Of a stretch of 64,000 nt of DNA, positions 1-64,000 are shown piece by piece. The notes below the pieces were generated by a model. That model was not told the DNA's origin. It saw only the letters and a program-made list of their open reading frames with translations, and did no database searches. Each line of letters opens with the position of its first letter. Position 1 is the stretch's first letter. This DNA is from Thermococcus gorgonarius (GTDB lineage Archaea; Methanobacteriota_B; Thermococci; Thermococcales; Thermococcaceae): the NCBI RefSeq assembly GCF_002214385.1, contig NZ_CP014855.1, positions 992,001 through 1,056,000 on the forward strand. The letters are read 5' to 3'. Position numbers and translations under genes: made by a program.

Positions 1-36
1 GCTCGCAATTTCGTTCGAACTGAGGAGGTGCAACGG

Positions 37-441
37 TTGAAGGAAAGACCCAGGATAAATTACTCAAGGGATTTCAGAGACAAGGGACTCTCAACCCTCG
101 GTGATTCGCTCGTGAACTTCATTTACTCCATAGCTCTCAGCGGATACACCGGAAAGCCAACCGGTGGAAGGGTTCCAAACGCTTCGCTGGCAATCGCCCT
201 CGAGAGAGCAGGGTTAAGGCACCTTGTTCCGCCGAGGACGGACAAGCACGGCAAGGGCGATATAGCAGAGGCAATAATGGCCTACGCGTGGCTCGAAGGA
301 GTCATAACGATTGAAGAATGCGTTAGAATCCTCATTGAGAACTTTGAGGAGGACGTTCTCCACCCCTACCGAAGAAAAGAGGCCCTTGGCAAGGCCTTCG
401 GGGAGCTCCTCAAGGTTGTAAAGGATAGGCTTTCCCTCTGA
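37..441 (+). CDS. RNase III family protein (small archaeal form)
   Basis: The protein of about 134 residues resembles the helical RNase III core. A segment near residues 19-33 (STLGDSLVNFIYSIALSG) resembles the family signature helix, and DKHGKGDIAEAIMAYAWLEG near 70-90 resembles the second acidic helix. No double-stranded-RNA-binding domain follows, so it is a stand-alone core and its substrate is unknown. The start is taken as TTG at 37: a GGAGGTG ribosome site at 24-30 lies 6 nt before it, while the GTG at 28 lies inside that site. It ends one base before the convergent ASCH gene. Family assignment is by resemblance and moderately sure. Confidence 0.72.
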   Translation: MKERPRINYSRDFRDKGLSTLGDSLVNFIYSIALSGYTGKPTGGRVPNASLAIALERAGLRHLVPPRTDKHGKGDIAEAIMAYAWLEGVITIEECVRILIENFEEDVLHPYRRKEALGKAFGELLKVVKDRLSL

Positions 442-1011
442 TCAAACCTTCGGCTCTATCAGTCCCCTCTTTCTGAGCTCCTCGTAGGCCCTTCGCAGGG
501 CGTTTCTTATGAGATACCTTTTGTTTAACCCACCCAGCCGATAGGCAGCCTTTCTAAGGCTCCCGGTTTTCAAAAAGAGCTCTATCAGCTTTCTATCTTC
601 CTCCGGAAGATCCAGGTATTTCAGGGCTTTCTCAGCTATCTCAACCGGGAGGTTCCCCTCGTATGCGTAGTCAGAACTCGTAACGGGCTTATCGAACTTC
701 TCTATCAACCTAAAGACCACCACATGGGCCTTTGAGTCTTCGTTTACCCACTTGTAGTGTTCTTTGAGGGCATTTATGAGTTCCTCCCTGCTGGAAAAAC
801 CATCTAAAAAGGCGTCCTCATCGGTCAGCTCTCCAACGGTCTTGCTCTCGATACGCTCTATAATAGCCTTTCCCAGGACGTAGCCGCCCGAGTGAATGAG
901 AACCACGTCCCCTTCTTTCAGGTTGGGCCTTTTACCGAGCCTAACGGTTGCCCGCTTCTTCCCCTTCAAGATAGCCCCGGCGTATTTTCCGTCGAACTCA
1001 AGGTGCTTCAT
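442..1011 (-). CDS. ASCH domain protein with C-terminal helical (HTH-like) region
   Basis: Residues 1-110 form an ASCH (PUA-like beta-barrel) domain: [20 protein letters not shown] followed by a [10 protein letters not shown] strand, a pattern expected of RNA or modified-base binding. The C-terminal 75 residues are helical and basic ([20 protein letters not shown]), like a helix-turn-helix. The start ATG overlaps the stop of the upstream ASCH gene by 4 nt (ATGA), so the pair is translationally coupled. The ligand is unknown. Confidence 0.8.
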
Positions 1012-1346
1012 TTTTCACCACCGATGAGCTTGAACTTTATGGCCATCACCCCATACCGGTTCTCCTTCCACTTTGGGTACATTCCGTGGAAACGCTTCAG
1101 GGCCCTCTCAAAGCTGGGCTCGTCTGGAAAGATCTTTTTTATGGGCTCTTCCCTCAGCACCTGCCTGAAGGTTTCGTACCTCTTAACCTCTGTAACAACG
1201 GCTGGGATGGAGTCGTTGAATATTATTCTGTCTCCTGGTTTGATGCCCCTCAGCTGGGGGTACGCTACCCTGACCTCAATTCTCTTCTCACCAGAGCGTA
1301 TAAACTCGAGATACTCCTCGTGCACCTTTAATCGATAAACCCTCAT
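1008..1346 (-). CDS. ASCH domain protein, single domain
   Basis: A 112-residue protein made almost entirely of one ASCH domain: [20 protein letters not shown] at the N-terminus is the typical ligand-pocket strand and helix, and [12 protein letters not shown] is the following turn. It is first in a two-gene unit and its stop overlaps the start of the longer ASCH gene. The domain fold is known for nucleic-acid or modified-nucleoside binding, and some members are nucleases or hydrolases. Nothing here shows catalysis. Confidence 0.82.
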
Positions 1347-1442
1347 GGTCCCTCACAGTTTAGAGGTGGGAATGATTTAAAAAGATTGGCAGGGAAACCC
1401 TTAAATCATGGGAACGCCAGAGATAGATGTAGGTGGATGATG

Positions 1443-1607
1443 ATGAAGCGGGCTCAAACTGCCATAGAGTATCTCTTCATGCTCGCAGCTGCCCTGATTC
1501 TTGTGAGTATAGCAATGAAAACCGTTATTGACACAAGCAAACAGCTCGAGACTACGATTTCCAACTACACAAAGACCGTTAGAGAGAGGGTTCTGGAAAA
1601 CCTTTGA
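1443..1607 (+). CDS. Class III signal-peptide pilin-like protein
   Basis: A 54-residue protein starting MKRAQTAIEYLFMLAAALIL. The short basic leader, then Q-T-A-I-E-Y, then a hydrophobic helix, is the class III (Q-x-S/A-x-E) prepilin signature. Cleavage is expected just before Q5, leaving a surface pilin subunit. The remainder is a short polar helix, so this is a minimal pilin. Three in-frame ATGs occur (1437, 1440, 1443); AGGTGG at 1431-1436 fits the third. The downstream prepilin peptidase starts 17 nt after the stop, which suggests a dedicated processing pair. The role (adhesion, flagellum-related or other) cannot be told. Confidence 0.8.
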   Translation: MKRAQTAIEYLFMLAAALILVSIAMKTVIDTSKQLETTISNYTKTVRERVLENL

Positions 1608-1623
1608 TACTGGAGGGAAAGGA

Positions 1624-2847
1624 ATGGAGTGGTACAGTGTACTCATTATCCTAGTTGGATCACTGATGGGGATTTTTACTTCATACACTGACATCAAAAC
1701 TGGGTTCATATTCGATAATCATGTCTTCCCCACCCTTTTTCTTGTGGAAAAGGCAAAAGGACTGGAAAACGAAGAGGAAGAAGTCCAGCTTCCGAAATGG
1801 ATGGAAAAAATAATAATCCCTGCAACGGAGATCGGTTTTATAGTCTACCTCTACCTCGGGCTCATCAAAGGAGACTATCTGCTGGCAATTTCCGGAATCC
1901 TGGGCTTTTTCATCGGGCTGGTTCTTGGGCTGATTCTGTATTACACGGGAGCGTGGGCTTCTGGAGATGTCCTGATTTTGGCCGCATTCTCAGCTCTCCT
2001 GCCGTACCCACTAAGCTTAGCCAAGGTTGTTGCCCCTTACGAAACTTCTTACCCCCTCTATCCTATAGCAATCCTCTTTAACAGCGTACTCGCCGTTTTT
2101 CCGTTTCTTTTCGTCTACGCCCTGGGCGTGCTCCTGGTTAGAAAAAACACCAAGAGACTTAAGGACGTCTTCTCGGAGAAGGCATATCTCTCAGTTGAGG
2201 TAACCCTCTGGCTTTTGGTTGGAACTGCCCTGGCCGTCTTTCTAAATCAGATCGGCTTTTCAGTGGGGAGAATTTACCAGTACGTCCTCACGATTGTTCT
2301 TTTTGTGGTCTTTGGAAAGTACAGAAAAGCTGGAGACGTTGCGGGTCTTGTCTCTCTTGCCTACCTGGTTTACCTCGTAGGAACAGACGCCCTTTATGCA
2401 TTTGTCAAACTACTGGCTGTGATGTATTCATTCAAAGTATTCTTCTCCGTAGTTCGGGTTCTTAGGGAGGAAGCCCTTGTTGAGGAAGTTCCCGTTGAGG
2501 AGTTGAGGGAATGGGACATACTGGGGGAGACCATATACATTGAGAGGGATGTTGTTAAGAGGGACAGGAGAGGCTTCTTTGAGGTTCTCAGAGATGCCAT
2601 AAGAACCGGAAGCATCAAATCCCAGAACGTCTATAGAGGCGAGATAATAGCATCCCCAACGGCAGAAGGACTCAAGAAGGAGCAGATAGAGAAGCTGAAG
2701 GAACTCGTGAGGGAAGGAAAACTGGACAACAGATTCCTGAGGAAGAAAGCGATGCCCTTCGCACCAAGCATCTTTCTGGGGTTCCTAATCGCGGCCCTCT
2801 GGGGGGACGTGTTCTGGTGGCTTGTCCTAAAGACGGCGGGACTGTAG
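1624..2847 (+). CDS. Archaeal prepilin peptidase, A24 family
   Basis: About 407 residues with several membrane segments. Two aspartates expected for the aspartic prepilin peptidase lie in YTDIKTGFIFD near residue 22 and in the GAWASGDVLIL segment near residue 115 (the G-x-G-D-type loop, here A-S-G-D). A soluble insert rich in charge (about residues 285-375) precedes a last C-terminal membrane helix, longer than minimal EppA/FlaK enzymes. The start is ATG 1624, which follows GGAGGGAAAGGA; an upstream in-frame extension would overlap the pilin gene. It likely cleaves the class III leader of the adjacent pilin. Confidence 0.85.
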   Translation: MEWYSVLIILVGSLMGIFTSYTDIKTGFIFDNHVFPTLFLVEKAKGLENEEEEVQLPKWMEKIIIPATEIGFIVYLYLGLIKGDYLLAISGILGFFIGLVLGLILYYTGAWASGDVLILAAFSALLPYPLSLAKVVAPYETSYPLYPIAILFNSVLAVFPFLFVYALGVLLVRKNTKRLKDVFSEKAYLSVEVTLWLLVGTALAVFLNQIGFSVGRIYQYVLTIVLFVVFGKYRKAGDVAGLVSLAYLVYLVGTDALYAFVKLLAVMYSFKVFFSVVRVLREEALVEEVPVEELREWDILGETIYIERDVVKRDRRGFFEVLRDAIRTGSIKSQNVYRGEIIASPTAEGLKKEQIEKLKELVREGKLDNRFLRKKAMPFAPSIFLGFLIAALWGDVFWWLVLKTAGL

Positions 2848-2848
2848 C

Positions 2849-2908
2849 GGGGGTCAGTGAAGGGCGTGGTCATCAACTTTCAGCAAAGCAAAAGCTCCTC
2901 ATCCCCCC
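2849..2908 (-). ncRNA. C/D box guide sRNA
   Basis: Read on the minus strand, all four boxes are in order: C box GGGATGA (2899-2905; consensus RTGATGA with one change), D' box CTGA (2880-2883), C' box TTGATGA (2870-2876) and D box CTGA (2854-2857). Spacings are 15 nt (C to D'), 3 nt (D' to C') and 12 nt (C' to D), normal for archaeal methylation guides. A G run before C and a C run after D can form the terminal stem. The guides are GGAGCTTTTGCTTTG (D') and CCACGCCCTTCA (D). It begins 3 nt after the ACA of the H/ACA RNA, so both probably come from one transcript. Targets were not verified. Confidence 0.87.
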
Positions 2909-2968
2909 TGTGGGTTCGGCAGGAAGCCCCGCTTCATGTTTCTGCGGGGAGGGCGGGAGGCCGAACCC
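2909..2968 (-). ncRNA. H/ACA box guide sRNA (single hairpin)
   Basis: On the minus strand a 9-bp lower stem (GGGTTCGGC at 2960-2968 with GCCGAACCC at 2912-2920) is followed directly by ACA at 2909-2911. The pocket has a left strand of 10 nt (2950-2959) and a right strand of 6 nt (2921-2926), and the upper stem is 6 bp (CCCCGC with GCGGGG). The loop AGAAACATGAA carries GA and TGA, as in the L7Ae-binding K-loop. All are hallmarks of archaeal pseudouridylation guides. A TATA-like element at 2989-2996 puts the start site at about 2968, exactly at the stem. Confidence 0.83.
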
Positions 2969-2988
2969 AGGAGGGTTTGGAGGAACCC

Positions 2989-2996
2989 ATTAAAAA
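2989..2996 (-). promoter_or_regulatory. Predicted TATA element of the guide-RNA pair
   Basis: Minus-strand TTTTTAAT lies about 25 nt before position 2968, where the H/ACA stem begins. It lies just beyond the stop codon of the HAD gene, so the guide RNAs seem to have their own promoter in addition to possible readthrough. Confidence 0.5.
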
Positions 2997-2998
2997 CC

Positions 2999-3625
2999 TC
3001 ACTCCTCTATCAGGCCCCTGATTATTTCGATCACTTCGTACAGGTTCTCAACAACATGATCTCCCTCAACCCCTTCGTGAGGGTTTATTGCTATACTAAC
3101 ATCTGCCTCTGCAAACATTGAAAGATCGTTGTACCCATCTCCGACAGCCACGGTTAGTTCAGGAGAGAGTTCTTTCTTGAGGGCCCTCAGGATCGACCCC
3201 TTTCCAACAAAATCCACCCTGGGGATAACTTTTCCTGTTATGACGCCGTTCTCGTCGAAAACTAGCTCGTTGGCGAACACATAATCTGCCCCAAGATCGT
3301 CCGCGATTTTTCTGGCCAGACACATAAGACCACTGCTCAAGATGGCCATTTTAAAATTGTTCTCCCGCAGGAAATCAAAAAGTTCATACGCCCCTTCCAT
3401 GAGCTCCACTGATTCAACCCACTCGAGGATCTCTTCCTTTGTGTGTCCCTTCCAGAGGGATGCATCCAGTTCAGCCCAAGTGGCGTAGTCTATCCTACCC
3501 TCAAAGAACATTTCGGCGTATTCCTTTCCCTTTTCCCAAGTTCCGAACTTTTTGTGAAGTTCAACCCAGCCGGAAACTGATTTTACCAGCGTTCCCTCGA
3601 GGTCAAAAGCGGCCAGCCTTACCAT
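2999..3625 (-). CDS. HAD-family phosphatase, phosphoserine phosphatase-like
   Basis: A 208-residue HAD hydrolase. Motif I is AAFDLEGTL (the second acidic residue is Glu, as in some subfamily IB members), motif II ILSSG, and motif III the lysine in VDFVGKGS followed by VGDGYNDLSMF (motif IV aspartates). The layout matches SerB-like phosphatases and suggests serine biosynthesis, but HAD substrates are easily misjudged. The start is ATG 3625, preceded on its strand by GGTGGGTG; an in-frame upstream extension has no ribosome site. It has no functional neighbours. Confidence 0.8.
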   Translation of the reverse strand: MVRLAAFDLEGTLVKSVSGWVELHKKFGTWEKGKEYAEMFFEGRIDYATWAELDASLWKGHTKEEILEWVESVELMEGAYELFDFLRENNFKMAILSSGLMCLARKIADDLGADYVFANELVFDENGVITGKVIPRVDFVGKGSILRALKKELSPELTVAVGDGYNDLSMFAEADVSIAINPHEGVEGDHVVENLYEVIEIIRGLIEE

Positions 3626-3725
3626 AACACCCACCACCAACCAGATTAAATGCATCAATAAAAATGTTGCTGGAGAGGCAACTTTAAATACAAAAATTTC
3701 AGAATTAAAAGTCAGGGTGAATTAG

Positions 3726-4439
3726 ATGTACGTTGGTGAGCTCCTCAAGAGCCTTGACAGAGTTCCCTCCGGTGTTCCGGGACTCGACGACATCATAGGC
3801 GGGGGATTCCTGCCCGGAAGGGTCTACCTTGTAACTGGCCCTCCGGGAAGTGGAAAGACTACCATCGGAATACAGTTTCTCGTTGAAGGTGCAAAAAACG
3901 GAGAAAAAGGGGCCTTCATCTCCCTGGTTGAAAACCCGAAAATAATAATCCAGGACATGCTCAGGTACAACTTTGGCCTTCTGGGATACGTGAAATCCAA
4001 GATGATAACGTTTCACGACCTTGGGAGCTACCTGCTAAGGGCTGAGTACAAGATGAGCTGGACCGAGCTCTTCAACGCCATTCTAAAGGCTATAAATGAG
4101 GAAGAGATAAAGAGAGTTGTGATAGACTCGTTCACCTCCCTAGAGCATCTCGTCAAGGATTCCGAAAACAAACGATGGGCACTTGGAAGATTCATCCGCG
4201 CACTCCAGGAGCTTGAAGTAACAACCATAATAACCGCCGAAATGCTCCAAGGCGACTCCTACACGGACGAGCACTACCTAGCCGATGGCGTCATAGTGAT
4301 CCACCACTTCATGAGGAACTACCAGATGATCCGCGCCCTCCAAGTGCTGAAAATGCGTGGTGTCCCCCACGACAGCAACCTGAAGAGAATACACTTCACC
4401 GAGGACGGCATACAGGTCTACCCAGAAGCCCCCTTCTGA
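3726..4439 (+). CDS. KaiC/RadA-like RecA-superfamily ATPase
   Basis: 237 residues forming a single RecA/KaiC core. The N-terminal VPSGVPGLDDIIGGGFLPGR is the usual KaiC entry, Walker A is GPPGSGKTT (residues 37-45), Walker B is RVVIDSF (near 122-128), and a C-terminal strand is TEDGIQVYP. It lacks the second KaiC repeat. A TATA element (actttaaatac) lies at about 3691. It heads a unit with a small charged protein (2 nt spacing before that reading frame's GTG, 10 nt before its chosen ATG) and an M28-like peptidase. Proteins of this type often act as signalling or assembly ATPases in archaea; the role here is not known. Confidence 0.87.
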   Translation: MYVGELLKSLDRVPSGVPGLDDIIGGGFLPGRVYLVTGPPGSGKTTIGIQFLVEGAKNGEKGAFISLVENPKIIIQDMLRYNFGLLGYVKSKMITFHDLGSYLLRAEYKMSWTELFNAILKAINEEEIKRVVIDSFTSLEHLVKDSENKRWALGRFIRALQELEVTTIITAEMLQGDSYTDEHYLADGVIVIHHFMRNYQMIRALQVLKMRGVPHDSNLKRIHFTEDGIQVYPEAPF

Positions 4440-4449
4440 GGTGGTGGTT

Positions 4450-4887
4450 ATGGGAGAGAAAAAATCCAGTGAAGATGTGAAGAAGGAGATAAAAGCCCTT
4501 CTTGAGGACGCTTACTCCTTCGGTTATTTTGTTGGCTACAGAGGACACAGTGAATGGGTTGGATGGGTCAGAGAAAGAAAGGAAGAACTATATCGAAAGG
4601 CGGAAAAGCTGGGCGTGTATGACCTGGTGAGGAGCGCATACAGACGGGGGAGAGAAGAAGGAGCCAAGAAAAGGGAGGAGGAAATAAACCTGGGACTTAT
4701 CGAAAAGGGAAGAATAGAGGTAGAAGAAAAGCTCAGGGTAGAGACGCCACCGCAGGAAGAGGGTGAAAGATTTGAAGTCGAGTTCGCACGCTTTCTCCAG
4801 ACCACTAAACTCCTCCTTCCCCCAGAGTTCTTAGACACTCTGAAGCATCTGGAAATTCCAAAAATGCTCAAGATGGGTGAAATGTGA
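4450..4887 (+). CDS. Small charged helical protein of unknown function
   Basis: 145 residues, strongly charged and helical, with an acidic/basic coiled-coil-like middle (REEGAKKREEEIN) and a hydrophobic C-terminal tail (LLLPPEFLDTLKHLEIPKML). I do not recognise the family. GAGGTGGTGGTT directly precedes ATG 4450. It sits between the KaiC-like ATPase and the M28-like peptidase, and its stop directly abuts the peptidase ATG, so the three are very probably one operon. An adaptor role is possible from position alone. Confidence 0.7.
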   Translation: MGEKKSSEDVKKEIKALLEDAYSFGYFVGYRGHSEWVGWVRERKEELYRKAEKLGVYDLVRSAYRRGREEGAKKREEEINLGLIEKGRIEVEEKLRVETPPQEEGERFEVEFARFLQTTKLLLPPEFLDTLKHLEIPKMLKMGEM

Positions 4888-6570
4888 ATGTACGAGTCCG
4901 CAGAAAAACTTAAGCCGGAGAGGATTCTCCACCGGGTTGAGGAGCTAACCCAGTTCCACAGGATTCAAGGATCCAGAGGATTAGTCGATGCCGTTGAGTA
5001 TCTCCGAGACGAGCTTTCAAACATTGGACTGTCCCCTAAAACACACTACGAAAAATACGACGGAAAGAGCTGGTATCTAACCCTTCAGAGCCCAATAGCC
5101 TGGGATCTCCTTGAAGGAGAGGTGAGGTTCAACGAAAAAACTCTTAGCTCGGAGGAAACCCCTCTTGTCGTTATGGCGCACTCCCCGCCGGGGGAAGGGG
5201 AAGCCGAGATAGTGCCGATTCTGAATGACTCCGACTGGGAGCAGGCCCACGAAAAGGTCGTTCTTGTGGGGAAGAACTGGAGAAAAGCCTACAGAAAAGC
5301 CAACGAGATCGGTGCCGTCGCTTTTGTCTCATACAGGGAAGGAACCGACAATGCAGTCCCGTACATAGGTCTCTTTCTCACTAAAGAGGATCTAAAATGG
5401 GCGAAAATTCCCGCATTTGCTGTTCCCGAGAGCTGGGCCAAGAAGATGATCTCAGACTACCTCTCAGGAAAGAAACCCCGGCTTAGTTTTAGAGCTGTAA
5501 CTGAGATAAAAAGCTCGGAAAAACTTCCAATTTTGTACACTGAAATCGGGGAACCGCCTTTTATATTGCTCACTGCCCATGTCTGCCACCCAAAACCCGG
5601 GGCAAACGACAACGCAAGCGGTAGTGCGATGCTGGTTGAGCTCGCTGAAATACTTTCAAAGGTCTATAAGAGCGATTTCCGCTTTGGATTTGCCTTCCTG
5701 TGGATCCCAGAGTACTATGGAAGCCAAGCGTTTATCGGGAGGAAAGGAGAGTCCAATGACTACTACTCGGCGATAAACCTCGACATGGTTGGTGGGAGCG
5801 AAGACCGCTCAGGTTCCACTATAATGCTAGTAAGGACACCCCTTTCAAGGTTCTCTATTGTTTCCGGCGTATTGGAATACTTTCTCCAGAGACACAACGT
5901 CTCAAGCAAAAAGAGCCTTTCCGGTTCAGGAATCCCGGCAGTGAAAGTCAGAGCTTATCCTTACGAGATGGGAAGCGATCACGACGTTTTCAACTTTTTC
6001 GGAATTCCCGCAGTGATGCCAATAACCTGGCCGGACAGATTTTATCACTCAAATATGGACACGCCTGAGAAACTGAGCATGGAGTCTTTGGCGATAATAG
6101 GGAGATCAGTTCTCTCGTCCGTTATCTTCCTGGCAAGTGAGGATGAGAAGAAACTCAGGCGGTTTGCAAGAGGATACTCCCTCAAATACCTCGGCGAACT
6201 TGCTATGGAACGGGAGACGGAGACGGCAGAAAGGCTCGTTATGCTCGGCCTTTCCAGGGATTCAAAGTTCATAGGAATGGACATCGGATACGAATTTGAA
6301 AAAACTCCATGGCTCAGGTGGAGGCTGAGGGGAAGGATTAGTGAGGACGTAATAAAAAACAAAGCCCCAAGGAAGCTTGATGAGTTCGAAAAGTTAACGG
6401 AGGACAGAAAAACTCTTCTCCACCTCCACGAGCTCGTTATGCTGGGCGAACTCCTCCCGAGGGACGAAGCCTACAAAGCCCTTTCAGAGGAATACGGAGG
6501 AATCGAAAAGAGTAAGCTGGAGGTACTTATTACCCTCCTGGAAAAGGCGAAGATCATTGAAACTGTCTAG
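4888..6570 (+). CDS. M28-like zinc aminopeptidase (DUF4910-type)
   Basis: 560 residues. An N-terminal cap and a PA-like insert (about residues 60-200) are followed by an M28-type metallopeptidase core. Likely zinc ligands are the His in LLTAHVCHP (about 230), Asp in GANDNASG, Glu in WIPEYYGS, Asp in NLDMVGG and His in FYHSNMDTP. The usual H-x-D of M28 reads H-V-C-H here, as I recall for DUF4910-like proteins. A helical domain of about 150 residues closes the protein. There is no signal peptide, so it is intracellular. It is third in the operon with the KaiC-like ATPase. Confidence 0.78.
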   Translation: MYESAEKLKPERILHRVEELTQFHRIQGSRGLVDAVEYLRDELSNIGLSPKTHYEKYDGKSWYLTLQSPIAWDLLEGEVRFNEKTLSSEETPLVVMAHSPPGEGEAEIVPILNDSDWEQAHEKVVLVGKNWRKAYRKANEIGAVAFVSYREGTDNAVPYIGLFLTKEDLKWAKIPAFAVPESWAKKMISDYLSGKKPRLSFRAVTEIKSSEKLPILYTEIGEPPFILLTAHVCHPKPGANDNASGSAMLVELAEILSKVYKSDFRFGFAFLWIPEYYGSQAFIGRKGESNDYYSAINLDMVGGSEDRSGSTIMLVRTPLSRFSIVSGVLEYFLQRHNVSSKKSLSGSGIPAVKVRAYPYEMGSDHDVFNFFGIPAVMPITWPDRFYHSNMDTPEKLSMESLAIIGRSVLSSVIFLASEDEKKLRRFARGYSLKYLGELAMERETETAERLVMLGLSRDSKFIGMDIGYEFEKTPWLRWRLRGRISEDVIKNKAPRKLDEFEKLTEDRKTLLHLHELVMLGELLPRDEAYKALSEEYGGIEKSKLEVLITLLEKAKIIETV

Positions 6571-6905
6571 CCGGATTTCATTATCTCTTTTTCGAGCTCG
6601 TCTATCTTTTGTAGTATGTTCTCCTTTATACGCTCAAGCAGTTCCACGGGAGAAACGGCGGTGTAGGCGTATCCAAGCCATCCTCTCTCAATAAGCTTTC
6701 TTCTGAGAATACCCTTACGATAGAGGCTAAGAACGTACTCCCTAACCGATCTTTCACTCATCCCAAGTTCCTTCTGGATTTCCGTAATTCTCATGGGTCG
6801 TTTCTTTTCCAAAAGGAGACGGTATACCCTCAGCTCAGTTTTTTTGAGTCCAAGGTTCCGAAGGAAGCCCTCCAGCTTTTCGTAGAGCTCCTCGCCTGAA
6901 GCCAT
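6567..6905 (-). CDS. Winged-helix transcriptional regulator (TrmB/MarR-like)
   Basis: 112 residues. LGLKKTELRVYRLLLEKKRPMRITEIQKEL is a winged-helix start and MSERSVREYVLSLYRKGILRR is the recognition helix and wing. A C-terminal helix (ERIKENILQKIDELEKEIM) probably dimerises it. The start is taken as ATG 6905, with GGGAGGA 5 nt before it; an ATG at 6935 lies too close to the TATA element (minus-strand CTTTTAAATACC near 6940-6948). Its end overlaps the peptidase end by 4 nt, convergently. It may regulate that operon, but this is inference. Confidence 0.72.
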   Translation of the reverse strand: MASGEELYEKLEGFLRNLGLKKTELRVYRLLLEKKRPMRITEIQKELGMSERSVREYVLSLYRKGILRRKLIERGWLGYAYTAVSPVELLERIKENILQKIDELEKEIMKSG

Positions 6906-6987
6906 TAATTCCTCCCTCTGAACTATTATCTTCATAGGTATTTAAAAGTCTTGTGATCGAGCCTTATGCCCCAAAGAGGACGCAAAG

Positions 6988-7150
6988 TGTGGGCCGGGCA
7001 CAGAGGCCCGCGTTCATTTGCTCGCGCGGGTGGATGCTCCCGGCCCTGTGGGCTCGGCGTGAGCACACTCCGCTCATTGAACCCGACAACCTTGCGGAGG
7101 CGGGAAAACCGAGCCCGTGCGAGGAGACTGTATTGTCCCCTCGCTGTCGG
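6988..7150 (-). ncRNA. H/ACA guide sRNA with two hairpins
   Basis: On the minus strand two H/ACA units stand in tandem. Unit 1: lower stem GGGCTCGG (from 7109-7116) with CCGAGCCC (7050-7057), ACA at 7047-7049, upper stem CTCCGC/GCGGAG and loop ending ATGA. Unit 2 starts in the next base: GGGCCGGG (7039-7046) with CCCGGCCC (6991-6998), ACA at 6988-6990, upper stem CCCGCG/CGCGGG, and loop CGAGCAAATGAA with GA and TGA as in a K-loop. A further 26-nt leader hairpin lies at 7119-7144. Pocket strands are AGCATCCA and CCTCTGTG for unit 2. The stretch holds no plausible protein. Confidence 0.8.
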
Positions 7151-7172
7151 CATGAATAATAGGAAAACCGAG

Positions 7173-7182
7173 TTTAAAAAAA
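7173..7182 (-). promoter_or_regulatory. Predicted TATA element of the two-hairpin H/ACA RNA
   Basis: Minus-strand TTTTTTTAAA sits just past the stop of the FL11-like gene and about 25 nt before 7150, consistent with an RNA starting near the leader hairpin. Confidence 0.45.
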
Positions 7183-7188
7183 TGGAGG

Positions 7189-7647
7189 TCACTCAATTGG
7201 AAGGTCAACCCCCTCCTTGTGTACCTTGAGAACCACCATGGTATGGGTGGATTCAACGCCTTCCACGTCACCGATCTTGTCTAGAAATTCGTTGAGCTCT
7301 TCACTGTCCCTGGCGCGGATTTTAACCACCATATCGTAGTCCCCAGTGGTCTCGTAAACTTCGACGATTTTTGGATTCTTTTTAAGCTCCTCGGCAACTT
7401 TAGAGTACATACCCGCCTTGGCCTTTATCAGGACGAAAGCCAGCATGTTGAGACCGAGGGCGTTGGGGTTGAGAACGACGCTGAACCTCTTTATTATTCC
7501 CTTCTCCCGCATTTTCTTTATCCTCTCATAGACCGTAGACTCCGCGAGGTCAACTTCCTTGGATATCTCTCTCAGTGGAGTTCTGCTATCCTTCTGAAGA
7601 ATCATCAGAATCTTCTTATCAGTGGCATCCAGCGACCCACCCTTCAA
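7189..7647 (-). CDS. Lrp/AsnC-type feast/famine regulator, FL11-like
   Basis: 152 residues: an N-terminal helix-turn-helix (TPLREISKEVDLAESTVYER) and a C-terminal RAM ligand-binding domain containing VYETTGDYDMVVKIRARDSE and THTMVVLKVHKE. It closely resembles my memory of the FL11 regulator of Pyrococcus, which senses lysine and switches between octamers and dimers. The TTG at 7647 is chosen because GGTGGTGG stands just before it; GTG codons slightly upstream are possible. It is divergent from the DRG GTPase, with a candidate self-operator at 7659-7673. Confidence 0.88.
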   Translation of the reverse strand: MKGGSLDATDKKILMILQKDSRTPLREISKEVDLAESTVYERIKKMREKGIIKRFSVVLNPNALGLNMLAFVLIKAKAGMYSKVAEELKKNPKIVEVYETTGDYDMVVKIRARDSEELNEFLDKIGDVEGVESTHTMVVLKVHKEGVDLPIE

Positions 7648-7658
7648 CGCCACCACCA

Positions 7659-7673
7659 CTAAAAATTTTCGAA
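7659..7673 (-). promoter_or_regulatory. Candidate FL11 self-operator and TATA
   Basis: Minus-strand TTCGAAAATTTTTAG is close to the GAAA-A/T-TTTC palindrome described for FL11 sites. It lies between the TATA element (minus-strand TTTATATAC, about 7676-7684) and the start codon, a position suited to autorepression. Confidence 0.45.
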
Positions 7674-7789
7674 CCAGTATATAAACCTGCCGATTACTCG
7701 TGTTGTGACAGAACATAGAATGCAAACTCCACCATACTTTTATAAAACTCATCCCCCGTGCATATTCTGGGAGCAGAGGGTGGTGCAGG

Positions 7790-8956
7790 ATGCCAACGAA
7801 CGTAACCGCTGAGTACCTTGCCGCAGAGGAGGAGTATAGAAACGCCAAAACGATCCCGGAGAAGATACGGGCACTTGAAAAAATGTATGCCACCGTTCCA
7901 AAGCACAAGGGAACGGAAAAGCTCAGATTGCAGATAAAGAGAAAGCTGGCAGAGCTCAGAAAGGAGCTTGAGAAGCAGCGCCAGATGAAGAAGGGTGGTG
8001 GCGGGCCCTCGATGGCCGTTAGAAAGGAAGGAGCGGCGCAGATAGTCTTAGCAGGCCTTCCAAACGTCGGCAAAAGCTCCCTCCTGAGGGCCCTCACGAA
8101 CGTTGATGCAGACGTGGCCGACTACGCTTTCACGACTGTGGAGCCCATCCCGGGTATGATGCACCACAAGGACGTTCAGATACAGCTGGTCGAGGTTCCC
8201 GGCCTGGTTGAAGGTGCTGCCCTCGGGAAGGGAATGGGACCTCAGCTCCTGAGCGTCATAAGGAACGCCGATGCCATAGCGATAGTGGTTGATCTCTCGC
8301 AGGACCCGGTAAGGCAGATGGAAATCCTTCTAAGGGAGTTTGAGAGGGCAGGAATTAAGGTTAACAAGAGAAAACCCAGGGTCGAAATCAAGAGAACGGC
8401 CAGCGGTGGGATTGTGATCAACGGCCAGGAGAACATCAAAGGCGATATCCAGGAAGTCATGAAGATGCTCCGGGAGGAGAGGATTCACTCCGCGGAGATA
8501 ACGGTCAAAGAGCCAGTAACCTTAGAGGAGTTTGCCGATGCAATAGATGACAGTCTGGTGTGGAGGAGAGCGATAATCATAGCCAACAAGGGCGATGCCC
8601 CCGGCAGTAAGGAGAACTACGAGAAGCTCGTCAAAGCCTACGGTGACCGATTTAAGATAGTTCCCGTCTCGGCAAGGAGGAAAATAAACCTCGACAAGCT
8701 CAAGGACGAGCTCTACGAGCTGGCTGGAATAATCAGAGTTTTTACGAAGAGCCCCGGCGAAGAGCCTGCTTATCCGCCGGTTGCCCTCAAGAAGGGCTCA
8801 ACCGTTATGGATTTGGCGGAGAGAATCCACAAGGACTTCGCCAAGAACTTCAGATACGCTCGCGTCTGGGGCAAGAGCGTCAAGTTCCCCGGCCAGAGGG
8901 TCGGAGCCGACCACGTGCTGGAAGACGGCGATATAGTTGAAATCCATGCACGTTAG
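7790..8956 (+). CDS. DRG-family (Obg-like) GTP-binding protein with TGS domain
   Basis: 388 residues. An N-terminal helical segment of about 75 residues precedes a GTPase with G1 GLPNVGKSS (about 87-95), G2 region YAFTTVEPIPG, G3 VEVPGLVEG (the D of DxxG is replaced, as usual in Obg/DRG proteins) and G4 NKGD. A C-terminal TGS domain follows (KKGSTVMDLAERIHKDFA). This is the DRG order: HTH-like, G domain with S5D2L-type insert, TGS. It is expected to associate with ribosomes. A TATA element (cttttataaaac) is at 7738 and GGTGG precedes the ATG. It overlaps the next gene by 4 nt, convergently. Confidence 0.93.
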   Translation: MPTNVTAEYLAAEEEYRNAKTIPEKIRALEKMYATVPKHKGTEKLRLQIKRKLAELRKELEKQRQMKKGGGGPSMAVRKEGAAQIVLAGLPNVGKSSLLRALTNVDADVADYAFTTVEPIPGMMHHKDVQIQLVEVPGLVEGAALGKGMGPQLLSVIRNADAIAIVVDLSQDPVRQMEILLREFERAGIKVNKRKPRVEIKRTASGGIVINGQENIKGDIQEVMKMLREERIHSAEITVKEPVTLEEFADAIDDSLVWRRAIIIANKGDAPGSKENYEKLVKAYGDRFKIVPVSARRKINLDKLKDELYELAGIIRVFTKSPGEEPAYPPVALKKGSTVMDLAERIHKDFAKNFRYARVWGKSVKFPGQRVGADHVLEDGDIVEIHAR

Positions 8957-9438
8957 CGGCAGAACGGCCCCTTACAGCTTCTCCCGTTCTTTCCAACAAT
9001 TGCGCTCAGGGAATACTCCTTCCCGTCGAGGCTGTCCATGATCAGCTTCTCCCCGTTCCTTTCGTATATCCAGAAGACCTTGTAGGCCATCTCCTGCCTC
9101 ACGACCTCTATCCTGGGGAGCCACCAAGAGATTACCCTTGAGTTCCCCCACGTTATGGCGCTCTCAAAGGCCTTCTTTTCAGCCTCCTCGTAGCCGACAA
9201 GGGGTTCCATGAGTTTCCGCTCATCAACGTTCCACTCTTCAAGGGGTATGAAATCGTCACCTCTCTCTGCCCCCAAACGGTAGAGGTCAACGTAGGCAAA
9301 GTAGTCCATAACCCTGTCCTTCATGCCAAGGCGCCTGTAGAAGAGCCTTAGGTGAAAGATGTGGTACGGGTAGAGCACGAAATCTTTCTCCTCTGTGTCG
9401 GGATAGAATATTGGGCGCATTACTTTAACCTTAATCAT
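8953..9438 (-). CDS. Hypothetical protein, conserved-looking
   Basis: 161 residues, soluble, rich in aromatic residues (ITWGNSRVISWWLPRIEVV), ending GKNGRSCKGPFCR with a cysteine pair five residues apart. I do not recognise the family. ATG 9438 follows GGTGTTTGAA; a start 9 nt upstream is also open. It is monocistronic and convergent with the DRG GTPase, whose stop it overlaps. Codon use is like the neighbours. Confidence 0.7.
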   Translation of the reverse strand: MIKVKVMRPIFYPDTEEKDFVLYPYHIFHLRLFYRRLGMKDRVMDYFAYVDLYRLGAERGDDFIPLEEWNVDERKLMEPLVGYEEAEKKAFESAITWGNSRVISWWLPRIEVVRQEMAYKVFWIYERNGEKLIMDSLDGKEYSLSAIVGKNGRSCKGPFCR

Positions 9439-9548
9439 TTCAAACACCGTTACAAATTGTTTTAATTGGATGTTTTTCTGACTTCAGCCAAAGTTTTCAC
9501 ATTTAGTTTAAAACGATAGGTTTATAACTTTTTGGCAACAATATACAG

Positions 9549-9567
9549 TGCTGACCATTGGCCAGCA
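9549..9567. promoter_or_regulatory. Inverted repeat over the symporter start site
   Basis: TGCTGACCATTGGCCAGCA is a 19-bp palindrome with one mismatched pair. It lies about 20-25 nt after the TATA element (ggtttataac, about 9520-9529) and thus covers the likely transcription start of the symporter operon, an arrangement expected of a repressor operator. The 8-mer GCTGACCA recurs (inverted) before the proline dehydrogenase operon near 11475. Confidence 0.45.
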
Positions 9568-9589
9568 TATATATTCAGGGGGGTTCAAG

Positions 9590-9769
9590 ATGGGGCTTAG
9601 CGGTGCAGCTTGGGCAACTCTGTTGGTTCCAACGATTTTGGGTTTTTTGACGATGCTCCTCTACGGTTTCTGGGACATAATAACGGGAAAGGAATACTAT
9701 GTTGACGAAGAGATTCTCGCATACGACGAAGACCTGGTTGAAGAGCTGAGGAAGGAGGGTAAGCTATGA
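9590..9769 (+). CDS. Small accessory membrane subunit of sodium/solute symporter
   Basis: 59 residues: one N-terminal membrane helix (AAWATLLVPTILGFLTMLLYGFW) followed by an acidic cytoplasmic tail (YYVDEEILAYDEDLVEEL). ATG 9590 follows GGGGGGTTCAAG. Its stop overlaps the start of the SSS symporter by 4 nt (ATGA). Tiny one-helix proteins of this kind are found before SSS transporters, where they seem to act as accessory subunits. Function is inferred from this pairing. Confidence 0.75.
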   Translation: MGLSGAAWATLLVPTILGFLTMLLYGFWDIITGKEYYVDEEILAYDEDLVEELRKEGKL

Positions 9770-11382
9770 ACGCGGGAGTGCTCTTTGGTTTTCTGGTGTA
9801 CCTCGCCCTCCTGGCTTACATCGGCTGGTGGGCCAACAAGTACACCAAGACCGAGGACCAGTACTTCGTTGGGGGTAGAAAGGTTAACGTCTTAGCCGCG
9901 GCCCTCTCAGACAAGGCGAGCGACTTCTCCGGCTGGCTGATGCTCGGCTATCCTGGAAGCGCCTTTAAAGCCGGTTTGGGGGCATTCTGGGCTGGAATAG
10001 GCTGTCTCTTCGGTACGCTGGCTGACTACGTCCTCATAGGCCCGAGACTTAGAATATACGCAGGTAAATTCAGGGCAATCACAGTCCCGGACTACCTTGA
10101 GGCCCGTCTTAAAGACGACACCAAGCTGATAAGAATTCTGAGCGCCCTGATAATCATAATCTTCATGACCGCCTACGTCGCGGCACAATTTACAGCGGGA
10201 GGAAAGACCTTTGCGGAGGGCTTTGGCGTAAGCGTCAACACGGGAATACTCGTAACCGTCATCGTCCTCACGGCATACGTTATTACCGGGGGATTCTTTG
10301 CTGTCGTCTGGACGGACGTCGTTCAGGCCCTCTTCATGCTGCTGACGCTTATAGTGGTGCCATTCCTCGCCCTCGCGAAGATCGGTGGGCTAGATAAAGC
10401 TACGGAAATAATAGCCTCCGCCGACCCCACCAAGCTTCATCCCTTCGGAGGGGCTACCGGCTGGGCGGCTATAATCTTCGCCATCGGCTATGCTTCATGG
10501 ATAGTCGGCTACCTCGGACAGCCGCACATAGTAACCCGTTACATGAGCGTTGAGGACCCGAGGAAGCTCAGAAGGCCGGGTATCTTCATCAGCGGTATCT
10601 GGACAACCATCGTCCTGTGGGGTGCCTTCTTCGCTGGGTTCCTCGGCTTTGCGCTCTACCAAGCAGGGATGCTCAATGTCAGCGACCCCGAGAGGGTTAT
10701 CCCGGCAATTGCGGTTGAGCTCATGCCCAGCTGGCTCGCGGGATTCGTCATAGCTGGCATCATCTCGGCCGTCATGAGCACCGCCGATTCCCAGCTCCTC
10801 GTGGCTTCCTCGGCCATAGCGAGGGACTTCTACCACAAGGTTCTCGGCAAGGAGCTTGGTAAGAAGCAGATGGTCAACATCTCGAGGGTTGTAGTTGCCA
10901 TCGTAGCACTCTTCGGCCTCTGGTTTGCCATAAGCGGTCCGGGAATCATCTATCAGATGGTGGCAACGGCCTGGGGAGGCTTAGCAGTCGGCTTTGGCCC
11001 GATACTCACGCTCAGCCTCTGGTGGAAGCGCGTTACCAAGGAGGGCGGAATCGTAGGAATGGCCTACGGTCTGGTCAGCGAGGTCATCTTCGAGGCCAAG
11101 ATATACGGCTGGGCCTTCAACCCCGACGCACCGAGTATCTGGGGCACGATCGGTGGCTGGTTCAACGGAGTTCCAGTGTTCTTCATCAACTTCTTCATAA
11201 CGCTCTTCATCATCATAATCGTCAGCCTCCTCACTAAGCCGCCGGAAGATGTGGTCAAGCTCCACGAGGAGTTATTCAGAAAGGTGCCCATCGAGACCGG
11301 CAGGAAGAGCATCACCGAGACCAGGGCCAAGAGCCAGGTCGAGAACGTCGCCGAGTTCGTCATGGCAAAGGGACTCGCCTGA
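9766..11382 (+). CDS. Sodium:solute symporter (SSS family), probable proline permease
   Basis: 538 residues with about 13 membrane helices. Family marks are TEDQYFVGGRKVN at 31-43, ALSDKASDFSGWLMLGYPG at 46-64 and GIISAVMSTADSQLLVASS near 335-350, the latter containing sodium-site residues. These match PutP-type proline carriers. The next operon encodes FAD dehydrogenases resembling the dye-linked L-proline dehydrogenase, so proline or hydroxyproline is the likely substrate; the assignment rests on context and family resemblance. Confidence 0.88.
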   Translation: MNAGVLFGFLVYLALLAYIGWWANKYTKTEDQYFVGGRKVNVLAAALSDKASDFSGWLMLGYPGSAFKAGLGAFWAGIGCLFGTLADYVLIGPRLRIYAGKFRAITVPDYLEARLKDDTKLIRILSALIIIIFMTAYVAAQFTAGGKTFAEGFGVSVNTGILVTVIVLTAYVITGGFFAVVWTDVVQALFMLLTLIVVPFLALAKIGGLDKATEIIASADPTKLHPFGGATGWAAIIFAIGYASWIVGYLGQPHIVTRYMSVEDPRKLRRPGIFISGIWTTIVLWGAFFAGFLGFALYQAGMLNVSDPERVIPAIAVELMPSWLAGFVIAGIISAVMSTADSQLLVASSAIARDFYHKVLGKELGKKQMVNISRVVVAIVALFGLWFAISGPGIIYQMVATAWGGLAVGFGPILTLSLWWKRVTKEGGIVGMAYGLVSEVIFEAKIYGWAFNPDAPSIWGTIGGWFNGVPVFFINFFITLFIIIIVSLLTKPPEDVVKLHEELFRKVPIETGRKSITETRAKSQVENVAEFVMAKGLA

Positions 11383-11453
11383 TTTTTGCCCCTCCTTATT
11401 TTTGGTTTCCCCGGCCGTCTTCTGTCCGGTGTTTTGAGTCATCGAGATACTGA

Positions 11454-11479
11454 ACCAAAGGTTCTAAACCATCTTTGGT
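11454..11479. promoter_or_regulatory. Inverted repeat before the proline dehydrogenase operon
   Basis: ACCAAAG and CTTTGGT, 12 nt apart, lie just before a TATA element (aacatttataaac, about 11487-11496). The right arm continues as TGGTCAGC, the complement of GCTGACCA found in the symporter palindrome. Placement upstream of TATA suggests an activator site or upstream operator. Confidence 0.4.
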
Positions 11480-11547
11480 CAGCTTAACATTTATAAACAT
11501 CGGTGTATAAGGAAGAGCGCCGATTGTAAAATTTTCGAGGTGGGAGC

Positions 11548-13026
11548 ATGAGACCGCTCGACCTGACCGAGAAGGACCCTTCTAAGAAAGTCACGATTTA
11601 TTTTGAGGGGAAGCCCTACGAAGCTTATGAGGGCGAGAAGTTCCCCGTTGCCATGCTCGCCAACGGCGTCTACTGGCTCACCACAAGCACCGAGGGAAGG
11701 CACAGGGGAGCCTTCACCTTCGGCCCGGTTCCCGTTAAGGTAAACGGCGTCAAGAACGTTAACGGCAGGAAGCTAAAGCTCAAGGACGGTATGAAAATCG
11801 AGAGGCAGCGCTACGATGAGTTTCAGGAGCAAGTTGAGATAGACGAGGGGAAGCCCGTTCTCCGCTATGTCGTTGACGTCGCTGTTGTCGGTGCTGGCCC
11901 AGCTGGACTTGGCGTAGTCGAAGAGATTGGAGGAAAGCTCACCGTTGCGCTCATTGAGGAAAAGGACTGGCTCGGTGGCGACATGTGGCTCAAGGGAGTC
12001 GAGCAGGAGGACTTTGGAAACCCGAGGGAGGCGATAGAAAGGCTCACGAACTTCCCGGAGAACGTCAGGGTTTTCCTCAAGACCACTGCGCTGGGAGTTT
12101 TCGACAAGGGGGAGTACTTCCTCGTTCCGGCAGTTAGAAACGACCAGCTGATAGAGTTCATGGCCAAGCGCGTTGTTCTTGCTACTGGGGCGGTTGATTC
12201 GATAATGCTCTTCGAGAACAACGATTGGCCTGGAGTCTTCAGGAGGAGTGACGCCCTCGAAGTCATGAACGTCTGGGGCGTCGCGCCCGGAAGGAAGGTC
12301 GCTGTAGTTGGGGCCTTCCCGGAGGAGATAACGGCCGAACTCGACCGCTGGGGCATAGAGTATGTGGTCGTTCCCAATCCGAAGAGGGTTGAGGGTAACG
12401 ACAAGGTTGAGCGCCTCATAGACGAGAACGGCAACGTTTACGAAGTTGACGCGGTGATTATGGCCGACGGCAGGATTCCCGACATAAACCCGATAACTCA
12501 GGCAGGAGGAAAACTGTACTTCAAGCGCGGCTACTACAGGCCCGTCATAGACTCAAACCACAGAATCCGCGAGGGAATCTACGTCGCCGGAAGCGCGGTT
12601 AGCATAAAGCCCCACTACGCGAACTACCTAGAGGGCAAGCTGGTTGGTGCCTACATCCTCAGCGAGTTCGGTCTTGAGGCAGAACCCTGCATTTACGAGG
12701 GCAAACTTAAGGACTACGAACCGGTGGCGAGGCCGGTTCCAAAGCTTCCGCTCGACGGCTTCAACGGCGAAGACGTCCAGATATGCGGCTGTGGGGTCAC
12801 GCTGAAGAAAGTGGACGACGTTGTAAAGAGCGGCATAACAGACCTGCAGATCATAAAGAGGCTCACTCACCTTGCGATGGGCTTCTGCCAAGGACGCTTC
12901 TGCCTCTTCAACGGAGCTTTACTTGTCTCTCAGAGAAGTGGAACGCCGATGGACAGGCTCGACATACCCGTTGCGAGGCCGCCCATAAAGAACGTCAAGA
13001 TGAAGGTCGTTGCCGGGAGGGAGTGA
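11548..13026 (+). CDS. Dye-linked L-proline dehydrogenase alpha-type subunit (FAD/NAD-binding, Fe-S)
   Basis: 492 residues. The N-terminal 90 residues resemble a ferredoxin-like 2Fe-2S fold of the sarcosine-oxidase alpha type. A Rossmann dinucleotide site is VAVVGAGPAGLG near 109-120 and a second is KVAVVGAFPEE near 250. The C-terminus has a BFD-like cluster, CGCGVTLKKVDD and GFCQGRFC (about 410-450). This matches the alpha subunit of archaeal PDH complexes and related heterodimeric oxidases. GGTGGGAGC precedes ATG. The beta subunit starts 2 nt after its stop. Substrate is inferred. Confidence 0.85.
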   Translation: MRPLDLTEKDPSKKVTIYFEGKPYEAYEGEKFPVAMLANGVYWLTTSTEGRHRGAFTFGPVPVKVNGVKNVNGRKLKLKDGMKIERQRYDEFQEQVEIDEGKPVLRYVVDVAVVGAGPAGLGVVEEIGGKLTVALIEEKDWLGGDMWLKGVEQEDFGNPREAIERLTNFPENVRVFLKTTALGVFDKGEYFLVPAVRNDQLIEFMAKRVVLATGAVDSIMLFENNDWPGVFRRSDALEVMNVWGVAPGRKVAVVGAFPEEITAELDRWGIEYVVVPNPKRVEGNDKVERLIDENGNVYEVDAVIMADGRIPDINPITQAGGKLYFKRGYYRPVIDSNHRIREGIYVAGSAVSIKPHYANYLEGKLVGAYILSEFGLEAEPCIYEGKLKDYEPVARPVPKLPLDGFNGEDVQICGCGVTLKKVDDVVKSGITDLQIIKRLTHLAMGFCQGRFCLFNGALLVSQRSGTPMDRLDIPVARPPIKNVKMKVVAGRE

Positions 13027-13028
13027 AT

Positions 13029-14189
13029 ATGCCGACGAAAACTCTCCCAGAAAAGAGTGAGATAACGGTCATCGGTGGGGGAATAGTTGGAGTTACGATA
13101 GCCCACGAGTTAGCTAAGCGCGGAGAGGAAGTTACAGTCATCGAGAAGCGCTTTATCGGCTCGGGTTCCACCTTCCGCTGCGGGACGGGGATAAGGCAGC
13201 AGTTCAACGACGAGGCCAACGTTCAGGTCATGAAGCGCTCGGTCGAGCTCTGGAAGAAGTACAGCGAGGAGTATGGCTTCCCCTTCGAGCAGACGGGCTA
13301 CCTCTTCCTTCTCTACGACGATGACGAAGTCGAGACCTTCAAGAGGAACATCGCGATACAGAACAAGTTCGGTGTTCCTACTAGGCTCATAACGCCAGAG
13401 GAGGCCAAAGAGATAGTCCCGCTTTTGGACATCAGCGAGGTCGTTGCCGCATCCTGGAACCCCACAGACGGAAAGGCCAGCCCGTTCCATTCAACGGCGG
13501 CATTTGCCCTCCATGCTGAAGAGTTTGGAGCCAAGTTAGTAGAGTACACGGAAGTGAAGGACTTCATCATAGAAAACGGCGAGATTAAGGGCCTCAAGAC
13601 GAACAGGGGAACGATAAAGACAGGAATAGTCATCAACGCCACCAACGCCTGGGCCAAGCTCATCAACGCTATGGCGGGTATAAGGACAAAAATCCCGATA
13701 GAGCCCTACAAACACCAGGCGGTTATAACTCAGCCCATAAAGAGGGGCTCGGTTAAGCCGATGGTAATCTCATTCCGCTACAGCCATGCATACCTCACCC
13801 AGACGAACCACGGCGGAATAATAGGCGGCGTCGGTTACGAGGAGGGGCCGACATACGACCTGAACCCAACCTACGAGTTCATGCGCCAGGTGAGCTACTA
13901 CTTCACCAAGATAATTCCCGCCCTGAGGGAGCTCCTCATCCTGAGGACGTGGGCAGGCTACTACGCCAAAACACCGGACAGCAACCCGGCCATAGGCAAA
14001 ATCAAGGAGCTGAGCGACTACTACATAGCGGCTGGCTTCTCCGGCCACGGCTTTATGATGGCGCCGGCAGTTGCTGAGATGGTTGCCGACTTGATAACGA
14101 AGGGCAGGACAGACCTCCCGGTTGAATGGTACGACCCGTACCGCTTCGAGCGCGGCGAACTTCGCGGTCAGGCCCTCCAGATGGGCTGA
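13029..14189 (+). CDS. Dye-linked L-proline dehydrogenase beta-type subunit (DAO family)
   Basis: 386 residues of the D-amino-acid oxidase/sarcosine oxidase fold: FAD site ITVIGGGIVGVTIAHELAKRG (about 14-34), then EKRFIGSGSTFRCGTG, and the C-terminal FAD-closing segment AAGFSGHGFMMAPAVAE. This is the catalytic subunit expected to oxidise L-proline to pyrroline-5-carboxylate. ATG 13029 follows GGGAGGGAG in the end of the alpha gene. No gamma or delta ferredoxin-like subunit genes are adjacent, so this is a two-subunit type or the small subunits are elsewhere. Confidence 0.86.
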   Translation: MPTKTLPEKSEITVIGGGIVGVTIAHELAKRGEEVTVIEKRFIGSGSTFRCGTGIRQQFNDEANVQVMKRSVELWKKYSEEYGFPFEQTGYLFLLYDDDEVETFKRNIAIQNKFGVPTRLITPEEAKEIVPLLDISEVVAASWNPTDGKASPFHSTAAFALHAEEFGAKLVEYTEVKDFIIENGEIKGLKTNRGTIKTGIVINATNAWAKLINAMAGIRTKIPIEPYKHQAVITQPIKRGSVKPMVISFRYSHAYLTQTNHGGIIGGVGYEEGPTYDLNPTYEFMRQVSYYFTKIIPALRELLILRTWAGYYAKTPDSNPAIGKIKELSDYYIAAGFSGHGFMMAPAVAEMVADLITKGRTDLPVEWYDPYRFERGELRGQALQMG

Positions 14190-14252
14190 CTTCAACCCTT
14201 TTCTTATCCTTTCGACGGAAATTTTATAAAGCCTCCATCGTTCTTTCGGCTG

Positions 14253-15491
14253 ATGCCGAAGCGTGAAAGGGTCGTCATCCAGGGAAAGCGCGAGAGGACT
14301 CTAAAACTCAAAAAGCTCCGGGTTAAGCGGAGAAATATTTTAATCCTGGCCATAGCGATGTTTATCGCAAACGTCGCCTTTGGCATGGCCTTTCCCTATC
14401 TGAGCGTTTATATGAGCCTCCTCGGCGCGAGCATGTTCATGGTCGGCCTTCTCAGTGTCGCCTTCAACCTAACCTCTACCGTCTTCCAGTACCCCTTCGG
14501 CTGGCTTTCCGACTCAACCGGCAACAGAAAGGCCTTCATAGCCTTTGGCGTAGCCTCGATCGGAGTTTTCTACACTGCAATAGCCTTCGTCAACTCTGCA
14601 ACCGGCGTTTTGATTCTGAGAACCCTCCAGGGCATTTTCGGCTCGGCAATGACGCCCGCTCACTCGGCCCTCATTTCGGAGCTTTCAACGAGAGCTGGCT
14701 CGATATTCGGCCTCTTCAACTCGATAGAGAACGCCGGTTATATGGTGGGCAACTTTTTGGGGTCCTTCGTCGTCGAGTACTTCGGCATAAAAAGCGTTTT
14801 CGTCATCGCTGGCTTTCTGCTCTTCCTCTCCGCGGGTTTGGTTCTTTTGATAAGAGAGAGGCCGACCGGAAAGCGTTCCATCTTCGGCATGATACTCGTC
14901 CAAGAGGGCAGGGAAAGCTGGCGCGCGACCGTTAAGGGCTCGGCCTTTAAAAAACTCATGCGCGGCCACCTCGGCCTTTTCTACGTTACGGTTTTTCTTG
15001 TCATGATAGCGAGCGGGCAGTTCTACAGCGTCTCATCGGTTTACTTCAAGGAGGCCTTCGGCGAGTGGAGCGTTGGAGTTATTTTTGGGGTTGAAAGCCT
15101 TGCCGCGGCCTTAACCGGCTACTTCCTTGGAAGGCTAATAGACAGGTACGGTGCCAAGAGGTTCTACCTACTGGCCATAGCGGGCTACGGCCTGGCCTTC
15201 CTGCTCTACGCCTTCGTTAAAAACGTCTGGCTGGTCTTTGGAGTGGCTTTCCTCTCAGGTGTGAAGTGGATTCTAACGATAAACTCGACATCAGCCTACG
15301 TCGCCCAGAACGTTAAGGTTAGCGAGAGGGCGCAGGGGATGGGCCTGCTAAACGCCATGATGAGCCTCGGATGGGTTGTTGGCCCGCTCATCGGCGGCTA
15401 CCTGTCCGGCATAAGCTTCCAGCTCAATTTCGTGAGCACGTTGATTCCTCTAGGACTGGCTTTTCTGCTTGCACTCAAACTGCCCGGGTAA
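14253..15491 (+). CDS. Major facilitator superfamily transporter
   Basis: 412 residues, a basic N-terminus of about 27 residues, then 12 predicted membrane helices. The MFS loop motif appears as GWLSDSTGNRKAFI in loop 2-3 and again as GRLIDRYGAKRFYL in loop 8-9, showing the two six-helix halves. Drug-efflux-like by architecture; the substrate cannot be told. It follows the dehydrogenase genes by 63 nt with its own TATA element (attttataaagc, about 14220), so it may be separately controlled. Confidence 0.88.
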   Translation: MPKRERVVIQGKRERTLKLKKLRVKRRNILILAIAMFIANVAFGMAFPYLSVYMSLLGASMFMVGLLSVAFNLTSTVFQYPFGWLSDSTGNRKAFIAFGVASIGVFYTAIAFVNSATGVLILRTLQGIFGSAMTPAHSALISELSTRAGSIFGLFNSIENAGYMVGNFLGSFVVEYFGIKSVFVIAGFLLFLSAGLVLLIRERPTGKRSIFGMILVQEGRESWRATVKGSAFKKLMRGHLGLFYVTVFLVMIASGQFYSVSSVYFKEAFGEWSVGVIFGVESLAAALTGYFLGRLIDRYGAKRFYLLAIAGYGLAFLLYAFVKNVWLVFGVAFLSGVKWILTINSTSAYVAQNVKVSERAQGMGLLNAMMSLGWVVGPLIGGYLSGISFQLNFVSTLIPLGLAFLLALKLPG

Positions 15492-15539
15492 CTCCGTTAA
15501 CCTCTTAAAAACCTCTACCACAATAACACGGGTGATAAA

Positions 15540-16322
15540 ATGTCCCTGGAGGAGCTCTACTCGTACCTTAGGAGTTATATGGATCCCGATAGCGAAACCG
15601 CCAGGAAAAGGTACATGGCGCTGAAAGCCTTCTTCAACTGGACCGTCAAGAAAACCCTTCTCCCCGATGGAAGAAGGCTGAGGATACTGGATCTATGCGC
15701 CGGCACTGGAATAGCTGGGGCGGCTCTTCTCGAGGTCCTAACAGAGTGGGGCGTCGAGGCTTCTCTTACCTTAGTGGACAAACGAAAAGAGGACATCCTA
15801 AAAGTTGAGAGCTGGCTTAACGGCGAGAGGGAAGTTTACGGGGCCGTTATGGATTGCCTCGACGATCTGAGTAAGCTCGGGGAATTCGACGTTGTCCTCT
15901 TGTGGGGCTACACAATGCCTCACTTCGATCCGTATCAAGCGGCAGACCTCTTCACGAACGTTTCGAGGATTCTCACGCCCTCCGGAGTCTTCATGATCGA
16001 AGAAATGGACCGCTTCGGTACGTTCTTCTACAGGAAGGCATATCGGGAGATAGTTCCCGAAGTCAAAGGAGAAAACTACACGGTAGTTTCCCTCGATGAG
16101 GGCTACGACCCGCTGAGGGGAGTCATCATTAGGGGCTACTACCGGCTTCCTGGCTGGGAAAAAATAGGAGAGATAGAAACCCGTTATTGGGATCTCGCCG
16201 GACTGGCGGGCATGGGAAAACTCGTTTTTGAGAGGGTGAGGATAATACCAAGAAAAGAGCACGGCAATGCCGGCGTTGGCGATATTCTCTATTTCAGGGA
16301 ACCAAAAACTCAACGGGCATAG
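15540..16322 (+). CDS. Class I SAM-dependent methyltransferase
   Basis: 260 residues with a Rossmann methyltransferase core: motif I LRILDLCAGTGIAGAALLEV (about 49-68), an acidic residue at the next strand end (LTLVDKRKED), and DVVLLWGYTMPHFD in place of motif IV. The substrate is unknown, probably a small molecule as no RNA-binding domain is present. The GGTGATAAA ribosome site precedes ATG. Its 3' end overlaps the convergent nitrilase gene by 13 nt. Confidence 0.85.
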   Translation: MSLEELYSYLRSYMDPDSETARKRYMALKAFFNWTVKKTLLPDGRRLRILDLCAGTGIAGAALLEVLTEWGVEASLTLVDKRKEDILKVESWLNGEREVYGAVMDCLDDLSKLGEFDVVLLWGYTMPHFDPYQAADLFTNVSRILTPSGVFMIEEMDRFGTFFYRKAYREIVPEVKGENYTVVSLDEGYDPLRGVIIRGYYRLPGWEKIGEIETRYWDLAGLAGMGKLVFERVRIIPRKEHGNAGVGDILYFREPKTQRA

Positions 16323-17101
16323 TACTGGGGCCGTCTATCCCTGAAAATATCGTTGTAGTCGTTAAGCCGTTTGTTCCGCGCAAGGCTTAGATCTATCTCC
16401 GCTGTTCCAACCTCCTCTCCGTCTTCGCTCCCTTCCACCAGGGTCTCGGCCAGGGGGGAGTTTATCTGGCTCCTCCCTATGAACCTCAGGCCCCTCTCCT
16501 CGCCGACGCGGTCGGCCGTTATCGTGTACACCCTGTTCTCAAGAGCCCTTATCGGCATGGCCCTTGGAGCGTAGGGCATGACCAGGTTAGCGGGATGGGC
16601 TATGATCTCGGCTCCCTTGAGGGCCAGCGTTCTCGCGCTTTCGGGGAAGAACCAGTCGAAGCATATCATCACTCCAATCCTTGCGAAGCCAAGTTGAAAC
16701 ACCTCGAAGCCAAGGTTACCGGGTTCAAAGAACTCTTTTTCTCGGGCAAAGAGATGTATCTTACGGTACTTGCCCACGTAACCTTGCGGCCCGACGACGA
16801 CTGCGGAGTTGTAAAGCCTTCCCAGGTTGTCCTTTTCTGCAGTCCCGGCAACTATGGAAATGCTGTATTTTTTTGCCACCTTAACAAGAAATCTGGTGGT
16901 TTTTCCGTTTGGAATGGGCTGGGCAACCGATTCGACTTCCTCTCTGTTCTCAAAGTTGTATCCCGTATCGAAGAGCTCAGGAAGGACTATAAGCTTGGCA
17001 CCATTCTCCGCGGCCTTCTCGATTAGGCTTTCTGCCTTTAGGTAGTTCTCTTCAGGCTCCAGCAGTTTTGGGTACATCTGCCCGAAGGCAACCCTGATCA
17101 C
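16310..17101 (-). CDS. Carbon-nitrogen hydrolase (nitrilase superfamily amidase)
   Basis: 263 residues with the Glu-Lys-Cys triad: E in LIVLPELFDTGYNF (about 43), K in GKYRKIHLF (about 113) and C in GVMICFDWFFPE (about 146). The sequence closely resembles the crystallised nitrilase-superfamily proteins of Pyrococcus (the PH0642 type), whose natural substrate is uncertain. GTG 17101 follows AGGTGG at 5 nt; an earlier GTG at 17110 lies inside that site. Monocistronic, cytoplasmic. Confidence 0.92.
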   Translation of the reverse strand: MIRVAFGQMYPKLLEPEENYLKAESLIEKAAENGAKLIVLPELFDTGYNFENREEVESVAQPIPNGKTTRFLVKVAKKYSISIVAGTAEKDNLGRLYNSAVVVGPQGYVGKYRKIHLFAREKEFFEPGNLGFEVFQLGFARIGVMICFDWFFPESARTLALKGAEIIAHPANLVMPYAPRAMPIRALENRVYTITADRVGEERGLRFIGRSQINSPLAETLVEGSEDGEEVGTAEIDLSLARNKRLNDYNDIFRDRRPQYYAR

Positions 17102-17452
17102 GTGTTCCACCTAACTGGGAACATGCAACAAAGGTACATAAGTATTATCGTTCAACGCAGGCGATTTTTACGGGATTAACCAGGCGTTATTTAAGAATTG
17201 CACGATTTGAAAACTGTTTTTTGTCAATGCTTTTTTATAACTAACGCATCAAGTCAAATTAACCTTTAAATCACATATAACTGGAAAAGAAACCCAAAGC
17301 CACAGTAATTTTTTGCAGGGCAAAACTTTTCCAGTTAGCAGGTTTTATCTAAAACCACCTTCAAAATCCGCTCACTAGCACTGGCAGGCAATCTCTTGGG
17401 AAAAACTTAAAAACATGCCTCTAAACTTCTCCAGGAATAGGAGGTGACGATC
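17102..17452. other. A/T-rich intergenic stretch with promoters
   Basis: About 350 bases with no ORF supported by a ribosome site. It holds a 12-bp perfect inverted repeat (17278-17337) and several A/T-rich TATA-like strings (tttttataac at 17232, ctttaaatc at 17264, acttaaaaac at 17405). The last fits a promoter for rpl41e. Otherwise nothing recognised. Confidence 0.5.
17278..17337. repeat. 60-nt inverted repeat (12-bp perfect arms)
   Basis: TAACTGGAAAAG at 17278-17289 is exactly complementary to CTTTTCCAGTTA at 17326-17337, with a 36-nt loop. It could be a transcribed hairpin, a protein site or a short remnant element. No box motifs for guide RNAs were found in it. Confidence 0.55.
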
Positions 17453-17566
17453 ATGAAGAGGAGACCAAGGAAGTGGAAGAAAAAAGGGAGAATGAGGTGG
17501 AAGTGGATTAAGAAGAGAATAAGGCGCCTTAAGAGGCAGCGCAGAAAAGAGCGCGGCCTGATTTGA
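17453..17566 (+). CDS. rpl41e: Ribosomal protein L41e
   Basis: A 37-residue, extremely basic peptide beginning [20 protein letters not shown]: Arg and Lys make up well over half of it, exactly the character of L41e, a single helix bridging the ribosomal subunits. GGAGGTGA lies 5 nt before the ATG. It is easily missed because of its length. The metallophosphoesterase gene starts 32 nt downstream, so the two may be co-transcribed. Confidence 0.9.
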
Positions 17567-17598
17567 TTCCATTCATTCTCTTTTTTGGTGATTCCAAG

Positions 17599-18240
17599 AT
17601 GGACTTTATGGAACTCAGAAAGTTTTCGCTTTCTTTGAACACTTCCCTTGGCAAGACCCTTATAATGGCCGATCCTCACCTCGGGTTTGAGCTCTCCCGG
17701 GGCCTCAGGATAAGAACCCATTTTGAGGAAATCCTGTCCGAGTTCATCCTTTTAGAGGATCCCGATTTGGTGATAATCCTGGGCGATCTAAAAGAGCCCC
17801 TTGGATTGAGCTTCGAAATGAAATCAATTCTCAACCGTTTTTTCGAGAAGATCAGAGATTTTAACGTGGTGATGACAAAGGGAAATCACGACGGAAGACT
17901 GGAGGAGGTTACCTCAAAGTTCCCCAATGTGAAGGTTGTCGACCACTTTCTGCTGGATGGTCTTCTTTTTTTACATGGACACAAGCAGTTGCCAAGCGTG
18001 GAGTTTTTCGAGGGTTATTTGGGCCACGTTCATCCTGCTTACACCTTTAAAGGGGTAACCGCGAAGAAAATCAAGGTATTCGTCCGTATCGGGAAGTTCC
18101 TGATATTCCCCACGATAAACCCCTTCCTAGAGGGATTCGATATAAGAAGTGGAATAAAATTAGTCCCATTTTTAAGAGAAGCCAAGAACGCAGATTTGTT
18201 CCTCCCTGAGGGAACGTACATTGGAAGGATTGAGCTGTAG
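17599..18240 (+). CDS. Metallophosphoesterase
   Basis: 213 residues with calcineurin-like motifs in order: LIMADPHLG (D-x-H), VIILGDLKEP (GD; the usual following N/R is changed), VMTKGNHDG (GNHD), FLHGHKQ and GYLGHVHPAY (GHxH-like). These bind two metals. It resembles the archaeal phosphoesterases seen next to helicases, but the neighbour here is L41e, so the substrate is unknown. The start is ATG 17599 after GGTGATTCC; ATG 17608 is an alternative. Confidence 0.82.
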   Translation: MDFMELRKFSLSLNTSLGKTLIMADPHLGFELSRGLRIRTHFEEILSEFILLEDPDLVIILGDLKEPLGLSFEMKSILNRFFEKIRDFNVVMTKGNHDGRLEEVTSKFPNVKVVDHFLLDGLLFLHGHKQLPSVEFFEGYLGHVHPAYTFKGVTAKKIKVFVRIGKFLIFPTINPFLEGFDIRSGIKLVPFLREAKNADLFLPEGTYIGRIEL

Positions 18241-18571
18241 AGAAATTAAGAAGGCGGGCCTCAAGCCCACCGGACCCGCTTTGATTTCAACCCACGAAGA
18301 GGCCTATTTAAACCATTCATGACGTGATTTATATCATGGCTGCAAGTTAAGCTTTATTTGGATTTGAGCCGATTACTCAGGCATTAAAACATTCAAGAAC
18401 CCCTATTTAAGTTTTTTCATTTGAATTCCGCAAAGATCATCTTAGGACATTGGTGATGACCTATTAGACATCCAAAATGTTTTCACGAAAAAACTGGAGC
18501 ATTGTGAATTATGTAAACAAGAGTTAAACATCTCGGAAAATCAATAAATGGGTCAAAGTAAACGCCCAGAG
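18241..18571. other. Intergenic stretch, mostly A/T-rich
   Basis: After a G/C hairpin at its left end (18254-18276) the rest is A/T-rich with no convincing ORF. One C-box-like GGTGATGA at 18452 has no D box at a sensible distance. TATA-like strings point both ways. Nothing else recognised. Confidence 0.4.
18254..18276 (+). terminator. G/C hairpin after the phosphoesterase gene
   Basis: Arms GCGGG and CCCGC enclose a smaller GGGC/GCCC hairpin and are followed by TTTGATTT, 13 nt after the stop codon. This could terminate the L41e-phosphoesterase transcript. On the opposite strand a TATA-like GGTTTAAATAG near 18300 could instead drive a short RNA through it. Confidence 0.35.
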
Positions 18572-18985
18572 TCACTTCTGAAGTTCCTGGGCTTTTTTAG
18601 CGAGCTCCTGAAGCTGAAGCTCAAGCTTCTTGAGGGCTTCTTGAGTTCTCGCTATGGCCTCATCGTACTCCCGGATTCTTCTCTCCAGGTAGGACACTGC
18701 ATCCCTTATTTCCTTCTCCACAGCATAACCTGCCCCAACGCTGATTATGGCGTGTTCTTTATCCACTACGACCCCCTTAAGAAACGATCCCGCCCCGACT
18801 GGAACAAGAATCTCGGGTTTTTCATCTTCCACTTTTTCAAGCTTCTCCAGGGTCTCCTTGACAGCTAGGAACTCGTTTCTTCCCAGCGTCAAAAGTTCCA
18901 AGTTCTGGGCCAGCAGCTGTGCCTGTGCCTGGAGAAGCTGATACTCGTAAGCCAAACGCTCAAGCTTCTCGTTTCTCTCTGCCAT
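18572..18985 (-). CDS. pfdA: Prefoldin alpha subunit
   Basis: 137 residues: two long coiled-coil helices ([20 protein letters not shown] and the C-terminal [20 protein letters not shown]) around a beta-hairpin region with [15 protein letters not shown] and [11 protein letters not shown], the alpha-class hallmark. It forms the hexameric chaperone with four beta subunits, which are not in this window. ATG 18985 follows GGTGATGATA. The regulator upstream on the same strand ends 45 nt before. Confidence 0.93.
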
Positions 18986-19029
18986 TATCATCACCACGCT
19001 GCCATACTCCCAACCCTTTAAAGGGTTTT

Positions 19030-19602
19030 TCACCCCTTTCTTTTAAAGATATCAACCCTCGTGATTATGCCAACAATCTTTCCGTTTTTATCCTGAACAA
19101 GCACTGCCGGATGTTCTTCAAGGAGGTATTTGACAACCTCTAAGTCTTCATCCTCATTTACTATCGGGAAAGGCTCGTCCATAACCTCGATGACCTTCCT
19201 GTCGTAGATATCTTCGTACTCCAGGCTGCGCCTCACCAGGGATCGTTCTGTTACCGAGCCCACGACCTTATTGCCGCTTATTACCGGTATCTGGGAAATA
19301 TTATGGGCATTCATGAGTTTTATAACGTCTTCGACTTTCTCATAGGGCTTAACTGAGATAACGGGGGAAGACATTACGTCAGCAGCCTTAGGCAGGGCCT
19401 TTTTACACTCCAGAAGAGCCTGAAGAATCCTGTTAAAGGTCGAAAGCCTCGGATCAACTTTACCGTTCTCGAGTTTGGCTATATAAGCCTGTGTAACCCC
19501 TGCCTTTCTGGCCAGCTCGTCTTGGGTTATCCCGAGTTCCTGGCGTATCTTCCTGATGATTGAGGGATCAATTGGACGGGGTATCACGACCGTAACTACC
19601 AC
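19030..19602 (-). CDS. XRE-type HTH regulator with tandem CBS domains
   Basis: 190 residues. An N-terminal helix-turn-helix ([20 protein letters not shown], about 20-39) is followed by two CBS motifs ([20 protein letters not shown] and [20 protein letters not shown]), which usually bind adenine nucleotides. This fusion is a known archaeal family; targets are unknown. The start is GTG at 19602 or GTG at 19587; GGTGG between them favours the second. It lies ahead of pfdA on the same strand. Confidence 0.86.
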
Positions 19603-19687
19603 CGGTTATATCAGGATCACTGAGGTTAATAAACCTTAGCTCGGAAGGGCTTTGATGAAGTGAAGATACGTCAACCAGATTATGAAA

Positions 19688-19701
19688 ATCAGCCGGCTGA
19701 T
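19688..19701. promoter_or_regulatory. 14-bp perfect palindrome
   Basis: ATCAGCCGGCTGAT is fully self-complementary and lies in the 214-bp gap upstream of the HTH-CBS gene. It is about 85 bp before that gene's start, so it could be an upstream operator. Chance occurrence is not excluded. Confidence 0.25.
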
Positions 19702-19816
19702 CTTATCGTACTCTGGAGAAGATCCTCAGCGATTTGTTCCTCCTGTGCTATGCCCTGACCTTCCTCCGTATAAGGCAAGGGTTCCAAGAGAAAAAGATAA
19801 AAACTGGTCTCCAACT

Positions 19817-20749
19817 TCACTCCCGCTGAGAATGGGTCCTAGCGTACCACTCCACCGTCTTCTTGAGGCCTTCCTCCAGCGACCACTCCGGCTCGAAGCC
19901 AAGCTTCCTTATCTCACTTATGTCCGCGAGGCTGTGCCTTATGTCGCCAGGCCTTGGCTTATCGAAGATTATCGAGCTCGTAGTTCCCGTTATCTCGATC
20001 ACCTTCATTGCCAGCTCAAGAATACTTGTCTGCTTGCCCGTAGCCACGTTGAAAACCCTGCCGTTCGCCTTCCTGCTCTCCGCGGCGAGAAGGTTCGCCT
20101 TAACGACGTCCCTAACGTAGATGAAATCGCGCGTCTGCTTTCCATCGCCGAAAATTACAAGGGGTTCCCCAGCCAGGGCCCGGTTTATGAAGATGCTTAT
20201 TACTCCAGCGTACTGGTTAAACCCCTGCCTCGGGCCGAAGACGTTGAAGTAGCGGAGGGCCACAACGGGCAAACCATAGAGCTCGTGGAAGACCCTGAGG
20301 TATTCCTCAGCAGTTGCCTTCGTGACGCCGTAGGGTGAGAGGGGCCTCGGTCTCTCTGTTTCTTTAAGCGGCAGGTTGGGGTTGTCTCCGTAGACTGCCG
20401 CAGAAGAGGCAAATATCAGCTTCCCGTGGCCCTCAATAAGGGCCTTGAGGATGTTGAGCGTCCCCAAAACGTTGACCTCCTCGGTAAAGATCGGATCGCG
20501 AACGCTCTCGACGACGCTGACCTGAGCCGCCTCGTGGAAGACGTAGTCCGCGTTGCTTATCAGCTCGGCTATGCTCTGATAGTCCCTTATGTCCGCCTTT
20601 ATCAGTTTCGCCCCGGGCGGGACGTTCTCCTCCTTCCCGGTGTAGAGGTTGTCGATCACTATGACCTCGTTGTCCTTGACGAGCTCCCAGGCTATGTGGG
20701 AGCCTATGAAGCCTGCACCGCCAGTAACGACTACCAGCTTGTTTTTCAC
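19817..20749 (-). CDS. galE: UDP-glucose 4-epimerase-like NAD-dependent epimerase
   Basis: 310 residues, extended short-chain dehydrogenase fold: NAD site VVVTGGAGFIGSHIA (5-19), catalytic SSAAVYGD with Y-x-x-x-K in SPYGVTKATAEEY (about 140-152), and substrate-side YFNVFGPRQG. Typical of archaeal GalE-like epimerases interconverting UDP-glucose and UDP-galactose (or the N-acetyl forms). The start is GTG after GGGGGATTAAAG. Likely supplies sugar nucleotides for surface glycans. Substrate is not certain. Confidence 0.85.
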   Translation of the reverse strand: MKNKLVVVTGGAGFIGSHIAWELVKDNEVIVIDNLYTGKEENVPPGAKLIKADIRDYQSIAELISNADYVFHEAAQVSVVESVRDPIFTEEVNVLGTLNILKALIEGHGKLIFASSAAVYGDNPNLPLKETERPRPLSPYGVTKATAEEYLRVFHELYGLPVVALRYFNVFGPRQGFNQYAGVISIFINRALAGEPLVIFGDGKQTRDFIYVRDVVKANLLAAESRKANGRVFNVATGKQTSILELAMKVIEITGTTSSIIFDKPRPGDIRHSLADISEIRKLGFEPEWSLEEGLKKTVEWYARTHSQRE

Positions 20750-20882
20750 CTTTAATCCCCCACCTTTGGTTTTTGTCGCAAGTTTTAACCTTTTGGAATC
20801 TGGTCTGTTTTATTTTAACATTTTCATGCCAAACTCGAAACCATTATAAACCCCTTCTTGACTTAAATATGGGTAAGGAGCC

Positions 20883-21902
20883 ATGCCGAGCTACATCGTT
20901 GTTGGCGGCCAATGGGGTGACGAGGGCAAGGGGTCAATAATAGCTTACCTCGCCCTGAAGGACAAACCGGACGTTATAGCACGCGGTGGAGTCGGAACGA
21001 ACGCAGGACACAGCGTTTTTATAAACGGCAGAAAATACGCAGTGAGGCAGCTTCCAACGGGCTTCATGCAGACGAAGGCGCGGCTTTTAGTTGGTGCAGG
21101 CGTTCTGGTTGATCCCGAAGTGTTTTTCCAAGAGCTCGAAGCGCTTAAGGACTTTAAAGTTGCTGAGAGGGTCGGCATTGACTACCGCTGTGCAATAATC
21201 GAGGAGAAGCACAAACAGCTTGATAGAACGAACGGACACCTCCACGATAAGATAGGAACAACAGGAAGCGGTTGCGGGCCGGCGAACGCAGATAGGGTAA
21301 TGAGAAGGGCAAAGCTCGCGAGAGATATCCCGGAACTTGAGCCTTACCTGACAGACGTTGCCGCCGAGGTCAACGACGCCCTGGATGAAGGCAAGCTCGT
21401 CCTAGTTGAGGGGACCCAGGGCTTCGGGCTGAGCCTCTACTACGGAACTTACCCCTACGTAACATCAAAGGATACGACCGCTTCAGCCATTGCGAGCGAC
21501 GTTGGAATTGGTCCGACGAGGGTTGATGACGTCATAGTCGTCTTCAAGAGTTTTCCGACAAGGGTTGGAGCCGGCCCGTTCCCGACAGAGATGAGCCAGG
21601 AAGAGGCTGAAAAGCTCGGCTTGGTTGAGTACGGGACAGTTACAGGGAGGAGGCGCCGCGTCGGCTGGTTTAACTTCGAGTTTGCCCGCTACTCCGCCAG
21701 GCTCAACGGGGCGACGATGCTCGCTTTGACGATGCTCGACAAGTACGACAAAAGGGCTTTCGGCGTCACTGACTACGATAAGCTCCCAAAGAAGGCAAAG
21801 GAGTTCGTGGAGGAAATAGAAGAAAGGGTTGGCGTTCCAGTGGCTTTAATCAAGACCGGGCCAGAGCTGGAGCACATAATAGACAGGAGGGAGAACGTTT
21901 AG
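20883..21902 (+). CDS. purA: Adenylosuccinate synthetase (short archaeal form)
   Basis: 339 residues, about 90 shorter than bacterial PurA, as is usual in Thermococcales. [12 protein letters not shown] (7-18) is the GTP/IMP site with the catalytic Asp, NAGHSVF carries the catalytic His, and [17 protein letters not shown] and [12 protein letters not shown] bind IMP and aspartate. It makes adenylosuccinate in AMP synthesis. GGTAAGGAG precedes ATG; TATA-like cattataaac lies at about 20843. Confidence 0.95.
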
Positions 21903-21947
21903 TCATTCATTCCAATTCAATAATCAACTAGGCAAGATTATTACTCT

Positions 21948-22892
21948 TCATTCTTCATGATCTCGGGAATTAACGAGGACAACCTCAAAGTGAGCCTCTT
22001 TACCAATGTCTCTGTGCATGGGAACGTCGATGACGAGCCTTATCCCGTACTTTCCATGTCCCATCAAGTACTCACCCATGCCGAAGAGCCTTCTGAAATC
22101 CTTTGGAGAGAAATCTTGGAGGGTCACAATAACGGTCTTTTCACCCGGCTTCAGCCATCTGAATGGGTTGAATGAAAAAGCATAGTTCAGTCCCTCAGCT
22201 ATTTTAAAGCGATTGGAGGGGTAATCCTCATGATAAAGCTCCACCTTGCTCTTCCTGGCCTTTCTAATGAATGAACTTACCTTTCCCTCAAGGATGTTTC
22301 CCTTTCCTTCAAAATTTAATGTGGCATAGTCATCTCCATAGGTTACGGTTAAAGTTCCACTCCCCCTAACGGCCCCTCTGGGCTCGAGAACCATTACGAT
22401 AACCCCTTCATACTTACCTCCCAGCTTAACTGCCGGAGCGGAGATGTAACCCTCGTCATCGCGTTTCACACTGACCACGAACTTCCCGGAGGGAAGTGGA
22501 ACCCTTGAGGCCTTGCCCTTCTCGTTTTCCTGAAACTTTGAGTACACACGGTACGTCCTGTTCCTTCCCGAGCTGCTCCAGTAGCCCTTAGCGGAGTAAA
22601 CCCCGGTTTCATAGTCAACTTCCTCCTGGAGGTAGATTCCATCATCCTCTATCCGGGCTTTTGAGAGGAAGGCATCAAGGTGGGCAAGGCGGCGCTTGAC
22701 AATGGCTAAACCAAGAACGAAAGAAGCAACAACAAAGACCGCTGTGATTCCAAGCGCCAAGAGAACATTCTGGGAGATGTGAAGGGATATCTCAAGTCCC
22801 TTGTAAACGAATATCCCTGCAACGGCGCCAATTATTATGAATGGCCCGATAATGTTGCCCTTTGAGGGTTTTCCCACGATCACCTCAACCAT
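21948..22892 (-). CDS. Hypothetical membrane-anchored protein
   Basis: 314 residues. Two N-terminal membrane helices (IIGPFIIIGAVAGIFVYKG and NVLLALGITAVFVVASFVLG) are followed by a soluble beta-rich region of about 240 residues with charged C-terminus. I do not recognise the family. The start is ATG 22892, 2 nt after the stop of the lipase gene upstream on the same strand, so the two are coupled. Possibly it works at the membrane with the lipase; that is inference. Confidence 0.7.
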   Translation of the reverse strand: MVEVIVGKPSKGNIIGPFIIIGAVAGIFVYKGLEISLHISQNVLLALGITAVFVVASFVLGLAIVKRRLAHLDAFLSKARIEDDGIYLQEEVDYETGVYSAKGYWSSSGRNRTYRVYSKFQENEKGKASRVPLPSGKFVVSVKRDDEGYISAPAVKLGGKYEGVIVMVLEPRGAVRGSGTLTVTYGDDYATLNFEGKGNILEGKVSSFIRKARKSKVELYHEDYPSNRFKIAEGLNYAFSFNPFRWLKPGEKTVIVTLQDFSPKDFRRLFGMGEYLMGHGKYGIRLVIDVPMHRDIGKEAHFEVVLVNSRDHEE

Positions 22893-22894
22893 TC

Positions 22895-23668
22895 TCAAGA
22901 CCTCTGGAGGAGCCACTCAACTATCTTCCTGTGGAACTCCTCCCCCCACTCGGGGTCCTCGAATATCTCGTGGTAAGCTCCTGGAAACTCCTTTAGCTCT
23001 TTGTCTTCTACCTTGAGCTCCTCGAAGAGCCTCCTCGAGCCTTCTGGTGGAGTGATAACATCCCCAGTCCCAACGAGGAGTAGAACCGGGACTTTTATTC
23101 TCCCCGCCTCCCTGTGGGCAAGCTCCATGTTCTCGAAGATGCTCCTCCCAAGCTTGGCCGAGACTCTGTCGTGGACAAGCGGGTCCTCCACGTAGGCCTT
23201 AACGGCCTCTGGGTTCCTTGAGAGGAGTTCTGGCTTTATGCCGTTAGAGAGCGTCAGGCCTGGAGCAACCCTCCCGAGGAACTTTGCCAGAGCCACCATG
23301 AAGCCCGGCGTTTCAGGACTCTTGGCGAGGGCCGGTGAAGAAGCCACTACACCTCTGATTTTGTCGGGCCTCGTCTCGGCGTACCTTACAACCGTCAAAC
23401 CGCCGAGGCTGTGGCCGAAGAGGAAGGGTTTTTCACCTAATTCTTCAATTATGGAATCAATTATTTCCATAGCCTCTTCGACGCTTGTGTGCCCCCTCTT
23501 GCCCGGGCTTTTCCCGTGTCCGGGCCAGTCGAAGGTGTAGACGGCGAAGCCGGCATCGTTCAGCATCCCTATCAGCTTTCCATACCTCCCGCTGTGCTCT
23601 CCGAGGCCGTGAACTAAAATGACCCAGCCCCTTTCAGGGGTTCCGAACTTGGCCTTGTAAACATCCAT
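22895..23668 (-). CDS. Alpha/beta hydrolase, lysophospholipase/monoglyceride lipase-like
   Basis: 257 residues with the serine-hydrolase triad: Ser in FLFGHSLGGLTV (about 91), Asp in LVGTGDVITPP, His in GAYHEIFEDPEW. The oxyanion motif LVHGLGEHSGRY and DWPGHGKSPG match the Hydrolase_4/monoglyceride lipase family. ATG 23668 is chosen because GGAGGG lies 6 nt before it; a TTG two codons earlier abuts that site. No signal peptide. Natural substrate unknown. Confidence 0.88.
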   Translation of the reverse strand: MDVYKAKFGTPERGWVILVHGLGEHSGRYGKLIGMLNDAGFAVYTFDWPGHGKSPGKRGHTSVEEAMEIIDSIIEELGEKPFLFGHSLGGLTVVRYAETRPDKIRGVVASSPALAKSPETPGFMVALAKFLGRVAPGLTLSNGIKPELLSRNPEAVKAYVEDPLVHDRVSAKLGRSIFENMELAHREAGRIKVPVLLLVGTGDVITPPEGSRRLFEELKVEDKELKEFPGAYHEIFEDPEWGEEFHRKIVEWLLQRS

Positions 23669-23737
23669 CCTCAACCCTCCAACCAGAGCCTTTTGATAGA
23701 AAGCCTAGCGGGAAATTTAGAAACAAAAGGAAATAGT

Positions 23738-24184
23738 TCACTCCTCAGCCCTTAGCTTCAGTGAGGTGTGCTCTTCCTTAAGGCGCTCAAGCTTTTCTAT
23801 CAGTTCCTCAGAGAGGGCTTTGAGCCGGACTGCCACGTCCTCAAGTTCCTTGATTCTCTCCTCCAGCTGCTTTTCCCTTTCTTCAACCTCCTCCATAGCC
23901 TTGGCAAGCTTTTCTTCCTCGCTCTTTCTGTAAACCTCAACGTGAAGGTTTTCGTAGTCCCACGCTATTCTCCCGTCTTCAATTTTGAACGGCACGGTAA
24001 TCCTGACAACGTCGCTCTTCTCAACACTGAGTTCCTGGAGCTTCTCGAATATTCTCTGGTTGAGCTCTCCGGCGGCCCTAACCACCTCCTTGGGCTCAAC
24101 CTTTCCTCGCGTTAGTGCAAAGAGAACCCTTCTAACTTTGTGGGCGTAGCCTGAGGCTCGAACGTAGCCGGTACTCAGCTTCAT
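23738..24184 (-). CDS. DUF2258-like protein with C-terminal coiled coil
   Basis: 148 residues. The first 85 form a compact beta/alpha domain (STGYVRASGYAHKVRRVLFA), the rest a long charged coiled coil (EEREKQLEERIKELEDVAVR). This matches my memory of the archaeal DUF2258 family, for which single-stranded nucleic-acid binding has been suggested. ATG 24184 follows GGTGATGTCC. Divergent from adk, with only about 57 nt between them. Confidence 0.72.
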   Translation of the reverse strand: MKLSTGYVRASGYAHKVRRVLFALTRGKVEPKEVVRAAGELNQRIFEKLQELSVEKSDVVRITVPFKIEDGRIAWDYENLHVEVYRKSEEEKLAKAMEEVEEREKQLEERIKELEDVAVRLKALSEELIEKLERLKEEHTSLKLRAEE

Positions 24185-24241
24185 GGACATCACCAAAAAT
24201 TTATTCTACCTAGGTACATAAATCCTTATTGGTGGTCACCG

Positions 24242-24916
24242 GTGAACATATTGATCTTCGGACCTCCGGGTTCCGGAAAGAGCACTCACTCGAGGAGAAT
24301 CGTCGAGGACTACGGCCTGACCTACATATCCTCGGGCGATCTGATAAGGCATGAGATAGAGCGAAAAAGCTCCCTGGGCCTTGAGATGGAAGCTTACCTC
24401 AGCAGGGGCGACCTGATACCGGACACGATAGTCAACACCCTGATAATATCGAAACTCAGAAGGCAGAGGGAAAACTTCATCCTCGACGGCTATCCACGAA
24501 CGCCCGAACAGGTAATAGCCCTCGAAAACTACCTCTACGACCACGGTATAAAGTTGGATCTCGCTCTAGAGATCTTCATCGACGAAGAGACAAGCATTGA
24601 AAGGATTTCAGGGAGAAGGATATGTCCAAACTGCGGCGCCGTTTATCACGTGAAATATAACCCACCCAAGGTGCCGGGGGTCTGCGACCTCTGTGGGTCA
24701 AAGCTCATCCAGAGGCCGGACGACAGGGAAGACGTCGTTAGAAAGCGCTACAGGATTTACACGAAGAATATGGAACCCATAATAAAGTTCTACCGCGGAA
24801 AAGGCATTTACGTTCGCGTCGATGGAGACGGGTCAATAGAGGAGGTCTGGAAAAGGATAAAACCGTTGCTCGACTACATCAGATCCAGAGAGGAAAAGAG
24901 AAAAGAACACGAGTAA
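24242..24916 (+). CDS. adk: Adenylate kinase with zinc lid
   Basis: 224 residues: P-loop GPPGSGKSTHS (7-17), AMP-site SSGDLIRHEIERK, DGYPRTPEQV, and a lid with four cysteines (RICPNCGAVYH and GVCDLCGSKL) that should bind zinc. It matches the bacterial-like long adenylate kinase of Thermococcales rather than the short trimeric archaeal type. The start is GTG 24242. The C-terminus ends convergently 9 nt from aglB. Confidence 0.93.
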   Translation: MNILIFGPPGSGKSTHSRRIVEDYGLTYISSGDLIRHEIERKSSLGLEMEAYLSRGDLIPDTIVNTLIISKLRRQRENFILDGYPRTPEQVIALENYLYDHGIKLDLALEIFIDEETSIERISGRRICPNCGAVYHVKYNPPKVPGVCDLCGSKLIQRPDDREDVVRKRYRIYTKNMEPIIKFYRGKGIYVRVDGDGSIEEVWKRIKPLLDYIRSREEKRKEHE

Positions 24917-24925
24917 TATGGAGGG

Positions 24926-27901
24926 TCAGCTGCCCTCCCATATCGTGTACTCTTTTTGGGCCAAGAATACCGGCTCGAGCCTCTTCCTGTAGACCACGAA
25001 GTTGTCACCGTACTTCTCCTTGAGCTTCTCTATGTATGTCGAGAAGACGTCTTCAGGGACGCTGACGTGGGCTTTTATCACGTTGTTGTTCCCTGCCTTA
25101 ACGGCAAGACCCTCCTTGACCGGAATGTACGCCACGATCTCCTGATAAGGATCGAGGTAGAAATCATCCTTGTAAATGTCGTTGCCGTTCGGAGTGAGGT
25201 AGTAGACGATGCTGGCCCTCAGGGCGAGGGTCACATTGGCGTAGTCTTTCCTAAATGCCGCTGTAAGCTCCATGTCTCCGCTCTCGCCTGGAGCCACTGG
25301 AAAGCTCGGATTGACTTCCTTACCGTTCACCTTCACCGGCCCGTCCAAAACGCCAACGGGGCCCTCCTGAACAAGCACCAGCCTGTAATCGGTGGCGTTG
25401 GGAACGTCGATGCTGAGTGTGATCGGAGTCTCGTTGAGGTGGTTGATGTAAAGCCCGGTTGCAAGCGTTTCCCTCTCTATAAGGCTTCCGTTGTTGTAGG
25501 CCTCGAATATTAGCGTCCCGTCCTTAACGTCCCTTCCGAAGGCCGATATGTAGATCCTGAAGGTGTGGTTGCCGACCGGAAGCTTCGTGGGCAGGAACGT
25601 TGAGTAAACCTGCTGCCACGTCCCGTTCTCGACGGTTCCGTTGGTCAGCATGTCTATCCTGTAGACGGCGAAGGGCTGGAACCGGTAAGTGTTAACCCCG
25701 CCCTCGGCTTTAACGAGCTTGAAGTTGGCCCTGAGCTTCATGGAGTCGGTTATGTTCCTCGGGTCGAGGTAGTTGAAGGCGAGCTGGACGAAGTTGCTGA
25801 AGGCTATCTTGTCGTAGGCGAGTAGTCCAAAGTTCGGGGAGAACCTGTAGAGGACGTAAGGAACGTTGGGCTGCTTGTTCTGGTAGACAGAACCCGTAGA
25901 GAGGTCGACTATGGTGTCGGGCACGTACTGGAGCACCTGGCCGTTCCTGTTCACCACCCTAACGTAGTAGGTCTTGCTCTGGTTGTCGAAGACCATGGTG
26001 GAGCCGTACTGGGGCCCGACGGGCATGAACATCGGGTTGTGCTCGTACTCACCGTAGGTTATGGCACCGCCGAGATAGCTTATGGCGTTGAACTTGTATA
26101 TGTCACTCTGCCAAGTTATGAGGTAGTTCAGGCCCCAGGCCTCAAAGTCCTGTTCCGCTTCGTTTCCGCTGTGCGAGAAGAAGTCCGCGAGGATGTACCT
26201 CCTGTCGTAGGCATGACCACCGTCCGTTGATGCCCTCCTGTGTGAAAGAAGGCTCGACTCAATCCAGTAGCCGTAGTCCCACCAGCTGGTCGCGCTGTCG
26301 AGGGGGTTCGTGTTGTCCTTCATCCAGAGGAGTGTGTTCTGCCAGCTCTCGGGAACCTGTTCGCCCGCGGCCATACTGTCGGCCATCTTGCCCATGTCCC
26401 TCGCGCCTATTACTGGGAGGGGCAGGAAGAGCAGTATCAGGACGAGGGCGTACATTGCCTTGGTTCCAAGTCTCTCATCCATCCTCTCGATGGCCACTAT
26501 GAACTCCCCAAGGAGAAGACCTGCAAGGAGTATCACCGCACCCGAGGCCTGGAAGCTGAACCTAACGGCAGTCCAGAGGAAATAGGTGGCCGCTGCGTAG
26601 TAAGTAGCTAGGAAGACCTCCTTGTAGCCGGTTATGTCACCTCTGTAGAGCTTCCAGCCCATCCTGGACAGGAGAATGAGGAAGCCGACCAGCGAGAATA
26701 TGTACAGAATGCCGTCCTGACCGGTCCCGTTGACGTAGTGGATGCTGAAGACGTTCTTTACGTAGGCCCAGTTAGGTCTGGCGAGTTCCGCAACGGTCTG
26801 GTAGAGCGGGTTCGACTGGTACGCACCTCTCAGGAACTTCCAGAGGTCTCTTCCGAAGTAGACGTACGCCGCTATGAGGCCGAGGAGGCCGATCCCTAAG
26901 ACCGTCCCAAACCTATGCTTCTTATCGGAGTAGTTGAGGCCTACCTTTTCTCCGAAGAGCATCACCGCAGTCAGTGCCACTATGAAAAGGTAGACTTCAA
27001 GAGCGAAGATTATAAACGGTCTGTAGCCAATTAGGGGAATGCCCGTCATAGGCAGGGCGCCTAGGAGGACTATGAGCATCAGCGGGTAAAACTCGTAGGC
27101 GAACCTCTTGAGCTCTTTGATCCTTCCAAAGGTGAACAGGATTATCGGGTGGATCCCCATGAAGGCTATGAGCACACCAAGACCGAACTGGCTTCCATCC
27201 CAGCTCATCATAAAGAGCCAGCTGAAGAGTATGAAGAGCACTCCCCAGAGGAGTTTCTTCCAGGCCTTCCGGAGATCCCTCAAGTCAGCCCTCTCATCAA
27301 GGTAGTACGCCATAGCCAGGACAGCGAAGACGAAGAACATGAGGAACGGCGCCTCACCCCTGGCGTTGCCCGAGTAGGTCTTGGTATAGTTGGAGTAGGA
27401 GAAAGCAAGGAACACCGCTGCCCAGAAGCCTGCCCAATCGGAGTGGAGCTTCCTTCCCAGGAGGTACACTCCTATTATGGTTATGGCGCCAACCAGCGGA
27501 GTCCACATCTTGAAGAAGTCGAGCTCTGAGTAGCCCAGATGGCTGAATACAAGGTTGTAGACTTTAGCCGGGATGACGTAAAGACCGAGCGAGCCGCCGA
27601 GTTTTATTCCGGTCGGGGGATCTGCATAGGCGAAGTAGCTTGGTATGCCGTGCTTCACGGCCTCCTTAAAGATCTCGAAGTGATAGAAAGTGTCCGGATC
27701 AACCAGATACTTCAGTTTCGCCGTTTTCATTCTTATGATGTATCCGTAGTAAGCAACCAGCAGGACAATAAGTGCTAGCCCGTAGGCTTTAAGCTTAGGA
27801 TAAATCCCTGCGAGCTTTTTAAGGAATTCCGACTCTTTCTGGGGGGTTTTGGTTTGTTTTATCTTTTCCTTCTTTTTCTTCTTATCAACGTTCTTCACCA
27901 T
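24926..27901 (-). CDS. aglB: Oligosaccharyltransferase catalytic subunit AglB/STT3
   Basis: 991 residues. A basic N-terminal tail, then about 13 membrane helices (roughly 40-510), then a large extracellular globular domain. SWWDYGYWIE near residue 545 is the WWDYG acceptor-binding motif. LVDPDTFYHFE in the first external loop carries catalytic acids. It transfers the lipid-linked glycan to Asn in N-x-S/T of surface proteins. GGGGTTGCTGAA precedes ATG. glmS, 14 nt upstream on the same strand, makes glucosamine-6-phosphate, so glycan supply and transfer may be co-expressed. Confidence 0.95.
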   Translation of the reverse strand: MVKNVDKKKKKEKIKQTKTPQKESEFLKKLAGIYPKLKAYGLALIVLLVAYYGYIIRMKTAKLKYLVDPDTFYHFEIFKEAVKHGIPSYFAYADPPTGIKLGGSLGLYVIPAKVYNLVFSHLGYSELDFFKMWTPLVGAITIIGVYLLGRKLHSDWAGFWAAVFLAFSYSNYTKTYSGNARGEAPFLMFFVFAVLAMAYYLDERADLRDLRKAWKKLLWGVLFILFSWLFMMSWDGSQFGLGVLIAFMGIHPIILFTFGRIKELKRFAYEFYPLMLIVLLGALPMTGIPLIGYRPFIIFALEVYLFIVALTAVMLFGEKVGLNYSDKKHRFGTVLGIGLLGLIAAYVYFGRDLWKFLRGAYQSNPLYQTVAELARPNWAYVKNVFSIHYVNGTGQDGILYIFSLVGFLILLSRMGWKLYRGDITGYKEVFLATYYAAATYFLWTAVRFSFQASGAVILLAGLLLGEFIVAIERMDERLGTKAMYALVLILLFLPLPVIGARDMGKMADSMAAGEQVPESWQNTLLWMKDNTNPLDSATSWWDYGYWIESSLLSHRRASTDGGHAYDRRYILADFFSHSGNEAEQDFEAWGLNYLITWQSDIYKFNAISYLGGAITYGEYEHNPMFMPVGPQYGSTMVFDNQSKTYYVRVVNRNGQVLQYVPDTIVDLSTGSVYQNKQPNVPYVLYRFSPNFGLLAYDKIAFSNFVQLAFNYLDPRNITDSMKLRANFKLVKAEGGVNTYRFQPFAVYRIDMLTNGTVENGTWQQVYSTFLPTKLPVGNHTFRIYISAFGRDVKDGTLIFEAYNNGSLIERETLATGLYINHLNETPITLSIDVPNATDYRLVLVQEGPVGVLDGPVKVNGKEVNPSFPVAPGESGDMELTAAFRKDYANVTLALRASIVYYLTPNGNDIYKDDFYLDPYQEIVAYIPVKEGLAVKAGNNNVIKAHVSVPEDVFSTYIEKLKEKYGDNFVVYRKRLEPVFLAQKEYTIWEGS

Positions 27902-27915
27902 TTCAGCAACCCCCT

Positions 27916-29724
27916 TTACTCAACTGTGACGGACTTGGCAAGATTTCTCGGTTTATCGGGATCGTTGCCCCTCAACACGGCCAGATGGTAAGCGAGAAGC
28001 TGGAGGGGGACAACGTAAATTATAGGGGTCAAAAGCTCATCGACAGGAGGCATCTCTATTAGAACGTCGGAAACCCTTTCAAGTTCTTTCCTGTCGGAGA
28101 GAGCTATTATCATGGCCCCCCTTGCCCTGGCCTCCTCCATGTTGCTGACCATCTTTTCGAAAACTCTGCCGCTTGGATTTATCGCGATCACGGGAACACC
28201 GTCCTCAAGGAGGGCCAGCGGGCCGTGTTTGAGCTCGCCTGCGGAAATGCCTTCGGCGTGGATGTAGCTTATCTCCTTTAGCTTGAGAGCACCTTCAAGG
28301 GCTGTGGGGACGCTTATCCCCCTGCCGATGTAGAAGAAGTCCTTCCTGTCCTTTAGTGTTTCAGCAAGCTCCCTGAGGGAGCTGTTATAGCCAAGAACCT
28401 GCTCCACCAGTTCTGGGGCCCTTTCAAGTGTCCTCTCAAGCTCTTCCAGATACTTTTCATCGGCCGTTCCAAGAATCCTGGCCAGCTCTATGGCGAGCAT
28501 TGTGAGAACCGTGAGCTGAGTGGTGTAGGTCTTTGTTGCCGCAACACCTATCTCAGGTCCTGCATGGGTGTAGAGGGTTAAATCCGCTATCCTCGTCGCC
28601 ATACTGCCAACAACGTTGACGATAGCGAGTACTTTGGCCCCTTTCCTCTTAGCGAGCTTCATCGCCGCGAGCGTGTCAGCGGTTTCCCCGCTCTGGGTTA
28701 TGGCTATTACGAGCGTGTTCTCATCTATGAGGTCCTCGAACTCGTACCTGAACTCGCTCGCTTCTTCAACGAGGGGGGCTTTCTTAGCGAGCCGCTGGAG
28801 GAGGTATTTGCCCGCGAGGGCAGCGTGATAGGAAGTCCCCATGGCCACAAAGATGACCTTTTCATACTTCGCTATCTCCTCAGCAACCGACTTTATCACT
28901 TCCCTGTTGCCGTGTATGGCATCCCTTATGGCCCCTGGCTGCTCGTAAATTTCCTTCAGCATGAAGTGAGGAAAGCCGGCCTTTTCGGCCATCTCCAGCG
29001 TCCACTCTATCTCGTGGATTGGTTTCTCGACTATTTCACCGGTGTCAATCCGCTTCACGACGTAGGAGTCCTTAGTTATAACAGCGTACTCACCATCGTC
29101 CAGAAAAACGGCTTTGTTTGTGTACTCCAGAAAAGCGGGAACGTCGCTGGCGGCGAACATCTCGCCGTCCCCGATTCCGAGGACAAGGGGGCTCTCGTTT
29201 CTGACAACATAGAGCCTGTCGGGTTCATCAGCATACACTATGGCAAGTGCAAAAGAGCCCTTGAGCCTCTTTAAGGCCCTCCTAAGGGCTTCCTCAAAGT
29301 TTTCCGAGTTTTTGAGTTCCTCCTCTATAAGGTGGGCGATCACCTCGGTATCGGTGTCGCTCTCGAATCTGTGGCCCTTTTTCAAGAGCTCTTCCTTCAG
29401 CTCGGCAAAATTCTCAATTATTCCATTGTGCACGAGGACTATTTTTCCAGTGCAGTCCTTCTGGGGGTGAGCGTTAATATCGTTGGGAACGCCGTGAGTT
29501 GCCCATCTTGTGTGGCCGATCCCCCTGTTGCCATTCATTTCAAGGAAGCCAAGCCTCTCTGCGAGGTCATCTATCCTCCCGGCGCCCTTTCTAACATCAA
29601 GCTTCCCGCCGTCGTCAATTACAACGCCTGCAGAATCATAACCTCTGTATTCGAGTCTCTTTAGACCTTTCAATATGACTTCAGCCGCATTTCTATCGCC
29701 AATGTACCCTATTATTCCACACAT
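27916..29724 (-). CDS. glmS: Glutamine-fructose-6-phosphate aminotransferase (isomerizing)
   Basis: 602 residues. The N-terminal glutaminase begins MCGIIGYIG with the nucleophile Cys2, and [11 protein letters not shown] follows near 70. Two SIS isomerase domains fill the rest, including [17 protein letters not shown] and [15 protein letters not shown]. The C-terminus [13 protein letters not shown] is the family ending. It makes glucosamine-6-phosphate, first step to UDP-GlcNAc for glycans. The upstream in-frame codons are dropped because Cys2 must follow the initiator. Confidence 0.97.
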
Positions 29725-29818
29725 GACCAAATCCCCCTTCGTCTTTTACTCTCTGAGTACATAAAGGTATGCCGTTAAAAGAGTTTCTGAGGAAAGGCGC
29801 AGAAAAGAGAAAGAAAAA

Positions 29819-30937
<1,119 letters not shown>

Positions 30938-30983
30938 CTAGTTCCCAGAGGCTAACAGTCGCTAATCTCATAAAAAATCCTCC

Positions 30984-31581
30984 TCATGGGTAGATCCTCA
31001 CCCCCATGGCATCCTCGCTGTTGTCATAAATCTCGCGGATTCTGAATAGGTACGCTGGCGTTCTACTCCAGTCCCTTGGCTTTTTCGGCCTGTGGAATAC
31101 GTCGTGGACGGCGTTGGTGTACTCCCAAATCTCATCCCCAGCGTGAACTTCGACCTCACAACGCACCTCGTATGAAGTGCTCGGAGGAGTGAAGAACAGT
31201 ATAGTCGCTTCCCTGCTCCCCGAGATGACGTTTTCCCATGTGTGCTTCTTCGCGAGCTCAAGGGAGACGAACTTCGTGAAGTCTATCTTTTCGCGGACGT
31301 ATATCTCGTTCAGGAGGAACTCAAGGGCTTTCCTTGGATTGTAGGGTTTTCTCAGCTCTTCTCTCAGCTTCTCTATCGTTTCGGACAAAAACTCCTCGCG
31401 GTGGACGAAGCCAATCCCCTTTATTGAACCGTTTACCCCGGCTTTTCCGCAGGTTATTATGGCGGCATTGTGCCGGGTGAAGCCTATTAACATCATCAGG
31501 GCCAAACTTTCCCTCCGCTAGCTTTCTTATTCCCTCAACCCTCTCCTCAAAGGCGTAACGGATGAACTCCTCCGGTATCAT
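30984..31581 (-). pseudogene. Hypothetical protein with an apparent frameshift near residue 27
   Basis: Two overlapping reading frames together look like one protein. Frame A starts at ATG 31581 after AAAGGTGG and reads MIPEEFIRYAFEERVEGIRK, ending in a low-quality tail. Frame B (31505 to 30984) has no normal ATG start but continues with protein-like sequence, LIGFTRHNAAIITCGKAGVNGSIKGIGF. Joining them in the GGGAAAGTTTGGCCCTGATG region gives about 198 residues. The options are a real disruption, a sequencing slip, a programmed frameshift, or two proteins, since TTG 31505 does have GGAGGG 6 nt upstream. I do not recognise the family. Confidence 0.55.
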
Positions 31582-31641
31582 TGGACCACCTTTCAGAGTT
31601 CACCCCCAAAGTTAAAAACGTCTTTCGGTCTAATATCGTCC

Positions 31642-32355
31642 ATGAAAAAGCCAGGACTACTCGAACTAGACACCGTCCCGTGCACCTTCATCGAGAGGCT
31701 CAACCGCTTCGTCGCTTTGGTGGAAGTTAAAGGGGAAACCAAAAGGGCCCTCGTCACGAACACTGGAAGGCTGGAGGAGTTCATGGTTCCGGGGAGGAAG
31801 GTTTTCTGTGTCCCAAAAACAGGCGGAAAGACGGACTTCATTTTGGTCGCCTTCGAAGACTTGGGAGGAAAAGGAGCTGTGATAGACACGAGAACTCAAG
31901 CCAAGGCTTTTGAGAGGGCTGTTGAGCTGGGTCTAATCCCATGGCTAAAGGACTGCTTTATAAAGAGGAAAGAGGTAACTGTAGGGAAATCCCGCCTCGA
32001 CTACCTATTCGGGTGTCCCAATGAAGAGGTCTACGCCGAGATGAAGAGCGCGGTTCTGAGGGGTGGAGAGCGCGGGGAATACGCAATGTACCCGGACTGC
32101 CCTTCAACGAGAGGTCAGAAGCATATAAGGGAGCTGATAGAGCTAAGAAGAAGCGGGAAACGGGCGATGATATTCTTCATCGGTGCCATGCCGGGCGTGG
32201 AGAAGTTTAAACCCTACGAGAAAGGTGACCCAGAGATAGCGAGGCTTTTGAGGGAAGCGAGAAAAGCTGGCGTTGAGATCCACGCCCTAAGTATCTCCCT
32301 AATTCCAGGAAAGGGCATCGTCCTTGAGAGGCCCGAGCTTGAAATCGAAATATAG
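31642..32355 (+). CDS. sfsA: SfsA family protein (DNA/RNA nuclease SfsA)
   Basis: 237 residues, full family length. An OB-like N-terminus (FIERLNRFVALVEVKGETKRALVTNTGRLEE) precedes a PD-(D/E)XK-like nuclease fold with the conserved DCPSTRGQKHIREL and EMKSAVL segments. SfsA was first linked to sugar fermentation in Escherichia coli and later called a nucleic-acid nuclease; its role in archaea is open. Convergent with rpoP, 3 nt apart. Confidence 0.9.
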   Translation: MKKPGLLELDTVPCTFIERLNRFVALVEVKGETKRALVTNTGRLEEFMVPGRKVFCVPKTGGKTDFILVAFEDLGGKGAVIDTRTQAKAFERAVELGLIPWLKDCFIKRKEVTVGKSRLDYLFGCPNEEVYAEMKSAVLRGGERGEYAMYPDCPSTRGQKHIRELIELRRSGKRAMIFFIGAMPGVEKFKPYEKGDPEIARLLREARKAGVEIHALSISLIPGKGIVLERPELEIEI

Positions 32356-32358
32356 AGG

Positions 32359-32508
32359 TCAGATGGCTTTAACCCTTCTTGCAACCTTTGGCCTCGGCTT
32401 GTAGAGTATCTTACTGCCGCAGTACGGGCAGCGAACTTCTCTGGCTGTGGCGAGGTCAAGCTCAACCTCCCTACCACACTTGGCACAGCGGTAGATTGCC
32501 TTTACCAT
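32359..32508 (-). CDS. rpoP: DNA-directed RNA polymerase subunit P
   Basis: 49 residues, MVKAIYRCAKCGREVEL then VRCPYCGSKILYK: the two CxxC pairs form the zinc ribbon of subunit P (eukaryotic Rpb12). ATG 32508 follows GGTGATGACC. L37Ae ends 32 nt upstream on the same strand, the usual archaeal arrangement of these two genes. Confidence 0.95.
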   Translation of the reverse strand: MVKAIYRCAKCGREVELDLATAREVRCPYCGSKILYKPRPKVARRVKAI

Positions 32509-32540
32509 GGTCATCACCCTGCGAAAAAAGAAGAAGGGCC

Positions 32541-32801
32541 TCACGCCTTGGAGACAACAACACGCTTTGCGACCTTTCCGGCCGGAGTGGTCGGCAGGTA
32601 TGCGCCGCCGGCGAAAGTGGCACCACACTTCTGGCACTGCCAGATTCCGGTGCTTATTCTCCTGACGGCCTTCCTTCCGCAGACCGGGCAGACGTGCTTC
32701 TGCTTCATCTTGGCTTCAACGGCGGCCACTCTTCTTCTTATCTTGAGACCGTACCTGGGACCAAACCTTCCGGCGGAACCGACCTTTGTGGTTCTTCCCA
32801 T
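32541..32801 (-). CDS. rpl37ae: Ribosomal protein L37Ae
   Basis: 86 residues. The N-terminus [20 protein letters not shown] and zinc ribbon [15 protein letters not shown]...[13 protein letters not shown] are diagnostic for L37Ae (L43e). The start is ATG 32801 after GGTGATGCTC. Likely co-transcribed with rpoP. Confidence 0.96.
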
Positions 32802-32933
32802 GAGCATCACCCCTAATTATCAACCTGTTTTCACGACTGTTGGGTTTTTTCGGGGACGTTTTATAAACCTTTGCATAGGGGAAACCCAGTCGGGTTTATA
32901 AGGTTTCTTTCTCAGATCAAACCGGTGGTAAGG

Positions 32934-33137
32934 ATGATCAGGGTAAAAGTGCTCGGAAGGGGAATAGAGAGGGAGATAGAATGGAAAAAAGGCATGCTCG
33001 TCAAGGACGTGCTCAGAGAGATTGGCTTCAACACCGAGAGCGCAATAGCGAGGGTGAACGGAAGGGTAGCCCTTGAGGATGAAGCCGTTGAAGACGGGGC
33101 CAACGTTGAGGTAATACCCGTGGTCTCCGGCGGGTAG
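32934..33137 (+). CDS. Ubiquitin-like sulfur carrier (ThiS/MoaD-like)
   Basis: 67 residues with a beta-grasp pattern: MIRVKVLGRGIEREIEWKKG, a helix (VKDVLREIGFN), and ending IPVVSGG. The C-terminal Gly-Gly is what E1-like enzymes adenylate. Could serve thiamine, molybdopterin or tRNA thiolation, or act as a protein modifier; no partner gene is adjacent, though a PP-loop ATPase lies at 62.9 kb. ATG 32934 follows GGTGGTAAGG. Confidence 0.85.
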   Translation: MIRVKVLGRGIEREIEWKKGMLVKDVLREIGFNTESAIARVNGRVALEDEAVEDGANVEVIPVVSGG

Positions 33138-33224
33138 TTATTTCGCCTATTGACGAAAGCCACATTGGCAGTAAGCGAAAACCTTTTAAACTTTTGGATA
33201 CCTACCATTCTCCAGGTGAACTGT

Positions 33225-33437
33225 ATGAACGGGATAAACCTGCTCAGGAGGAAATTAAACGTCGTTAAAAAGCAGAAGGAGTTGCTCATTCTCGAGGAGG
33301 CAAAGCTTGTGAGGATGGCACGTCAGAGGAAGGACGTGGCCAAGAAGCTTGAAAAGGTCAAGAAAGAAAAGTTCAGAGTTCTTGCCGAGGAGGCCAAACT
33401 GATTCGCGTCATAAAGCAGAGTGCCAAACCTGCCTGA
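33225..33437 (+). CDS. Small basic coiled-coil protein with internal duplication
   Basis: 70 residues, almost entirely helix, rich in Lys, Arg and Glu. It is built from two similar units of about 25 residues: KLNVVKKQKELLILEEAKLV and KLEKVKKEKFRVLAEEAKLI, both followed by R-x2-(R/K)Q-like ends. I do not recognise the family; nucleic-acid or ribosome binding is plausible for its charge. ATG 33225 follows AGGTGAACT. TATA-like ccttttaaac precedes at 33181. Confidence 0.65.
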   Translation: MNGINLLRRKLNVVKKQKELLILEEAKLVRMARQRKDVAKKLEKVKKEKFRVLAEEAKLIRVIKQSAKPA

Positions 33438-33546
33438 TTCTTTTTTTGCTGTACTTTAATTCGCGGGGAATTCAACTCCCCCATTCAACAAGCTTAAAAA
33501 GGCCTTTCTCCTATGTGCTTGAGGAGTAAAAGGAGAGGTGATTCTC

Positions 33547-34374
33547 ATGCCAAGGAAAGCCAAGGAGTATCCTGAGGAAGGGGAGTTCGTTGTTGCCACG
33601 GTTAAAAATATTCACCCTTACGGTGCGTTCCTCACGCTGGATGAGTACCCCGGCAAAGAGGGCTTCATGCACATAAGCGAGGTCGCTCCCACCTGGGTCA
33701 AGAACATAAGGGACTACATCAAAGAGGGGCAGAAGATAGTGGCGAAGGTCATAAGGGTCGATCCCAGCAAGGGACATATTGATCTGAGTTTAAAGCGCGT
33801 CAACCAGCAGCAGAGAAAGGCCAAGCTCCAGGAGTACAAGAGAGCCCAGAAGGCCGAGAACCTGCTCAAGATGGCGGCCGAGAAGATAGGAAAGGACTTT
33901 GAGACCGCCTGGCGGGAGGTCTGGGTTCCGCTTGAGGAGGAGTACGGGGAAGTTTACGCAGCCTTCGAAGATGCCGCCCAGAACGGAATAGAGGTTCTCA
34001 AGGGACTCATTCCCGACGAGTGGCTCAAGGCCCTCAAGCCCATAATCGAGGCCTACGTTGAGATACCGACAGTTACCATCGACGCCGAGTTTGAGATAAC
34101 GGTTCCAAAACCCAATGGAATCGAGATAATCAAAGAGGCCCTGATAAAGGCCAGGGACAGGGCAAATCAGGAAAAGGACATCGAAGTAAAGTTCTCCTAC
34201 CAGGGAGCACCGAGGTACAGAATAGACATCACGGCCCCAGACTACTATAAGGCTGAGGAAGTGCTGGAAGACATAGCCGAGGAGATACTAAGGGTGATTA
34301 AAGAAGCGGGCGGAGAGGCCACGCTGATCAGGAAGGAGAAGAGGATAAAGAAAGTCAAGAAGAGGGGTAAGTGA
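33547..34374 (+). CDS. eif2a: Translation initiation factor 2 alpha subunit
   Basis: 275 residues. An N-terminal S1 domain (EGEFVVATVKNIHPYGAFLTLDEY, GFMHISEVAP, GHIDLSLKRV), a helical middle domain and a C-terminal alpha/beta domain that contacts the gamma subunit. It is part of aIF2, which brings initiator tRNA to the ribosome. ATG 33547 follows GGAGAGGTG. The stop overlaps the nop10 start by one base, the conserved archaeal aIF2a-nop10-PAC2 order. Confidence 0.96.
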   Translation: MPRKAKEYPEEGEFVVATVKNIHPYGAFLTLDEYPGKEGFMHISEVAPTWVKNIRDYIKEGQKIVAKVIRVDPSKGHIDLSLKRVNQQQRKAKLQEYKRAQKAENLLKMAAEKIGKDFETAWREVWVPLEEEYGEVYAAFEDAAQNGIEVLKGLIPDEWLKALKPIIEAYVEIPTVTIDAEFEITVPKPNGIEIIKEALIKARDRANQEKDIEVKFSYQGAPRYRIDITAPDYYKAEEVLEDIAEEILRVIKEAGGEATLIRKEKRIKKVKKRGK

Positions 34375-34553
34375 TGAACTTCAGGATAAGGAAGTGCCCC
34401 AACTGCGGCAGATACACGCTCAAGGAAATCTGCCCGGTCTGCGGAACCAAGACCAAGGTAGCACACCCGCCGCGCTTCTCGCCGGAGGACCCCTACGGCG
34501 AATATCGGAGAAGGCTGAAGCGTGAGCTTTTAGGGATAACCAGGAGGGAGTGA
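34374..34553 (+). CDS. nop10: H/ACA RNP protein Nop10
   Basis: 59 residues, MNFRIRKCPNCGRYTLKEICPVCG: two CxxC pairs give the archaeal zinc ribbon, and the C-terminal FSPEDPYGEYRRRLKREL is the conserved helix that binds Cbf5. It is a core protein of pseudouridylation guides, so it works with the H/ACA RNAs at 2.9 and 7.0 kb. ATG overlaps the preceding stop (TGATG). Confidence 0.97.
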   Translation: MNFRIRKCPNCGRYTLKEICPVCGTKTKVAHPPRFSPEDPYGEYRRRLKRELLGITRRE

Positions 34554-34554
34554 G

Positions 34555-35355
34555 ATGAAAGAAACCATGATTTACCTCCTTGAAAGGCCCAAGCTCAGGG
34601 ACCCCGTGTTCATCGAGGGGCTCCCTGGAATAGGTTTGGTTGGAAAGCTGGCAGCGGATCATCTCATTCAGGAGCTCAACGCGGTCAAGTTTGCGGAGCT
34701 TTACTCGCCTCATTTCATGCACCAGGTTCTCATCAGGAAGAACTCAGTTGTCGAGCTCATGAAGAACGAATTCTATTACTGGAAGAATCCAGACGAGAAC
34801 GGAAGGGACCTGATAATCATCACTGGCGACCAGCAGGTTCCGCCCACGGACAGCCCGGGCCACTATGAAGTTGTCGGCAAGATGCTCGACTTCGTTCAGG
34901 AGCTCGGTGTGAGGGAGATAATCACCATGGGCGGCTACCAGGTTCCAGAGCTCCAGGGAGAGCCAAAGGTTCTCGCTGCTGTAACACACGAGGAACTCAT
35001 AGAGCACTACAAAGCAAAACTCGAAGGCTGCCAGGTTGAAGTTATCTGGAGGGAGGACGAGGGTGGAGCTATAGTCGGCGCCGCCGGTCTACTCCTTGGA
35101 ATGGGCAAGCTCCGCTCGATGTACGGTATAAGCCTGCTCGGCGAGAGCCTTGGGTACATCGTTGATCCTAAAGCGGCTAAAGCCGTTCTCTCGGCTGTCA
35201 CAAAGATACTGGGCATAGAACTCGACATGTCCGCCCTCGATGAAAGGGCAAAGGAAACCGAAGAGATACTCAGGAAGGTTCAGGAGATGCAGAGGGCGAT
35301 GCTTGAGCAGAGCATGCCCCCACAGCAGGAGGAAGAGGACAGGGGCTACCTCTGA
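34555..35355 (+). CDS. PAC2-family proteasome assembly chaperone-like protein
   Basis: 266 residues of the PAC2 fold: DPVFIEGLPGIGLVGKLAAD (17-36), IITMGGYQVPE near 125 and GAAGLLLGMGK near 175. The C-terminus ends EEDRGYL, with a penultimate Tyr like the HbYX tail by which activators dock on the 20S proteasome, though the preceding residue is Gly rather than strongly hydrophobic. Third gene of the aIF2a-nop10 unit. Confidence 0.87.
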   Translation: MKETMIYLLERPKLRDPVFIEGLPGIGLVGKLAADHLIQELNAVKFAELYSPHFMHQVLIRKNSVVELMKNEFYYWKNPDENGRDLIIITGDQQVPPTDSPGHYEVVGKMLDFVQELGVREIITMGGYQVPELQGEPKVLAAVTHEELIEHYKAKLEGCQVEVIWREDEGGAIVGAAGLLLGMGKLRSMYGISLLGESLGYIVDPKAAKAVLSAVTKILGIELDMSALDERAKETEEILRKVQEMQRAMLEQSMPPQQEEEDRGYL

Positions 35356-35410
35356 CTTAAGTTCTCCTCTCTTTACTCAACTTTGAAACAAAAAACAGAA
35401 AAGCGAGAAA

Positions 35411-36781
35411 TCAGCTCCTGAGAACTTCCTCTAACAACTTCAGTCCCAGCTCAAGGTATTCCCTCGCCTTCTCCTCACTTTTGGCTTCGCTGAAGACCCT
35501 TATTATCGGCTCCGTTCCGCTTGCCCTCACGAGAACCCAGCCGTCGTCGAAGATTATCTTGGTTCCGTCTGTCGTGTCCGTCTTGTAGCCCCTCTTTTCA
35601 GCGAGCTCGGCAACCTTGGCCACTATGGCCTTCCTGTCGCCCCCAACGTGCCTCTTTGTCTTAAACTGGTAGTACTTGGGGAGTTCATCAATCAGCTCGC
35701 TGAACTTCTTGCCCGATTTGGCAAATATCTCAACTATCTTGGCAGTAGTCATCGCACCGTCCCTGCCGAGAACGAAGTCCGGGAAGATAACGCCGCCGTT
35801 CTCTTCGCCGCCGATGGTGCCGTTGTTCTCCAGAAGGGCTCTGGCAACGATAAGGTCACCTACCTTGGTTCTCATCACTTTTGCCCCGTTACGCTTCGCT
35901 ATGTCATCGAGCAGGTTTGAAGTAGCTATGGTGGTAACGAGAAGCCCACCGCTTTTCTCCCTCAGCACGGCGTCGGCAACGAGCGCAAAGGTCTTGTCTC
36001 CCTGTATAAAGCGGCCGTTCTCGTCTATGAAGACCGCCCTGTCAGCGTCGCCGTCTTGGGCAACGCCGAAGTCAGCACCAAGGGCTTTGACTATCTCCTT
36101 GAACTCCTTCAGGTTCTCTTCGTTTGGTTCAGGGTTTCTGGCCGGGAAGTGGCCGTCCGGGTGGGCGTTAACACTGACGACTTTACAGCCGAGCTCTCTG
36201 AGAAGGTAGGGAAGCGTAAGCGAGCCGGCGCCGTTGGAGGTGTCGACAACGACAAAGGGCCTTCTGGCCTTTATCGCCTCGACGTCCACTCTGCTCTTTA
36301 TTGCCTCGATGTAGGGCTTTATGATGTTCTCCTCGCGAACCTCGCCTATCTCGTCCCATCTGGCCCTGTCAAAGTCCTCGTTGAAGAATATTTCCTCGAC
36401 GACTGCCTCGCGCTCCTTCTTCAGACCCATGCCGTTTGGCTCGAGGAGCTTTATCCCGTTGTACTCGGGTGGGTTGTGGCTGGCTGTTATGACCGCTCCA
36501 CCGTCGGCCTTGAAGTGGTTGGTGGCCCACTGTATTGCAGGAGTTGGAGCTATGCCGACGTCGATAACATCACAGCCTACACTCAGCAGGCCGCTGATTA
36601 AAGCGTCCTTCAGCATTTCACCGCTTACCCTGGTGTCCCTGCCGACAACGACGAGCGGTCTTTTCCTTCCCTCCCTCTTGAGCATCGTCCCAAAGGCCAT
36701 GCCCATCTTAAGGGCGAACTCCGGCGTTATCTTCTCGTTCGCTATTCCGCGGACTCCGAAGGTCCCAAAGAGCTTTCCCAT
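35411..36781 (-). CDS. Phosphomannomutase/phosphoglucosamine mutase family protein
   Basis: 456 residues. TASHNPPEYNGIK (catalytic phosphoserine region, about 95-107), DGDADRAVF (metal loop, about 240), GGEENGGVIF (sugar loop) and RASGTEPIIRVF (phosphate loop). The sugar specificity is not fixed by these: GlcN-6-P, mannose-6-P or glucose-6-P are possible. Coupled to the ManC-type gene upstream (stop and start 1 nt apart), which favours mannose-1-phosphate supply for GDP-mannose. Confidence 0.92.
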   Translation of the reverse strand: MGKLFGTFGVRGIANEKITPEFALKMGMAFGTMLKREGRKRPLVVVGRDTRVSGEMLKDALISGLLSVGCDVIDVGIAPTPAIQWATNHFKADGGAVITASHNPPEYNGIKLLEPNGMGLKKEREAVVEEIFFNEDFDRARWDEIGEVREENIIKPYIEAIKSRVDVEAIKARRPFVVVDTSNGAGSLTLPYLLRELGCKVVSVNAHPDGHFPARNPEPNEENLKEFKEIVKALGADFGVAQDGDADRAVFIDENGRFIQGDKTFALVADAVLREKSGGLLVTTIATSNLLDDIAKRNGAKVMRTKVGDLIVARALLENNGTIGGEENGGVIFPDFVLGRDGAMTTAKIVEIFAKSGKKFSELIDELPKYYQFKTKRHVGGDRKAIVAKVAELAEKRGYKTDTTDGTKIIFDDGWVLVRASGTEPIIRVFSEAKSEEKAREYLELGLKLLEEVLRS

Positions 36782-36782
36782 T

Positions 36783-38177
36783 TCAATCCCTCCCGAAATC
36801 GTCCTCAAAGCGGACTATGTCATCCTCACCGAGGTATTCTCCTATCTGGGTCTCGATAACCTCAAGAACAACCTTTCCAGGGTTTTCAAGGCGGTGGATG
36901 ACTCCGGCCGGGATGAAAGTGCTCTCGCCGGGCCTTAGGAGTATCTCCTCGTCCCCGACGCGGACTTTGGCTGTTCCCCTCACCACGACCCAGTGCTCCG
37001 AACGATGGTAGTGCATCTGGAGGGAAAGCTTCTTGCCCGGCAGAACGGTAAGGCGCTTTATCTTGTAGCGCTCTCCTTCCTCAAGGACTGTGTAGCTTCC
37101 CCATGGTCTGTAAGCCGTTCTGTGGACAATTGCCCTCTCGTCGTTCTTCTCCTTTAGAACCTTGTAAATCTCCTTAACCTTCTGGCTCTCGCCCTTCTTC
37201 GCCACGAGGAGAGCATCGTCGGTGTCAATTATGATGAGGTCTTCAACGCCCACCGTTGCGGTGAGACGTTCGGATATTATGAGGTTGTTCTTTGAGTCAA
37301 CCCCGATGTGATAAGCGTTTTTGCTCGTTATCCTTATGGCGTTCCCATCCTCGTCCTTCTCCAAAACCTCGTATATCGCGTCGAAACTGCCAAGGTCGTT
37401 CCAATAGGTGTTGAGCGGGACTACCGCCGCCTTGTCGGTCTTCTCCATGACTCCGTAGTCGATGCTTATATCCGGGGCCAGCTCGTAGGCCTTCTCTATG
37501 CTCTCCTCCTCGAAGGCCTTTACAACCTCGGGCGCGTGCCTCTCTGCCTCCTCAAGGAAGAGCGACGTCGAGAAGGCAAACATCCCGCTGTTCCAGTAGT
37601 AACCGCTCTCAACGTATTTTTTAGCCGTCTCAAGGTCTGGCTTCTCCTTGAACTCGGCAACGGTATAGCCGAGAACCTTCTCACCTTCCTTGATTGCCTC
37701 ACCCGGCCTTATGTAGCCGTAGCCGGTGTGTGGCCTAGTCGGCTTTATGCCGAAGGTCACCAGATAATTCCTGGCCAGCTTCTCTGCCCTAACGAAGGCA
37801 GTCTCGTAGGCCCCGTTCACCTCGATGAGGTGGTCGCTGGGCAGTACCGCAACGACGGAGTCGCCAAAGATTTCATCTACCGTCTTAACCCCCCAGTAGA
37901 TGGCCGGAAGGGTGTTTTTGCCAACCGGTTCAAGGAGAATGTTCTCGGCTGGAAGCTCAACGCCGAGCTCCCCCAGGTCGTCGAGAACCCTGAATTTGTA
38001 CTCCTTGTTGGTAACGACGAATATTTCCGCCGGCCTTGAGAACTTAAGCGCTCTCTCGACGGTCTTCTGGAAGAGGCTTCTATCGTCAAGAAAGCGGACG
38101 AACTGTTTGGGCATCAGTTCCCTGCTGAGCGGCCACAGGCGGGTCCCCTTACCCCCAGCCAAGATCAGCATCTTCAT
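36783..38177 (-). CDS. Mannose-1-phosphate guanylyltransferase/mannose-6-phosphate isomerase
   Basis: 464 residues, two enzymes in one. The N-terminal nucleotidyltransferase has LAGGKGTRLWPLSRE (6-20), LPSDHLI and YWNSGMF. The C-terminal cupin isomerase has LQMHYHRSEHWVVV and PWGSYTVLEEGERYK. It makes GDP-mannose from fructose-6-phosphate with help from the adjacent mutase. ATG 38177 follows GGTGGTTACT. GDP-mannose would feed N-glycan and PMT pathways in this window. Confidence 0.93.
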   Translation of the reverse strand: MKMLILAGGKGTRLWPLSRELMPKQFVRFLDDRSLFQKTVERALKFSRPAEIFVVTNKEYKFRVLDDLGELGVELPAENILLEPVGKNTLPAIYWGVKTVDEIFGDSVVAVLPSDHLIEVNGAYETAFVRAEKLARNYLVTFGIKPTRPHTGYGYIRPGEAIKEGEKVLGYTVAEFKEKPDLETAKKYVESGYYWNSGMFAFSTSLFLEEAERHAPEVVKAFEEESIEKAYELAPDISIDYGVMEKTDKAAVVPLNTYWNDLGSFDAIYEVLEKDEDGNAIRITSKNAYHIGVDSKNNLIISERLTATVGVEDLIIIDTDDALLVAKKGESQKVKEIYKVLKEKNDERAIVHRTAYRPWGSYTVLEEGERYKIKRLTVLPGKKLSLQMHYHRSEHWVVVRGTAKVRVGDEEILLRPGESTFIPAGVIHRLENPGKVVLEVIETQIGEYLGEDDIVRFEDDFGRD

Positions 38178-38247
38178 AGTAACCACCTTTTAGCTTCTGC
38201 CCACTGTTTTGTTTTACTGGTTTTTAACTTTGGCGAAAGGAAAAAAA

Positions 38248-40820
<2,573 letters not shown>

Positions 40821-40825
40821 AACCA

Positions 40826-41125
40826 TCACCACATCAGCTTTGCCATCTGGGCGTGAGGTATTCCTTCAATCCTCAGAACCCTTTCGGGGTCAACGTAACC
40901 GAGTTCTATCGCCTTTGAGACGCATCTCTCCCCGGTCAGGTTGGCTATGGTGGCCTCTTCCAGGAGGGACTCCAGGGCGTCTTCATCCATCAGCTCGCCT
41001 TTGTAGAACCTCTCCCTGACCTCAAGCTTAAGCTTACCCTCCCTGAACGTCTTTCCAAGCAGTTCTTCATCACATGCTGCCAAGAGAACCTCGCCCTGAA
41101 CACGATAGATTTTAACGTATATCAT
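40826..41125 (-). CDS. DUF424 family protein
   Basis: 99 residues matching the archaeal DUF424 pattern: VLLAACDEELLGKTFREGKLKLEV, then FYKGE and ANLTGERCVSKAIELGYVDP. Function unknown, but it is widely kept next to translation genes, as here before NMD3. Archaeal TATA lies upstream in the shared spacer with phr. Confidence 0.87.
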   Translation of the reverse strand: MIYVKIYRVQGEVLLAACDEELLGKTFREGKLKLEVRERFYKGELMDEDALESLLEEATIANLTGERCVSKAIELGYVDPERVLRIEGIPHAQMAKLMW

Positions 41126-41197
41126 GACCCTTCCCGGACGCCCTAAAGGCGAAGGGTTTATAAACCCTGCCGGGCGAAAAGTTTAAAGCAATTTTTT

Positions 41198-41212
41198 CTA
41201 ACATTATGTTAG
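41198..41212. promoter_or_regulatory. Palindrome over the phr start site
   Basis: CTAACATTATGTTAG is a perfect 15-bp palindrome. It lies about 15-20 nt after the TATA element (gtttaaagc, about 41181-41189), where transcription of phr should start. Phr of Pyrococcus represses its own gene from this position, so this is a strong operator candidate. Confidence 0.6.
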
Positions 41213-41232
41213 AGAAGAAGGAGGTGGTAGAG

Positions 41233-41823
41233 ATGGAATCAGATATGGGGAAGCTCCTCGATATCCTCGGGAACGAAACTAGGAGGAGAATACTCCTCCT
41301 GCTCACGAGAAGACCTTACTTTGTGAGTGAACTGAGCCAGGAACTTGGAGTAGGACAGAAGGCCGTGCTCGAACACCTCCGAATACTAAAGAGCGCAGGG
41401 TTAATCGAAGAACGGGTTGAAAAAATCCCCCGCGGGAGGCCAAGAAAGTACTACACGATAAAAAGGGGCTTTAGGCTGGAGGTGCTCCTAACTCCCTACA
41501 CCTTCGGCACTGAAATTTACGAGCCCAGGAAACCCGGAACTAGAGAAGTTTACTCAAGGGCCAGAGCCCTAATCAAGGCCCATGAGCCAGTGGAAGAGAA
41601 GATAGGAGAGCTTGTGGATTTCCTGGGCGAGATAGAAGTAAAGCTGAACGAACTACTTGAGGCCAAGAGAGAACTGGAAGAGGTCAGGCTTCTGATTGAG
41701 ACGTACATAGAGAACCTCCTGAGAAGGGTTGCACAGGAAGACGAGAAGCTCGTCGAGGAGATAATACACGAGATCGAGCCTAAGCTGCCGAAGAGAATAC
41801 TGGAAAGAATCAACGACTTTTAG
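41233..41823 (+). CDS. phr: Heat-shock transcriptional regulator Phr
   Basis: 196 residues. LGNETRRRILLLLTRRPYFVSELSQELGVGQKAVLEHLRILKSAGL forms the winged helix and PRGRPRKYYTIKRGFRLEVLLTP the wing and linker; the C-terminal coiled coil dimerises. This is nearly the sequence I recall for Pyrococcus Phr, repressor of hsp20 and AAA+ ATPase genes. GGAGGTGGTAGAG precedes ATG 41233; an earlier ATG at 41206 lies in the operator and is unlikely. Confidence 0.93.
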   Translation: MESDMGKLLDILGNETRRRILLLLTRRPYFVSELSQELGVGQKAVLEHLRILKSAGLIEERVEKIPRGRPRKYYTIKRGFRLEVLLTPYTFGTEIYEPRKPGTREVYSRARALIKAHEPVEEKIGELVDFLGEIEVKLNELLEAKRELEEVRLLIETYIENLLRRVAQEDEKLVEEIIHEIEPKLPKRILERINDF

Positions 41824-41849
41824 GAAGCGGGAAGAAAAGAAGGCTTAGG

Positions 41850-42053
41850 TCAGAGTATCTTGCCTTCTTCCTTCATCCTCACGAGCCTGGTTATGTAGCC
41901 CGCTATCCTGTTCCTGATGGTTTTGCTCTGGACTGTGGTGAGCTCCTGAACCATCCTCTTGTTGTGCTCAAAGTCCCTCGTGAACTTATCCGGATAGCGG
42001 TCAAACAGCTCGCGAGCAACCCTCTTGATGAAAGCCTGCTTGATGTTCCCCAT
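41850..42053 (-). CDS. rps17e: Ribosomal protein S17e
   Basis: 67 residues: [20 protein letters not shown] and [26 protein letters not shown] are diagnostic for S17e. GGAGGGATCGAA precedes ATG 42053. The longer frame upstream has no ribosome site. Convergent with phr, 26 nt apart. Confidence 0.96.
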
Positions 42054-42120
42054 TTCGATCCCTCCGTTATCTTGACTGAAACCATAGCCAAATTCAGGCA
42101 CTCGTTTTAAAACTTTTCCC

Positions 42121-43362
42121 TCAAGGGAGAAGCTCCTCTATCCTCTTCCCAAGCCTCACAAAGTAGCCCCTCTCGTAGACCACCTCTCCATTAACAAGGA
42201 CCGCCTCCACGTCGCTTCCCCTCGCTGAATAGACAATATGGGAGTACGGATTCTCCGGAGGTGTAAACCACGGCTTTCTGCCGTTTATCAGTAGAAGATC
42301 CGCGAGGTAGCCCGGCCTAATCAGGCCAACGGCAATACCCAAAGCTCTGGCCCCGTTAACCGTTGCCAGCCTCAGAACTTCCCTGGCGGAGATAGAACGA
42401 GGTTTCCCTGACATCAGATTCGAGAACAGGGCCATGCACCTCATCTCCGCAAACATGTCGATGGAACCAACAGGGTTGGGAGAATCTGTTCCAAGGGCCA
42501 CGTTAAGGCCGAGCTCCACCAACCGGGGGAGATTTACCGTTTTTGCTTCGAGCTCAACGTTGCTGGAGGGGCAGTGGACAAGGGTAGAACCCGAGGAAGA
42601 AAGCGCTTTCATTTCGTTCTCTAACAGGTAGACCCCGTGAACACCAATGAGGCGCTCGTTGAGAACGCCCGCCCTATGCAGGAACTCAACGGGCTTCAGG
42701 TTGTATCTTCTGCGAAGTTCCCTTACCTCCCCTCTGCTCTGGGCCAGATGTATGTGAACCCTGCCATCTTCCTCTTCAGAAACTTTCGAGATCTCCGACA
42801 TCAGTTCCAGGCTTACCGTGTTGGTTGCGTGGGGTGCAAGGGTTGGGACAACAAGGTCGCTCCTTCCGCGCCATCTCTTAAAAAACCTGAAACCCTCTTC
42901 GGGAGCAGCGTGTGGAAAATCCACAAGATCAATTATCGTGTGCCCGACAAAAGCCCTGATGCCTATCGTTTCGGCCGTTCGGGCTATTTCTTCCGCAAAA
43001 AAGTAGTGGTCGTTTATCGTAGTTGAGCCGTTTGCAATGGCTTCCGTCATTCCAAGGAGGGTCCAGTTCCGTATTTCCTCTCTGGTCCATTCCCTTTCCC
43101 TTGGCCAGATTATCTTCTCCAGCCATTCCTGAGTTGGCATGCTTTCACCGATGCCTCTAAACCTAGCCATCGCCACATGAGTGTGAGCGTTGATCAACCC
43201 GGGCATCACAAAGAACCCGTTCCCGCCGTAAACCCTCTCCGGGCCGAACTCTCCAACCCTCTCAGCGGGCACGACTTTGGCTATTTTGTTGCCCTCCACC
43301 AAAACGGCGTGATCCGGAAGGACCTTCTCGGCATCGACGATGGTTCCAACCAAGGCCAGCAC
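42121..43362 (-). CDS. Amidohydrolase, MTA/SAH deaminase-like
   Basis: 413 residues, TIM-barrel amidohydrolase. Metal ligands are HTHVAM (the H-x-H of strand 1), His in VPTLAPHA and [10 protein letters not shown], and the Asp in [11 protein letters not shown]. These match the adenosine/SAH/5'-methylthioadenosine deaminase (MtaD/DadD) group. It probably recycles S-adenosylhomocysteine-type nucleosides. GTG 43362 follows GAGGGTGGTG. Members differ in substrate, so this remains a family call. Confidence 0.85.
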
Positions 43363-43467
43363 TGTCCACCACCCTCTGTTGTATTGGCAATCCATTGATT
43401 AAACCTTTTGTCGTTTTGTCATCTAAAGACCCAAAGGATTTAAATCCCCGATCACAAAGGGAATACC

Positions 43468-43527
43468 ATGCCCCCGGTAGTTGAGATAAACGACAGAATC
43501 ACGGTACTTTTGCTCTGGCTTAATTGA
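43468..43527 (+). other. 19-codon ORF behind a TATA element, possible gene remnant
   Basis: ATG 43468 opens a 19-residue frame (MPPVVEINDRITVLLLWLN) about 25 nt after a TATA-like ggatttaaatcc. It reads like a natural N-terminus that stops abruptly. It could be a leader peptide for asnS, a truncated gene remnant or chance. Confidence 0.25.
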
Positions 43528-43607
43528 CGCTCTTCTCCAATACACTTGTCTGGACCAAATTAGTTAGCGTTATAAACTCGAGTTCAAAGCCTTTGGAGGT
43601 GGTAACT

Positions 43608-44903
43608 GTGATCGATAAGATTTACTGCGCCGATGTTAGGCCCGAACTGGAGGGTAAGAGGGTTAAACTCGCTGGCTGGGTTTACAGGAAGAGGGAAGTC
43701 GGAAAAAAGGTCTTCATAGTCCTCAGAGACTCCAGTGGAATAGTCCAGGTGGTCTTCTCAAAAGACCTGAGCGAAGAGGCCTACAGGGAAGCGAAGAAAC
43801 TCGGCATCGAATCGAGTGTAATCATCGAGGGGACTGTTAAGGCCGACCCGCGCGCCCCCACTGGTGCGGAAGTTCAGGCAGACAAACTTGAGGTAATCCA
43901 GAACGTCGAGTTCTTCCCGATCACCAAGGATGCAAGCCAGGAGTTCTTACTGGACGTGAGGCACCTCCACCTCCGCTCTCCAAAGGTAGCGGTCATAATG
44001 AAGGTCAAGGCCACGCTGATGCAGGCAGCCAGAGAATGGCTCCTTCAGGACGGCTGGTACGAGGTCTTCCCGCCGATATTGGTTACGGGAGCGGTTGAAG
44101 GCGGTGCCACGCTCTTCAAGCTCAAATACTTCGACAAAACTGCTTACCTCAGCCAGTCCGCACAGCTCTACCTTGAGGCGGCAATCTTCGGCCTCGAAAA
44201 GGTCTGGTCGCTCACGCCTAGCTTTAGGGCCGAGAAGAGCAGAACGAGGAGGCACTTAACTGAGTTCTGGCACCTCGAGCTCGAAGCCGCCTGGATGGAC
44301 CTCTGGGACATCATGAAAGTCGAGGAAGAGCTGGTAAGCTACATGGTGCAGAGAACCCTGGAGCTCAGGAGGAGCGAGATCGAACTCTACAGGAAGGACG
44401 ACATCAAAACCCTCAAGAACACTGTCCCTCCCTTCCCGAGGATAAGCTACGACGAGGCGATAGAGGTACTCCAGAGCAAGGGCGTCAACATAGAATGGGG
44501 CGATGACATGGGAGCAGATGAAGAGAGAGTCCTAACTGAGGAGTTCGAGAGCCCGTTCTTCGTCTACGGCTATCCAAAGCACATCAAGGCATTCTACATG
44601 AAGGAAGACCCGAGCGACCCGAGAAAAGTCCTCGCGGCAGACATGCTGGCTCCAGAAGGCTACGGCGAAATCATCGGCGGTTCCCAGCGTGAGGACGACT
44701 ACGACAAGCTGGTGCAGAGAATCCTTGAGGAGGGCATGAAGCCGGAGGACTACCAGTGGTACCTCGACCTCAGGAAGTACGGCTCGGTTCCGCACAGCGG
44801 CTTCGGTCTCGGCCTGGAGAGGCTCGTTGCATGGGTTCTCAAGCTCGACCATGTCCGCTGGGCCACGCTCTTCCCGAGGACGCCGAGCAGGCTCTACCCC
44901 TGA
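43608..44903 (+). CDS. asnS: Asparaginyl-tRNA synthetase
   Basis: 431 residues, class IIb. An N-terminal OB anticodon-binding domain (KLAGWVYRKREVGKKVFIVLRDSSG) precedes the catalytic core: motif 2 PSFRAEKSRTRRHLTEFWHLELEAAW and motif 3 GFGLGLERLVAWV. GGSQREDDYDKL and the absence of the AspRS-type signature separate it from archaeal AspRS; it closely follows remembered Pyrococcus AsnRS. The start is GTG 43608 after GGAGGTGGTAACT. Confidence 0.93.
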   Translation: MIDKIYCADVRPELEGKRVKLAGWVYRKREVGKKVFIVLRDSSGIVQVVFSKDLSEEAYREAKKLGIESSVIIEGTVKADPRAPTGAEVQADKLEVIQNVEFFPITKDASQEFLLDVRHLHLRSPKVAVIMKVKATLMQAAREWLLQDGWYEVFPPILVTGAVEGGATLFKLKYFDKTAYLSQSAQLYLEAAIFGLEKVWSLTPSFRAEKSRTRRHLTEFWHLELEAAWMDLWDIMKVEEELVSYMVQRTLELRRSEIELYRKDDIKTLKNTVPPFPRISYDEAIEVLQSKGVNIEWGDDMGADEERVLTEEFESPFFVYGYPKHIKAFYMKEDPSDPRKVLAADMLAPEGYGEIIGGSQREDDYDKLVQRILEEGMKPEDYQWYLDLRKYGSVPHSGFGLGLERLVAWVLKLDHVRWATLFPRTPSRLYP

Positions 44904-45691
44904 TCTAATGTGTTACATCTTTTTGATTTTTCTTCTCTGCTTTTGTCGTCAGATCTTTTTTCGATAAAGGTCAAGGTGTTAAATTGATGAGGCAACAATC
45001 GGTTTCTAGTCCTCCCAAATTTATACCCCACTAGTACTACTAAGACCATGCCAAAGAGAAATAATATATAAACTCCCTTAACAGTTCCCACAGATATTAG
45101 ATTTACAATTGAAGATCCTTGATTTGAGGTTATAGTCTTCAAAATAGTCCCAACCTCATCAATTGAGTGGGAAACAAAAGAATAAATTTTCTCAAATCTT
45201 AAACTGGGAAGGATTGCTATTAAAATAGTCAATACAGAAGAAAACACGTTCTTTTTTGTAAAAATTCCCCCCGATATAAATAACAGCAGTACCCATGATG
45301 TAAGAAAACCCAAGAAGATCCCAGTTAGAAAAATTAGCAACACAATCAACACCAAGGATGAAAGATTAAAATGCCTCACAACTCCTGAAATGCCTATTGC
45401 TACATATTCAAAAAGTTTCGCACTAAGAAAAACAGATGCCTCATAAATAAAAAGAAGCAGAATGATTTCACCAATAATTCCCATTTTAGAGTTTAACTTA
45501 AGGAGTAAACCCCATATCGTATTTTTAAGTAGTTCATTTCCTCTAGCTCTCCTGCATACTACTGGAGAGTTAGAGCGCGGTGCATAGTACCAGAAAAGTT
45601 TGCATAACACCCAAATACTCCCCAATAAACCCAAGATCCAACCTGCCAATACTGCTACCAACATTAGCCATCCATCATGTCCCATAACCAT
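44894..45691 (-). CDS. A/T-rich orphan membrane protein
   Basis: 265 residues with about five or six membrane helices (for example LMLVAVLAGWILGLLGSIW, LVLIVLLIFLTGIFLGFLTSWVLLLF, VYILFLFGMVLVVLVGYKFG) and a basic, polar C-terminus. I do not recognise it. Its codons are much richer in A/T (AAA, ATA, TTT) than the neighbours, and it lies beside a tRNA gene and a hairpin-rich spacer, which suggests recent acquisition. No ribosome site precedes ATG 45691, but a TATA element (about 45713-45722) fits a leaderless start. The end overlaps asnS by 10 nt. Confidence 0.6.
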   Translation of the reverse strand: MVMGHDGWLMLVAVLAGWILGLLGSIWVLCKLFWYYAPRSNSPVVCRRARGNELLKNTIWGLLLKLNSKMGIIGEIILLLFIYEASVFLSAKLFEYVAIGISGVVRHFNLSSLVLIVLLIFLTGIFLGFLTSWVLLLFISGGIFTKKNVFSSVLTILIAILPSLRFEKIYSFVSHSIDEVGTILKTITSNQGSSIVNLISVGTVKGVYILFLFGMVLVVLVGYKFGRTRNRLLPHQFNTLTFIEKRSDDKSREEKSKRCNTLDQG

Positions 45692-45781
45692 TAAATGTTA
45701 TGCCTAGCTTATGGATATAAATAACTTTCTATTCCAAATCATTGTTAGAACCTCAAAAAGCAGTAGTCAACGACATTCCGC

Positions 45782-45805
45782 CAGCGCTTTCGTCAGAAAG
45801 GGCTG
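45782..45805. repeat. Hairpin repeat copy 1 (GTCA loop)
   Basis: CAGC-G-CTTTC, loop GTCA, GAAAG-G-GCTG. Its partner at 46165-46190 has the same plan with paired changes that keep base pairing. Confidence 0.6.
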
Positions 45806-45923
45806 ATTGGGGGGTGTGGGGGCGTCAGCCCCCCAGTGGTTTAAGAAAAACGGGGTTGCGGGGTGAAACCCCGCATCGGGGGTTTGAGAGTACAGGAAGC
45901 TTTTAGAAAAAGCTTCACCAAAG

Positions 45924-46156
45924 TTTGTGATTCCTAATTGAGATTCTACTCCCAGAGGATTTCAAGTGAATTCGTAGCATTAACGAGGGATTCTCTGGAG
46001 AGACTCCCATTGAAAGGGTTCACTCTCACCGCGCTCCTTTGGAGCGCTAAAAAGGCGAACCCACTTGAAAAACGCTCCGGATAAAGAATCCACTCTCAAA
46101 AAGCAACTTTAACGAGAAATCCTGCCAAAATTGCCATTTTAAACAAGAATCACAAA
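45924..46156. repeat. 233-bp set of nested inverted repeats
   Basis: Pairs nest correctly from outside in: TTTGTGATTC (45924-45933) with GAATCACAAA (46147-46156); GGATTTC (45957-45963) with GAAATCC (46116-46122); GGATTCT (45988-45994) with AGAATCC (46085-46091); GGGTTC (46016-46021) with GAACCC (46057-46062); GCGCTCC (46031-46037) with GGAGCGC (46041-46047). Confidence 0.6.
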
Positions 46157-46164
46157 TTTTCCGT

Positions 46165-46190
46165 CAACGCTTTGCGTCAGCAAAGGGTTG
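46165..46190. repeat. Hairpin repeat copy 2 (GTCA loop) beside tRNA-Val
   Basis: CAAC-G-CTTTGC, loop GTCA, GCAAAG-G-GTTG. It lies 2 nt past the encoded CCA end of tRNA-Val and could act as its terminator or mark an insertion junction. Confidence 0.6.
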
Positions 46191-46192
46191 TA

Positions 46193-46270
46193 TGGTGGGC
46201 CCGCGGGGATTCGAACCCCGGACCTCCGCCGTGTGAGGGCGGCGTCATAACCAGTCTAGACCACGGGCCC
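46193..46270 (-). tRNA. tRNA-Val (CAC)
   Basis: A complete cloverleaf on the minus strand: acceptor GGGCCCG/CGGGCCC, anticodon stem CCGCC/GGCGG around loop CTCACAC (anticodon CAC, valine GTG codons), T arm CGGGG-TTCGAAT-CCCCG, discriminator A and an encoded CCA (46193-46195). A TATA element (minus-strand AATTTATAAC, about 46292-46301) lies 25 nt upstream. No intron. Confidence 0.97.
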
Positions 46271-46370
46271 GTCCCGTCTAATGGAACGGGAACGCCGTTA
46301 TAAATTTTTCGTCATCTCAACCGCGGAAACTTTTTAACCCTCCCGTCCATCCCCCGCCGGAGGTGAGAGC

Positions 46371-46862
46371 TTGAAAATACTGTGGGCACCATGGAGAATA
46401 GAGTACATACGCTCACCAAAGCATGAAGGCTGCATATTCTGCGACTTTCCAAAAGAGAACCGCGATAGGGAAAGGTTAATCCTCTACCGCGGGAAGCACA
46501 GCTTCGTGATAATGAACAACTACCCCTACAACCCGGGCCATGTCATGATCGCCCCATACAGGCACGTTGGGAAGTGGGAAGACCTCACTGATGAAGAGCT
46601 CCTCGAGATTATGAAGCTCTCCCAGCTCATGATAAGGGCCCTAAAGAAGGCCATGAACCCGGACGGCTTTAACCTCGGAGTTAACCTCGGTCGCGTTGCC
46701 GGGGCAGGTATAGACGACCACGTCCACCTCCACATAGTGCCAAGGTGGAACGGGGACACTAACTTCATGCCAGTAATAGCGGACACGAAGGTCATCCCCG
46801 AGTCCCTGCAGGAAGCCTACGACGAACTGAAAAAGGCAATAGAAGAAGTACTAAAGGAGTAA
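46371..46862 (+). CDS. HIT family nucleotide hydrolase/transferase
   Basis: 163 residues with the histidine triad DDHVHLHIVPRW (about 117-128), CIFCDF near residue 21 (zinc pair) and NNYPYNPGHVMIAPYRH. Closest to Fhit/HinT-like hydrolases acting on dinucleoside polyphosphates or AMP-lysine-like substrates. The start is TTG 46371, supported by GGAGGTGA 5 nt before. The C/D RNA begins 2 nt after its stop on the other strand. Confidence 0.93.
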   Translation: MKILWAPWRIEYIRSPKHEGCIFCDFPKENRDRERLILYRGKHSFVIMNNYPYNPGHVMIAPYRHVGKWEDLTDEELLEIMKLSQLMIRALKKAMNPDGFNLGVNLGRVAGAGIDDHVHLHIVPRWNGDTNFMPVIADTKVIPESLQEAYDELKKAIEEVLKE

Positions 46863-46863
46863 T

Positions 46864-46924
46864 GGCCTCAGGAGTGGTGGCCCTCAGCACTTCTCAGTGC
46901 CGGGCCAACCGCTCATCATCGGCC
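46864..46924 (-). ncRNA. C/D box guide sRNA
   Basis: Minus strand: C box ATGATGA (46913-46919), D' box CTGA (46894-46897), C' box GTGCTGA (46884-46890), D box CTGA (46868-46871). Spacings are 15, 3 and 12 nt, identical to the C/D RNA at 2.9 kb. GGCC on both sides forms the terminal stem. Guides are GCGGTTGGCCCGGCA (D') and GGGCCACCACTC (D). It lies just after the alanine aminotransferase stop on the same strand, so it may be cut from that mRNA. Targets not determined. Confidence 0.88.
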
Positions 46925-46932
46925 TTTCCCTT

Positions 46933-48129
46933 TTAGCTAAGCCTCTTTCTCATGAACTCCTCGAACCTGCTCATTGCCTCCTCAAGTATCTCCACCGGCG
47001 GCAGGAAGACTATCCTGAAGTGCCATTCACCGGCCCTTCCAAACCCTGACCCGTGGACGAAGAGAACATGGGCCTCGTGGAGAACATCAAGAACGAACTC
47101 CTTATCGCTCTTCCACTTCGAGCGCTCCTCTATCCTCGGGAAGATGTAGAATGCTCCCTGGGGCTTCTGAGTGCTTACTCCGGGAATTTCTGTCAGGCGT
47201 TTGTAGATGTAGTCCCTCCTCTCACGGAGCTTTTTCATGTACTCTTCGAGGTAATCCATCGGGCCGGTCAGGCCGGCTATGGCAGCGAACTGAGCCGGTG
47301 TGCTCGGGCATATTCTTATACGCATGAGCTTGTCAATAGCTTCTCTGACCTCAGAGAGTTTGTCCTCGGGGTCAACGTAGTAGAAGTAGCCCAAACGCCA
47401 GCCGGTTGCGAAATAAACCTTTGAGAGACCGTTCATAACTATTACCGGGACGTCCTTAGTGAGCGAGCCGGGGGAAACATGCTTTCCTTCATAGGTCATG
47501 AGATCGTATATCTCGTCGCTTATAACGGGTAAATCGTACTCTCCTGCAAGATCAAGGATGGCTTTTACGGTTTTCTTTTCGTAGAGTGCACCCGTCGGGT
47601 TGTTGGGGTTTATCACAGCTATAGCCTTCGTCCTCTCGTTTATTCTCTTCCTCATATCGTCTATATCGGGCTGCCAGCCGTTCTCCTCTATTGTATCATA
47701 CTCGTTGGGGATTCCCCCATAAAACTTAACCAAGCCAGTATACGGTGGATAGCTCGGACTCGGTACGAGGATGTTGTCACCGGGGTCAAGTAAACCACCG
47801 AATATGAGCTGAAGTGCTTCGGTAACGGCCGTGGTAACGCGGACATCGTCAGGAGTTATGTCAACGCCGTTCTTCCTTTTCTCGCGCTGGACGACGGCTT
47901 CCCTCATCTCCGGAAGGCCCTCGCTCGGGCCATAGTAGTTGTGTCCTTCCTTTATGGCGCGACAATAGGCTTCCTGCATGTGCTCCGGTGGCTGGAAGTC
48001 GTACTTCCCGGGGTCGCCTATGTTGAGACGGATGACCTTTATCCCCTTCTTTTCGAGCTCCCTGGCGGGAAGAACAACATCCCTTATGGCGTATTCAACG
48101 CCCATGGCCCTCTCAGACGGACGAATCAT
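46933..48129 (-). CDS. Alanine aminotransferase (class I/II, PLP-dependent)
   Basis: 398 residues. PLP lysine in NGLSKVYFATGWRLGY (about 243), INPNNPTGALY, SDEIYDLMTYEG and the arginine in HFRIVFLPP. The sequence follows remembered Pyrococcus alanine aminotransferase, which links glutamate, pyruvate and alanine as a way to dispose of nitrogen and reductant in sugar fermentation. ATG 48129 follows GGTGGTGATTGAA. The C/D RNA lies in its 3' flank. Confidence 0.93.
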   Translation of the reverse strand: MIRPSERAMGVEYAIRDVVLPARELEKKGIKVIRLNIGDPGKYDFQPPEHMQEAYCRAIKEGHNYYGPSEGLPEMREAVVQREKRKNGVDITPDDVRVTTAVTEALQLIFGGLLDPGDNILVPSPSYPPYTGLVKFYGGIPNEYDTIEENGWQPDIDDMRKRINERTKAIAVINPNNPTGALYEKKTVKAILDLAGEYDLPVISDEIYDLMTYEGKHVSPGSLTKDVPVIVMNGLSKVYFATGWRLGYFYYVDPEDKLSEVREAIDKLMRIRICPSTPAQFAAIAGLTGPMDYLEEYMKKLRERRDYIYKRLTEIPGVSTQKPQGAFYIFPRIEERSKWKSDKEFVLDVLHEAHVLFVHGSGFGRAGEWHFRIVFLPPVEILEEAMSRFEEFMRKRLS

Positions 48130-48245
48130 TTCAATCACCACCTTAATGATGAGACCTCATTCATAAAAACCTTTTCATACCTTTCGCTTTGCGTGGCCAC
48201 CAAACTTCCCAAAAATTTTATAACAATCGAATGGAAGCGCCTCCT

Positions 48246-48500
48246 ATGAACATTCTAATTCCCCTCTCCCTTGGTCTCGTCCTCGGATACGCGCTACGTG
48301 GCAAAAGCTCTTTCAGGGCTATAAGGAGAGACGTTCCTTTAAGTGCGACGGTTTTGCTCCTTGTATTCCTTATGGGAGTCGAAACAGGGAAAGTCGAAAT
48401 CGATGCTGGCTGGCTTACAGTCTCTTCTGCCGTTTTTGCCGTGCTGACCTCCGCTGGTAGTCTTCTCTTTGGTTTTCTCCTCTGGAGGTGGTTGAAGTGA
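48246..48500 (+). CDS. LysO-type lysine exporter, N-terminal part (split gene)
   Basis: 84 residues with three membrane helices (NILIPLSLGLVLGYALRG, VPLSATVLLLVFLMGVETG, TVSSAVFAVLTSAGSLLFGFLL). It matches the first third of the DUF340/LysO family. A TATA element (ttttataac, about 48217) places the transcript start near the ATG, so it may be leaderless. Its stop overlaps the start of the second part (GTGA). Confidence 0.75.
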   Translation: MNILIPLSLGLVLGYALRGKSSFRAIRRDVPLSATVLLLVFLMGVETGKVEIDAGWLTVSSAVFAVLTSAGSLLFGFLLWRWLK

Positions 48501-49084
48501 GCCGCTTCTCGGCCCTTGTTCTTACCTCCCTAACACTCGGCTTCATAACCGGCAGAATTTTATCCCCAGACCTTGGAGCCCTCTATGAGTGGGTTCTCTA
48601 CGCCTTGATTTTTCTGATAGGTCTGGATCTAGGAATGGAATTCGACTTCAATGCCCTGAGAAAATCGGGGCGTTTGGGACTTTCTCTTGCTGTTACAACA
48701 ATTCTAGGGTCTATAGCGGGGGCACTCCTTGGTGGACTTCTCTTGGATATCCCCATAAGGTACGCCTCGGCGATAGGGGCTGGCTGCGGCTGGTACTCGA
48801 TAACCGGCCCGATAATAGCCCAATACTCGGCCATTTACGGCACGCTGGGATTTCTTGCCAACCTACTCCGGGAAATCCTCACCGTCACGCTCTACCCCTT
48901 CCTTGTAAGGTGGATCCCTCCAGAAGTAGGCCTCACCATAGGTGGGGCAACGACAATGGACACGACGCTTGGGGTGATAGCAAAGACGGGAGGAAAAGAA
49001 GTCTCCCTCGTTGCGTTCATCCACGGTTTCGTGATAACCATGCTGGTGCCTTTCCTTCTACCACTAATACTGGGAGGGGGGTAA
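48497..49084 (+). CDS. LysO-type lysine exporter, C-terminal part (split gene)
   Basis: 195 residues with about six membrane helices. IFLIGLDLGMEFDFNALRKS, SAIGAGCGWYSITGPIIAQY and GGATTMDTTLGVIAKTGGKE are typical of LysO, which exports lysine in bacteria as a single protein of about 300 residues. Here the gene is split in two with GTGA overlap. The start is GTG 48497, with GGAGGTGG 5 nt before. Substrate by family only. Confidence 0.83.
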   Translation: MSRFSALVLTSLTLGFITGRILSPDLGALYEWVLYALIFLIGLDLGMEFDFNALRKSGRLGLSLAVTTILGSIAGALLGGLLLDIPIRYASAIGAGCGWYSITGPIIAQYSAIYGTLGFLANLLREILTVTLYPFLVRWIPPEVGLTIGGATTMDTTLGVIAKTGGKEVSLVAFIHGFVITMLVPFLLPLILGGG

Positions 49085-49099
49085 AGATAAGAAAAAAGC

Positions 49100-49669
49100 T
49101 CACTCCTTCCAGCGCGGGTTGTCCACTACCTTGACTTCTCCGTTCTCCTCGATGACGATCTTAGAGAAGCCCTTGTCCTTTATAGATCCGTAGTCATGGC
49201 CGGCATCCGCTGGATAGACCGCGAGGAAGATGAACGGCTCGTCGCCGGTGTTCACCGTTCTGTGCGCCCAGTAGGGTGGAACGTAGACGACGGTTCCAGG
49301 TCCCATAGGTATCCACTCGGCCTCCCCTTCCGGTGTCTGAAGGAGCATTCCGCCCTTCCCCTTGATACCGTAGTATATCTCAGCCCTGTCGGCCTTTGAG
49401 TGGAAGTGTCCCTTCGTGAAGAAGAACTCCTTACCGACCTTACCGGGATAGAGAACTGTGGTTGCGAAGTTAAGGTCGCCTTCCTTCTCTTCCTGTTCCA
49501 CCGCGTAGACCTCGTAAACGACCGGGTCGTCCTTGAGGAGCTCGTTGTAGGCATCCTCATCGAGGAAGTAGCCCTTGAGGTCGCTGAGCCTCCTGACGAG
49601 CTTTTTGGCCCCGGGAATTACACCAGTTTCAAGATCGATGTTAATTCCAATTGGTTTCTTGTACTCCAT
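49100..49669 (-). CDS. pgi: Glucose-6-phosphate isomerase, cupin type
   Basis: 189 residues: TKGHFHSKADRAEIYYGIKG carries the metal ligands (H-x-H, E), and VYVPPYWAHRTVNTGDEP the second cupin motif with the third His. This is the archaeal cPGI of the modified glycolysis, unrelated to bacterial PGI. ATG 49669 follows GGTGAATGCTT. A glycolytic-motif site lies upstream of its TATA element. Confidence 0.96.
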   Translation of the reverse strand: MEYKKPIGINIDLETGVIPGAKKLVRRLSDLKGYFLDEDAYNELLKDDPVVYEVYAVEQEEKEGDLNFATTVLYPGKVGKEFFFTKGHFHSKADRAEIYYGIKGKGGMLLQTPEGEAEWIPMGPGTVVYVPPYWAHRTVNTGDEPFIFLAVYPADAGHDYGSIKDKGFSKIVIEENGEVKVVDNPRWKE

Positions 49670-49722
49670 AAGCATTCACCGGGGTAAGATAACTCAAGAC
49701 CCTATTTAACCTTTCCCTTTTG

Positions 49723-49739
49723 TATCACCAGCAGTGTTA
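49723..49739 (-). promoter_or_regulatory. Thermococcales glycolytic motif at pgi
   Basis: TATCAC-CAGCA-GTGTTA (plus strand) matches TATCAC-N5-GTGATA with one change. It lies about 14 bp upstream of the pgi TATA element (minus-strand TTAAATAG, 49702-49709) and covers the stop codon of the M50 gene. Confidence 0.5.
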
Positions 49740-50306
49740 CAGAAGGGCCATGAATGTGTAAGCAACCCCTATCATAATCGCCCAGTAGGCAACGTTCCAC
49801 CTCATTACCTTCCAGCCATCCAGAGGAGGGATAGGCCAGAGGTTGAAGAAAGCCACCCACAGGTTTACGGACGATGTAAAATACACCACCTTAAGAGCCC
49901 ATCCACTCAATGGAAGAGCGTATAAAAGTGCAACTCCAGCCACTCCGAGCAGAAGGTTCGTCAGTGGGCCGGCTGCCGCTATCTTACCAAATGCCCGGGG
50001 ATCGTGGTAGGTGTACAGTCCCCTGATCTGAAGGGCACCCAGGGCGGCGAATATCCAGGTCTCTCCAGTAAGAAAGCGGGACAAGATACCTATGATAATG
50101 GCCAAGATTATTCCCAGATCCCATCGGCGGTAATAGGCTATAAAGCCGTACCGCCCTGCCAGATGTTTATGGGCAAGCTCGTGGAAGACAAAACTCAGAA
50201 GAACGGCTATTCCAGCATAGGGGACGTTTTTTAGTTCAAAGTTTGAAAATAGCAGGGTGAGCACAAAAAAAGACAACGTCAAATCCTCGAACTCGCGATA
50301 ATTCAT
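49737..50306 (-). CDS. M50 family membrane zinc metalloprotease (site-2 type)
   Basis: 189 residues with about six membrane helices. HELAH in LLSFVFHELAHKHLAG (about 41-45) is the zinc site and NLWPIPPLDGWK the second conserved motif with the third ligand Asp. Minimal site-2 protease core without PDZ or CBS domain. Its start overlaps the upstream KH gene by 4 nt. Substrate unknown; S2P proteins cleave membrane-anchored regulators. Confidence 0.9.
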   Translation of the reverse strand: MNYREFEDLTLSFFVLTLLFSNFELKNVPYAGIAVLLSFVFHELAHKHLAGRYGFIAYYRRWDLGIILAIIIGILSRFLTGETWIFAALGALQIRGLYTYHDPRAFGKIAAAGPLTNLLLGVAGVALLYALPLSGWALKVVYFTSSVNLWVAFFNLWPIPPLDGWKVMRWNVAYWAIMIGVAYTFMALL

Positions 50307-50491
50307 CTAGCTTTCACCTCAATTTTCTTGCCGAGAACAAGCTCGGCCGCTTTCACTGCAGCACCCCCAGTTCCAACGGCTATTCTAACCTGGTCGGCTG
50401 GAACATAGACGACTATCTTATCCCCATCGTACTCAACATCCAAGATCTCGACGTTGAGCATTCTCCTGAGCTTTTCGAAAGTCTCGTCCAT
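50303..50491 (-). CDS. Small KH-domain (NusA-like) protein
   Basis: 62 residues, essentially one KH unit: VEILDVEYDGDKIVVYVPADQVRIAVGTGGAAVKAAELVLGKKIEV, with GTGG as the GxxG RNA-binding loop. Likely binds RNA. The stop overlaps the M50 gene start by 4 nt. Its own TATA is expected around 50520 (TTTATAATC on the minus strand). Confidence 0.8.
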   Translation of the reverse strand: MDETFEKLRRMLNVEILDVEYDGDKIVVYVPADQVRIAVGTGGAAVKAAELVLGKKIEVKAR

Positions 50492-50543
50492 AGTTCTCCC
50501 CCGGATGATGTTGAAGGATGATTATAAAAGTTTCACGGTGAGT

Positions 50544-51209
50544 TCAGTCAAAAGCCGAATTCAGGAGACGCTCAATGCCTTCCCTGTGTCCTAGACCAAC
50601 AACGGCAACTACCTTTGGCTTCCTGGTTACGGCAAAGAGGTTCCTGACTATCGAGACGAGGTTCCTCGCCATGATTGCGTTTCGCTCTTCGACCAGAACC
50701 CTGTAAAGGTAGGGATACCTCCTTCGAAACTCAAGAGTCATCCACCGGTAATCGTCCATAGGGTTGGCGAGCGTTTCCGCTCCACCAACCAAGGGCAAAA
50801 ACACCGAAAAGCCCTCCAATAGGAGAAGTAACTTCTCCCTCCTGGGGGCAGCAAGGATTTTGGCCAGAATAGTTCTAATGTCTTCATCTATAAGGTACAG
50901 AGGGATCCCCATCTCCCTGGCGGCTTTCACAGCCGCGATCATTTCACCACCGGGTTCCATTCCAAACTCCTTTCCGAGAACTTCCTCAAACTTCGTCAGT
51001 AGATAACCAACCAATCCACCTCGACCGAGTTTAAGGCTTGTTACGAAGTCTGCCTTCTCTCCAGAGAGAAGAGAGTGGAAGCGAAGTGGATCTAGCTCGA
51101 CCGCTACGGCGGTGGGCCTTTCCTTTTTTATTGCGGAAACAACCTCCTCCCTGCTGAGAGGAGAGACGTGCATCGTCCCTATCACCTTCACATAACGCAG
51201 GTAGTTCAT
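50544..51209 (-). CDS. TraB domain-containing protein
   Basis: 221 residues. VIGTMHVSPLSREEVVSAIKKERPTAVAVELD and VVGLGHREGIERLL match the TraB/PrgY-GumN fold with a paired GxxH motif. Without the C-terminal membrane helices of longer archaeal TraB proteins. Possibly a peptidase or a pheromone-shutdown relative; function unknown here. ATG 51209 follows GGAGGGAGCCTC and overlaps the stop of rnz by 4 nt. Confidence 0.85.
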   Translation of the reverse strand: MNYLRYVKVIGTMHVSPLSREEVVSAIKKERPTAVAVELDPLRFHSLLSGEKADFVTSLKLGRGGLVGYLLTKFEEVLGKEFGMEPGGEMIAAVKAAREMGIPLYLIDEDIRTILAKILAAPRREKLLLLLEGFSVFLPLVGGAETLANPMDDYRWMTLEFRRRYPYLYRVLVEERNAIMARNLVSIVRNLFAVTRKPKVVAVVGLGHREGIERLLNSAFD

Positions 51210-52141
51210 GAGGCTCCCTCCAGGACGTTCCCGAGCTTCCAATGGTCAGATTCAACTGTCAGAAGATCGAAATCTTTTGGAACAATAAAGTCCACGTCGC
51301 ACAGTTCAGTGGCTTTGGACAGGTATTCATCATGGGAATAGCGGAAGGCCCTGTGGAAGAGGGCGAGGAGTTTTACCTTTGCCTTTTTTGCCACTTCACA
51401 GGCCTCCTCGACTGTGGAATGATAGCTCTCCCCCCTATCCTCAGGAACCAGGTAGGTTGCATCATGGATAAGAAGATCCGCTTTTTCGGAAAAGAGAACC
51501 ACCCTTTCACAGGGTGCCGTATCGCCGGTGTAAACCAGTTTAACGCCCCTTCTCCGAGGTCCCGTCACATCCTCCAAACGGATGATCCTGCCGTTCAACT
51601 CGATTTGACCCTCGCGCTCGAGCTTTCCAAGTAAGGGCCCGGGTTTCAGTCCATAAACCTTTAACTTTTCCGGGAGGAACTTCCCGCGCCTGTCTTTCTC
51701 CTTGAATACGTAGCCAAGAGCCGGAATCCCGTGTTCAACTCTGAAACTCCATACCTCATACCCATCGAACTTTAGCCTGGCCTCTCCGAGTTCGTGGACG
51801 TGGATATCAAAGACGGGCCTAAAAAAGCCGCTGTTGATAAAGTTCCGGACGAACTCGAAGGTGTGCTTTGGCCCGTAGATGTGAAGGGGCTTCTTTCTGT
51901 TCCAGAGGTTCATGGTCTGGAGAAGCCCCCCAAGACCGAGATAGTGGTCACCGTGGAAGTGAGTTATAAATATCTTATCTATTTTCATCGGGCTGAGCTT
52001 TGCGATGTTCATCTGCCGGATTGTTCCCTCCCCAGCGTCAAAGAGTAGGATTTCACCCCTGTACCTCACCGCTATTGAGGGAACGTTCCGTTCCCTGTTC
52101 GGCATTATACCCCCCGTCCCGAGAAAGTAGATCTGTACCAT
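51206..52141 (-). CDS. rnz: Ribonuclease Z (tRNA 3' endonuclease)
   Basis: 311 residues of the metallo-beta-lactamase fold. THFHGDHYLGLGGL is the HxHxDH zinc motif, YTGDTAPCERV and LFHRAFRY supply further ligands, and an exosite arm (residues 155-185) is present. It cuts pre-tRNA after the discriminator. ATG 52141 is used; the longer frame runs into the spacer. Divergent from the TPR gene. Confidence 0.95.
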   Translation of the reverse strand: MVQIYFLGTGGIMPNRERNVPSIAVRYRGEILLFDAGEGTIRQMNIAKLSPMKIDKIFITHFHGDHYLGLGGLLQTMNLWNRKKPLHIYGPKHTFEFVRNFINSGFFRPVFDIHVHELGEARLKFDGYEVWSFRVEHGIPALGYVFKEKDRRGKFLPEKLKVYGLKPGPLLGKLEREGQIELNGRIIRLEDVTGPRRRGVKLVYTGDTAPCERVVLFSEKADLLIHDATYLVPEDRGESYHSTVEEACEVAKKAKVKLLALFHRAFRYSHDEYLSKATELCDVDFIVPKDFDLLTVESDHWKLGNVLEGAS

Positions 52142-52227
52142 GTTTGAAAATCCCCCTGCCGTCTTAAAAGCTCTACCCTCGGAAAGAGTTAAAACCCACA
52201 AGCTCATAGATTTTACCGGTGAAGCAA

Positions 52228-53193
52228 ATGGAAGAAATCATGAGAGCTATTGAGGAGAAAGACACAAAGAAACTCGCCAGCCTTCTCTACTACAAGGTAG
52301 ACGAACTCAGCGACGAGCAGCTCGAGGATATCCTTAAAAAGGTTGAAGAGCTGGCCCTGGAAAAAAAGGACTACGAACTTTACAAGCTGGTCGTCTATTA
52401 CTATCACGAGTTCCTCGAGGTGGACAAGATAAGCGAGTTCGAGGAGGTGGCAGAGAAGGAAGGTTCGTTCGAAGCTAAGTTCCACTTGGCTGACCTTTAT
52501 TTCCTCCTCGGAGAGCTTGAGAAAAGTTTCGCCCTGTATCAGTCTCTCCTGGAGGAAGAGATAGCCAAAGGAAACACCGAGCACGTTGCAGAGATTTACT
52601 ACAACATGGCGCTGATTCAGGAGGAGCTTCAGGACTACGAAAAGGCCTACGAACTTCTCGAACTGGCGGAAAAGAAATACGAAGAGCTGAAAGACGAGGA
52701 AAAGATCCTTCATATACAGGTCTACAAAGCCTACGTGAAGTTCGAAATGGGGGACATCTACGAGGCAAAGGCCATGCTCGGTTCTCTACTTCCCAGGGTA
52801 GTTGAGACAGGAAACAACGCACTCCTGGCTGAGATACACCTTACATTTGAGGAGATATTCGAGGAGAAAGATAACTACGAGGCGGCGCTCCAGGAGTGCC
52901 TGTATGCAATGCTGAGGGCCAAAGGAACGGAGTACTACGATGTCGCCTTCGATGCACTTGTCGATGTTCTGTGGCAGCTCTTCCTTGAGGACAACTTCGA
53001 GACTGTATACAACAACATCGACATGTTTAAGAACGCGTTTCCGGAGCTGGCGGAGTTCTTCGAGGGCGTTAAGTACTTGGCCCTCTTCAAGGACGGAAAA
53101 GTTGAAGAAGAAAAGCTCCGGGAAATCATCGAACAGGTTAAGGACAGGAGACTCTTAGACCTTCTGGAGTTCCTTGGTGAGGCAGAGCTCTGA
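52228..53193 (+). CDS. TPR-repeat protein
   Basis: 321 residues, all helical and acidic, with repeated TPR-like units such as AEIYYNMALIQEELQDYEKAYELLELAEKKYEEL and AKFHLADLYFLLGELEKSFALYQSLLEEE. A protein-binding scaffold; partners unknown. ATG 52228 follows GGTGAAGCA; a GTG at 52219 is less well placed. Its 3' end overlaps the convergent DUF447 gene by 39 nt. Confidence 0.85.
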   Translation: MEEIMRAIEEKDTKKLASLLYYKVDELSDEQLEDILKKVEELALEKKDYELYKLVVYYYHEFLEVDKISEFEEVAEKEGSFEAKFHLADLYFLLGELEKSFALYQSLLEEEIAKGNTEHVAEIYYNMALIQEELQDYEKAYELLELAEKKYEELKDEEKILHIQVYKAYVKFEMGDIYEAKAMLGSLLPRVVETGNNALLAEIHLTFEEIFEEKDNYEAALQECLYAMLRAKGTEYYDVAFDALVDVLWQLFLEDNFETVYNNIDMFKNAFPELAEFFEGVKYLALFKDGKVEEEKLREIIEQVKDRRLLDLLEFLGEAEL

Positions 53194-53778
53194 GGCCTTC
53201 TCCATTATCTTTTCTCCAACGGGATCGCTACCTCCCAGCCTCTGATAAAGGTTGTAGTTCTCACAAATCCTGTCGCACAGTCTTTTGGCCAGATTGACGT
53301 TCGAATTTACTGCCACTTTGAGTCTCGTAAAATCAACGGCCATCTCGATCAGCGCGCAGTCAGCTCTGCTGAACGGTCGGGGAACCAGAGAGCCTTCGAT
53401 TATGCCAAGAACGTCCAGAGCACATGTTAAAACCCTCGTCCTACCAAGCTCATCTTCATGATCCTTCAGCTTCCAGTTTACCCGCCCATAGAACCCGGGA
53501 ATCCCCTCAACCCACCTGAATTCTCCCCGTCTCACCAGGGTAAGGCCTTCCTTGGGAGGCATGTTTAGAGCAAGTCTAACTATTAGGCCGGCGTCGTTAG
53601 TAATCTGCAGGGAAGCGTAGGGGTGCCTTTTGATCTCCTCCGCGCTCTTTCCTCCAAAGAGCTTGAAGAAAAGAGTACCGCCCCTTCTAATCACTCCAAC
53701 GGGTGTTACATTTGACTGGGTGACGAGAAGCATCTCGTAAACCTGTCCCTCAGATAGAAAATCCAAGAGGGGGATCAT
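53155..53778 (-). CDS. DUF447 family protein (flavin-binding-like)
   Basis: 207 residues: an N-terminal split-barrel (VYEMLLVTQSNVTPVGVIRRGGTLFFKLFGGKSAEEIKRHPYASLQITND), as in FMN-binding proteins, and a helical C-terminus. Matches DUF447 of archaea and some bacteria, where the gene occurs near methanopterin-type cofactor genes. Function open. The overlap of 39 nt with the TPR gene is unusually long. Confidence 0.82.
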   Translation of the reverse strand: MIPLLDFLSEGQVYEMLLVTQSNVTPVGVIRRGGTLFFKLFGGKSAEEIKRHPYASLQITNDAGLIVRLALNMPPKEGLTLVRRGEFRWVEGIPGFYGRVNWKLKDHEDELGRTRVLTCALDVLGIIEGSLVPRPFSRADCALIEMAVDFTRLKVAVNSNVNLAKRLCDRICENYNLYQRLGGSDPVGEKIMEKASELCLTKELQKV

Positions 53779-53882
53779 TGAAAATCCCTCAATCCTCTGT
53801 TTGGGGTGGAACCATATGCCGTCTCCCGGATTTTAGAACCTGACCGGTTATATGGATTTTGGTCGGGATAAGTTTAAAAATA

Positions 53883-53906
53883 CCTGATTTTAAATTCAAA
53901 ACCAGG
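53883..53906. promoter_or_regulatory. 24-bp inverted repeat before the metal ABC operon
   Basis: CCTG-A-TTTT, six-base centre AAATTC, AAAA-C-CAGG: pairing arms with one mismatch. It follows directly after the TATA element (gtttaaaaatac, about 53871-53882) and would cover the transcript start; probably the operator of a metal-responsive repressor. Confidence 0.5.
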
Positions 53907-53916
53907 GAGAACACAT

Positions 53917-54729
53917 ATGAGCAGCCAACGAACCGAAAAAGCCGTGATTGCCAGGGATTTAGCGATATATTACGGTTCCAAACCTGCTTTGGAAGGAGTT
54001 ACATTTGATCTCAACGCAGGCGAAACTCTATTACTCCTGGGCCCAAACGGGGCAGGAAAGACCACCCTTCTGAAAACGATAGCGGGTTTTCACGACAAAT
54101 ACGAAGGTGTCATATTGGTTTTTGGAAGAAAACCGGAGGAAAGCAGGGATTTCATCTCTTACGTCCCCCAGAGCTTCTCACTCAACGAAAAGGTGCCCCT
54201 ATCGGTGATAGAGGTAGTTGCCATGGGGGCGCTGTACAAATCCGGAATAGTCCACAGAAAAATTCCCGAGGAGATCATAAAAAAATCGGAAAAGGCCCTT
54301 TCCTTCGTTGGGCTGGAGGACATAAAGGACAAACCATTCAAAAACCTGAGTGGCGGACAGAAGCAGAGGGTTCTTCTTGCGAGGGCATTGATAAGCGACC
54401 CAAAGCTACTCCTCCTGGATGAGCCGCTCTCGGCTCTGGACCCATCAGCCCGGGCCGAGGTTGCGTCAGTTCTGAACAAAATCAAAAAGAAAAAGGGCAT
54501 CTCCATGATAATAACAACCCACGACATAAACCCCCTCCTCGAGATAGGGGACTGGGTAATGCTCATAAACAGGAGAATGATAGCTTTCGGCCCTCCAGAT
54601 GATGCGCTGAGGGAAGAAATTATTAAGACAGTCTACGGCCCAATGGCCAAGGTAATAAAGGTCGAGGACAAGCTGTACTGCCTTACCGGAGACTTCCATA
54701 TCCATCTCCCCGGGGGGAAGAAGCCATGA
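53917..54729 (+). CDS. Metal ABC transporter ATP-binding protein (ZnuC/MntB-like)
   Basis: 270 residues. Walker A LGPNGAGKTT (about 46-55), Q-loop YVPQSF, signature LSGGQKQRVLLARAL, Walker B LLLLDEPLSALD, H-switch TTHD. Of the FecCD/ZnuC group by gene pairing with a ZnuB-like permease. Zinc or manganese is likely. No substrate-binding protein gene is adjacent. Its stop overlaps the permease start by 4 nt. Confidence 0.9.
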   Translation: MSSQRTEKAVIARDLAIYYGSKPALEGVTFDLNAGETLLLLGPNGAGKTTLLKTIAGFHDKYEGVILVFGRKPEESRDFISYVPQSFSLNEKVPLSVIEVVAMGALYKSGIVHRKIPEEIIKKSEKALSFVGLEDIKDKPFKNLSGGQKQRVLLARALISDPKLLLLDEPLSALDPSARAEVASVLNKIKKKKGISMIITTHDINPLLEIGDWVMLINRRMIAFGPPDDALREEIIKTVYGPMAKVIKVEDKLYCLTGDFHIHLPGGKKP

Positions 54730-55547
54730 TTCCGGAGTTCATAGTGAGAGCAGTAATAGCCAGTATCACGGTGAGCGTTCTACTGGGACTGCTAAGCCCG
54801 CTGATAAACATGAAAGGACTTGCCTTTCTAACCCATGCATTATTCCATGCCCTCCTGCTGGGGGCAGTTTTGGGGATGATACTCGGACTTCTGCTAAACA
54901 ACTACGCGCTGGTAACTTTCGTGGCGATGCTGGTGACTCTGGCGATAGTTTTGACAATAGCCCACCTGGAGCACATAGGCTTTTCCCCGGATTCCTCAGT
55001 TGGAATAATAGCCAGCTTCGTTGCTGGACTAACGGTTCTGGGATTTGGGGTACTCTACAAGATCATGGCAACCAAGCCGTATTATCCCCTAACTCAAAAC
55101 GTCGTCTCTTACCTGACGGGTGAGCTCTTTCTAATCAGCTCCAGAGACCTTGAGATACTGAGCGCAGGCGGCTTTTTGATAACTCTCATCATACTTCTGT
55201 TCTACCGCGACTTTCTCTACTTGAGCTTCGATCCGGAGGGTATAGACGGCCACGGCGGAAATTCCAGGATGTATTTGGTGATCCTCTACGCCATAGTCGG
55301 AATGACCGGAGCCCTCATAGTCCAGAGCGTTGGACTAGTCACCCTTCAGGTTGTGGCCGTCCTTCCAGGGGCAATAGCTCTGATGCTAAGCGACAACGCC
55401 AGAAAGATCGTCGCCATCAGCCTGCTGGTTACTCTCACGGTTCAGCTCGTTTCGGTTGGAACGGCTTACTTTACGGCCATCCCGCCCAGCGGAATAGCAA
55501 CCATACTGCTGGGCTTGATATACGGAGCACTGCTCACGAGGAGATGA
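54726..55547 (+). CDS. Metal ABC transporter permease (ZnuB-like)
   Basis: 273 residues with about eight membrane helices. ITVSVLLGLLSPLINMKGLAFLTHALFHALLLGAVLG at the N-terminus and VQSVGLVTLQVVAVLPGAIALML near 200 match the ABC-3 zinc/manganese permease family. It works with the preceding ATPase. Stop overlaps rnhB start by 4 nt, so all three are one transcript. Confidence 0.92.
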   Translation: MIPEFIVRAVIASITVSVLLGLLSPLINMKGLAFLTHALFHALLLGAVLGMILGLLLNNYALVTFVAMLVTLAIVLTIAHLEHIGFSPDSSVGIIASFVAGLTVLGFGVLYKIMATKPYYPLTQNVVSYLTGELFLISSRDLEILSAGGFLITLIILLFYRDFLYLSFDPEGIDGHGGNSRMYLVILYAIVGMTGALIVQSVGLVTLQVVAVLPGAIALMLSDNARKIVAISLLVTLTVQLVSVGTAYFTAIPPSGIATILLGLIYGALLTRR

Positions 55548-56224
55548 AAGTGGGAAGGAAAATTGCGGGAATAGACGAAGCCGGAAGGGGCCCTGTAATC
55601 GGCCCCATGGTTATCGCGGCGGTTGTTTTTGACGAGGTCAATCTGCCTAAACTTGAAGCACTCGGAGTTAGAGACTCGAAAAAGCTGACACCCAAAAGGA
55701 GAGAAAAACTCTTCAATGAAATTCTTAAAATAGCGGACGATTACGTCATCCTTGAGCTCTCCCCGGAGGAGATAGACTCCAGAGAAGGAACGCTCAACGA
55801 ATTCGAGGTAAACAACTTCGTAAAGGCCCTCAACTCCCTTAAAGTTAAACCGGACGTTATATACATAGACGCCGCGGATGTCAAGGAGGAGCGGTTTGGG
55901 GAAGAAATAGGGAAGCTCCTTAACTTTAAGGCCGGAATAATAGCAGAGCACAAGGCCGACGACAAATTCCCCCCAGTTTCAGCTGCTTCAATAGTAGCCA
56001 AAGTAACTCGTGACAGGGCTATAGAGCGGTTGAAGGAGGAATATGGGGAGATAGGAAGCGGATATCCCAGTGATCCAAGAACAAGAGAGTTTTTGATGAG
56101 CTACTACAAGAAGCACGGAGAGTTTCCACCGATAGTCAGGAGGACGTGGAAGACCCTCAAAAAGATCAAGAGGGCTGGACAGCTGAGCATAGAGGAGTTT
56201 CTGAAGGAAAAAAGAAAGAACTAA
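55544..56224 (+). CDS. rnhB: Ribonuclease HII
   Basis: 226 residues. GIDEAGRGPVIGPMVIAAVV (catalytic DE at 10-11), DSKKLTP, IDAADV (catalytic Asp about 105) and HKADDKFPPVSAASIVAKVTRDRAI (fourth Asp) are the RNase H2 marks. It removes ribonucleotides from DNA and RNA-DNA hybrids. Third gene behind the metal transporter; RNase HII needs Mg or Mn, but the link may be fortuitous. Confidence 0.96.
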   Translation: MKVGRKIAGIDEAGRGPVIGPMVIAAVVFDEVNLPKLEALGVRDSKKLTPKRREKLFNEILKIADDYVILELSPEEIDSREGTLNEFEVNNFVKALNSLKVKPDVIYIDAADVKEERFGEEIGKLLNFKAGIIAEHKADDKFPPVSAASIVAKVTRDRAIERLKEEYGEIGSGYPSDPRTREFLMSYYKKHGEFPPIVRRTWKTLKKIKRAGQLSIEEFLKEKRKN

Positions 56225-57960
56225 CTGGGTTTCCTTGGAAGTCCTCCTTCTCTAGTCCGGATTGAAGTCTTCTTTGGCCTTCTAACGCCTTCTCTAACCC
56301 GAACGGTCGGTGGGAGTGGAATGGAGGGTAGATACACCTCTCCTGGGATTTTCTGGCTCTTTCTGAGTTTACTCTCCGCGTATTCAACAAAGCGCTTCAC
56401 CTTTAAGACCCTGCCGAGCCAGAGGAGGTAGGTGAGAAGGGACTCCTCGAAGGCCTCCCACTTTACAAGGTCGTAGAGGAACACGCCCATTATAACCGTC
56501 GCCTCGGGAACCAGGGCAGTGGCGTAGAAGCTGAACTGGGTTTTGCCGCCCATAGCGTACTGGAGGGCAAAGAGCAGCAATGTGCTCCAGAACACTCCAA
56601 AGGGTATAAGGGCGCCTTCACCACGCCTCCTCCAGACGTAGGGAACCGCAAAGACAGCGACTATGGTGAAGAGCATAAGAGTTGGACTAGTGTTGGCAAC
56701 TATATCGGGATCAAAGTGGAAGTGGAAGGGGTTGGCGTTGTAGAACCACTGCCAGAAGGGAGACGTCCAGGGGTTTTCACCCTTGTAACTAAGGTGCCAT
56801 TTGAAGCTTCCAAGGAAGTCCCTCAGCCACGGATCAAAGCCCTGAACCTTTATTATTGGGATCTCTGGGATCAGGAAGCCCAGGAGCGGAAGGAAAACTG
56901 CCGCGGTGACGAGATACGCTAACTCCCTGACGGCGTCTCTGCTTGAATATGAGAACTCCGCAAGGGCCACCACAGTGAGACCAAGCAAAACCAAGAAGTA
57001 GCTTTTCTCCCAGTAGGCAGCCCGGTACTCGGCGTAGGCAACTATCGTGCCTCCAATTAGCACAGTTACGATTATTATCCTGGCAACTTTTCTCCAGTCA
57101 ACCCTTAGAGCTAGGTCCCTAACCAACTTCAGGAAGAAAATCGGATAACCAAAGGCACCGCTGACTTTGGTAGCCCCGGCAAGTCCGGCAGAGAACCCAG
57201 CGCCCATATCTCTCGAATACACGAAGAGGAACACGAAGAGGGCAACAAAGAAGGCAACGTAGATGTCCAGCATTGCGGTAACAGCTGTAGCCTGCAGGAG
57301 CGGATCAACAGCCGCAAAGAACAGCGCGATTAAGGAAGCGATATAACTGCGAGTTATTCTGTAAGCAGTCAGCAGAACGAGAAGCTGCAGAAGACCGTAG
57401 AGGATTATCCCAGGGATTCTCCATACTAGGGGCCTGTCCCCACCGAGGATCATGGCCAGCATTATGAAATCCTTCCCTAGGAAGGGATGTTCAGTGTTGA
57501 GATAGTTCTGTATCCTCTCAGCATCTGGATACCTGAAGCCGGTAACCACGTAGAAGTCGTCTTGAGGTATCTTTTTCTCCAGGTAAGCGAGAAAATCGTC
57601 CAGGTTATTCTGAGGAATTTCAACGTAGACGGCCGGGAACTTCTGGTAATTAACCCTAGCCGATAAGTTGCCTTTAAACCTCAACATGGCGCCTTCGACC
57701 ACGTCCCGATAGCGAAGCTTCGCCTCGTCGTCCTTGAAGATCACGTTAACTCCCTCGTAGCCGTTGTGGATGTAATGCAACTGAAAACCGAGCCTGTGAA
57801 GGACGTTTCGCGAAGCAGAGACGTACCAGACCTCATCTCCAACGTAGTCGACCAGGTCTGCCCTGGATGCAGTATCGTAAGCGTACCAGAGGGAGGCCCC
57901 CATCATGCCGATGGCAAGGAGAAGGAAAACAACGAATTTTATCTTGCCCATCCGATCCAT
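56221..57960 (-). CDS. PMT-type membrane glycosyltransferase
   Basis: 579 residues. One N-terminal membrane helix, an outer-face loop with VDYVGDEVWYVSASRN (acidic pair typical of GT-C catalytic loops), then about ten further helices and a basic cytoplasmic tail. It resembles dolichyl-phosphate-mannose protein mannosyltransferases (GT39) and archaeal relatives. It probably moves sugars from lipid carriers to surface proteins or lipids. ATG 57960 follows GGTGGGTGGTAAC. Specific donor unknown. Confidence 0.8.
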   Translation of the reverse strand: MDRMGKIKFVVFLLLAIGMMGASLWYAYDTASRADLVDYVGDEVWYVSASRNVLHRLGFQLHYIHNGYEGVNVIFKDDEAKLRYRDVVEGAMLRFKGNLSARVNYQKFPAVYVEIPQNNLDDFLAYLEKKIPQDDFYVVTGFRYPDAERIQNYLNTEHPFLGKDFIMLAMILGGDRPLVWRIPGIILYGLLQLLVLLTAYRITRSYIASLIALFFAAVDPLLQATAVTAMLDIYVAFFVALFVFLFVYSRDMGAGFSAGLAGATKVSGAFGYPIFFLKLVRDLALRVDWRKVARIIIVTVLIGGTIVAYAEYRAAYWEKSYFLVLLGLTVVALAEFSYSSRDAVRELAYLVTAAVFLPLLGFLIPEIPIIKVQGFDPWLRDFLGSFKWHLSYKGENPWTSPFWQWFYNANPFHFHFDPDIVANTSPTLMLFTIVAVFAVPYVWRRRGEGALIPFGVFWSTLLLFALQYAMGGKTQFSFYATALVPEATVIMGVFLYDLVKWEAFEESLLTYLLWLGRVLKVKRFVEYAESKLRKSQKIPGEVYLPSIPLPPTVRVREGVRRPKKTSIRTREGGLPRKPS

Positions 57961-58045
57961 GTTACCACCCACCAGTCGTTGGAACAATGACTTTTAAGCT
58001 TCTTGTCCCGCGCAAGCTTTAAAATATCTCCACCTATCTGGAACG

Positions 58046-59194
58046 ATGATGGAGATAACCGAAGAGCTGATAAAGCTGGCAGAGGAACTAATAAGGAAGG
58101 GCTATGGTGAGAAAAAGCTTCGAGCCAGCCTGGGGAAGGACTGGAAGCTCATAGCTGAGATAGCCAGGGCCAGAATAAGGGCGAAGGATAAGTTCTCCAG
58201 GAACGACCTTTGGATGGATCTGGAAGGGCTCCGCTATGCAACACACGAGGTTGTGGCAAAATACCGCGCTGAGAGGCTTGAGGAGTTTGGAATTAAAAGC
58301 ATCGCCGATGTATCCTGTGGAATAGGGATTCAAATCATCTTCTACGCAATGAAAGTTGATAGAGCCTATGGAATCGACATTGACCCGCTCAAGATAGAGT
58401 TCGCCAGGAGAAACGCCAAAAAATACGGTGTTTCAAACATCGAGTTCATAAACGCCGACTCACTGGCTCCTGAAACCATCGATAGAATTGATGCCGAGGT
58501 CGTTTTCTCCGACCCGGCCAGACCTCCAGAGATGCCCGAGAGAAAGCTTGAAGACCTCCTTCCCAGCCCCCTCGAGGTTTACACCGCCTACAAAAAGAAA
58601 ACCGACGCCTTTATCTTTGATCTGCCCCCACAGATCAGGCGGGAGAAAGTGCCCTGGAAGGGCGAGTTTGAGTACATAGACATCTTTGGAGCACTCAACC
58701 GGCTTACGTTCTACACAGAACCCCTGGCAAAGGCAGAGAGAAGCGCGGTGATCCTGCCGGCGGGGGTAAGAATAGAGAGCAACCCGAACTTGGAGAACAT
58801 TGTGGAGTGGGCTACGGAACCGGGTGAATACCTCTACGAGATACCTCAGAGCTTGGATTATGCCGATTTAATAAACGAACTCCTTCACGCTCTCCCGGTT
58901 GAAGCAAAAATGCTCATGAGGGAGAAAAGGCGCGTTTTGGCCACTGGAAACGAAGAAGTAAAAAGTCCCTACCTGAAGAGAACATACCACGTTGTCGGAA
59001 TTCTTCCATTCCATCCGGTCAGAATAAACGATTTCCTGAGGAAAGAGGGCTTTGGAAGGGCAACGTTAAGAATAAGCGTTCCGGAGAGCGAATACTGGAG
59101 AATCAGGAAGAAGATCGAGGAAAACCTGAAGGGAGAACGGAGGGCATTCGTCTTTAAGATCGGAGAAAAGGCCGTGATAGCGGAAGAGCTATAA
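58046..59194 (+). CDS. Class I SAM methyltransferase with THUMP-like C-terminus
   Basis: 382 residues. A helical N-terminus, methyltransferase motif I as [20 protein letters not shown] (about 85-104), [22 protein letters not shown], and [16 protein letters not shown] (D-P-A-R in place of the usual D-P-P-Y). The last 100 residues ([18 protein letters not shown]) resemble the THUMP-like domain of RNA methyltransferase relatives. RNA or protein may be the substrate. Monocistronic. Confidence 0.82.
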
Positions 59195-59380
59195 CTCCTC
59201 AATTTTTGCGTTTCGTATCTTTTTTGACCCAATGCGAAGCTGTTTGAAATAATCAACGTGTTCAGCCGGAAGGAAAGCCTCCAGGCTGGTTTCCTTTAGG
59301 CGTTTCTTCCTTTTTCGAGGTACTTCTTCCTTCCTTATGGAAACACCCGAACCCAGGAACTCGTCTATTTTCCGGTACAT
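59189..59380 (-). CDS. Small basic protein of unknown function
   Basis: 63 residues starting [20 protein letters not shown], strongly basic in the middle (RKRKKRLK) and ending in a helical segment ([20 protein letters not shown]). Family not recognised. Divergent from prolidase and convergent with the methyltransferase, overlapping it by 6 nt. A weak ribosome site makes the start uncertain, but length and composition favour a real gene. Confidence 0.55.
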
Positions 59381-59471
59381 GATTACAACCAGCACAGATA
59401 TGCAAACAGATATAAAACTTTTCCGACGAAAGGGTTTTATCCATCAACTTCAACACCTTCAGGTGGTTGAG

Positions 59472-60518
59472 ATGAGGATCGAAAAACTCAGGGAGTTTAT
59501 AGCCGAGAAAGAGCTCGACGGCGTGCTGATAACCCACAAGCCCAACCTCTATTACTTCACGGGCTCTTCGCCGGTTCTCGGTGGCTACCTCGTTGTAACA
59601 CCGGATGAGGCAGTTTTCCTAGTCCCCGAGCTGGAATACGAAGAGGCAAAAGAGACCTCAAAGGTACCCGTTGAGAAGTTCAAAACCGGAAAGGAGCTCT
59701 ATGAGAGACTTTCGTCCTTCAAGCTCAGGAAGCTCGGCATCGAAGGAAGAACTAGCTTTTCCACGATTCAAACACTGAAGGAAAAGGCCAACGTTGAGGA
59801 CTTTACGGCAGTGGATGACGTAATCAAGGAGCTCCGTATAATCAAAACTCCCGAGGAGCTGGAGATTATAGAGGAAGCTTGTAAAATAGCCGATCAGGCA
59901 ATGCTCGTTGCTCTGGAGGAGATAAGCGAGGGTAAGCGCGAGAGAGAGATAGCGGCAAAGATGGAGTACGTCATGAAGATGAACGGAGCAGAAAAACCGG
60001 CCTTCGACACTATAATCGCGAGTGGATGGAGATCAGCCCTGCCACACGGAGTAGCGAGCGGCAAGAGGATAGAGAAGGGCGATTTGGTCGTCATCGATGA
60101 GGGAGCGCTTTATAGACACTACCACTCTGACATGACGAGAACTATCGTTGTCGGTTCGCCAAACGAAAAGCAGAAGGAAATCTACGAGATTGTTCTGGAG
60201 GCCCAGAAGAAGGGCGTTGAGGAAGCAAGGCCTGGCATTACAGCGAAAGAGCTCGACACCATCGTTAGGGACGTTATAGCCGAATACGGCTACGGAGACT
60301 ACTTCATCCACTCCACCGGCCACGGAGTCGGCCTTGAGATACACGAGTGGCCGAGGGTAAGCCAGTTCGATGAGACCGTCCTTAAGCCAGGCATGGTGAT
60401 AACGGTCGAGCCGGGCATCTACATCCCAAAGTTTGGGGGTGTCAGAATAGAGGACACCATAGTCATTACGGAGAACGGGGCCAGAAGGCTCACCAAGACG
60501 GAGAGGGAGCTTATTTAG
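59472..60518 (+). CDS. pepQ: Xaa-Pro dipeptidase (prolidase)
   Basis: 348 residues, the same length as the well-known Pyrococcus prolidase. An N-terminal creatinase-like domain, then the pita-bread catalytic domain with metal ligands: VVIDEGALYRHYHSDMTRT (two Asp), HSTGHGVGLEIHE (His), VEPGIYIP (Glu) and RIEDTIVI (Glu). Hydrolyses dipeptides ending in proline, supplying proline for the oxidation pathway. ATG 59472 follows AGGTGG at 6 nt. Confidence 0.96.
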   Translation: MRIEKLREFIAEKELDGVLITHKPNLYYFTGSSPVLGGYLVVTPDEAVFLVPELEYEEAKETSKVPVEKFKTGKELYERLSSFKLRKLGIEGRTSFSTIQTLKEKANVEDFTAVDDVIKELRIIKTPEELEIIEEACKIADQAMLVALEEISEGKREREIAAKMEYVMKMNGAEKPAFDTIIASGWRSALPHGVASGKRIEKGDLVVIDEGALYRHYHSDMTRTIVVGSPNEKQKEIYEIVLEAQKKGVEEARPGITAKELDTIVRDVIAEYGYGDYFIHSTGHGVGLEIHEWPRVSQFDETVLKPGMVITVEPGIYIPKFGGVRIEDTIVITENGARRLTKTERELI

Positions 60519-60533
60519 GCTCGCAATTAAAAA

Positions 60534-60629
60534 TTAAAAAGCATCCTCTGGCTTTAAGGTTTTCTTTTGAAGTTTTTGCCTCGCCTCGCGCTCAACGGTT
60601 ATCAACCACACGTACATCATTGGGGTCAT
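60534..60629 (-). CDS. 31-residue ORF flanked by two glycolytic motifs
   Basis: A small ORF beginning MTPMMYVWLITVEREARQKL and ending KPEDAF. The ribosome site GGAGGTGA lies 6 nt before the ATG, a perfect Thermococcus arrangement. A TATA element (minus-strand GTTTTTAAAG, 60664-60673) is 20-30 nt upstream of the expected start site. Two sites exactly matching TATCAC-N5-GTGATA flank the promoter. A hydrophobic segment of about 7 residues is followed by a basic helix. The function is unknown; it may be a peptide made according to sugar supply. Confidence 0.65.
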   Translation of the reverse strand: MTPMMYVWLITVEREARQKLQKKTLKPEDAF

Positions 60630-60633
60630 TATA

Positions 60634-60650
60634 TATCACCTCCAGTGATA
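60634..60650 (-). promoter_or_regulatory. Thermococcales glycolytic motif, downstream copy
   Basis: TATCAC-CTCCA-GTGATA, a perfect match. It overlaps the ribosome site and expected transcript start of the 31-residue ORF, a repressing position. Confidence 0.78.
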
Positions 60651-60685
60651 CACAAGTTCTACACTTTAAAAACTTTTTGTTTAGG

Positions 60686-60702
60686 TATCACCACAAGTGA
60701 TA
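60686..60702 (-). promoter_or_regulatory. Thermococcales glycolytic motif, upstream copy
   Basis: TATCAC-CACAA-GTGATA, a perfect match, 13 bp upstream of the TATA element (60664-60673). In the known system, a site upstream of the promoter serves activation in gluconeogenic growth. Its centre is 52 bp from the other copy. Confidence 0.78.
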
Positions 60703-60813
60703 TAAAAACAGGGATTAAGCCAGTGAACCGGTCTCGGAGGGGACAAAGGATAAAACTCCACCCGCGTACTACCGGCAGGCTTAAGAGTCAGGTGCAATAG
60801 TCGGGGTGATACC

Positions 60814-61887
60814 ATGCAGATAATCGAGGAGAAGCCCAAGGAAGGCAAAGTGAAGGTCAAGGCCGAGACTTTGGACGACCTCTGGCATCTCTATCACATC
60901 ATCGATCCTGGCGATATCGTCTACGCCAAAACTCTCCGCAAGCAGAGCCAGAGGAGCGATTCCCTGAGGGCTGAGAAGGTTGAAGTTATCCCGGTTTTCC
61001 TCGGAGTTAAAGCGGAGAAGATAAACTTTCACAAGTTTGCCAACCAGGTGCGCGTTACCGGACCGATAGTCTACGCGAGCAGGGAAGACGTTCCCCTCGG
61101 CAAGTACCACACGATAGCAATTGAGGAAGGAACGGTAGTAACCATCGAGAAACCCCGCTGGAAAGAGCACCACATTGAAAGGCTGAGGGAGGCAGTTGAG
61201 GCCTCCAAGAGGGCAAGGGTAACGATAGTCGTCATCGACGACGGGGAAGCAGATATGGCCCTCGTCAGGGAGTACGGCGTGGAAATACTCAACAGCATAC
61301 GCCATAACCTTGGCGGTAAGCGCTACAACACCGACAGGGAAAGCGAGGAGAAGAAGTTCTTCCACGACGTGGCAAAGACGATGGAGGAGGTAATGAGGCG
61401 CGAAAACGTTGAGAAAGCCATTGTGGCTGGGCCGGGATTCGTAAAGGAGGACTTCTATAAGTTCCTGCAGGAGAACTACCCGGAGCTTGCAAAGAAGGTC
61501 GTTATAGAGGACACGAGCGTGACGGGAAGGACGGGCATCTACGAGGTCATCAAGCGCGGGACAGTGGAGAGGGTCTACCACGAGAACCGTGTCGCCAAGG
61601 AAGTCCAGCTAGTCGAGAAGGTTTTGGAGAGCATAGCTAAAAACAACGGCTTAGCGGCGTACGGTCTCAAAGAGGTGGAGGAAGCGGTGAACTACGGTGC
61701 CGTCGAGACGCTTTTGGTGCTCGACGAACTCCTCAAAGGAGAGCACAGGGAGAAGATAGAAGAGCTGATGGACGCGGTCAGGTATTCGCGCGGTGAGGTG
61801 GTGGTTGTCAGCTCGGAGCACGAGGGCGGCGAGAAGCTGAAGGCATTGGGCGGTCTGGCGGCCCTTCTGAGGTTCAGGGTGAAGTGA
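60814..61887 (+). CDS. pelA: Ribosome rescue/mRNA surveillance protein pelota
   Basis: 357 residues in three domains: an Sm-like N-terminal domain (KVKVKAETLDDLWHLYHIIDPGD), a central eRF1-like domain with IVVIDDGEADMALV and KKFFHDVAKTMEEVM, and a C-terminal L7Ae-like domain (VNYGAVETLLVLDELLKGE). No GGQ loop, as expected. With aEF1-alpha and ABCE1 it frees stalled ribosomes. GGGGTGATACC precedes ATG. Confidence 0.97.
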   Translation: MQIIEEKPKEGKVKVKAETLDDLWHLYHIIDPGDIVYAKTLRKQSQRSDSLRAEKVEVIPVFLGVKAEKINFHKFANQVRVTGPIVYASREDVPLGKYHTIAIEEGTVVTIEKPRWKEHHIERLREAVEASKRARVTIVVIDDGEADMALVREYGVEILNSIRHNLGGKRYNTDRESEEKKFFHDVAKTMEEVMRRENVEKAIVAGPGFVKEDFYKFLQENYPELAKKVVIEDTSVTGRTGIYEVIKRGTVERVYHENRVAKEVQLVEKVLESIAKNNGLAAYGLKEVEEAVNYGAVETLLVLDELLKGEHREKIEELMDAVRYSRGEVVVVSSEHEGGEKLKALGGLAALLRFRVK

Positions 61888-61902
61888 AGACCACCCAATT
61901 CC

Positions 61903-62901
61903 TCATTCTTTGTAAAGCTCTACGTACGGATCAGCTCTAAACTCTGGAAACGGCCTTTCTTCTCCATTTTCGACCAAAACCCCCTCTTTCTCCTCTGTGA
62001 ACTCTCCGAGCTCGAAAGCCAGGATTCCATTTTTAATTAATTCCGTAATTAATGAATCAACGTTTTCGGGAGGGGTTATAGCAATAAGCGTTCCCGTTGA
62101 GGAGACGCTCCAGGGTTCTAGGCCGTAGAACTCAAGAACCTTCCTAACGAGCGGGTCAAGATGAAGTTTCTCTGCATAAACCCTGAATCCGACGCCCGAG
62201 TTGTCCGCTATCTCGTGTAAAGCTGTCAAACCACCTTCGGTAGCGTCATGCATGCCCCTGACGAAGGGCTTGGCTGTCAATGCATCGGGAACGACGGTTT
62301 CGAAGTAAAAGGAGCGTTTGAGTCTCATAAGCTCTTTCTTGGAGAGAATTTTTGAGAGTTCCTCCTCTTTAAAGTACGCCGCCGAAACTGCAAACTCAAG
62401 GCCAACTTTGGCCGTAATGATGATCCTATCGCCCGGCTTCGCCAGTGGAAGCTTAAGCTCGTCCTTTCTCACAAGGCCCATCGCGGTGGTAGTTGCTGTA
62501 GGCTCTGAAACGCTTGGGTAAACCCCTGTGTGACCTCCTATTATCGAGCCCCCGTACTTTAGGCACTCCCCGTGGAGGTCCCCCGTTACTATTTTGAGGA
62601 ATTCCCTGCTAGTTCCCTTGGGAAAGAGCAAATCAACGACCAACCACCCCGGCTTCGCCCCAAAAACTGCCACATCGCTGGAGGCAAAATGGTAAGTGAA
62701 GAAGCCGAAGGTCTCAACTGGGACACCGAGGGTCGGATCGGTCGCTATCACGAGGTAATGCTCTTCGTCGTATTCCAGAACCGCAGAATCAAAGCCCTCT
62801 CTTGGCCCGTAAACCACCCCGGCATCCTCAACGCCGAGGTTTGGAAAAATTACTTCTCTTAACAGCTCATTCCTCAGCTTTCCAAGCGGTAGTTCCCCCA
62901 T
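61903..62901 (-). CDS. AIR synthase-related (HypE/PurM-like) protein
   Basis: 332 residues of the PurM fold: DFDSAVL-like N-terminal motif in GPREGFDSAVLEYD, FFTYHFASSDVAVFGAKPGW (substrate/ATP helix), SIIGGHTGVYPS and GMHDATEGGL. The C-terminal GTLIAI strand completes it. It lacks the HypE C-terminal Cys tail, so it is not HypE proper. ATG 62901 follows GGTGATTTGG, just after the stop of the PP-loop gene upstream. Reaction unknown. Confidence 0.83.
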   Translation of the reverse strand: MGELPLGKLRNELLREVIFPNLGVEDAGVVYGPREGFDSAVLEYDEEHYLVIATDPTLGVPVETFGFFTYHFASSDVAVFGAKPGWLVVDLLFPKGTSREFLKIVTGDLHGECLKYGGSIIGGHTGVYPSVSEPTATTTAMGLVRKDELKLPLAKPGDRIIITAKVGLEFAVSAAYFKEEELSKILSKKELMRLKRSFYFETVVPDALTAKPFVRGMHDATEGGLTALHEIADNSGVGFRVYAEKLHLDPLVRKVLEFYGLEPWSVSSTGTLIAITPPENVDSLITELIKNGILAFELGEFTEEKEGVLVENGEERPFPEFRADPYVELYKE

Positions 62902-62906
62902 CCAAA

Positions 62907-63695
62907 TCACCTGAACTTCTCTATTGCCGCTCTGATTTCATCAAGCGTCTCATCATCGCAGTTCCAGCACATTATCTCGAAGCTTGGAACCCGGACGCTG
63001 ACGCGGACTTTTCTCTTTCTGGCGATTTTACTTACCTCGTAGTTCACCCTGTAGGCTAAATCCATTAACTCCGGCTTTACTAGCTCTTCTTTATCAATGT
63101 ACTGGAGGGGGCAACCTTCGCGCCACTGCCTCCTCCTCGCGTGCTCGTACATACGGTAGGGCCTTATTCCAGCCCCGTCCGCAAGCTTTTCAACTTCCTC
63201 TGCTGTGTACTTTATGAGGGGCCTGAAAGTTGGTATTCCTATTCTGGGAATCTCGCAGAGGCGTATATCGGTTTTGCACTGGTCCAGGAGGGCGCCTATT
63301 ATTTTGTCGTTGGCGTTGTCGCCCTTCGCTAAGACGTCGAAGCCGTTGTTCAGCGCGAACCATTTGGCGTTCCAGAGCATGACCTTCTTGCAGTTGATGC
63401 AGACCGGGCCTTTCCTTCCTACCGCTTCCCCGAGGAGGCCATCCGTTACGTCCACCAAGAAGTGCTCGACGCCGAGCTTTTTCGTGAACTTCATCGCCCA
63501 CCTTAGAGTTTCCCTCCAGCTCCAGCGGTGGAAGAATGTCAAAGCTGAAACATCCAAATCGGCTTCTTTGAGAAGGTATAAGGCAAGGGAACTGTCCTTT
63601 CCGCCTGAAAACATAACGAGTATTCTCTTATCGAAAAGTCCGGCTTTCTCTGAGAAATTCCTTATCTCCTCGATGACATCGTTGAGAGCGAGCAT
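62907..63695 (-). CDS. PP-loop ATPase (COG1365/TtuA-related)
   Basis: 262 residues. The PP-loop is VMFSGGKDSSLALYLL (about 29-44). Cysteines occur in CINCKK, the pairs near LCEI and GCPLQY, and MCWNC near the C-terminus, suggesting a metal or Fe-S site as in tRNA thiolation enzymes of the TtuA/TtcA type. Without the N-terminal zinc fingers of TtuA. ATG 63695 has no ribosome site; a TATA-like string 25 nt before (CTTTTAAGC) suggests a leaderless mRNA. Coupled to the AIR-synthase-like gene. Confidence 0.78.
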   Translation of the reverse strand: MLALNDVIEEIRNFSEKAGLFDKRILVMFSGGKDSSLALYLLKEADLDVSALTFFHRWSWRETLRWAMKFTKKLGVEHFLVDVTDGLLGEAVGRKGPVCINCKKVMLWNAKWFALNNGFDVLAKGDNANDKIIGALLDQCKTDIRLCEIPRIGIPTFRPLIKYTAEEVEKLADGAGIRPYRMYEHARRRQWREGCPLQYIDKEELVKPELMDLAYRVNYEVSKIARKRKVRVSVRVPSFEIMCWNCDDETLDEIRAAIEKFR

Positions 63696-63732
63696 GGGGA
63701 AAAATAAATTGGAGTGCTTAAAAGTCTGAGCC

Positions 63733-64000
63733 TCAGACTTTCTCAAGCCACTGCTCTGCGAGGTCTCCAACGATGGGGAACTTGTAGCGCTCGCCCTGAT
63801 AGGCCTTGACCATTCCGATTATCCAGAGGATAATCCCCAGGAGTACCAGAAGATTTGCTAGAACTCCTCCAACAACAGGTATAATCTTCAATATCCATGC
63901 AAGCACTGTAATGCCTAAGAAGGTTATCGTTGACTGCATTGCGTGGAAACGGACGAAATCGCTGTCCTTCTCAAGGAGGAGGAATATTATCCCTGTAACC
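63733..64000 (-). CDS. DUF4870-like small membrane protein (5' end beyond window)
   Basis: The frame is open to the window edge, so the start is missing. The visible part begins VTGIIFLLLEKDSDFVRFHA, then MQSTITFLGITVLAWILKII and VVGGVLANLLVLLGIILWIIG: three membrane helices with the conserved KDSDFVRFHAMQS of the DUF4870 family. Ends EQWLEKV. Function unknown. Confidence 0.85.
   Translation of the reverse strand, partial: VTGIIFLLLEKDSDFVRFHAMQSTITFLGITVLAWILKIIPVVGGVLANLLVLLGIILWIIGMVKAYQGERYKFPIVGDLAEQWLEKV

Follow-up and report, generated by a model that had tools for sequence, protein, structure and literature searches.

The minus-strand locus at positions 2849–2968 of the window, the stretch of 64,000 nucleotides of Thermococcus gorgonarius DNA analysed in our study, was found to be orthologous to Pab21-sR9 (Rfam snoR9), a non-coding RNA gene that contains two guides. 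The gene is very probably transcribed from a single promoter as one transcript, which is then cleaved into separate H/ACA and C/D guides. The covariance search proposed in the sequence-only reading of this DNA gave a match to the Rfam model RF00065 (snoR9) on minus-strand positions 2839–2968, with a covariance-model score of 109.6 bits, above the curated cut-off of 90 (E = 1.1e-24), and the alignment ran end to end over model positions 1–128 of 128. An H/ACA hairpin with an ACA box followed by a four-box C/D RNA had been read on the minus strand, and this was confirmed by RF00065, by patterns and by the alignment of the relatives. The fused arrangement had also been held to be notable; it is no novelty, as Rfam curates it as a family and publications describe it (PMC2241582, PMC4652768). 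The snoR9/sR9 RNA is reported to hold both H/ACA and C/D guide types (PMC2241582), and in P. abyssi the C/D transcript, annotated as one transcript by RNA-seq, carries the H/ACA guide Pab21 at its 5' end (PMC4652768). Our own searches of the P. abyssi genome gave exactly the published tandem intervals (PMC4652768); this genome (G004) and that of T. kodakarensis (G023) were equated by agreement with published coordinates. Elsewhere in the phylum, the families searched gave no RF00065 match at the cut-off applied, the signal of M. jannaschii being below it. The parts of the gene, located by pattern and by alignment to 45 relatives, and the neighbouring genes are as follows.

2999–3658, minus strand: SerB-like HAD phosphatase gene, upstream on the same strand (open reading frame, syntenic; named from sequence character)
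2990–2996, minus strand: TTTTTAA, a TATA-like element at -28 to -22 relative to the hairpin, inside the 30-base gap behind the serB stop codon
2909–2968, minus strand: H/ACA guide half (Pab21 ortholog), a single hairpin with ACA box (RF00065; own model R1, 75.2 bits; covariation)
2960–2968, minus strand: lower stem P1, 5' strand, pairing with 2912–2920 (9 pairs, 7 with two-sided changes)
2950–2959, minus strand: pocket, 5' guide side, complementary to 16S GGCGGG
2927–2949, minus strand: upper stem P2 (2944–2949 with 2927–2932) and putative K-loop (2933–2943), with covariation at the top pair
2921–2926, minus strand: pocket, 3' guide side CUUCCU, of which UUCCU is complementary to 16S AGGAA
2912–2920, minus strand: lower stem P1, 3' strand (covariation)
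2909–2911, minus strand: ACA box (found in 45 of the 46 aligned loci; ACG in the other)
2849–2908, minus strand: box C/D guide half (sR9), with terminal stem 2904–2908/2849–2853 (RF00065; own model R2, 84.0 bits)
2896–2902, minus strand: C box AUGAGGA (pattern and alignment)
2884–2895, minus strand: D' guide GCUUUUGCUUUG, predicted target 23S G207 (nearly invariant; 10 of 11 positions pair)
2880–2883, minus strand: D' box CUGA (pattern)
2870–2876, minus strand: C' box UUGAUGA (pattern)
2858–2869, minus strand: D guide CCACGCCCUUCA, predicted target 23S G55 (complementarity; CACGCCCUUC nearly invariant)
2854–2857, minus strand: D box CUGA (pattern)
1528–2847, plus strand: convergent prepilin-peptidase-like membrane protein gene (open reading frame, syntenic; name provisional, start codon set mechanically)

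The H/ACA half contained the hairpin, pocket, K-loop (as read from the sequence) and properly spaced ACA box of its class. The lower stem was 9 bp, the pocket 10 + 6 nt and the upper stem 6 bp, and the distance from the upper stem to the ACA box was 15 nt; in archaeal H/ACA RNAs this distance is 14–16 nt (PMC4652768). The K-loop at 2943–2933 may contain tandem G.A pairs. The UUCC of the pocket 3' side was nearly invariant among the relatives, and the top pair of P2 was found to covary (CG in 26 and GC in 20 of the 46 aligned loci). The folding energy of the hairpin was -28.5 kcal/mol (z = -3.6), and none of the 200 shuffled sequences was equally stable. The whole 117-nt piece folded alone gave an uninformative and unremarkable z of -1.0; it is the hairpin and the comparison of relatives that provide the support.

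The C/D half starts right behind the ACA box with the terminal stem, where GGGGG (2908–2904) pairs with CCCCC (2853–2849), followed by the C, D', C' and D boxes at the normal spacing of the class; the stem was paired in 97.6% of the cells of the alignment. The C box departs from RUGAUGA at one position, at which the relatives carry A, C, G or U. A spacing of 3 nt between the two RNAs had been claimed; the C/D RNA does follow directly, but the distance from the ACA box to the C box is 6 nt as aligned with the relatives. In several lineages (L053, L054, L057, L058, L061–L063, L095, and L096) the D'-C' loop of sR9 carried a GC-rich hairpin insert of ~11–19 nt, owing to which the Rfam match was broken off past the D' box.

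The alignment in relatives, also proposed in the earlier reading, showed the tandem to be intact in ~62 Thermococcaceae loci and its stems to covary strongly. In the 46 aligned loci the named structure was paired in 97.4% of the cells and 10 of the 19 pairs contained two-sided changes. The covariation score was not reached by any of 500 shuffles, slid versions all scored lower, and RNAalifold recovered the lower stem, upper stem and terminal stem from the alignment alone. A chance origin of the tandem structure is excluded. The decay or loss of the H/ACA half in several lineages (see below) could suggest that the C/D RNA alone is functional here and that the hairpin is a decaying relic. This is scarcely credible for the present locus, where the nine pairs of the lower stem, the upper stem, the 16S-facing bases of the pocket and the ACA box are all intact, where the changes relative to the relatives are compensated (for example CC/GG to UU/AA in the lower stem) and where the H/ACA model scored 75.2 bits.

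The targets of the two guides, numbered from the Rfam-bounded start of each rRNA of this genome, are predicted to be one 16S uridine and two 23S riboses. For the H/ACA pocket, the predicted target is U870 within 16S AGGAA-UU-GGCGGGGG, where an unpaired UU is flanked by complementarity. The site is one of the few best pocket matches, and other, weaker matches exist; the published Pab21 substrate contains a U immediately after the target U, like the UU here. The D guide is complementary to 23S nucleotides 51–61 and the D' guide to nucleotides 203–213, with G55 and G207, respectively, as the predicted methylated positions. Both guides contain one mismatch with the 23S rRNA, at the base adjoining the box, which counts against the explanation favoured here; in Pyrococcus the box-adjacent position of the D guide is paired. 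In the rRNA of the family, sought by 16S fragment search, the 16S target site was identical in all 60 operons and the two 23S sites were found in 58 and 59 of the 60, one operon being truncated.

A single TATA element had been noted ahead of the tandem, and the TATA-like TTTTTAA at 2996–2990 agrees with it; its position suggests that it may act as the promoter. When the 46 loci were anchored at the start of the hairpin, an A/T peak was found at -27 to -22 and AA at -10/-9. The stop codon of serB lies 30 bases ahead of the RNA, and that of the convergent peptidase-like gene abuts its 3' end. Within the gap between these two genes, the cassette shared the strand of the peptidase gene in 66 loci and that of serB in 10 loci including the window, in one of which serB alone was detected; in Pyrococcus it was found elsewhere, without serB and the peptidase gene alongside. 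The TATA-like element, ~25 nt upstream, stayed together with the tandem in all three gene settings. Among the loci compared (window 2849–2996 and loci L010–L083, L095, L096), 10 loci from several genus groups thus show an in-place inversion of the whole cassette between the same two convergent genes.

With the RNA only 30 bases behind serB on the same strand, and with the C/D half occurring alone elsewhere, usually with a TATA-like element of its own, the two RNAs could be separate genes that are neighbours by accident, or both could be cut from the serB mRNA. Either is highly unlikely. The ACA box and the C box are only 3–7 nt apart across the loci, so a second promoter would need to sit in the GC-rich hairpin, and no A/T-rich promoter fits there upstream of the C box. 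The tandem kept its TATA-like element where the cassette is on the opposite strand, following the peptidase gene, and at its different site in Pyrococcus, and the T. kodakarensis start site listed in PMC9014305 is ahead of the H/ACA half.

In T. kodakarensis, the ortholog (sR01, TKOcandSno19) was found at 47779–47908 of the minus strand, with the ACA box at 47851–47849. PMC9014305 lists a start site at 47910, taken from Jager et al., and a circular RNA sR01 of 62 nt from 47786 to 47847, with 395 circular reads against 2,167 aligned reads and 7 in the knockout of the RNA ligase TK1545; the junctions of the circles were grouped within 5 nt and the sR01 circle was unconfirmed by RT-PCR. On these coordinates, transcription in T. 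kodakarensis begins 2 nt before the hairpin, and the circle begins 2 nt past the ACA box and spans the C to D boxes without the H/ACA hairpin. When the published start and circle ends are joined with the position of the H/ACA half, an inference of ours, they predict a cleavage ~1 base after the ACA box. Given that the circle was seen in reads and RT-PCR was negative, a linear RNA of C/D size or circles at a low level are possible.

The earlier reading had left two outcomes side by side, one precursor that yields both guides or a composite RNP. In the latter, the halves would stay joined as one particle with pseudouridine synthase and methyltransferase modules, like the eukaryotic composite scaRNAs. 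The halves do abut almost without a linker, their order is fixed in every intact locus, and the account of P. abyssi describes one transcript with no mention of cleavage (PMC4652768), which also counts against the cleavage model. The composite RNP is nevertheless unlikely: the junctions of the circular reads of T. kodakarensis connect the two ends of the C/D half only (PMC9014305), the predicted targets of the two halves are on different rRNAs, and the C/D half was found out of the tandem context in ~23 genomes. A start before the H/ACA half together with a circle of the C/D half only makes a precursor that is later separated the likelier outcome, and the single precursor giving separate guides is the part of the earlier proposal that we favour.

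In the single-precursor reading, transcription from one promoter would start no more than a few bases from the H/ACA hairpin; the resulting primary transcript would extend through the hairpin and the C/D RNA and be cleaved at about the junction between the ACA box and the C/D part. The H/ACA part would assemble with Cbf5, Nop10, Gar1, and L7Ae and convert one 16S uridine to pseudouridine, and the C/D part would assemble with L7Ae, Nop5 and fibrillarin, direct the 2'-O-methylation of two 23S riboses and be partly circularised. By analogy with the relatives, the same events, including the cleavage step, the assembly of proteins and the modifications, probably occur in T. gorgonarius. For P. abyssi Pab21, the binding to Cbf5-Nop10-Gar1-L7Ae and the formation of pseudouridine have been shown in vitro (PMC3726423), and the H/ACA half may be expected to bind the same proteins and make pseudouridine here.

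The phylum was searched with separate models of the H/ACA (R1) and C/D (R2) halves. In 85 genomes the C/D half was present at its locus; of these, ~62 had an intact H/ACA half and in ~23 it was missing or decayed. The latter were all 12 genomes with the RNA in genus group g4, two in g2, one in g6, six in g1 (G041, G054, G056, G064, G066, and G067) and two in g5 (G091 and G092). In the rRNA-operon tree of 59 genomes, well-supported branches forced at least four changes between presence and absence of the H/ACA half, and the sister pairs G086/G092, G029/G041, and G059/G054 differed in it. The C/D half persists after loss of the H/ACA half, which occurred independently in several cases; the state of g4 and g2 may represent either a loss or an original absence. 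Several genomes are drafts, so single losses could be due to assembly error; the differences of the sister pairs rest on read sequence at the locus. H/ACA halves at different stages of decay were found upstream of an intact C/D half in L060, L064, L066, L075, and L078, with the 3' strand of the upper stem lost in L060 and the ACA box absent in L066. The complete Thermococcus-group genome G034 (1.52 Mb, one contig) contained no clear match to either half, the best C/D model match having E = 5e-4.

No stand-alone copy of the H/ACA half was found with the H/ACA model over the phylum at the sensitivity used. Two of the weak off-locus matches were re-tested with Rfam and were HgcF and HgcE; the other inspected matches were rejected as their pockets differ. 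The window itself contained HgcF (Pab35), a three-hairpin H/ACA RNA, at 6977–7151 of the minus strand (152 bits), with no adjoining C/D RNA in the window, and the C/D RNA sR47 (RF01131) at 46866–46923 of the minus strand (49.8 bits). HgcF was rejected as a second tandem in P. abyssi, the nearby C/D RNA being on the opposite strand. A second C/D RNA (RF00095) was found in P. abyssi (L007, 1685–1742, plus strand), divergent and ~58 bases upstream of the snoR9 tandem.

The tandem, the TATA-like element and the boxes are all common to T. gorgonarius and T. kodakarensis; sR01 is listed as a C/D RNA in PMC9014305, the available part of which does not mention the upstream H/ACA half. Compared with Rfam snoR9 and Pab21-sR9 of Pyrococcus, the gene is the same, with H/ACA followed by C/D, the same guides and a match to the full model; it differs from Pyrococcus in its setting, as in T. 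gorgonarius the cassette separates serB from the peptidase gene and shares the strand of serB, and in most Thermococcus it is on the peptidase strand. In the eukaryotic scaRNA U85, the H/ACA part is nested inside the C/D part and is aimed at an snRNA. U85 acts as one Cajal-body RNA, whereas the units here are side by side, rRNA-directed and probably separated; common to both is one RNA with C/D and H/ACA guide domains (PMC4041459). Dicistronic transcripts are known in archaea, in which a C/D RNA is made together with a second stable RNA and occupies the 3' portion (PMC7994747), and Tko-sR44 is made with tRNA-Arg (PMC4247193). In contrast to such tRNA-C/D and C/D-cluster transcripts, the partner here is an H/ACA guide and not a tRNA or a second C/D RNA.

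An arrangement that looked striking is thereby settled as a documented, conserved gene family, and the additions of our study to it, the repeated loss of the H/ACA half and the joining of the published ends, are modest. It is quite improbable that an uncleaved fraction forms a composite RNP, with 16S pseudouridylation and 23S methylation coupled through adjacent L7Ae molecules; if true, it would be an archaeal analogue of the composite scaRNAs, dismantled in some lineages via the loss of the H/ACA half. The sister pairs that differ in the H/ACA half provide a natural experiment: their 16S target is unchanged, which makes the value of the pseudouridine directly testable.
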